Positions 1 to 33,328 of a stretch of DNA of 33,328 nt are shown here, piece after piece. Under the pieces are notes generated by a model. That model ran no database searches and had not been told where the DNA came from. It worked only from the letters and a program-made list of their open reading frames with translations. Position numbers and translations under genes: made by a program. The stretch is from an uncultured Fibrobacter sp. (GTDB taxonomy: Bacteria > Fibrobacterota > Fibrobacteria > Fibrobacterales > Fibrobacteraceae). Where the stretch lies: NCBI GenBank assembly GCA_947306305.1, contig CAMZGI010000005.1, positions 1 to 33,328 on the forward strand, read 5' to 3'. Position 1 is the stretch's first letter. Every line of letters begins with the position of its first letter.

Positions 1-22
1 ATTATTTGCTTAGGAGGAAAGG

Positions 23-54
23 GAAGACGGGGTTCGCCCCGCCTTCTTTTTTTT
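23..54 (+). terminator. Rho-independent terminator, UUCG-loop hairpin plus T-tract, probably of the gene upstream of the window
   Basis: GAAGACGGGG-TTCG-CCCCGCCTTC followed by TTTTTTTT; one A/C mismatch in the stem. Confidence 0.8.
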
Positions 55-192
55 GCGTTCCCACCGCCTTGTAACTAGTAACTTAGAACTAGTAACTACT
101 TTGTTTGTATTTAGAAAAATGCTTAAAATTTTATTAAATATTAAAAATTGCTTAAATTTGAATAAAAACTAAGATTTTTTATGATAAAACTA

Positions 193-221
193 TTGACTTT
201 TTAAATTTTGCGATTTATATT
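193..221 (+). promoter_or_regulatory. Sigma70-like promoter of the first cassette
   Basis: TTGACT, 17-nt spacer, TATATT; same layout and similar sequence at 3195-3223. Confidence 0.65.
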
Positions 222-278
222 TAGAAATGTGAGCAGCACGGACGTTCAAGCCGAAGTGCGGCTCGTTTAGGAGGAAAC

Positions 279-1112
279 ATGAAAGATATACTAGAATACA
301 CTAGCTATCGCCAGTATATCGCGGACTACTACGCCGAGAGAAAGGCTAAGTCTGCGTTTACCTGGCAAGAATTCACGCGGGCGGCGGGGTTCTCTTCGCC
401 GGTTCACCTTAAATACGCGAGCGAAGGTCGCCTGAATTTGAGCGACGCGGCTGCGCTGCGTGTGGCTCAAGCCATGCATCTTGCAGATTTCGAGCAAGAG
501 TACTTTTGCGAAATGGTCAAGTTCGACCATGCCAAAACAGATGCCGAAAAAAAATCGGCGTTCAGCAAAATGCTTGCCATTGCAGATGCCCACAAAGCAA
601 AAATCGTAGAAGGCGATGCGTTCCGCTATTTCGAGAGCTGGAAAAATCCGGTGCTGCGCGAGCTTGCTCCTGCAATGCCGGGGGCGAAACCTTTGACTCT
701 TGCAAAAACTTGCCGTCCCGAAATTACTGCGGCGGAAGTTAGCGAAGCTTTGAACTTTCTTGTCAAGGCGGGTCTTCTGAAAAAAGACGAAGAAGGTCGT
801 TACGTGCAGACCGATAAATTTGTGACAACGGGTCCTATGGAAGTGACTCCTGTGGCTGTCCGTGGAATGCACCGCCAAATGGGCGAGTTCGCGTTGGAAG
901 CTATCGAGGGCGTCGCTCAGGATGAACGTCATTTTTCGGGGCTTACTCTTGGGCTTACGCATAAAGCCTACGAAGAAATTGTCCAAGAAATTGACGCGTG
1001 CCGCAAACGCATTGCCGCTATTGCGACTAGGGATACTGAAATCGACGATGTTTATCGCTTGAACATGCAGCTTTTCCCGTTGACAAACAAAAGTTTAAAT
1101 AAAAAAGTTTAG
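279..1112 (+). CDS. TIGR02147 family (Fibrobacter-type) HTH-containing protein, paralog 1
   Basis: ORF with AGGAGGAAAC RBS; about three-quarters identical by eye to the ORF at 3446; N-terminal HTH-like segment. Confidence 0.85.
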   Translation: MKDILEYTSYRQYIADYYAERKAKSAFTWQEFTRAAGFSSPVHLKYASEGRLNLSDAAALRVAQAMHLADFEQEYFCEMVKFDHAKTDAEKKSAFSKMLAIADAHKAKIVEGDAFRYFESWKNPVLRELAPAMPGAKPLTLAKTCRPEITAAEVSEALNFLVKAGLLKKDEEGRYVQTDKFVTTGPMEVTPVAVRGMHRQMGEFALEAIEGVAQDERHFSGLTLGLTHKAYEEIVQEIDACRKRIAAIATRDTEIDDVYRLNMQLFPLTNKSLNKKV

Positions 1113-1121
1113 GAGGAAACC

Positions 1122-3008
1122 ATGAAAAACTTAAGAATAAGCAGGCAGCTTGTCTGCAAAATGGCGATGCTGCTCGCCTTTATGCTCGCAGCATGTTCTG
1201 ACGACCACGTTGCTGGTGGCGTTACCGAAGAAACTCGCATCTATGCTTTGGCAGGTTACGTGGGCGAAGTTTATCCCATGCTTTTGAAGTCGGCTGATGA
1301 TGTGGAAAAAACAAGGGATTCTTTGGAAGAAGGTTCCGTGTTTGCTGCGAAGGGAACGAAGGTGAGCGTTTTCGAATTGGATTCGTTGACGCTTGAAAAA
1401 ACGGGCCGTTCATTTGTCGGAACCGTTGACAATGATAGCGGCCGCTTTGCATTTGAAAATCTTGAGCTGAACAGTCCGTATGTGCTGGTTGAAACACAGA
1501 ATTCTTGCTATATGGAAGGCTGCCAAGAGCGTGGAATACTCTTTGGTTATCAAACGCATCGTTATAGTCCTACGTATTGCGAAGATTCTGTTTTTGTAGG
1601 GACGGCGGAGTGCTCTAATAAATATTTAGATGTGGTGAGCGCTATTGTGGATTTGCGAAATGTGAAAAAAATAAGTGTTAGCTCTTTGACAACCTCAAAG
1701 ATTCCGTTATTGCAGAAATATTTTGCAGAAGGGAAGTCTTTTGCAGAAGCTAGCGAAATGGCCGAACGAGAAATTCTTGAAAAATTGGGAATATACGAAA
1801 ACCTGGGTGCGTTCGAAGATCTGTCCCGCAATGATTCGGAATTGCTTTATGTGAATGAGCTGTTCCGGTTGGGAGATTTTGATATCCGCTTTGGAATTGA
1901 TAGGATCGATATCCCGCTTTATTTCGCGCCGCCCAAGGCGTTCTCTGTGCGAGGCGAGGGCATAGAACAGTACTACTTGAATTCGATGAAAATGATTGAA
2001 TATAAAGTAGGCTATCTGGCTCGTCAAGATGGTTTGGGACAATGTACTGAAGCTCGTGAAAATGAGGCTGGCAAGGTCAAGAGCATTTATAATAGATATG
2101 ATGTTGCTGTGGTGTGCCGTTCTGGAAAATGGACTTTAGGATTTAAAGCGATTGAGCATGCTAAAGGGACGCTGACAGACAAACGTGATGGAAAAACGTA
2201 TAAGACGGTAACGTATAATTGGGGCGGAGCTACGCAAACTTGGATGGCCGAAAATCTTGATTTTGCAGAAGCGGCAGATTCTTGTTATCGCTCTTGGCTG
2301 GATGACGGAAACTGCAAAGCTTATGGCCTTGCGTATCAGTGGAACTCAGCGATGAATATCAAAAACGATGATATAAAAGCATATTTTGTCGATGCTCAAG
2401 GCGATACGGTCTTTATGAGCAAGAGGTGCTTGGATGCGTATTTTGATGAGTCGAATTTGGATTCGGTGAAGGCTGTTGTGGATTCTTGCGATACGGCGTT
2501 GTACGGAAGCGATTCGCTGGAAACCAAAAAAGGGACGACCACTTGGACCTGGAATTACACGGATTTCATTACTCCAGCGAATCAAAACTCATATCAAGGC
2601 GTTTGCCCCGATGGTTGGAGAATTCCGACATTTGACGATTGGAAGACTTTGTTACAAAATTTGGGCGAACAGTATGGCGTTGATTATAGATCTGTTGTGC
2701 CGGTATTGTACGATGAAGTCGCCACGGGATTTGACATGAAGAGCTATATGCTTGCGTTGGGTGATTCTTTTAGGGTGCTTATTCGCAATCTTGGATTTTA
2801 CAATTATTTTGTTGTGGCTGATACGCGTTTTTACGTGGTTGAATTCTTTAACCAATGGACGGTGAGTGCAGGGTTTGATTTGAATTTCCCTTCTACACGG
2901 CACATGACTATTTTTAAGGATGACAATAAGGAAACTTATCCAGAATTGCTTCAGGGGAGTTTTGGAGATCCGTATCAAAAAGCCGCGGTCCGCTGCATCA
3001 AAAATTAA
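1122..3008 (+). CDS. FISUMP domain-containing lipoprotein, paralog 1
   Basis: Lipobox-like MLAACS; KTYKTVTYNWGGATQTWMAENLDF, GVCPDGWRIPTFDDW and C-terminal AVRCIKN; RBS TTTAGGAGGAAACC. Confidence 0.85.
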   Translation: MKNLRISRQLVCKMAMLLAFMLAACSDDHVAGGVTEETRIYALAGYVGEVYPMLLKSADDVEKTRDSLEEGSVFAAKGTKVSVFELDSLTLEKTGRSFVGTVDNDSGRFAFENLELNSPYVLVETQNSCYMEGCQERGILFGYQTHRYSPTYCEDSVFVGTAECSNKYLDVVSAIVDLRNVKKISVSSLTTSKIPLLQKYFAEGKSFAEASEMAEREILEKLGIYENLGAFEDLSRNDSELLYVNELFRLGDFDIRFGIDRIDIPLYFAPPKAFSVRGEGIEQYYLNSMKMIEYKVGYLARQDGLGQCTEARENEAGKVKSIYNRYDVAVVCRSGKWTLGFKAIEHAKGTLTDKRDGKTYKTVTYNWGGATQTWMAENLDFAEAADSCYRSWLDDGNCKAYGLAYQWNSAMNIKNDDIKAYFVDAQGDTVFMSKRCLDAYFDESNLDSVKAVVDSCDTALYGSDSLETKKGTTTWTWNYTDFITPANQNSYQGVCPDGWRIPTFDDWKTLLQNLGEQYGVDYRSVVPVLYDEVATGFDMKSYMLALGDSFRVLIRNLGFYNYFVVADTRFYVVEFFNQWTVSAGFDLNFPSTRHMTIFKDDNKETYPELLQGSFGDPYQKAAVRCIKN

Positions 3009-3049
3009 AGCGGGTCGGGCATAAAGCGATTGTTTGCTTAGGAGGAAGG

Positions 3050-3079
3050 GAAGACGGGGCTCGCCCCGCCTTCTTTTTT
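3050..3079 (+). terminator. Rho-independent terminator of cassette 1
   Basis: GAAGACGGGG-CTCG-CCCCGCCTTC followed by TTTTTT; near copy of 23-54. Confidence 0.8.
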
Positions 3080-3194
3080 CTTGTTTTTAGGAATAATGAA
3101 ATTGTTATATTGTAAAAAATGCCTTGTTTTTTATAAAATTTCGCCAAAAAGCTTAAATTTGACTTAAAATGAATAAAATATATTGTAAAAACTA

Positions 3195-3223
3195 TTGACT
3201 TTTTGAAATTTTAAGCGTATATT
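3195..3223 (+). promoter_or_regulatory. Sigma70-like promoter of the second cassette
   Basis: TTGACT, 17-nt spacer, TATATT; conserved with 193-221. Confidence 0.65.
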
Positions 3224-3274
3224 TAAAATCGAGGAATGGTTCTGCGTTTGTTCGCTGAACTAAATTGTTTAGGA

Positions 3275-3426
3275 ACCTCTAAAAATTGCTTTGGTAAAGA
3301 AAATTTGAGCGAGACCAAGTGTAGGCAGGAATGAAAAGTGGTGAATACTGGAGGTATTTACCACTTTGAATGACGAACCAGCACGACGTGTCGCAGCCAA
3401 ATTTTTGAAAATGAATTTTTAGAGGT
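3275..3426. repeat. MITE-like or structured element with 13-bp terminal inverted repeats and an internal 14-bp hairpin
   Basis: ACCTCTAAAAATT (3275-3287) and AATTTTTAGAGGT (3414-3426) are perfect inverted repeats; internal AAAGTGGTGAATAC/GTATTTACCACTTT (3335-3348/3354-3367, one G:T); flanks GTTTAGGA at 3267-3274 and 3430-3437; absent from the cassette 1 leader. Confidence 0.6.
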
Positions 3427-3445
3427 GACGTTTAGGAGGAATAAA

Positions 3446-4276
3446 ATGAAAGACGTGCTAGAGTACACTAGCTACCGTCAGTATATTGCGGACTACTATG
3501 CCGATAAAAAGGCGAAGTCTGCATTTACCTGGCAAGAGTTCGCCCAAAAGGCGGGCTTCTCGTCGCCGGTCTATCTCAAATATGTGAGCGAAGGCCGATT
3601 CAATCTCAGTGAAGAAGCGACATCCCGCGTGGCTTGCGCAATGTCCCTGATAGGGTACGAGCGTGAATACTTTTTCGAAATGGTCAGGCTGGACCATGCC
3701 AAAACGGACGAAGAAAAGAAAGCCATTTTCAATAAAATGCTTGCTATTGCCGATATCCACAAAGTGAGGGTTATCGAGGGCGATAGCTTCCGCTATTTCG
3801 ATAGCTGGAAAAATCCTGTGCTGCGTGAGCTTGCCCCTGCGATGCCGGGCGCAAAGCCGCTTGCTCTTGCTAAAGCTTGCCGCCCTAAAATTACCGCAGC
3901 CGAAGTCAGCGACTCGTTGAGCTTCCTTATCAAAGCGAATTTGTTGCAAAAAGACGAAGACGGGAATTATGTTCAAACTGAAAAGTCGGTAACGACCGGC
4001 CCGATGGACGTGACTCCTGTTGCGGTTCGTGGAATGCATCGCCAGATGGGCGAATTTGCGCTTGACGCTATTGATGGCGTGCCGCAGAGCGAACGCCATT
4101 TTTCGGGACTGACGCTTGGCATTACGCGTCGTGCGTACGAAGAGATTGTTCAGGAAATTGCAGCCTTCCGCAAGAGAATCGTTGCAATTGCAACTCGTGA
4201 CGATGAGACTGATGAAGTCTATCGGTTGAATATGCAATTTTTCCCGATGACAAAAAAGAGTGTTAAAAAGGATTAG
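3446..4276 (+). CDS. TIGR02147 family HTH-containing protein, paralog 2
   Basis: ATG at 3446 after TTTAGGAGGAATAAA; the track start at 3425 lies within the inverted repeat end; close paralog of 279-1112. Confidence 0.85.
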   Translation: MKDVLEYTSYRQYIADYYADKKAKSAFTWQEFAQKAGFSSPVYLKYVSEGRFNLSEEATSRVACAMSLIGYEREYFFEMVRLDHAKTDEEKKAIFNKMLAIADIHKVRVIEGDSFRYFDSWKNPVLRELAPAMPGAKPLALAKACRPKITAAEVSDSLSFLIKANLLQKDEDGNYVQTEKSVTTGPMDVTPVAVRGMHRQMGEFALDAIDGVPQSERHFSGLTLGITRRAYEEIVQEIAAFRKRIVAIATRDDETDEVYRLNMQFFPMTKKSVKKD

Positions 4277-4285
4277 GAGGATATC

Positions 4286-6304
4286 ATGATTTGCATAAAA
4301 ATTAGCGAGCAGTTTGTTCGCAGACTCGCTTCACTGCGGATGTTCTTAGTGGCGTGTTTGGCGGTCGCTTTGAACTTTGCTATTGCGACTCTTTTTGCCA
4401 TGATGTTCGTGGCGTGTTCTTTGGGCGGTTCTACCGAAGAGACTAGTTTGTTGGGAGGCTCTTCTGAGGAGCCCGATGTTGTGGCATCTCTTGAGAACAT
4501 CTCTGTAAGAGGGCTTGCAATGGTGAGCGCAAGTCCTGAATCCGTTGACAGTACCGAAATTGGGCTTTCTTTGAGCGGTATGCCCAAAGGCTCTGTGGTG
4601 ACTCTTTACGAGCTTGATCCCGATTCGCTCGAAAGGACGGGTGTTTCCTTTGCCGATACGATTGATAATGACTATGGCACGTTTGATATTCAAGGCGTGA
4701 CGTTGAATTCCCCGTATGTGTGGATTACTGCGGTCGAAAAAGAAGGGCTTGCCATGGATGTTGATTATATGTACAACCCGATTGAAAACTCACTTCGTGT
4801 CAGCGCGTTTGTTGATGTTCGCGATACGACTCCGGTTACGGTTGATATCTTTTCGGATCTAGTCGCTTATCGTGCTCGAGTCTTGATGCTTATCGGGAAT
4901 AGCTATAAGGATGCCGTGGCCCAGGCCAAACGTGAAATCCTTGAGGCGTTTGGAGTCTATGGTGTTTCTATCGACAGCTTGGACGTGACGAGCATCGATT
5001 ATTATGCCATGCAGTCGGTTCTTGTGGGCGTTGCGAATTCTGCATACGACGTGGGCGAAGTCCGCACCAATGAATATGTGGCAAAGGCTTTTGAACAGAC
5101 GGGTTCATTCATGAGGGAAAAGAAAACGATTCTCTATGGAATCCGCAGTGTCGCAAGTGATATGAAATTCAGACTTTCTATCCCGCAGAGTCTTTACGAT
5201 CAAATGGGTACAGTTGCTGCCAAGGAATATCAGGCAATGCTTCTTTATGAAAAATACCTTGCAGGAATGTTGTCTGTAATGCTTGAAGCTGGGCAGTGCA
5301 CTACTGAACGTGAAGGAACAACTGTTGATATTGCTAGTGAAAATATTTTCAAATCTTCTGGGCCTAAGTATAACATTGTCTGCCGTTCTGGTAGCTGGCA
5401 CATGGCGTATGAACAAGTTCCCCATACATTCGGAACGATGACGGATACACGTGATGGAATCACTTATAAAACCGTGACGATTGATTTTGGTGGGCAGACG
5501 CAGACTTGGATGGCGGAAAACTTGAGATACAACGGTGTAGAATCGAGCTGCCTTAACGATAAAGAACAGAATTGCAATACGTATGGTCGTCAATACGATT
5601 GGCATATTGCGACGGGCCTTGGCGAATCAATTTTGCGGAATGAATTCGATTCTATGCAGGAATGTATTGATTCCTTGTCTCCGCGATATTCGGCGGATCC
5701 GCTACCGTATGATTCTGCGTTTATTGCCAAATGCATTGCCGAGCTTGATGACCCGAATCCAGAAAATATTGAAAAATGTGAATATTACGGTGGTAAGCCT
5801 CAACCGATTGATTATGACTCTTTGAAAGCTGCATATAATCAAGAAATTCTGGATCGTTGCGAACGGTCTATGAGCGCAGATGCAAGGTTTATCGATTATA
5901 CAAAGTTGAATTTGGATAGCATGGCGGTTACTCAAGGCGTTTGCCCGGATGGCTGGAGAATTCCCACTTTAGACGATTGGGAAACAATCTTCCAGTATAT
6001 CGATCGTAAATGGCATTCGACTGCAGAAGGCTCGTTCTTGTTGGCGGCTCCTTCTATTGGCGACCCGTTTGGTTTTGGCTTGAACAATACGGTTGAAATG
6101 GAATGGGCTGGCGCTCAATCGCTAAAGGTTGAAAGACTGCTTGGAATGTATATGATGATTTCGACACAGAATGATCGCGTTGCGGCTTCTGTAGGTGAAT
6201 TTAAGTCTGTGCCGGTAAAGAGTACGGGATGGGTGTTTAATTATGATGCCGTTTCGTATGAAGTTTTTTTTAAGAAACTCTTTGTTCGTTGCATCAAAAA
6301 TTAG
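4286..6304 (+). CDS. FISUMP domain-containing lipoprotein, paralog 2
   Basis: Hydrophobic leader ending MMFVACS; QTWMAENLRY, GVCPDGWRIPTLDDW, C-terminal VRCIKN. Confidence 0.85.
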   Translation: MICIKISEQFVRRLASLRMFLVACLAVALNFAIATLFAMMFVACSLGGSTEETSLLGGSSEEPDVVASLENISVRGLAMVSASPESVDSTEIGLSLSGMPKGSVVTLYELDPDSLERTGVSFADTIDNDYGTFDIQGVTLNSPYVWITAVEKEGLAMDVDYMYNPIENSLRVSAFVDVRDTTPVTVDIFSDLVAYRARVLMLIGNSYKDAVAQAKREILEAFGVYGVSIDSLDVTSIDYYAMQSVLVGVANSAYDVGEVRTNEYVAKAFEQTGSFMREKKTILYGIRSVASDMKFRLSIPQSLYDQMGTVAAKEYQAMLLYEKYLAGMLSVMLEAGQCTTEREGTTVDIASENIFKSSGPKYNIVCRSGSWHMAYEQVPHTFGTMTDTRDGITYKTVTIDFGGQTQTWMAENLRYNGVESSCLNDKEQNCNTYGRQYDWHIATGLGESILRNEFDSMQECIDSLSPRYSADPLPYDSAFIAKCIAELDDPNPENIEKCEYYGGKPQPIDYDSLKAAYNQEILDRCERSMSADARFIDYTKLNLDSMAVTQGVCPDGWRIPTLDDWETIFQYIDRKWHSTAEGSFLLAAPSIGDPFGFGLNNTVEMEWAGAQSLKVERLLGMYMMISTQNDRVAASVGEFKSVPVKSTGWVFNYDAVSYEVFFKKLFVRCIKN

Positions 6305-6312
6305 GGGGAAAT

Positions 6313-8025
6313 ATGTTTAGTTTGAATAAAAAGATATTTCTTGGATGCTCGTTGTTGCTTTCTTTGTACGCGTGCTCCAATGACGATCCCAATGCAGTGG
6401 CACCGCTTGCTATTCAAATGACGGAAACTGGAGAAAGTTCCGCGAAGACGAGTGAAGCATTCAATTTGAATAACGTTCGTGTTGATGGCCGCGCGGTAAC
6501 TTTGTCGCGAAAAGAAAATGGTTCGGCGACGGTGTATCACCTTTATGAATTAGCTTCGAAGGTCAGAATGTATGAGCTGGATTCGGTGACTCTTGAACCG
6601 ACTGGCGATATCTGGAGAAGCTTTATTCTTGATACGAATGGAAACTTTCGCTTCGATAGCCTCTCGCTGCATAGCCCTTATGTGATGATTGAAGCGGAAC
6701 CGTCTAATCCAGAATTGGGCATGAACTTGAATATTAGCACAAGAGCAATTATCGATGTGCGAAAGTCAAAGGACGTTAGCGTCAATGTATTGACGTATCT
6801 TGAAAGTTTCCGCTTGCGTCATTTGGTTGCGTCGGGGGTTGCTTTTGATGCTGCCAAAACTCAGGCGATGCGTGAAGTTCTGGATGCATTTGGCTTGTAT
6901 GATGAACCGTTAGATTACGATAAAAAAGACAATGCCCACGCTCAAGAATATCTGGATTTTGCGGGATTCTTCTATATCAATATATTTTTGGATTCCGTAG
7001 TGACAGTGTTTAGCCAAAGTGGCATGTTGAGAAATATCGATAGTTTGTCTTCGCAATCGCTTGTCAACTGGGCTGTTTGCGATATTGATGCAACCAATAA
7101 ACAATATGTGGACTATGCTGCGAATTTCTTGTCTTCTTTACATGGATTTGGCAAGTGTACGCCAGAACTTGAAGGCACTAGTTTTGAGGTGACTGATGGC
7201 TATTATCATTTCCAGTGTACGGGAAATCAGTGGAAAACCTCTTTACAGGGATTTAAGCAAATTGATTTTTCTGAAGGCGAGATGACGGATAGCCGTGATG
7301 GAAAAACCTACAAGACTGTTACGTATAACATTAATGGCTCCGCGCAAACTTGGATGGCTGAAAATCTGGATTATGGAGATGGTGTGCATAAGGAATGGTG
7401 CTTTGAAATCAAATCGGATAATAGCAGTTTAAATTCAGTTTTATTCAAAAATGTTTTTCCTGCGGAATCATCGGGCTGTAGCGCTTACGGTGGCTTGTAT
7501 AGGGCTTATGATGCGTTGATGCTAGATACAACGTTCTTGGTTGAAAATGCGCTAGATACATGCATTGCCAATCGTCTGAAAAATTGGCTAGGGAATAGTC
7601 CTGTTGCTATTGATACTTTAGAAGTGCTCGAAACCTGCTATTATGATTTTTTGAACGAAGATAAGGTTGTTCATTGGGCTGATTCTGTTGAAACAGCTAA
7701 CGGCCATGTTCAAGGAATTTGTCCTGATGGGTGGCATATACCGACAGGAGATGAGTGGAAAGCTTTGTGGACGCTTTTGGACGGTGTGAGCTTTGGTGAC
7801 GATCTGTTGGGTGACCCTTCGGGATTTGGGTTGAATGCAATCTCTCAAGAATCCAAAGAAAGTGGTTTTGTTCAAGTAAAAGAGGATGTTTATTTTGCTA
7901 TGAAACCGCAATTTTTACCTGATCCTCAAATAAAGTATTGGTCTTGGAGCTATAGACCGCATAATCCTCAATTCGGATACAGAGTAGGCCCAGCTTTCTC
8001 GTTCATCCGTTGTGTCAAGAATTAA
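6313..8025 (+). CDS. FISUMP domain-containing lipoprotein, paralog 3
   Basis: ATG at 6313 after AGGGGGAAAT; lipobox-like LYACS; QTWMAENLDY, GICPDGWHIPTGDEW, C-terminal IRCVKN. Confidence 0.85.
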   Translation: MFSLNKKIFLGCSLLLSLYACSNDDPNAVAPLAIQMTETGESSAKTSEAFNLNNVRVDGRAVTLSRKENGSATVYHLYELASKVRMYELDSVTLEPTGDIWRSFILDTNGNFRFDSLSLHSPYVMIEAEPSNPELGMNLNISTRAIIDVRKSKDVSVNVLTYLESFRLRHLVASGVAFDAAKTQAMREVLDAFGLYDEPLDYDKKDNAHAQEYLDFAGFFYINIFLDSVVTVFSQSGMLRNIDSLSSQSLVNWAVCDIDATNKQYVDYAANFLSSLHGFGKCTPELEGTSFEVTDGYYHFQCTGNQWKTSLQGFKQIDFSEGEMTDSRDGKTYKTVTYNINGSAQTWMAENLDYGDGVHKEWCFEIKSDNSSLNSVLFKNVFPAESSGCSAYGGLYRAYDALMLDTTFLVENALDTCIANRLKNWLGNSPVAIDTLEVLETCYYDFLNEDKVVHWADSVETANGHVQGICPDGWHIPTGDEWKALWTLLDGVSFGDDLLGDPSGFGLNAISQESKESGFVQVKEDVYFAMKPQFLPDPQIKYWSWSYRPHNPQFGYRVGPAFSFIRCVKN

Positions 8026-8088
8026 GTCAAGAATTGAATTTGCTCCCTCATTTTGTTTAGGAGGAATGTTAGGAATAAAAGAGGGACA

Positions 8089-8118
8089 GGAGACGGGCTG
8101 CGGCCCGCCTTCCTTTTT
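8089..8118 (+). terminator. Rho-independent terminator after the FISUMP cluster
   Basis: GGAGACGGGC-TGCG-GCCCGCCTTCC followed by TTTTT. Confidence 0.75.
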
Positions 8119-8138
8119 ATGTGTCGCTCCACTTTGTG

Positions 8139-8307
8139 TCATGACCGCTGCATCTCGGTCATGACAGAACGTAAACGTTCTGTCGCGACTCTCGATTTGC
8201 ATGTCATTCCACTTCGTGGCATGATCGCTGCACCTCGGTCATGACAGAACATAAATGTTCTGTCGCGACCCTCGGTTTGCGTGTCATTCCCGGCTTGACC
8301 GGGAATC
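8139..8307. repeat. Two 80-bp tandem repeat units, each with two hairpins, followed by a third extragenic palindrome
   Basis: Copies start at about 8140 and 8220; hairpin B is GACAGAACGT-AA-ACGTTCTGTC in unit 1 and GACAGAACAT-AA-ATGTTCTGTC in unit 2; then GTCATTCCCGGCTTGACCGGGAATC at 8283-8307. Confidence 0.85.
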
Positions 8308-8368
8308 TTCATGCGTAAATATTGTATCTTTACTCTATCTTGCGCTTTATGCGCGAAAAGGATTTGTT

Positions 8369-9124
8369 ATGAAACCTGGTAAGACCGAACTCCGTTTGAA
8401 TGCAGAAATTGAGAAGCGTGGCGCATTGTTTGCTGTGCTGTTGGATCCGGATACTTCGGACGAAGCCGCATTTGTAAAGGCTGGCTCTTTGGCTGCAGAA
8501 AATGGTGCGGACCTCCTTTTGGTGGGCGGTTCTTACTTGGGCAACTTTACTCTCCCTAAACAGGTCGCAGCTCTCAAGGCTGCTGTCGATTTGCCGGTAG
8601 TGCTTTTCCCGGGTGGTGCGTCGCAGGTTGTCCCTGGTTTTGACGCGATGCTCTTTATGACGCTCGTGAGCGGTCGCAATCCGAACTACCTCATCGACGA
8701 ACAAGTTCGTGGTGGCGCGTTGGTGCGTGCCCTCAACATGGAAGCCATTCCGACGGCATACCAGCTCATCAATAGCGGCAAGCGCACGACGGTCGAATAC
8801 ATCAGCGGCACGATGCCTGTGCCGGCAAACAAGCCCAAGCTCAGCATGGTGAACTCCATTGCCGCAGAACTCATGGGCATGCGTTACGTTTACCTCGAAG
8901 CAGGGAGCGGCGCCGAAGAACCTGTGCCTGTCGAACACATCGCCTACACCCGCAAGGCGACTGAAATGACGATTATCACTGGCGGCGGCATCAAGGATCC
9001 GCAAACCGCAGCCGTCCGCGTTGCAGCCGGCGCTCAAATCATCGTGACCGGAACCCTTTGGGAAAAGGTGAACGATCCGGCGTTGCTCAAGGAATTCGCC
9101 GCCGCTATCCACGTGAAAGGCTAG
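8369..9124 (+). CDS. Geranylgeranylglyceryl phosphate synthase family (PcrB/GGGPS-like) protein
   Basis: LFAVLLDPD, ADLLLVGGSYLG, VVLFPGG, MRYVYLEAGSGAEEPV, IITGGGIKDPQTA; start taken as ATG 8369. Confidence 0.8.
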   Translation: MKPGKTELRLNAEIEKRGALFAVLLDPDTSDEAAFVKAGSLAAENGADLLLVGGSYLGNFTLPKQVAALKAAVDLPVVLFPGGASQVVPGFDAMLFMTLVSGRNPNYLIDEQVRGGALVRALNMEAIPTAYQLINSGKRTTVEYISGTMPVPANKPKLSMVNSIAAELMGMRYVYLEAGSGAEEPVPVEHIAYTRKATEMTIITGGGIKDPQTAAVRVAAGAQIIVTGTLWEKVNDPALLKEFAAAIHVKG

Positions 9125-9285
9125 CACTCCTTTTTATAGAAAGTCCCCAATCTATCATTTAAAATTATTAATCTCATTGAAAGAATGTATTAGTCAAAAC
9201 GGCTAATTCCATCTACATTTGTGCCCGAAAAAAAGAGCTCTTGAAAAATTCATCGTTATAAAACAATCTTAAGGAGATTGAATCT

Positions 9286-9813
9286 ATGAAGTTCAAGTTC
9301 ATTGCCGTGGCACCCATTGTTGTCGCTACAGCTATGTTGTTTACGGCATGCGAAAAGGTTGAAAACTGCCACTATGATGAAGCAACCAAGACGCTCAAAT
9401 GCCAAGGCCAGACTTACGCTACTGTCGAAACGGGTGGTCGTATTTGGATGGCTGAAAACGCAAACCTTGTGAATTTTGATTCTAGCTACTGCTACGGCGA
9501 TAATTTGGACAACTGCAAAAAGTATGGTCGTCTTTACGACTGGAAGTCTGCAAAGGATGCATGCCCCACGGGCTGGGAACTTCCGAAGCAAGCGGATTTT
9601 GAACAAGCTGATTTGAAGTCGCTGAACATCAAGATGGATGGCTTCCGCTACTACGACGGAAAGTACGTCGATCAAAACGTGAGCGCCAGTTTTTGGACTG
9701 CCGATGCGTTTGACGATTCCCGCGCGGTCATGGTGCGTGTGCTGGATAAAGTAACTTACGAGCACTTTAACAAGGGCATAGCCGCTTCTGTCCGCTGCGT
9801 CAAAGTGAAATAG
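9286..9813 (+). CDS. Short FISUMP-domain lipoprotein
   Basis: MLFTACE lipobox-like; GGRIWMAENANLVNF, YGRLYDWKSAKDACPTGWELP, AASVRCVK; RBS AAGGAG. Confidence 0.8.
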   Translation: MKFKFIAVAPIVVATAMLFTACEKVENCHYDEATKTLKCQGQTYATVETGGRIWMAENANLVNFDSSYCYGDNLDNCKKYGRLYDWKSAKDACPTGWELPKQADFEQADLKSLNIKMDGFRYYDGKYVDQNVSASFWTADAFDDSRAVMVRVLDKVTYEHFNKGIAASVRCVKVK

Positions 9814-9877
9814 AGCTTCAAAGTTGTCAAGATTTTTAGAATCTTAGCCGATCTTTTTTGCTGAAAAATAATAAGGA

Positions 9878-9912
9878 GCCTTGCAGTTCAATCGCTGTAA
9901 GGCCCTTTCTTT
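9878..9912 (+). terminator. Rho-independent terminator
   Basis: GCCTTGCAG-TTCAATCG-CTGTAAGGC followed by a T-rich tract. Confidence 0.7.
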
Positions 9913-10031
9913 TGCATGAACGCCGAAAAATACGCATTATTATGGATGCCGCCCGTCTTTTTTATTTATAAATACATATATTCAAAATGTGAATGCCTTG
10001 CGGGTTGCAGGGCATCGTTTAGAGGCTTACG

Positions 10032-10346
10032 ATGAAGAATCTTGTAATTGTCACTTATGTGCTCAGGGGGCTTGGCTTTGTTTTGGTCTTGCTTTCGCTT
10101 TTCGGCCACAGCATCATTTTGAACGTTTTCCCGGGGCTTGAGGGAATGTCTATCAACCCGATTTTCTATTCGGGCATTGTCGTTTATTTGGTTGGCGCAG
10201 CCATTTACTTTTTCATCAACAAAAAAGAAAAGGCGGACCGCCGCCGTCGCGAAATCGAGGAATCCTACAAAAAAGCGGGTCTCGACGATGACGAGGATGC
10301 AGCCGAAGGTAGCGACGAAGACAGCGAAAATTCTAACGAAAAGTGA
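10032..10346 (+). CDS. Small membrane protein with an acidic C-terminal tail
   Basis: Two hydrophobic segments, then KKAGLDDDEDAAEGSDEDSE. Confidence 0.65.
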   Translation: MKNLVIVTYVLRGLGFVLVLLSLFGHSIILNVFPGLEGMSINPIFYSGIVVYLVGAAIYFFINKKEKADRRRREIEESYKKAGLDDDEDAAEGSDEDSENSNEK

Positions 10347-10354
10347 TTGCGTGT

Positions 10355-11278
10355 ATGAGCGATTTGATGATTGAAATTGATCACCTGCACAAGACGTATC
10401 GCAGTGGCTTTACGATGAAGCCGAAGCTTGCGCTTAAGGACGTGAGCTTTAATGTCCAGGCAGGTCAGGTTTATGGTTTTATCGGGCCTAACGGGGCGGG
10501 CAAGTCCACCACGATTAAGGTCTTGACGGGGCTTTTGAATTATGATTCGGGCGCGGTGCTGGTGAACGGGATTTCTCCGCGTGAAACGAAGAGCCGTCAG
10601 TACATTGGCTATTCGCCGGAACAGCCGTATTTTTACGATTACCTCACGGGTCGCGAGCTTTTGCGTTTTTACGGCAAGCTGGTAGGGCTCAAGGGTGCCG
10701 GGCTTGAATCCCGCATTGGCTGGGCTCTGGAACTTTTGCATGCGAACAAGGACTGGATTGACCGCCGCTTGCGTTCGTATTCCAAGGGCATGATGCAGCG
10801 CGTGGGCATAGCCCAAGCGATTCTTGCAAAGCCGAAGCTTTTGATTTTGGACGAGCCGATGAGCGGCTTGGACCCGATGGGTCGCCGCGATGTGCGCGAA
10901 GCGATTATGGAGCTGAACCGCGATGGCGTGACGATTTTCTATTCGAGCCATTTGCTCTCGGACGTGGAATCTATTAGCCACCGCGTGGCGATGATTGTCG
11001 ATGGGCGCATCGTGCGCGAAGGAACTGTCGATGACATTACGGAATCTTGCGGCGTGGAATATCACGTGCGGACTCGCGAAGCGATTATGGAATCGGAATT
11101 GCCGCGTGGCGTGACGCTTGCGGGGCATCCGCAAGAGTTTATTTGCTCTGACGATGTCGCTCGCGACCGTTTTCTCGCTTACTGCCTCTCTACTGGCATC
11201 GCTGTTGAAAAAATGGACCACAAGCGTCCGAGTCTCGAAGATATTTTGACGGAGGAAATTGCCCGTGCAGACGCTTAA
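10355..11278 (+). CDS. ABC transporter ATP-binding protein
   Basis: Walker A GPNGAGKST, signature YSKGMMQRVGIA, Walker B LLILDEPMSGLDP, switch His in SSHLLSD. Confidence 0.95.
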   Translation: MSDLMIEIDHLHKTYRSGFTMKPKLALKDVSFNVQAGQVYGFIGPNGAGKSTTIKVLTGLLNYDSGAVLVNGISPRETKSRQYIGYSPEQPYFYDYLTGRELLRFYGKLVGLKGAGLESRIGWALELLHANKDWIDRRLRSYSKGMMQRVGIAQAILAKPKLLILDEPMSGLDPMGRRDVREAIMELNRDGVTIFYSSHLLSDVESISHRVAMIVDGRIVREGTVDDITESCGVEYHVRTREAIMESELPRGVTLAGHPQEFICSDDVARDRFLAYCLSTGIAVEKMDHKRPSLEDILTEEIARADA

Positions 11279-12068
11279 GCATATTGGCATTATTGCCCTC
11301 AACACGTTCCGCGAATCTATTCGCGACAAGATTCTTTATAACATTGGCTTTTTGGCGATTGCGCTCACTCTTTTTAGCATTGTGCTTGGCGAATGGTCGG
11401 TGTTCGACCGTGCTTACGTGATTAAATCGACGACGCTTTCGGTGATGAGCCTTTCGGGTCTTTTGATTTCCATTTTTGTGGGCATTAGCCTTGTGCAAAA
11501 AGAAATCCAGAGGCGGACGGTGCTGACGCTTTTATCGAAACCCATTAGCCGCGCAGCGTTTATCGTGGGCAAATACTTTGGACTCTTGGCGGTGGTTGCC
11601 GTTCATTTGTTCTTGCTTACGGGAATTTATTACGTGATTTTGTGGGTGACGAATTCTAGCCCGACGCTCAGCCTTTTGACGGCGATTTACCTCATCTTCT
11701 GCGAAATGGCGGTTGTGATTGCGGTAGCGCTTTTGTTCAGCAGCTTTAGCAGCACGGTGCTTTCGGCTCTGTTTACGCTGGGCGTTTATTTTGCAGGCCA
11801 CTTGAGCGACCAGCTTTTGGAACAAGTGCGTTTTGCAAGCCGCATGGGCGAACTTCATAGCACGTCGTCTGCAATTCTCGAAAAAGCGGCAGTCGTGATT
11901 CATGCGGTGTTCCCTGGGCTTTACCGCTTTAACGTGACGAATTACGTGGTGCATGGCGTGGCTCTCCCAGACATGTATTTGCTCTGGAATTCCGTTTATG
12001 CGCTCGGTTACATCGGCGTGTTTTTGGCTATTGCAAGTTGGTGGTTTAGTAGGAGGGATTTCCTATGA
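11265..12068 (+). CDS. ABC-2 type transporter permease
   Basis: GTG at 11265 after GGAGGAAAT; multiple hydrophobic segments; overlaps the ATPase gene. Confidence 0.8.
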   Translation: MQTLKHIGIIALNTFRESIRDKILYNIGFLAIALTLFSIVLGEWSVFDRAYVIKSTTLSVMSLSGLLISIFVGISLVQKEIQRRTVLTLLSKPISRAAFIVGKYFGLLAVVAVHLFLLTGIYYVILWVTNSSPTLSLLTAIYLIFCEMAVVIAVALLFSSFSSTVLSALFTLGVYFAGHLSDQLLEQVRFASRMGELHSTSSAILEKAAVVIHAVFPGLYRFNVTNYVVHGVALPDMYLLWNSVYALGYIGVFLAIASWWFSRRDFL

Positions 12069-13681
12069 GAAACCAGTATATCGCGAAGGTTCTCGTTCAT
12101 AACAAGGTTGTGTCTCAAGATGTAATCAAGGCGCATTGGGGCGAGATTACCGATTCAATGGATATTGGTCGAGTTCTCGTCCGTGCGGGAATTTTAAAAG
12201 AGAGCATGTATGCAAAGGTGCTTGCCTTTGTACAAAACCTCGAAGAGAAAAATGCTAAGGCAGCTCCCGTTGCCGCTTCTGCGGCTGAGCCTGCGAGTGC
12301 TGCTCCGGCACCAGCGAAGCCTGCAACTCCAGCTCCAGCATCGCCAGCGGTAGAAAAGGTTGCTCCTGCTACGGCTCCTCAGCCGGTCGAAGAACCAGCA
12401 ATAAAAATTGAAGGCAACAGCAGCCTTTATGGCGAAGCCTCCACGTCTTCTGTGGTCATCGAAAAAATCGAAGGTCTCGAAACGACGAGCATGGCGAGCG
12501 TTCAAGTGCCTGTGGAATCTGAAGCTCCTGCGGAAGAACCCTCGGAAGTGCTGCCGGCTCAATTTGCTGTTGCGACTGGCGAAGGCGACGCTGTAGAAGC
12601 TCCCGATGTGCTGCATCCGATTACGACGCTTGCAAAAATTATCGCATACGCTCGCAAGTTTAACGTGACGGACGTTTATCTGTATCCTGACCGTCAAATC
12701 ACCATGCGTCAGTCTGGCAAGCTCTTTGTCGCATCAGAAAAGGTGCTTGAAAAAACGCATTTGATGGATCGACTTTCCGAAGCGGCAGGCGGTTTTGCGG
12801 ATGGTTACAGCATTGTCATTGGACGCAATTTCAGCAAGACTTTTGCTTTGCCGGGCGTTGGGCGTGCTCGTATTTCTGTCACATGGAACGACGTGACTCC
12901 GAGTATTTCTATCCGCGTGATTCCGATGGAATCTATGGCCCTCGAAAATCTTTACTTGCCCGAGTTTTGCCACCAGTTTGCAACGCTGAAAAGCGGTCTT
13001 GTTTTGATTGCAGGCCCTTCTGCAAGCGGACGCTCTACGACGGTGACTGCATTTGCCGAGGCTATTGCTGCGAATAGGGACGTGTTCATCCAGACTATCG
13101 AAAAGCCGATTGAGCGCCTGCTCAAAAATCCGCGTGGCTCGATTACCCAACGCGAAGTGGGCTTGCATGTGAGTTCAGGAATCGCAGGGATTGAACTTGC
13201 TATTCGCACGGGCGCGGACGTTATCCTCTTTGACCATTTGGAATCCATGGAAGAGCTTTCGCTTTTGATGCAAGCTTCGAATGCGGGCTCTCTTGTGTTC
13301 GCTGTGGCTAGCGGCAACAACATCCATGCATTGCTTTCGAGGCTCCTCATGTCGGTGCCGAGCGAGAACCGTGCTGCGTTTGCGTGCTCGCTTGCCGACC
13401 AGCTCAAGGGCGTTATTGTGCAGCACTTGATTCCAGTGGTCGATAATCAAGGTCTTGTGCTTGCCACCGAGTCGATGAAGGTTTCTTCTACGATTGCGAG
13501 CATGATTCGCAAATGCGACGTGTCGCAGATTGTCTCTGCAATTAGCGGTCAAAAAGATCAAGGCATTACGCTTGATGAATCTTTGCAGATGTGCTTGGAT
13601 TCTGGTTACATCGAAGGTGTCGAAGCGTGGAAACGTGCAAACGACAGCCGACGTTTTGCGTCTTACCGCAAGGTTAAATAG
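12065..13681 (+). CDS. Divergent PilT/GspE-like secretion ATPase with N-terminal GspE_N-like domain and Pro/Ala-rich linker
   Basis: REVGLHVSSGIAGIELAIRTGADVILF matches the PilT Asp-box/Walker B region; Walker A-like GPSASGRST at 13013-13039 has Arg for Lys. Confidence 0.8.
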   Translation: MRNQYIAKVLVHNKVVSQDVIKAHWGEITDSMDIGRVLVRAGILKESMYAKVLAFVQNLEEKNAKAAPVAASAAEPASAAPAPAKPATPAPASPAVEKVAPATAPQPVEEPAIKIEGNSSLYGEASTSSVVIEKIEGLETTSMASVQVPVESEAPAEEPSEVLPAQFAVATGEGDAVEAPDVLHPITTLAKIIAYARKFNVTDVYLYPDRQITMRQSGKLFVASEKVLEKTHLMDRLSEAAGGFADGYSIVIGRNFSKTFALPGVGRARISVTWNDVTPSISIRVIPMESMALENLYLPEFCHQFATLKSGLVLIAGPSASGRSTTVTAFAEAIAANRDVFIQTIEKPIERLLKNPRGSITQREVGLHVSSGIAGIELAIRTGADVILFDHLESMEELSLLMQASNAGSLVFAVASGNNIHALLSRLLMSVPSENRAAFACSLADQLKGVIVQHLIPVVDNQGLVLATESMKVSSTIASMIRKCDVSQIVSAISGQKDQGITLDESLQMCLDSGYIEGVEAWKRANDSRRFASYRKVK

Positions 13682-13692
13682 CGAGGTTCGTC

Positions 13693-14697
13693 ATGGCATC
13701 AGAAATTGAATCTCTTTTGGAATATGCCCAGAATGTCGGGGCAAGCGACTTGATTGTGACTGAAGGGGCGCCTTCGGCGGTTCGTTTGGCAGGGCGCGTT
13801 TGCGCCATTCCCGATTCTTCGGCTTTGCCGTTTGGCTCGCTCGCTGAATTTTTAGGCTCGCTCGATGGCGAGTCGGGTACGTTTGTTGGCGGCCCTTGGC
13901 TGAACGCCAAATGGCGTGTAAAGTATTTCCGCGAGGCTCTGGGCAACGCGGCGATTTTCCGCCCGCTCATGGCGGAGTGCCCTGATTTCGCTTCGCTTGG
14001 GGCTCCTGCGTCGCTCGATAATTTGTTAGGGCTGAGTTCTGGGCTTGTCATCTTTAGCGGCCCTGTATGCTCGGGCAAGACGGTTTCGGCTACATCGTAT
14101 GTATCGGCGATGTGCTCGTCTAGCATTTTGCGTTTCTGCAATTTGGATTCTGGCCGTGAACTGCCTATTAAAACGGGCGAGAGCTTGATGCTCCAAAATA
14201 CGGTCGGCTCGACCTCCGAAAAGTTGGAGCAGGGGCTTCGCAGTGGAACGGATTTGTTCTGGGTGGGCGATTTTGAAGAAGCGACTTTGCTTCCCTTGTT
14301 GCGTGCTGCAGAGGCTGGTGCATTGGTCGTTGTGAACGTGACGGCTGGCAATGCTGTGGGTGTCATTGATACGCTTTTGTCGGCTGCACCTCCAGAAAAA
14401 CGCGACCTTGTCCGCACTATGCTTGCATCTGTTCTCAAGGCGATTGTCGTCCAAAGGCTTTTGCCCTCGGCAGAAGGTAACGGTTCTGTGCCTGCTTGGG
14501 AAATCCTTTATAACACGCAAAACGTGGCATCTCATATCCGCAGTGGCGATCATTTCAAGCTCCCGTCTGTAATTGCAGCTTCTAGTTCAGAAGGCATGCT
14601 TTTGATGGATGATAGCCTTGTACAACTTGTTCGCACTGGCTATGTGACAACTGAAGAGGCTAGTAGGTATGTTTCCAATCCCGCACGGCTGGCTTAA
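13693..14697 (+). CDS. Divergent PilT-like ATPase, second copy
   Basis: GPVCSGKT at 14059-14082; FWVGDFEEATLLPLLRAAEAGALVV; ASVLKAIVVQRLLP. Confidence 0.75.
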   Translation: MASEIESLLEYAQNVGASDLIVTEGAPSAVRLAGRVCAIPDSSALPFGSLAEFLGSLDGESGTFVGGPWLNAKWRVKYFREALGNAAIFRPLMAECPDFASLGAPASLDNLLGLSSGLVIFSGPVCSGKTVSATSYVSAMCSSSILRFCNLDSGRELPIKTGESLMLQNTVGSTSEKLEQGLRSGTDLFWVGDFEEATLLPLLRAAEAGALVVVNVTAGNAVGVIDTLLSAAPPEKRDLVRTMLASVLKAIVVQRLLPSAEGNGSVPAWEILYNTQNVASHIRSGDHFKLPSVIAASSSEGMLLMDDSLVQLVRTGYVTTEEASRYVSNPARLA

Positions 14698-17002
14698 AAA
14701 AACGCTTCTCTTGTCGGCGACGCTTGCGCTCGTCGCTCCCGTGTCGCCTATGGCGGCATTGTCTGTCGATGAATCGCTATTGGGGGCTATGACGCTGGAG
14801 CCTGATTCGCTTCACGCAAAAAAGGTGAAGTCGGTGCTTTACCTGGGCGGCGGCGAACATTCTCCTTGGTTTGATCTTGGCGCACTTTATGCAATCGAGG
14901 AATACAAGATTCCTGTAGATTCGATTGTGGCGACATCGTGGGGCGCTTGGATGGGTGCCTTGTGGTCGCTTGGCGTTTCGATTGACGATATGCAGCGGCT
15001 CATGTTGGATTCGTCCATAGCCGACTTTGTAGGTGTCAATTCAATACTGGCAAAAACACAACACGACGCTTTTGAAATTCCTGTTTCGATTAAAGGAATC
15101 CCGTCGCTCCGTGAACGATTCTCGTTCTATGCAGATACGTTGGGCAATGTTTATCGCAGCATGCATGCCCTTGTTCCTGATACAGTTTCTATTGTGCATT
15201 CCTTGGCGCGTCTTCGCTTTGAAGAGTCGCTTTACCGCCAGCGTGGCTCCTACCGTATCCCCTTTACGCTACAGACTTGCGATAGCATTATAGAGAACCC
15301 TACGGTTGCAGATATTGTCGCTTCGCTCCCTTTGGCGGGGAATGAAGAGTCGGGCGAACTTTGTCCGTACCTTGCGCTTCCGCAGTCTCAAAATCCAGAT
15401 GAAGTGCCGCTTATCGTTGTCGCTGACCCGGTCCGCTTTGAGTTGGACGGGAATGCAGAAGCTCGTACGCTCAAAAAAAATGTCTTGATGCAATTAGAAG
15501 ACTCGCAGGGCGTTTTTGTGAGGGCTCATTCTGTTCATGAAAAATCCCGCAAGACGATGATTCAGGCGGGCTTTTCGGCGGTGGAACATGCATTGCGCAA
15601 TCTTTCGCTGTTGATGGAACGTCGCACGGATTATTCCGACAAGCAAAAATCTGAAGCGTGGTTCAAGTTCAATCCGACGTTCGATAGCCTTTCGTCCGAG
15701 CACCATTCGGCGGTCGCGTCTTATTGGAATCCCGAGGACACGGGTTTTGTGGCTCCGACGCGTTTTGCGTATGCAGTGCTTTCTAAGGCTCCTTACGATA
15801 CCGTTTCTTTCAATATGCAGCCCGATGGCGACCTTTTGATTGACGTGGGCGTGCATCCGACGGTGGATGTGGCTGTAGGCGGTTTTGGCTCGAATGTGAT
15901 AGGCGCAAATGCGTATGGCGAAGTCTCGCTCAATTACGTGAACCAAATGGAAATTTTCCTCAAGCTCGCTGGATTTATCGGCACGTCGTCTTATGGATTT
16001 CAGCCTCGTCTTGAAATTTCGAACCTCATCAGCAACCGTTGGAAGTTCAGCTTTGGCTATGATTTGATGAAACTCCGCTATTTAAAGGCGTTCGAAAACG
16101 ACAACGTTTCGGGGAAGAATCGCTTTAAATACGAAAAACGCAATGACCTTTTCTTGTCGGCACGGTATGCGTTCGATAAGAAGCAAGCGATAGAAGTCAA
16201 GTTCTTGTTTGGCGGCCGCGAGTTCGATTTGGCCGAGAGCGCAATCCCTACAGAAGACGACTATGGAGACAATAATGTCTATGTCAACATGGCTAGCCAT
16301 TACAAGACGAATCCTGTGACGCAGAGCCTTCGTTATTCGCTATTGAGCGGCGAGGATGATGCATGGTTTGCTTCGGGCGGCTATGCCGCGAATGCTTATT
16401 TAGGCGTGAATTTGATTGGGTATGGGTTCCACCAGCGTGGCCCGATTTACGGGACTTACGCGTTTGATGGGCGGTATTCCTTTGCTCCTGCAAAGAACGC
16501 TTCGGTGACGATTGGCGCTGCGATGGGCTTTGATGCTTACCGTGGCGGGGAATATGTTGAAATTCCAAGAGTGATGGTGGGGACGGATACCAGCGCCGTG
16601 TCCCGTGAAGAAAGTTCATTCCGTTTCCCCAAAACGTTTGATAACGTGGCAATGGAAGACCGATTCCGCCTGCATGCCAATGCTACGCCATGGTCCGAAG
16701 ACTGGCTCGATCCAGAGCTTGCTACGCATGGATATGCCCTTGTGCGAGCAAATGCGGGCGTGCACCGCTATGGCTTTGGATTATGGCTCTCGCTTGCGTA
16801 TTTCCACGATTTTGAGGATAAAAAGACGGCGAAGCTAGGGGCGAACAAGTTCGTGTTTGAACCCGCTCTACGCTACGAATATCGCTCGTTCTCTGTTTAC
16901 GTCGGAATGAACCGCATCGTCGGAACGGATACCTTCAGCGACCTAAAACGATTCAAGGATTATAGATACTTTATCCGAATTGGGGATTATAGTTTGTTTT
17001 AG
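14669..17002 (+). CDS. Patatin-like N-terminal domain plus C-terminal outer membrane beta-barrel-like region
   Basis: SVLYLGGGEHSPWFDLGALYAIEEYKIPVDSIVATSWGAWMGALW resembles the patatin oxyanion/elbow region; C-terminal aromatic-rich alternating strands; ends YRYFIRIGDYSLF. Confidence 0.7.
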   Translation: MFPIPHGWLKKTLLLSATLALVAPVSPMAALSVDESLLGAMTLEPDSLHAKKVKSVLYLGGGEHSPWFDLGALYAIEEYKIPVDSIVATSWGAWMGALWSLGVSIDDMQRLMLDSSIADFVGVNSILAKTQHDAFEIPVSIKGIPSLRERFSFYADTLGNVYRSMHALVPDTVSIVHSLARLRFEESLYRQRGSYRIPFTLQTCDSIIENPTVADIVASLPLAGNEESGELCPYLALPQSQNPDEVPLIVVADPVRFELDGNAEARTLKKNVLMQLEDSQGVFVRAHSVHEKSRKTMIQAGFSAVEHALRNLSLLMERRTDYSDKQKSEAWFKFNPTFDSLSSEHHSAVASYWNPEDTGFVAPTRFAYAVLSKAPYDTVSFNMQPDGDLLIDVGVHPTVDVAVGGFGSNVIGANAYGEVSLNYVNQMEIFLKLAGFIGTSSYGFQPRLEISNLISNRWKFSFGYDLMKLRYLKAFENDNVSGKNRFKYEKRNDLFLSARYAFDKKQAIEVKFLFGGREFDLAESAIPTEDDYGDNNVYVNMASHYKTNPVTQSLRYSLLSGEDDAWFASGGYAANAYLGVNLIGYGFHQRGPIYGTYAFDGRYSFAPAKNASVTIGAAMGFDAYRGGEYVEIPRVMVGTDTSAVSREESSFRFPKTFDNVAMEDRFRLHANATPWSEDWLDPELATHGYALVRANAGVHRYGFGLWLSLAYFHDFEDKKTAKLGANKFVFEPALRYEYRSFSVYVGMNRIVGTDTFSDLKRFKDYRYFIRIGDYSLF

Positions 17003-17004
17003 GG

Positions 17005-17166
17005 GGCTGCTTCGCAGCAGTTAAGAGTTCTGAGTTACTAGTTACTAGAGACGTTCCTACAGCAATCGCTAGTAACTATTAACTAGTATCTAGTATCTAG
17101 TAACTAATATCTAGTAACTAGCCCGTAGGGCGAAGTAACTATCAACTAGTAACTGCGGCTCCGCCG
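17005..17166. repeat. Low-complexity CTAGTAACT/CTAGTATCT repeat with three short GC hairpins between convergent genes
   Basis: Repeated ACTAGTTACTAG, CTAGTAACT and CTAGTATCT; hairpins GCTGC-TTC-GCAGC, GCCC-GTA-GGGC and GCGGC-TCC-GCCGC. Confidence 0.75.
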
Positions 17167-18180
17167 CTACTTCTTCTCCCCACGGTTCTTGGCGGCGACA
17201 TCCTTGTACTTGTTGTGGTCGGCGAGGTTTTTGCTAAAGAAGTGCGTGTGCGAGCCGTCGTCTTTTGCAACAAAGTAAAGAGCTTCAGTCTTGGCGGGGA
17301 AGAGCGTCGCTTCGATAGCCTTGCGTCCCGGATTCGAAATCGGGCCCGGCATAAGCCCTGCAAATTTGCGGGTATTATACGGATTGTTGCTGTTCAACTG
17401 GCTCTTGTAGATCGGCCCCGTCAAGTTCTTGAAGATGAACCTCACTGTCGGGTCTGCCCCGAGCGGCATCCCAATGCGAAGCCTATTGTGGAACACGCCT
17501 GCAATCAGCGGGCGTTCGTCGGGAATGCCTGTTTCTTCTTCGACTACGCTGGCGAGCGTCAACACGCGGTGCCAGTTGCCAAGCGTTTCCCACATCGACC
17601 CCTTGCGGTCTTTAAATTCGTCTCGCAGTTTGAGGTTCGCGGCGACCATCTGTCGCAGTATGGACTCTTCGTCGGAGTTGATGGCGAACTGGTAGGTGTC
17701 GGGCAGCAAGTATCCTTCGAGCGTTTTGCCTTCGATGCCGAGGGATTGGGCGAACTTCGGGTCCTGGACTAATTTGTTCCAACGGTTGGAGTCGAGGGAG
17801 GGGAAGCTCTTTTGGATGTATGCCGGGATTTCCCACGAGGCTCGACCTTCGGGGATGGTCACCTTGCGGATGGCGCTTTTGCCGCTTTGGAACAATTTGG
17901 CGATTTCATCGAGCGTTTGGTGCGCTGGAACCTCGTACCACCCTGCTTTGAGGGACGGTTTGTTCAATTTGCACCATAAAGTGAATGCCAGCTCGTCCTT
18001 CCAGATGCCTTTTTCTTGTAAAATTTGTAAAACTTTTGTAGGGGAACTGCCCTTCGGAATCTCCAAAAGGACGGTATTTTCGTTATGTGAAACGGCTCCC
18101 AACCGTTTATTTACGTGGAAATACGCAAAAACGGCGAGTAAAACGATAATAATGGCGGTAATTGAAAAAATCTTCTTCAT
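17167..18180 (-). CDS. mltG: Endolytic murein transglycosylase MltG (YceG-like)
   Basis: N-terminal TM; ASVVEEETGIPDERPLIAGVFHNRLRIGMPLGADPTV; NPYNTRKFAGLMPGPISNPG; YFVAKDDGSHTHFFS. Confidence 0.93.
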   Translation of the reverse strand: MKKIFSITAIIIVLLAVFAYFHVNKRLGAVSHNENTVLLEIPKGSSPTKVLQILQEKGIWKDELAFTLWCKLNKPSLKAGWYEVPAHQTLDEIAKLFQSGKSAIRKVTIPEGRASWEIPAYIQKSFPSLDSNRWNKLVQDPKFAQSLGIEGKTLEGYLLPDTYQFAINSDEESILRQMVAANLKLRDEFKDRKGSMWETLGNWHRVLTLASVVEEETGIPDERPLIAGVFHNRLRIGMPLGADPTVRFIFKNLTGPIYKSQLNSNNPYNTRKFAGLMPGPISNPGRKAIEATLFPAKTEALYFVAKDDGSHTHFFSKNLADHNKYKDVAAKNRGEKK

Positions 18181-18276
18181 TGAGTAAAAATTTAAAAGAA
18201 ATTACAACGGATTGGCAAAATAAAAGGTATATTCGTATAGCATTGTTGAATATTTCCCTTGTTTTGAGGAATCGCT

Positions 18277-18720
18277 ATGAAAATGATGAAAAAAGTTATG
18301 TTTGTCGCCTTCGCTTTGCTGGTCGCATCTTCCTTTGCAGCCAAGAAGGTTAAGTCCAAGCTGGGCGATGTGGAACTCACCAAAGAAAAGGATGGTGGCT
18401 CCGTAGTCTGCACGGCTGGCTTTAACGACGAACTCACCGTCTTGAAGGAAGGTGAAACCGAAGTCCTCGTGAAGGGCAGCTGCGGTCAGGGCTGGGTTCC
18501 GAAGGCCAAGGTGGAATACGTCGCACAGAAGGCTGGTGACAAGTCCTTGAAAATCGACGACGTGGACATCGTGGGCTGGCTCGATAACCCGAGTGCCGTG
18601 TTCGTGTTGGAAAACGACGACATCGACTTCGACGGTGTGAACATCGACCGTGACTTCAAGGAATACTTGCAGCACACGATGGACCGTGAACAGATTGAAA
18701 TGCACAACAACGAAAACTAA
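18277..18720 (+). CDS. Secreted or periplasmic hypothetical protein
   Basis: Signal peptide-like MKMMKKVMFVAFALLVASSFAA; own terminator downstream. Confidence 0.7.
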   Translation: MKMMKKVMFVAFALLVASSFAAKKVKSKLGDVELTKEKDGGSVVCTAGFNDELTVLKEGETEVLVKGSCGQGWVPKAKVEYVAQKAGDKSLKIDDVDIVGWLDNPSAVFVLENDDIDFDGVNIDRDFKEYLQHTMDREQIEMHNNEN

Positions 18721-18745
18721 TTGTTGATACATTCATGAAGGTTTG

Positions 18746-18771
18746 ACCCGCGCCTAGCTCGCGGGTTTTTT
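18746..18771 (+). terminator. Rho-independent terminator
   Basis: ACCCGCG-CCTAGCT-CGCGGGT followed by TTTTT. Confidence 0.85.
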
Positions 18772-18784
18772 GCGTTGTTTGCAC

Positions 18785-18810
18785 GTCATGGCGGACTTGA
18801 TCCGCCATCT
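18785..18810. repeat. Dispersed extragenic palindrome
   Basis: GTC-ATGGCGGA-CTTGA-TCCGCCAT-CT; same layout as 8283-8307. Confidence 0.6.
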
Positions 18811-18822
18811 AGCCGGAATCTG

Positions 18823-19734
18823 TTACTTTTTGATTTTGTCGATTAAGCGTTTGGCTGGGAATCCGACGAGCTGGAATCCCTTTTCCCATATAAAGTCTTT
18901 AATGCGTTCGGCTTTGGTCTCGTTGCATTTCGGGAGCCAATTCGCGTCAAAGTCTGCATCTAGCCCTGCGTTTAAAACGAGGCTTGCGTAGTCTTGGTTG
19001 AGCGCGTCGTAAGCGTGGTGGCGGACAAAATGTTTTTTCTCTTCGTAGCTAAAGCGGCGCTCTAAGAGCTTGCGCTTGATGAACCCTGCACCCTGCGCTA
19101 TGAGCTCGTTGTACGCAAAGAATACGGGGCGTTCCGTGTGGTAGAGCGATTCCATGGCGACATCGGCTTCGGTGAACTTTTCGCTCAAGCCCACTTCGAG
19201 CTTGCGGGTCACGTCGTAGAATTCCGTTTGCTCTGGCGTTTCGAGAATATGCAAGAAGAACACGCCAAAGGCGGCGGGTTTCATGTACAAAAAGAATGAT
19301 TGCAGGTGCGGCGCAAATTCGTCGTTGCGGGTCAGCGAAACGACGTCGGCGGGGCTTTGCTCCGCCCGGTCGAAAAACTCTTTGAATTTGTTCTGATAAT
19401 AGACGATGGAGTCGTTAATGAGCAGCAAGCGTTCCGTGTCTTTAGCCATAAAGCCGGGAATGTAATTGCCCGCTTTGTCTTTGCAGTTCGCTTGCAGTTG
19501 CAAATAACGCCGCCACATGCCAAAGTCGAACCCGCGATTTTCGGTCAGGAAAAGTTCAATGTGATTTTCCTTTAAAAAATCGTAGGTCTCGCTCGAAAGC
19601 GTTCGGTGGTTCGTGAGGAGCACGACCTTGAAATCGGTTTCGGCGAGATGCTTGAGCGCAAAGCGGACATAGCCGGGGAGGTCTTCCCCGGTTTGGTAAC
19701 TGGCGTAAAGGGCTACTTTATTGCTTGCTCCCAA
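18823..19734 (-). CDS. Rhamnan synthesis F (RgpF)-like protein
   Basis: KVALYASYQTGEDLPGYVRFALKHL, VVLLTNHRTL, TENRGFDFGMWRRYL, LLLINDSIVY. Confidence 0.75.
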   Translation of the reverse strand: MGASNKVALYASYQTGEDLPGYVRFALKHLAETDFKVVLLTNHRTLSSETYDFLKENHIELFLTENRGFDFGMWRRYLQLQANCKDKAGNYIPGFMAKDTERLLLINDSIVYYQNKFKEFFDRAEQSPADVVSLTRNDEFAPHLQSFFLYMKPAAFGVFFLHILETPEQTEFYDVTRKLEVGLSEKFTEADVAMESLYHTERPVFFAYNELIAQGAGFIKRKLLERRFSYEEKKHFVRHHAYDALNQDYASLVLNAGLDADFDANWLPKCNETKAERIKDFIWEKGFQLVGFPAKRLIDKIKK

Positions 19735-19737
19735 TAA

Positions 19738-22122
19738 TTACCTTCCTCTGCGGCCTCCGCGGCTGCTGCGTCCACGACCTTTTTCGCTAGACCTGCGTCC
19801 ACGTCTTGCTTCGCGCGGTTCGCTAGCGACGTGGAACCCTTCGCCGTCGCGAGAGCGGTTCTTGCGGAGTCCCTTGCGTTCACGTGCGTCACGGCCAGTG
19901 CGTTCAAAGCTCGGGCCGTCAAAGTCCCTGCGTCCACGGCGACCGCGAGAGACGTATTCCGGCACGTCGCTTTCGAAATCGTCTTCGTCTGGCTGGCTTA
20001 CGAGTCCAAGAGCTTCGGCGGCCGCAGCGCGGTCGGCACGTTCGTTGACGTTGCGGACATCGCGTTCTGTATCTTCGCGGCTGCGGCGTTTCTTGGGTTC
20101 TGCGCTCAGCTTTTCAGTGATGCTAAAGTCTGCCTGTCCGCGCAATGGATCGACGCGGAGGAGCTGCACCATCACCTTGTCGCCACGGCGGAATGTGCGT
20201 CCGCTACGCTTGCCAAAGGCAAGTCCCTGGTCGGGATTGAACACATAGAAGTCGTCGCCAGCGATGTCGCGGTAACGCACAAGACCTTCTGCAATCGGAT
20301 CGTCGATGGAAACGTAAATGCCCCATTCTTCGATGCCCGTGACAGTCGCTTCAAAATCGTCGCCAATGTGGTTCTTCAAAATCCAGCAGCTGCACACCTT
20401 GATGGCGATGCGTTCCACCTTCATGTTCTTGATTTCGTTTGCAGAAATCAAGTCGCAAACTTCAATCACGCTGTTCACGCGTTCGGCGGTGATTTCCTTG
20501 CCTTTGCGTGCAAGTTCACGATGGCACCAGAGGTCTGCGTAACGGCGGATCGGCGAGGTGAAGTGGCTGTAATCTTGCCAGTTCAAAGCGAAGTGCCCAA
20601 AGCTGTTGGAATCGTAATGGGCCTTCTGCATGCTGCGCAAAATGCGGTTCATGAGCGTCTCGTCGCCAGCGGCACGCTTGACCAAATGTTCGTACAGCTT
20701 AAATGCCGTCGGATTCAAGTTCGTGTCGCCGCTACGCGGCTTGCCCAAATCACGCAACATCACCGGAGCGTCCTTGAACAAATCCGGGTACATGTAGTAC
20801 AGTTCCATGATGTCCTTCGTGTCCGGAGCTTCATGGATACGGTAAATGCCTTGCAGCTTGCGCTGCTTGAGTTCCTTAGCGCAGCAGTTGTTCGCAATGA
20901 GCATGCATTCTTCGACCCACGAATTTGATTCGTCGTGTTCGCGCGGAACAATCTTGATGGGTTCGCCGTTCTCGTCGAATTTGCAGCCGTATTCCGTTGT
21001 CTGGAATTCGAGCAAACCTTCCTTGGTGCGGTTCTGCTTGAGGAGAGCGGTCACTTCGGCAAGAGCCTTGATAGAATCGTCGCCAGCTTCCATCATCTGC
21101 ACGGCCTGCTGGTATGTGATGCCCTTCGTGATTTTCACGACGCTGCGATGGAAGTCCCAAGAGAGAACGTTCGCGTGCTTGTCGAGTTCGATCATGCAAG
21201 TGAATGCGCAACGGTCAACGCCTTCGTGCAAACTGCAAACGCCGCTCGAAAGTTTTTCGGGGAGCATCGGCACGGCCGTCCACGGCAAGTATTGCGTATA
21301 ACTTCTTTCGAGAGCTTCTTCGTCGAGGTCAGAACCTTCGGGCACGTAGTAGCTCACGTCAGCGATATGCACACCGAGCTTGTAGCCACCATTTGCTGTA
21401 CGTTCCACGCTAATGGCGTCGTCATGGTCCATGGCCCCTTCGGGGTCAATGCAGAGAATATCGAGTTTGCGGTAATCAACGCGACCCTTGAAATCCTTTT
21501 CGGTCGGTTCCGTGATGGATTCCACGTACTTCTTGATGGCTGGGCTAAAGTCCTTGGGAAGATTGCTCTCTTCCATGAACTGCGTCTTGACTTCGTCCCA
21601 AGTCGCCTTGATAATTTCGGCGGAGCGATCGACCTTAGCCAAATAGCTGTGCTTGAGCTTCGGGTGCGGATAAAGCGTAAAGCTGATAGTTTCGCCTTCC
21701 TTGCCCGGAGCTTGCTTGCGGTGACACATCTCATAGACTTTGCCGGTATCGAGCTCGGTGACTTCCCAGTCTTCTTCACCGGTCTGGTGCAAAATGCCGC
21801 GCTTGACGCGTGTGCCAGAATCCTTCTCGGTTTGACGGCGGCTGCGTGCGCCCGGACGGCGGTTATCTTCGACACCTTGCTCTGCAAGTTTCTTGCGACG
21901 CTTTTCGCGTTTTTCTTCGAGCGGTTCACCATCGCCCAACTGGTATTCCTTGTGCGCAGAACGCTTTAAAACGCCACGCTCGATCATGTCGGCGAGGAGT
22001 TGCTTAAAAGCCATCTTCTGTTTTTTCGGGAGGCCGAGAGCGCTGCGGAGCTGGCTCCCTACCATGGGTTCGTCACGAAGGATTGCAATAATTTGTTCTT
22101 CGCTCGGTAATTCTTTAGCCAT
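19738..22122 (-). CDS. rnr: Ribonuclease R
   Basis: RNB domain IDPEGAMDHDDAISVE, SFGHFALNWQDYSHFTSPIRRYADL; C-terminal S1-like domain and RG/basic tail. Confidence 0.95.
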   Translation of the reverse strand: MAKELPSEEQIIAILRDEPMVGSQLRSALGLPKKQKMAFKQLLADMIERGVLKRSAHKEYQLGDGEPLEEKREKRRKKLAEQGVEDNRRPGARSRRQTEKDSGTRVKRGILHQTGEEDWEVTELDTGKVYEMCHRKQAPGKEGETISFTLYPHPKLKHSYLAKVDRSAEIIKATWDEVKTQFMEESNLPKDFSPAIKKYVESITEPTEKDFKGRVDYRKLDILCIDPEGAMDHDDAISVERTANGGYKLGVHIADVSYYVPEGSDLDEEALERSYTQYLPWTAVPMLPEKLSSGVCSLHEGVDRCAFTCMIELDKHANVLSWDFHRSVVKITKGITYQQAVQMMEAGDDSIKALAEVTALLKQNRTKEGLLEFQTTEYGCKFDENGEPIKIVPREHDESNSWVEECMLIANNCCAKELKQRKLQGIYRIHEAPDTKDIMELYYMYPDLFKDAPVMLRDLGKPRSGDTNLNPTAFKLYEHLVKRAAGDETLMNRILRSMQKAHYDSNSFGHFALNWQDYSHFTSPIRRYADLWCHRELARKGKEITAERVNSVIEVCDLISANEIKNMKVERIAIKVCSCWILKNHIGDDFEATVTGIEEWGIYVSIDDPIAEGLVRYRDIAGDDFYVFNPDQGLAFGKRSGRTFRRGDKVMVQLLRVDPLRGQADFSITEKLSAEPKKRRSREDTERDVRNVNERADRAAAAEALGLVSQPDEDDFESDVPEYVSRGRRGRRDFDGPSFERTGRDARERKGLRKNRSRDGEGFHVASEPREARRGRRSSEKGRGRSSRGGRRGR

Positions 22123-22124
22123 AA

Positions 22125-22874
22125 TTAAGCCTCCTTAATTTCTGTTGCTGCGGTGGCAAGTTCCGCCTGCTTGTAAGGCATGACGGATTCAATCAAATCG
22201 TGAGTTTCGTCGCGGAGTTCTGCCATTGGTTTGTCGGCGTAGTCTTCGTAACGGATAAGCGGATGGATCACCATCTTCACTTCGCCAGAATAGACCGCCC
22301 ACTTGACCTTGGGGAGAATTTTGCCTGTATTGATAAACGTGACTGGCAAAATGGAAAAATGCTGTTCTTTTGCCAAACGGAAAATGCCGTTTTGGAACTT
22401 GAACATGTGCCCGTCTTCGCTACGGTGCCCTTCGGGGAACACGGTGATGTTATAGTTCTGGTCAAAACGTTCCTGGAGACGCTTGCCAAGCCCTGCGTTC
22501 ATGCGGGGATTCTTGTGGATGGGAATGCTGCCTGTGCGGTTTAAAACCCAGCCGAATATAGGAGCCTTCCAGAGACTAGCCTTGGCCATGAAAGCTGCCG
22601 GCGTGATGGAATGCCAAATGACGTTGATGTCCAAAAAACTCTGGTGGTTGGCGACAATGACGTAGCCCTTTTCGTTAGGGATATTTTCGGCACCTGTGAC
22701 CGAAACCTTGATTCCGAACAACTTGAAAATGACATTTCGGAACATGTAAGTGCAAATTTTGGTGCAATCTTCCCAATGACCGCGGATACCGCAATAAAGG
22801 GTGTACGGGATGCCCGCGATGAGCATGATGGCAAAAACGGTAAAGTAATAAAGAAAAGCAAGAATGGCGCGCAT
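22125..22874 (-). CDS. 1-acyl-sn-glycerol-3-phosphate acyltransferase (PlsC family)
   Basis: NHQSFLD (HX4D), FPEGHRSEDG, N-terminal hydrophobic segment. Confidence 0.9.
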   Translation of the reverse strand: MRAILAFLYYFTVFAIMLIAGIPYTLYCGIRGHWEDCTKICTYMFRNVIFKLFGIKVSVTGAENIPNEKGYVIVANHQSFLDINVIWHSITPAAFMAKASLWKAPIFGWVLNRTGSIPIHKNPRMNAGLGKRLQERFDQNYNITVFPEGHRSEDGHMFKFQNGIFRLAKEQHFSILPVTFINTGKILPKVKWAVYSGEVKMVIHPLIRYEDYADKPMAELRDETHDLIESVMPYKQAELATAATEIKEA

Positions 22875-23009
22875 TGTCTCTACTTGTTGATGTGTTTATT
22901 TTGAACCTAAACAGTTAAATAGGTTTCTTTGGGTTTAATGTATATTTTTTGAGCGGCTTGAAACAGTTGTTTTTATTATATTCAACGTGAAAATCATGGA
23001 GTTTTAATT

Positions 23010-24077
23010 ATGGAAATTAAATGGCTTAACCCCGATGCAAAGTTTGACCGTCTTGTTTTGGCGGGTGATATCGGTGGTACGAATACGAATCTTGGTCTTG
23101 TGGGCTACAAGGATGGCAAGTTTACGCTCATTCTCGAAACCGTTTGCCCGAGCCAGTGCATTGAAGGGCTCGACGCTCCGATTCGCGAAACGCTCAAGGC
23201 TGCTGTCGAAAACCGCGCTGATTTGAAGCCGTCCCACATCTGCATCAGTGCTGCAGGCCCCGTTGCAAACAACAAGTGCGTCATGACCAACCTCCCGTGG
23301 AGCGTCGATGGCGACGCCATCACGAACGCGACCGGCATCCCGACGCTTGTCATCAACGACTTTATGGCCATCAGCTACGGCATCCCGACACTCGACGTCG
23401 ATGACCCGAAACAGATTTTCAAGCTCGTGCACACCGACGGAAGCACGCCTGCTCCGCAGGCGACGACCAAGGCCGTGATTGGCCCGGGCACCGGCATGGG
23501 CGTTGGATTCCTCGCCTTTGACGGACAAAAGTACATCCCGGCTTGCTCCGAAGGCGGCCACTCCACGTTTGCCCCGTTCGACAAGGATTCTCAGGACTTC
23601 CGCGACTACATGGAAAAGCGCATCGGTACAGTGCCGGGCGTTGAACCGCTCGTCTCTGGCATGGGTCTTGCTCATCTCTATGAATGGTGGCGCGACACGA
23701 AGGGCGTTCCCGATAACGAAGCCTTCAAGAAGATCGAAGAAACCGATTGGCACGACCGTCCGAAGTACATCAGCCGTGCAAGCGACACTGACCCGGTTGC
23801 AGCCGAAATGATGCGCTTGTTCGTGAAAATGCTCGCCCGCTTCGCCAGCGACGCAGCAACGCTGTTCCTCCCGCTCGGCGGTTTCTACCTCGCAGGTGGA
23901 ACGGTCCAGAAGGACCTCCGCTGGCTCGAACGCGATAACTTGTTCATGACCTGGTTCGAAAAGAACTACAACCCGAACATCCGCCCGCTTTTGAACAAGA
24001 TCCCGGTCTATGTGATCAAGGATTACAGCATTAGTTTGTACGGTGCTGCTAATGCTAGCTTGAATTTGCAGAAGTAA
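23010..24077 (+). CDS. glk: Glucokinase
   Basis: LAGDIGGTNTNLGLV, ISAAGPVANNKCVMTNLPW, LVINDFMAISYGIP, IGPGTGMGVGFL, EGGHSTFAP. Confidence 0.92.
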   Translation: MEIKWLNPDAKFDRLVLAGDIGGTNTNLGLVGYKDGKFTLILETVCPSQCIEGLDAPIRETLKAAVENRADLKPSHICISAAGPVANNKCVMTNLPWSVDGDAITNATGIPTLVINDFMAISYGIPTLDVDDPKQIFKLVHTDGSTPAPQATTKAVIGPGTGMGVGFLAFDGQKYIPACSEGGHSTFAPFDKDSQDFRDYMEKRIGTVPGVEPLVSGMGLAHLYEWWRDTKGVPDNEAFKKIEETDWHDRPKYISRASDTDPVAAEMMRLFVKMLARFASDAATLFLPLGGFYLAGGTVQKDLRWLERDNLFMTWFEKNYNPNIRPLLNKIPVYVIKDYSISLYGAANASLNLQK

Positions 24078-24086
24078 ACAGTACAC

Positions 24087-24151
24087 GTCATTCCGGCCTT
24101 CGAGCCGGAATCTGCGAAGACTGTGTCATCCTGAGCGAAGTCGAAGGATCT
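24087..24151. repeat. Two adjacent dispersed extragenic palindromes
   Basis: GTC-ATTCCGGC-CTTCGA-GCCGGAAT-C and GTC-ATCCT-GAGCGAAGTCGA-AGGAT-CT. Confidence 0.7.
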
Positions 24152-24173
24152 AGAGCGTAACTTTTGTGATGTC

Positions 24174-24206
24174 GCCCCGGACTTGTTCCGGGGTCGTCTT
24201 TTTTTA
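24174..24206 (+). terminator. Terminator between convergent glk and toxin genes
   Basis: CCCCGGA-CTTGT-TCCGGGG followed by TCGTCTTTTTTT. Confidence 0.75.
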
Positions 24207-24533
24207 TCGCATCAGGCGATTCCAAAGGGCATCTTCGAGGTCTCGCCGTGAATCGACAACCGCGAGAATTACAATTTGATTCGCTTGCTTGCGGTAAAAG
24301 ATTCTCCAGGGGGTGATAGATAATTCGCGGTAGCCACCAATCTGTAACGCCTCTAGCTCAACAGGAATTTTGCCCAAATCAGGGAACCGCTCAAGAAGCT
24401 GACATTCCTTCTTGATTTTTGCGAAAGTTTCGCGTGCATTTTGCATGCTGTCCGCTGCAATGAACGAGACGATAGACTTGAGATCGAATGCTGCCGATTC
24501 AGACCATACAACTAGATACTTCTTACTTGGCAT
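24204..24533 (-). CDS. Type II toxin, RelE/ParE family
   Basis: About 109 aa; LLERFPDLGKIP, YRELSITPWRIFYRKQANQIVILAVVDSRRDLE; overlaps the antitoxin gene. Confidence 0.87.
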   Translation of the reverse strand: MPSKKYLVVWSESAAFDLKSIVSFIAADSMQNARETFAKIKKECQLLERFPDLGKIPVELEALQIGGYRELSITPWRIFYRKQANQIVILAVVDSRRDLEDALWNRLMR

Positions 24534-24798
24534 TCAGTTCGCTCTCCAGAGAATCGAATAGGTCTTTCTGGTGGATGACTCGACCGCGGGCAACCTCGCC
24601 TTCGCTCTGTGCAAACAGCTTGAAAAGCTTTAGCCCGTCCTGCATTTTTTGGTAGGTGTCAACGTCGAGAATTACTCCGCGAGCCTCTCCATTCTGCGTT
24701 ACAATGTAAGGGGCATGTGATTCGCATACGTGGTCTAAAACCTTTGCTGCATTAGCCTTGATGTACGAAATAGGCTTGATGTTTTTGATTGTAGACAT
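24523..24798 (-). CDS. Type II antitoxin, Phd/YefM family
   Basis: PISYIKANAAKVLDHVCESHAPYIVTQNGEARGVILDVDTYQKM. Confidence 0.88.
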   Translation of the reverse strand: MSTIKNIKPISYIKANAAKVLDHVCESHAPYIVTQNGEARGVILDVDTYQKMQDGLKLFKLFAQSEGEVARGRVIHQKDLFDSLESELNAK

Positions 24799-24892
24799 GT
24801 TTCCCCTTTCTTTGCTGAAGGACTGAATTTGATACTAAATATAGTCTTATTTGCGAGTGGATGCAATGGGGGTGGGGTGTGGATTTGTGGGG

Positions 24893-24919
24893 CAGTTGTT
24901 TCCATTTTGGAAACAACTG
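24893..24919. repeat. Perfect 11-bp inverted repeat with 5-nt loop
   Basis: CAGTTGTTTCC-ATTTT-GGAAACAACTG between the TA operon and the HNH gene. Confidence 0.85.
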
Positions 24920-25051
24920 GAGGAATTTTGAAGAAGTTGTTCGCTTTTTGCAGAATTTAGGCTGTTGTAATTGCTTATCGCATCAATAAGTAGAATAAAT
25001 TCACTATTATTGCGTAATAATTAAACCATTTTGAATAAGAGCCTAAAAGAT

Positions 25052-26560
25052 ATGATAGATGTTAATCAAGAATATACTCGCGAAGTTGATTGTGAATATA
25101 AAGGTGAAAAATATAAAGTTCGAGATAATGGGGCTATCTTTCGTATGGCGAGAGAAGGTATGCCTAAACGTCCTAAAGATGAAGTATGGACTTTTGGTGA
25201 ATCGATAAATCGTGGCTATGCTTGCTTTTGTGGTGAGGCCGTGCATCGGATTGTTGCTGTTGCTTTTTGGGGAAATCCGCCTACTAAACAGCATGTGGTG
25301 GATCACATTGATACAAATCGTCAGAATAATCGTCCTGAAAATTTAAGGTGGTTAACCAAGCTTGAAAACATTCTACTAAATCCGATTACGAGGGCAAAAA
25401 TTGAATATTTGTGTGGTAGCGTAGAAGAATTTTTGGAAAATCCATCACAACTCAGTGGACATGAAAATGATGATGCCAATTTTGCTTGGATGAGAGCTGT
25501 TTCCCCAGATGAAGCACGAAATACTTTGATTAGTTGGGAAATAATGTTAAATAAGCCAAGACCGGAAATTAGAAGTAGGGGTAATCCCATTGAAGAATGG
25601 ATATTTGGACAGAATAGGGCTAATCAAAGAGAATTGAATTTTATTGATGATGTTGAATCTGTAGAAAATGATGATAATCAAAAAATAACGTTAGAAGAAG
25701 ATGGTGACATTCATCCAATATTATCCTCAAAAGTTAATGAAAGGTTAAAGGAACGTCCTATTTCCAAAACAGAGTTTATGGCTGCAGTTTTGCAAATTTG
25801 TGAAAATAAAGGCTGGAAGTACAAGAAATACTATAAAGCTAATGGTTGGAAAGCGGATATCCTTATTTCAACAGAAAACAGAAGTGTAGCAATTTCTGCC
25901 TTTAATTCGTCTGCGTCTGCTACGAAGTCTTTGCCTCAAATAAGTGTAGAAGGATTGACGTGGTATGGATTGATTCTTTCGACGAAAAAAGATGATATTT
26001 TGGGTTTATCTTGCTTTAGATTGCATCGAAATGAGAATGCAATGGAAGTCGTTGTAGCAGAAAATAATGTGTCGTTGGAATCGTTCTTAAAGAAAGCTTT
26101 GGAGAACAAGATTGAACATTTGACTAAGGCTAAAATAACGGCGGTAGATGTGCTGTTCGAACAAGTAGAGTGTTACTTTTGCCATGAACCACATTTTATT
26201 CATTATGTACGCTATTTGATAGATGAAAAAGGAAAGAAACGAGATCTTGCCTATGTTGATGATTATGATTTGCCCGATCTTCGATTTGGAGAAGAGATAT
26301 TGGAAGTTATTAAATATTATATAGATAGTCATCCAGAGAAGGGAATTGTAATGGGTGAAGTGAAAAAACGTTATAGCAGGACGATGGAACAAAGCTATAT
26401 GTCTTTTGGATGTCCTAAATGTGATGGGATTTTAGGTGATTTTTATCTAAATGATTTAGAGGCTTGTTTGATATATGAAACTGACGAAAAAAAGATGAAT
26501 CGAATTCAATTGAAAACACCCTTTGAAGTAAAAGTGAATGAATGGATTGTGAAGGATTAG
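25052..26560 (+). CDS. HNH endonuclease-domain protein with possible CoiA-like and zinc-ribbon C-terminal regions
   Basis: HNH_3-like VHRIVAVAFWGN...HVVDHIDTNRQNNRPENLRWLT; CYFC and FGCPKCDGILGDFYL Cys pairs; start could be TTG 25031 or ATG 25052. Confidence 0.75.
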   Translation: MIDVNQEYTREVDCEYKGEKYKVRDNGAIFRMAREGMPKRPKDEVWTFGESINRGYACFCGEAVHRIVAVAFWGNPPTKQHVVDHIDTNRQNNRPENLRWLTKLENILLNPITRAKIEYLCGSVEEFLENPSQLSGHENDDANFAWMRAVSPDEARNTLISWEIMLNKPRPEIRSRGNPIEEWIFGQNRANQRELNFIDDVESVENDDNQKITLEEDGDIHPILSSKVNERLKERPISKTEFMAAVLQICENKGWKYKKYYKANGWKADILISTENRSVAISAFNSSASATKSLPQISVEGLTWYGLILSTKKDDILGLSCFRLHRNENAMEVVVAENNVSLESFLKKALENKIEHLTKAKITAVDVLFEQVECYFCHEPHFIHYVRYLIDEKGKKRDLAYVDDYDLPDLRFGEEILEVIKYYIDSHPEKGIVMGEVKKRYSRTMEQSYMSFGCPKCDGILGDFYLNDLEACLIYETDEKKMNRIQLKTPFEVKVNEWIVKD

Positions 26561-26795
26561 ATTTTGCATAGTTTATTAAAGATTCTTTGAAAAAGGAAGA
26601 TGTTTGTTGCGGGTGGTATATTAATGTAAAAATGAAATTATATATTTGTGTAAATGAAGAAAATGAATAACCTTAACTACAAGTGTTGATTTAATTTGAC
26701 AATATATGTGAGTTTCACTACCATGCGCGACCACCTTCTTCCGTTTCATGCGAACGGACAAGTAACCGTAGGATAAAAGGAAAATGGTATAAAAT

Positions 26796-29700
26796 ATGTC
26801 TATCTTTACATCCATATTGAATGCAGTTGTAAAAATGATATCTCCAATATTGAAGATTCGAAATATTTTTTCTTTTAAAGAATTAAAAAGAAAACTTGAT
26901 GATAGCATTTTTAAGTTAGGACCTCGTTATACGCCCGAATTGCATGTGAATTTGCCAATTGAAGATAATTTTATAATGCTTGCAAAAGATGGTAATGAAT
27001 TTCTTGAAAAAATGTATCCATATTTCAATCTACTCAGCGAAGCGAGTTCTAAAATAAAGAATATTGGCGATGACCAATATGATGGTCATATCAGTGATTT
27101 TCTGCTTTGTGTCGAACGTGTAAAGGGTTTTTATTTCTATTGCGAAAAAAATAAAAGAAATAAAGTATTACTTGATTCGGTAATAAAAGAAATCGTAAAT
27201 GCTAAATCACTCCTAGCAAATATTTACAATTGCGGCGTAACTTTAAAAAAGCAAAATACCCCCAAGGAAATTGTGGATCAAATACGTTATAATGAAAGGA
27301 GTATTTCGGAGATTGGTGATCGATTGCAAGAATTATATAAATTCTTCAAAGAAGGACCAGGACGTTTTTTGAGTGCTCAAGTACTGCTACTTACAGGAAA
27401 AGCTGGTTCTGGAAAATCTCATTTGCTTGCTGATGTTGCAAGAAAAAGACTACAATCGAGAAAATGGACGTGTCTTCTTTTAGGAAATACCTTTGCAAGT
27501 GGCGATTTATGGAAACAGTTTTTAGAAAAATTATCTATAAAATAGAGTAAAGGAGTATTTCTTTTTCTGCTTGATAAGTACGGTTGGTTTCGGGGATCCC
27601 GTTCTTTAATTTTTATAGATGCACTTAATGAGTGTGATGTTCCTAATTTTTGGGAGCAAAATCTAGAATCCTTTTTTTACGATATTCAACAATATCGTAA
27701 TGTTGGAGTTGTTTTAAGTATTCGCTCTGAGTATATAGATTACGTCTTGACCAAACAAATAAAATCTAAAGTTAATATTGTTGACCATGAAGGTTTTAAA
27801 GGAGCTGAGTTTGAAGCCGTTAGGCGTTATTTTAAATGTTATGAGATTAATCTGCCGAATACACCTTTGCTTAATCCCGAATTTTCAAACCCTTTGTTCT
27901 TGAAACTTTTCTGTGAAATGTTAAGAAACAAAGGATTGAGAGAGATGCCTAGTGGCTTTGACAATTTTCTTGAAATTTTTAAGAATTATATTGATGACCT
28001 TAATGAACGAATTTCAAAAAAACATGCAACATTGCCTTCGCTAAACTTAATAAGAAAATCAATTGAGAATCTTGCTTTGGAAATGCAAAGACGAGACGAG
28101 GAGCTGTTGCCTAGCGATGATACACTAAGCATATTAAATACGGTTCTTTCTGGTTCAGGAATAAATGCGACGGATCTTTATAAAGATTTGGTGTCTGAGG
28201 GAATATTGGTTGAGTTTTTTGATAAAGAAAAGAATGCGAAAATTTATTTTGCATACGAAAAATATTATGATTTAATTGTTGCAAAAGCATTAGTAGAAGC
28301 GGAAAAAAATGATGATGACATAAAGCTAATGTTTGAAAAAAATGGTTCGTTATATAAGTATGTCGTGTCTGAATATGGATTTAGTAGATATCAAGGACTT
28401 TTGAATGCATGGGCCGTTTTTTTGCCAGATGTATATGATATAGAATTGTTTGATGTTGTTCCTGACAATACATTGTCATCAATAAAAGAGGCATTTTTAG
28501 ATGGCTTACTATGGCGAAAAAAAATAAATATTGATTCAATAAAGAATTATACGAATAAAGAAATTTTGGCAGATGATTATTATAAATTTAAATGGTTTGA
28601 TGTCTGCTTACTTTTGTGCGCTAAATCAGAATGTTCCTTGAATAGTGATTTTCTTCATGAAAAATTATTCCCATTAAGCATGGGTATTCGAGATGCTGAA
28701 TGGTCTATTTTTATAAGTACACAAAATGACTCTGATAGAAATAATGTTAAACGAATAATTGATTGGGCTTGGTATAACGATGATTTTGAATTATTGTCTG
28801 ACGAATCAACTCGTTTACTTGGACAAATGTTGATTTGGTTTTTAACATCAATGAATAGAGAAGTTAGAGACAAAGCATCAACAGCTCTTGTAAATTTGCT
28901 AAAAAATAAAATAGATGTTTTGATTTGCTTATTAGATAAGTTTAAAGATGTGAATGATCCGTATGTTTTACAGAGAATGTATGCGGTTGCTTTTGGCTGT
29001 GTAACAAATAGTTTTAATAGGGAAAGTATAAAAAACTTGTGCGAATGTGTATAAAAATATTTTTGAATCTGTAAATGTTGTTCCTGATATTTTACTACGC
29101 GATTATGCTATGAATACAATTGAATATGGAAGACATTTAGGGTTAAAATTTGATTTCGACATAAAGAAAATTTATCCGCCATATGGCAGTGCCATGCCTG
29201 CGAATTTACCTCCAAATAATGTTGTTGATGCTAACTTGATTCCTTATGGAGAAAAGGACATTGCTTCTCCAGAATATGCAATAAATATGATTCTGCATTC
29301 CATGACAACAGAATATGGTCGTGGAACATCGCATTATGGCGATTTTGGACGATATGTTTGGGATAGTGCTTTTAATGATTGGGGTGTTGATACTAATTTA
29401 TTGAGTAATTACGCTGTAATGTGGATTCTAAAAGAAAGTGGGTATGACTATAGTATTCACGGTGAATTTGATATGAGTGTATCTCATGGAGAACGATTCG
29501 GAAATGTTTGTGAACGGATAGGAAAAAAGTATCAGTGGATTGCTTTCTATGATTTACTTGCTAGAGTATCCGATAATTGCCAAATGAAGGAAGGTGTTTA
29601 TAAAGGTAGTTTCGAACCATTTGTAAGAGATTTTGACCCAACAACTATAAAAAAATCCGTTTATAACGCTGATGAATCTTTTTATTTTGGTGTAATGAAA

Positions 29701-30507
29701 AAATTTCATTGGAATCAAAATAATAGAAAATGGATTGTAAAAAAGAATAACTATCCTTCTGTAGGAAAATTTCTTTTTGAAAAAGATGTCGATGACGTAG
29801 AATGGATTATTTTGAATAAGTCAATACATTTAAAACAACCAGATCGATTGGATGGAATGTTCGAGCCAAAGAAGGATTTCTTTTGTGATGTAAACAGTTA
29901 TATTATGACAGATAACGATTATAATTCCTTTAAAAGTTGGTCAAAAAAGCAGAATTTTTATGGGATGCGAATGCCAGATTTCCATCAATGTTACAATGTG
30001 TATTCTAGAGAATATTGTTGGTCTAAAGCTTACGAGTCAGAATATGGCGATGACTATGATTGGAAAACAATCCGCGATAAAGCGGAAAGAGATATCTCTG
30101 TTGTTGCTCTAACCTCATACAACTACTATTGGGAAAATGAATATGATCACTCAAAAAAGAGCGTTTTCTCGTTTATAAGGCCTTCCAAAGAGTTGTGTAG
30201 AATAATGAAAATGCATCAGGGAATCAAAGATGGTGAGTTTGTTGACAGTTTTGGCCTTGTTGTCTGCAAAAATCCGTCTATAAATGAAAAGCACCCTTCA
30301 TGTTTGATGGTTAGAAAAAAAGATTTTTTGAATGCTTTGAAAAATAATGGACTTAGGATTGTATGGACACTTCTTGGAGAAAAAAGAATAGATTCTTTAA
30401 ATGATAAAGATCGTAATGCATGGATGACCTTCTCTGGAACAGGGTATATGAGGCTAGGTAAGCCTTGTATTAAAATGAATTATTTTGTGAATTATGTAAA
30501 AAAATAA
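26796..30507 (+). pseudogene. Avs-like STAND P-loop NTPase, interrupted by an in-frame TAG (27543-27545) and a frameshift near 29046-29051
   Basis: GPRYTPELHVNLPI; Walker A GKAGSGKS (27396-27419); Walker B LIFIDALNE (27606-27632); VVLSIRSEYID; NVCERIGKKYQWIAFYDLLARVSDN; track ORFs 26796-27545, 27747-29054 and 29047-30507 read as one protein if the two lesions are repaired. Confidence 0.75.
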
Positions 30508-30719
30508 AAGAGGGAAGTGGGTAGCTGAAAAAAAGTATTGTGAAAAGCAAATCGTGCTTCCAACGAAGATATGGACGCTCATATTTCTAAGGTTTACGAA
30601 GTGCTTTTTTGTTTAAAAAGCAAGATGCAATAGATGCGAATTGAACTGGTTTAGCGAAACTGCAAGAAATTGAGAATGAAACGAAATATTGCTTGCTGTA
30701 GTGAATAAATGTGTAGAAG

Positions 30720-30881
30720 ATGAAAAATACTAAGGAAAAAGATGTTTTTTATTCGCAATTTGGCTACGGAGTATTTGATTTGTGTTTCTGCTGTGAGGAT
30801 TTCGGTCAGAGTGTAGAAATACGTTATGAAGACGAAAATGTATGGTTGGTGCAGAAAATGCAGTTATTAAGAAAAACTTAA
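30720..30881 (+). pseudogene. Truncated RhuM-like N-terminus (53 codons)
   Basis: VEIRYEDENVWLVQKMQLL resembles the RhuM start (VEVRxEDETVWLTQxQMAELF); ORF ends at once. Confidence 0.5.
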
Positions 30882-30933
30882 CAACTCAAAACCAACTATC
30901 CAGAATTTTCAGATAGTTGCGTTTTCCCCCACC

Positions 30934-31971
30934 TCACCCTTCCTCCCTTTCATCCTTCAGTCTATACCGTTTGCTTCTGCCGCCTTTGTTGTTCGTCTGC
31001 AAAATTCCTTTGTCCATAAGACTTTGGATTTCGCGGAGGGCGGTGTCGTGGCTGGTGTTGAAGAATGCGGCGGCTTCTTTGGCGGTGAAGGGTTGGGCGA
31101 TTCTTCCGGCTAAAATTTCGTCGATGAGCTGTTGTTCGCGTTCGCTGAAGGTGGTGCTTGCGTGGGCGTTGCGGAACTGGATGCGGCTGATTTCGGAGGC
31201 GAAAAGTTGTTCGCTATCTTTGATGGCGTCTCGCATCATTTGCAGGAACCATAAAATCCATTCGGTGAGGTCACCGCTTGCGGCTTGTGTGCGCGAGAGG
31301 ATTTTGAAGTAGTCGGCTTTGTTGTCGCTGATTTGCTTGTTCAGTGCGTATTGGCAATGCGTTGTGCTTTCGGCGCGGGCGAGTTGCATCGCGGTGATGG
31401 CGCGGGCGATTCTGCCGTTGGCGTCGGCGAAGGGGCGGATGGTCAAAAACCAAAAGTGTGCGATGGCGGCTTTGATGACTCCGTCCATGTTCGATTTTTC
31501 GAACCACGAGATAAAACTTTCCATTTCGCTTTGGAGGCGTTCTGGATTCGGGCCTACAAAGTGGAGCGTTTTTTCGTCTAATGTTGTCTGTACTTCGCTG
31601 GGAGTTTCGCGGTAGTGCTTGACTTTGTTCTGACCCATGGCGGCGTGCCAGTTGAAGAGTCTTTCTTCGGTCAGGGGCGAAGCGGCGTTCTGTATGGCGC
31701 CGATGTAGTTCTTGATGTAATTTTCGTTGCTCTTGCTTTTGAGTTCCACTTCGGTGAGGACTTTCGCCGCGTCGAGCGTGTAGCCATCGATGGCGTAGTT
31801 TGCAACGATGTCATCGGCGATGAGTTTTGCTTCGATGTCCTTGAGTCCGCAGATTTGCATGATCCCGATGAGTTTTCCTTCGGCGAGTCGCGTTTGCCCA
31901 AGTGCGTTGAGCACCTTGGGGGAGTCGAAGCGGAATCGTGTCCAGTCGGGGAATTGGTGGATGTAGAGCAT
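30934..31971 (-). CDS. Fic family protein (DUF4172-type) with degenerate Fic motif and C-terminal winged-helix-like domain
   Basis: HQFPDWTRFRFDS; AIAHFWFLTIRPFADANGRIARAI; C-terminal FTAKEAAAFFNTSHDTALREIQSLMDKGIL. Confidence 0.88.
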   Translation of the reverse strand: MLYIHQFPDWTRFRFDSPKVLNALGQTRLAEGKLIGIMQICGLKDIEAKLIADDIVANYAIDGYTLDAAKVLTEVELKSKSNENYIKNYIGAIQNAASPLTEERLFNWHAAMGQNKVKHYRETPSEVQTTLDEKTLHFVGPNPERLQSEMESFISWFEKSNMDGVIKAAIAHFWFLTIRPFADANGRIARAITAMQLARAESTTHCQYALNKQISDNKADYFKILSRTQAASGDLTEWILWFLQMMRDAIKDSEQLFASEISRIQFRNAHASTTFSEREQQLIDEILAGRIAQPFTAKEAAAFFNTSHDTALREIQSLMDKGILQTNNKGGRSKRYRLKDEREEG

Positions 31972-32088
31972 AAGTTCGAAGTGGTTTGCCTAAATATATT
32001 TCTTTTTGCTGCTTTTCGTTTGGATGTTTGGGCGTCGTGGTGTTGAATTGAGAAAAAATGTGTTGAAGTGCTTGATTCTGCACTTGAT

Positions 32089-32328
32089 TTACATACTAAA
32101 AAAGGTCATTATGTGTTTTAATATGTAATTGGCCGTTTGTTACTTTGTGTGGTTACATACTAAATTGTCGATTTATGGTGTTTAGTATGTAATTTTTAGT
32201 GCAAATAGCTACTTTAGAGGGCCTTTTTGTTGAAAGATTGCTTTAAAAAGCTGTATTTTGGCTTTTTTGAGCGGATTTTCATCTTTTTTTACATACTAAA
32301 TGACGATTTTCCTGTTTTAGTATGTATT
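32089..32328. repeat. Three 40-bp palindromic elements (32089-32128, 32153-32192, 32289-32328)
   Basis: Identical left arm TTACATACTAAA in all three; right arms TTTTAATATGTAA, TTTAGTATGTAA and TTTTAGTATGTAT; loops of about 15 nt differ. Confidence 0.9.
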
Positions 32329-32439
32329 AGAACAAAGTATGCGGCATTAATTCGCCTCAAAAACGTGTTGGAATCGTATAATGCGCCCAATTTTTTCAAC
32401 GCTCGTCCTGTCCGTTCTTTATTTTGATAAATTTAAGCT

Positions 32440-33282
32440 ATGCAGAAAATCGATACTTGGTACAAGGCTCAGGGCAACTGCCCCAATGAAGAATATGAAA
32501 TTGCAAGCTACCTGCTTTTCGAAGCGGGCGTGGCTACGTTGGAAGAACTGGATCCGGTGACGGAAGGTCGCACGGAGTTCTGTTTTTACACGGGCGACAA
32601 GGCTGAACGCGACCGCATCGTGGAGGAATTTCCTCAGTACAACTTCACGGTGACGGAAGAGCCTGCAAAGGATTGGGACAAGTGGTGGCGCGACCGTGCG
32701 CAGCCGGTGGCTGTGAGCGAGCATCTTTGGGTGCGTCCGCCTTGGGTGGAATTTGCGCCGGAAGATCCGGAAGCGGTTGTGCTTGAACTCGAAGCGAAGA
32801 CTGCTTTTGGTACGGGTGAGCACGAGACGACGAGTAGCTGTGCCGCGTTGATGGAAAATATTGATTTTAACGGCAAGACGGTTCTCGACATTGGTACGGG
32901 AACGGGAATCTTGGCGATGTTTGCGCGTCGCAAGGGCGCTAGTTTGGCGGTGGGTACGGAAATCGACCCGCTCACGATTCCTTGCATTGCTGAAAACTTT
33001 GAACGTAATGGTTTTGGCGAAAGCGACTGCGTGCTCGGATTCTTGGATGCGTTCAAGGACGGAACGAAGTTCGACGTGATTCTCTGCAACATGATCCGCA
33101 GCGAACTTTGGCCGTTGCGCGATGATATCGAGGACTTGCTTGCGGAAGGCGGCGAACTGATTATTAGCGGTCAGCTCGTCACTGAAAAGGATTACATCCT
33201 CAAGTGGTTCGAAGAAGCCGGCTTCAAGGTCTCTGTTGAACGCGAAAAAGGCGAGTGGTGGAGTGTGCTTGCGCACTCCTAA
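32440..33282 (+). CDS. prmA: Ribosomal protein L11 methyltransferase
   Basis: WWRDRAQPVAV, AFGTGEHETTSSC, VLDIGTGTGILAMFA, DVILCNM. Confidence 0.93.
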   Translation: MQKIDTWYKAQGNCPNEEYEIASYLLFEAGVATLEELDPVTEGRTEFCFYTGDKAERDRIVEEFPQYNFTVTEEPAKDWDKWWRDRAQPVAVSEHLWVRPPWVEFAPEDPEAVVLELEAKTAFGTGEHETTSSCAALMENIDFNGKTVLDIGTGTGILAMFARRKGASLAVGTEIDPLTIPCIAENFERNGFGESDCVLGFLDAFKDGTKFDVILCNMIRSELWPLRDDIEDLLAEGGELIISGQLVTEKDYILKWFEEAGFKVSVEREKGEWWSVLAHS

Positions 33283-33328
33283 ACGATTGTACTAATTGCG
33301 GATTATTTATTCCGCCAAAATTTAATTC

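Follow-up and report, generated by a model that had tools for sequence, protein, structure and literature searches.

An intact HNH nuclease gene beside a broken, effector-less Avs2 gene in a variable defence hotspot of Fibrobacter

Overall organization of the locus

The locus lies in a stretch of 33,328 nucleotides (the window; contig CAMZGI010000005.1 of assembly GCA_947306305.1, forward strand) from a rumen Fibrobacter, whose assembly comprises 2.9 Mb in 388 contigs and is 70% complete. The gene order is glk, a ParE/YefM pair (minus strand), the HNH gene (plus strand), a 235-bp spacer, an NTPase gene (plus strand), a Fic/DUF4172 gene (minus strand) and prmA. The same-strand arrangement and the length of the spacer agree with the initial annotation, and its proposal of a candidate defence locus is supported. 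The features are as follows.

23010 to 24077, plus strand: left anchor, glucokinase-like gene (glk), named from sequence reading; present in 57 of 61 genomes of the genus
24204 to 24798, minus strand: ParE/YefM-type toxin-antitoxin pair (Pfam), left part of the hotspot; 96–100% identical copies beside glk in genome G117
25052 to 26560, plus strand: HNH nuclease gene, intact, 502 aa, with ATG start at 25052; relatives with 62–64% identity share this start
25238 to 25369, plus strand: HNH_3 domain, aa 63–106 (Pfam PF13392, E 1.5e-17), with the motif HRIVAVAF..VDHIDTNRQNNRPENLRW intact
25838 to 26458, plus strand: CoiA-like C-terminal region, aa 263–469, from profile and hhalign comparison; the E-x-Q of CoiA is replaced in all members
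26171 to 26182, plus strand: first Cys pair, C374-x2-C377, invariant in an alignment of three homologs
26411 to 26422, plus strand: second Cys pair, C454-x2-C457, invariant in the same alignment
26561 to 26795, no strand: spacer between the HNH and NTPase genes, 235 bp, 31% GC
26796 to 27545, plus strand: Avs2 pseudogene, piece 1, with the short N-terminus, a helical region and Walker A (PADLOC Avs2, E 3.2e-37)
27396 to 27419, plus strand: Walker A, GKAGSGKS, in piece 1
27543 to 27545, plus strand: in-frame stop TAG breaking Avs2; the frames of relatives are open at this site
27546 to 29054, plus strand: Avs2 pseudogene, piece 2, with Walker B and the start of the sensor (PADLOC Avs2, E 4.9e-155); 67–68% identity to G077 and G102
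27606 to 27632, plus strand: Walker B, LIFIDALNE, in piece 2
29030 to 29054, plus strand: frameshift zone, with the shift near 29047; the pieces meet at profile position 886/887
29047 to 30507, plus strand: Avs2 pseudogene, piece 3, the C-terminal sensor (PADLOC Avs2, E 6.7e-113); 82% identical to locus L020
30934 to 31971, minus strand: Fic (DUF4172) gene (Pfam), right edge of the hotspot; homolog in 12 of the 12 relatives whose interval was read
32440 to 33282, plus strand: right anchor, prmA-like methyltransferase gene, named from sequence reading; present in 55 of 61 genomes of the genus

The spacer at 26561–26795 shows no sign of an effector remnant, and positions 26640–26800 have no second copy elsewhere in the host genome. 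A scan for promoters and terminators gave signals no better than those of shuffled sequences. The spacer between the NTPase and Fic genes (30508–30933) carries a short ORF at about 30720–30880, which on reading resembles a truncated RhuM N-terminus and has no match in the compared loci of relatives. Elsewhere in the window, positions 13693–14697 encode a type II/IV secretion ATPase (T2SSE, Pfam E 3.4e-9).

The HNH protein

The ORF of the HNH protein spans 25031–26560, and an alternative, in-frame TTG start at 25031 is possible. The HNH_3 domain scores 63.4 bits against a curated Pfam cut-off of 24.8, and the HNH motif is invariant among homologs. The sole relative in the Protein Data Bank is I-HmuI (1u3e, E 2e-5), which is matched via this domain. 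Roughly 80–100 further conserved residues follow, and then the C-terminal region with its two Cys pairs, which the initial annotation had described correctly. A Chryseobacterium protein shares the N-terminal module (45% over 217 residues), joined to a different C-terminus.

The HNH protein has no match to Pfam CoiA_nuc at E ≤ 1, and its C-terminal region matches no Pfam family. On the other hand, a profile built from four sequences of this region finds a Shewanella CoiA-family protein with an hmmsearch E value of 5.5e-23 (a small-database value); the match to the CoiA-like protein of a sister strain is weaker (E 3.9e-11, likewise a small-database value), and the hhalign probability with these two proteins is 98.9. 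A stand-alone form of the region is found in L026, an unannotated 4.2-kb faecal record. The HNH protein resembles the CoiA family in the strand pattern of the C-terminal core, the Cys pairs and a [KQ]-x-R-[YF]-S-x-T ... C-x2-C block. It differs from the family in lacking CoiA_N, in the replacement of E-x-Q and in the HNH domain fused in front. Opposite the EIQ of the Shewanella protein in the alignment, the HNH proteins and L026 have SAF/N, SAY/N or NVC/K stretches, and E-x-Q of the CoiA nuclease core is absent from all four members of the profile. Since the CoiA-like region lacks this motif, cutting, if any, would be expected from the HNH domain.

The AlphaFold model has a mean pLDDT of 37, too poor for a fold search. 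Only residues 240–290, approximately, reach pLDDT values of 62–83, and their alpha-beta-beta-beta-alpha-beta order would be compatible with a restriction-nuclease core. The gene is open and under purifying selection, with a dN/dS of 0.13–0.16 (0.16 against L016; one pair has saturated synonymous sites). In E. coli, phage defence has been attributed to a CoiA-domain protein (PMC9519451), which by analogy makes a defence role plausible for the HNH protein. The protein is most likely a stand-alone nuclease, perhaps directed against foreign or phage DNA.

The Avs2-family NTPase

The NTPase, which had been described as Avs-like, is specifically an Avs2: its three pieces match the PADLOC Avs2 models and NCBIfam NF041813 in consecutive order. 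Taken apart, the pieces score 102, 492 and 351 bits with NF041813, a whole-protein model with a cut-off of 1000 bits, the gene here being broken. Both Walker motifs of the STAND core are kept, and the PADLOC models cover all three pieces, including the Avs2-specific body and the C-terminal sensor; the intact relative in L020 matches Avs2 with 1032 bits. In the Avs2 family, the phage protein that is sensed is the large terminase. The window NTPase is like Avs2 (AVAST type 2) in its STAND NTPase, its Walker A and B motifs and a sensor region present end to end. It is unlike Avs2 in lacking an N-terminal effector, a feature that is usual and perhaps not defining, and in being broken. The reading frame is interrupted by the TAG and by the frameshift near 29047, and this copy of Avs2 is dead, the breakage probably being recent.

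The short N-terminus without an obvious effector, also pointed out in the initial annotation, is confirmed. Approximately 41 residues precede GPRYTPELHV at the start of the Avs2 body, and no domain, a protease included, is found before the body. The intact relatives also have about 41 residues here, so the absence of an effector characterises this Avs2 subgroup and did not arise by loss in the window. In comparison, eight plasmid Avs2 homologs have roughly 120–200 residues before the body. The body also begins near residue 43 in PADLOC model PDLC02165, so the form with the short N-terminus is probably already in databases. The first 18–20 residues show moderate hydrophobicity (mean 0.45–0.6) and amphipathicity (moment 0.4–0.6); that they form a short amphipathic helix acting at the membrane is a guess.

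An Avs2 homolog from Haloplanus (L027:4786–8979), annotated as "HNH endonuclease", was considered as an HNH-Avs2 fusion and rejected, as Pfam finds no HNH domain in it. Its N-terminus resembles a PD-(D/E)xK nuclease on reading of the sequence, and the HNH label is probably a misannotation.

Distribution of the HNH and Avs2 genes

Among 168 genomes of the phylum, the window's genome is the only one with both the HNH gene and Avs2. With the C-terminal part of the HNH protein as the query, full-length relatives are found in G132 and G073 only, and G057 gives a weak extra match (E 3.7e-4) covering part of the C-terminus. The N-terminal query adds a decayed copy in G075 (L065:9281–9955), which has an internal stop, is truncated, and adjoins a Fic gene of the kind present in L016. 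Searches of genome contigs with the HNH protein and its alignment find none beyond the two Fibrobacter relatives G132 and G073, and searches of viral contigs find no relatives.

A conserved HNH/Avs neighbourhood, the check named beforehand, is not observed; the outcome that the initial annotation had set as refuting a split system, homologs rarely adjacent, is what these genomes show. None of the three other carriers of the HNH gene (G132, G073 and G075) has Avs2 nearby or anywhere in the genome. The close, intact Avs2 genes of G077 and G102 are preceded by hsdS and followed by PDC-M62A/B, and neither genome (0 of 2) has the HNH gene near Avs2 or elsewhere. The absence in G102 is firm, as its assembly is 100% complete in 9 contigs. 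The sample is small: besides the window it holds three loci with the HNH gene and two with an intact Avs2, and the latter pair is near-identical and represents approximately one lineage. A search of the literature collection used finds no paper on HNH proteins with AVAST or STAND proteins, nor on defence loci of Fibrobacter.

The interval between glk and Fic-prmA

The interval from glk to Fic-prmA is a Fibrobacter defence hotspot with exchangeable cargo (window positions 24077–32440; loci L028–L039). In relatives that keep glk and prmA near each other and in this order, 1.4 to about 29 kb separate the two genes. In G082, Fic alone lies between them. G117 shares the toxin-antitoxin pair and the Fic gene (97%) with the window, whereas the position of HNH and Avs2 is taken by type I R-M and RhuM genes; the two genomes share sequence up to about window position 24922. 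Other loci carry type I R-M genes (L031–L035, from ORF reading, with one hsdS checked), a Tmn-like YobI NTPase (L030), PDC-M62A/B (L033), and a caspase-domain protein followed by a CoiA-like protein (L034 of G064, 7884–10393).

In L035 (5047–9555), a 1502-aa fusion of a CBASS-effector-type HNH and a NACHT-like NTPase is located beside type I R-M genes. As in the window, an HNH nuclease and a NACHT-like NTPase are found together in the glk-prmA hotspot. However, the two are truly fused in L035, and the HNH domain is like those of CBASS-effector endonucleases, whereas that in the window is of the HNH_3 type.

The GC content is 36% for the HNH gene and 32% for Avs2, compared to 53–56% in flanking genes. 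Since the cargo of the hotspot is exchangeable, the adjacency of HNH and Avs2 is explained without a shared function.

Interpretation of the locus

We consider it probable that the locus holds two separate cargo genes that arrived independently in the hotspot, namely a dead, effector-less Avs2 and a live HNH nuclease that most likely stands alone. Their adjacency is most likely that of chance neighbours, not of a two-part system. Each gene would have been acquired separately into the interval between glk and Fic-prmA; the two share one strand and a similar GC content, so they may also have arrived jointly. In the HNH protein, the CoiA-like, Cys-paired C-terminus would recognise or hold DNA, perhaps foreign, and the HNH domain would cut it. 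An intact Avs2 of the effector-less subgroup would, as judged from its family, bind a phage protein and oligomerise. Its output could come from the amphipathic N-terminal helix at the membrane or from an unlinked partner.

The initial annotation had proposed that the HNH protein could be the separate effector of a split Avs. The two genes are indeed on the same strand and 235 bp apart, the Avs2 has no fused effector, and trans effectors are known from Avs1, whose NTPase carries a protease that activates a nuclease encoded separately upstream (PMC12799240). As in those pairs, the nuclease gene in the window lies upstream of the STAND gene. However, the Avs1 nuclease is an MBL-fold proenzyme and the protease is fused to the NTPase, whereas the window has an HNH protein, no conserved pairing, and an NTPase missing the protease domain that the Avs1 mechanism requires. 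Moreover, HNH and Avs2 never co-occur or adjoin in the other genomes of the phylum examined, and an intact HNH gene accompanies a dead Avs2 or none at all. A trans effector is therefore highly improbable here. The lesions in Avs2 could instead be assembly or sequencing errors in an intact gene. The fragmented assembly and the low dN/dS of the Avs2 pieces (0.15–0.28) are in favour of such errors, but the stop codon and the frameshift are independent lesions, unlike in kind, and the neighbouring genes are open, which makes this explanation quite unlikely.

For the HNH protein, the alternative is a selfish gene resembling a homing endonuclease, not a defence nuclease. HNH_3 is typical of phage homing endonucleases, the top PADLOC match is 'homing endonuclease', I-HmuI is the only relative of known structure, and among the phage matches listed nearly all cover the HNH part only. 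Against this, the protein has about 400 further residues including the CoiA-like region, no gene is visibly interrupted in L015, L016, L065 or the window, and the company consists of toxin-antitoxin, Fic and other defence-type genes. A selfish gene is likewise quite unlikely. It is also conceivable, though doubtful, that the locus holds two undescribed variants. One would be an Avs2 subgroup that needs no fused effector and acts via its short N-terminal helix or via an unlinked partner; the other would be an anti-phage nuclease made by a single gene, whose HNH domain replaces the lost cutting of the CoiA-like region.

With two separate cargo genes as the preferred reading, the locus is ordinary as a system, and the effector-less Avs2 subgroup and the HNH/CoiA-like fusion are modest variants. 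The candidate "split Avs" is thereby removed before it is copied into annotations, and the case illustrates how misleading adjacency can be in defence hotspots. One such variable hotspot is mapped here for Fibrobacter, and the intact effector-less Avs2 of two relatives (G077 and G102) and the HNH/CoiA-like fusion are leads for bench work.

Neighbours of the intact Avs2 genes

In L020 (8555–15160) and L021 (4990–11592), PDC-M62A (AAA) and PDC-M62B (HNH) come directly after an effector-less Avs2, at a distance of no more than about 20 bp, and the surroundings are a type I R-M locus. PDC-M62A/B was considered as a partner of the intact Avs2 and rejected, as relatives of M62B are found in 17 further genomes without a close Avs2; its position, too, is more likely a matter of packing. 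For most of their length the Avs2 proteins of L020 and L021 are near-identical, but they diverge sharply in the last 280 residues or so, a pattern resembling a recombinational exchange of the sensor end.
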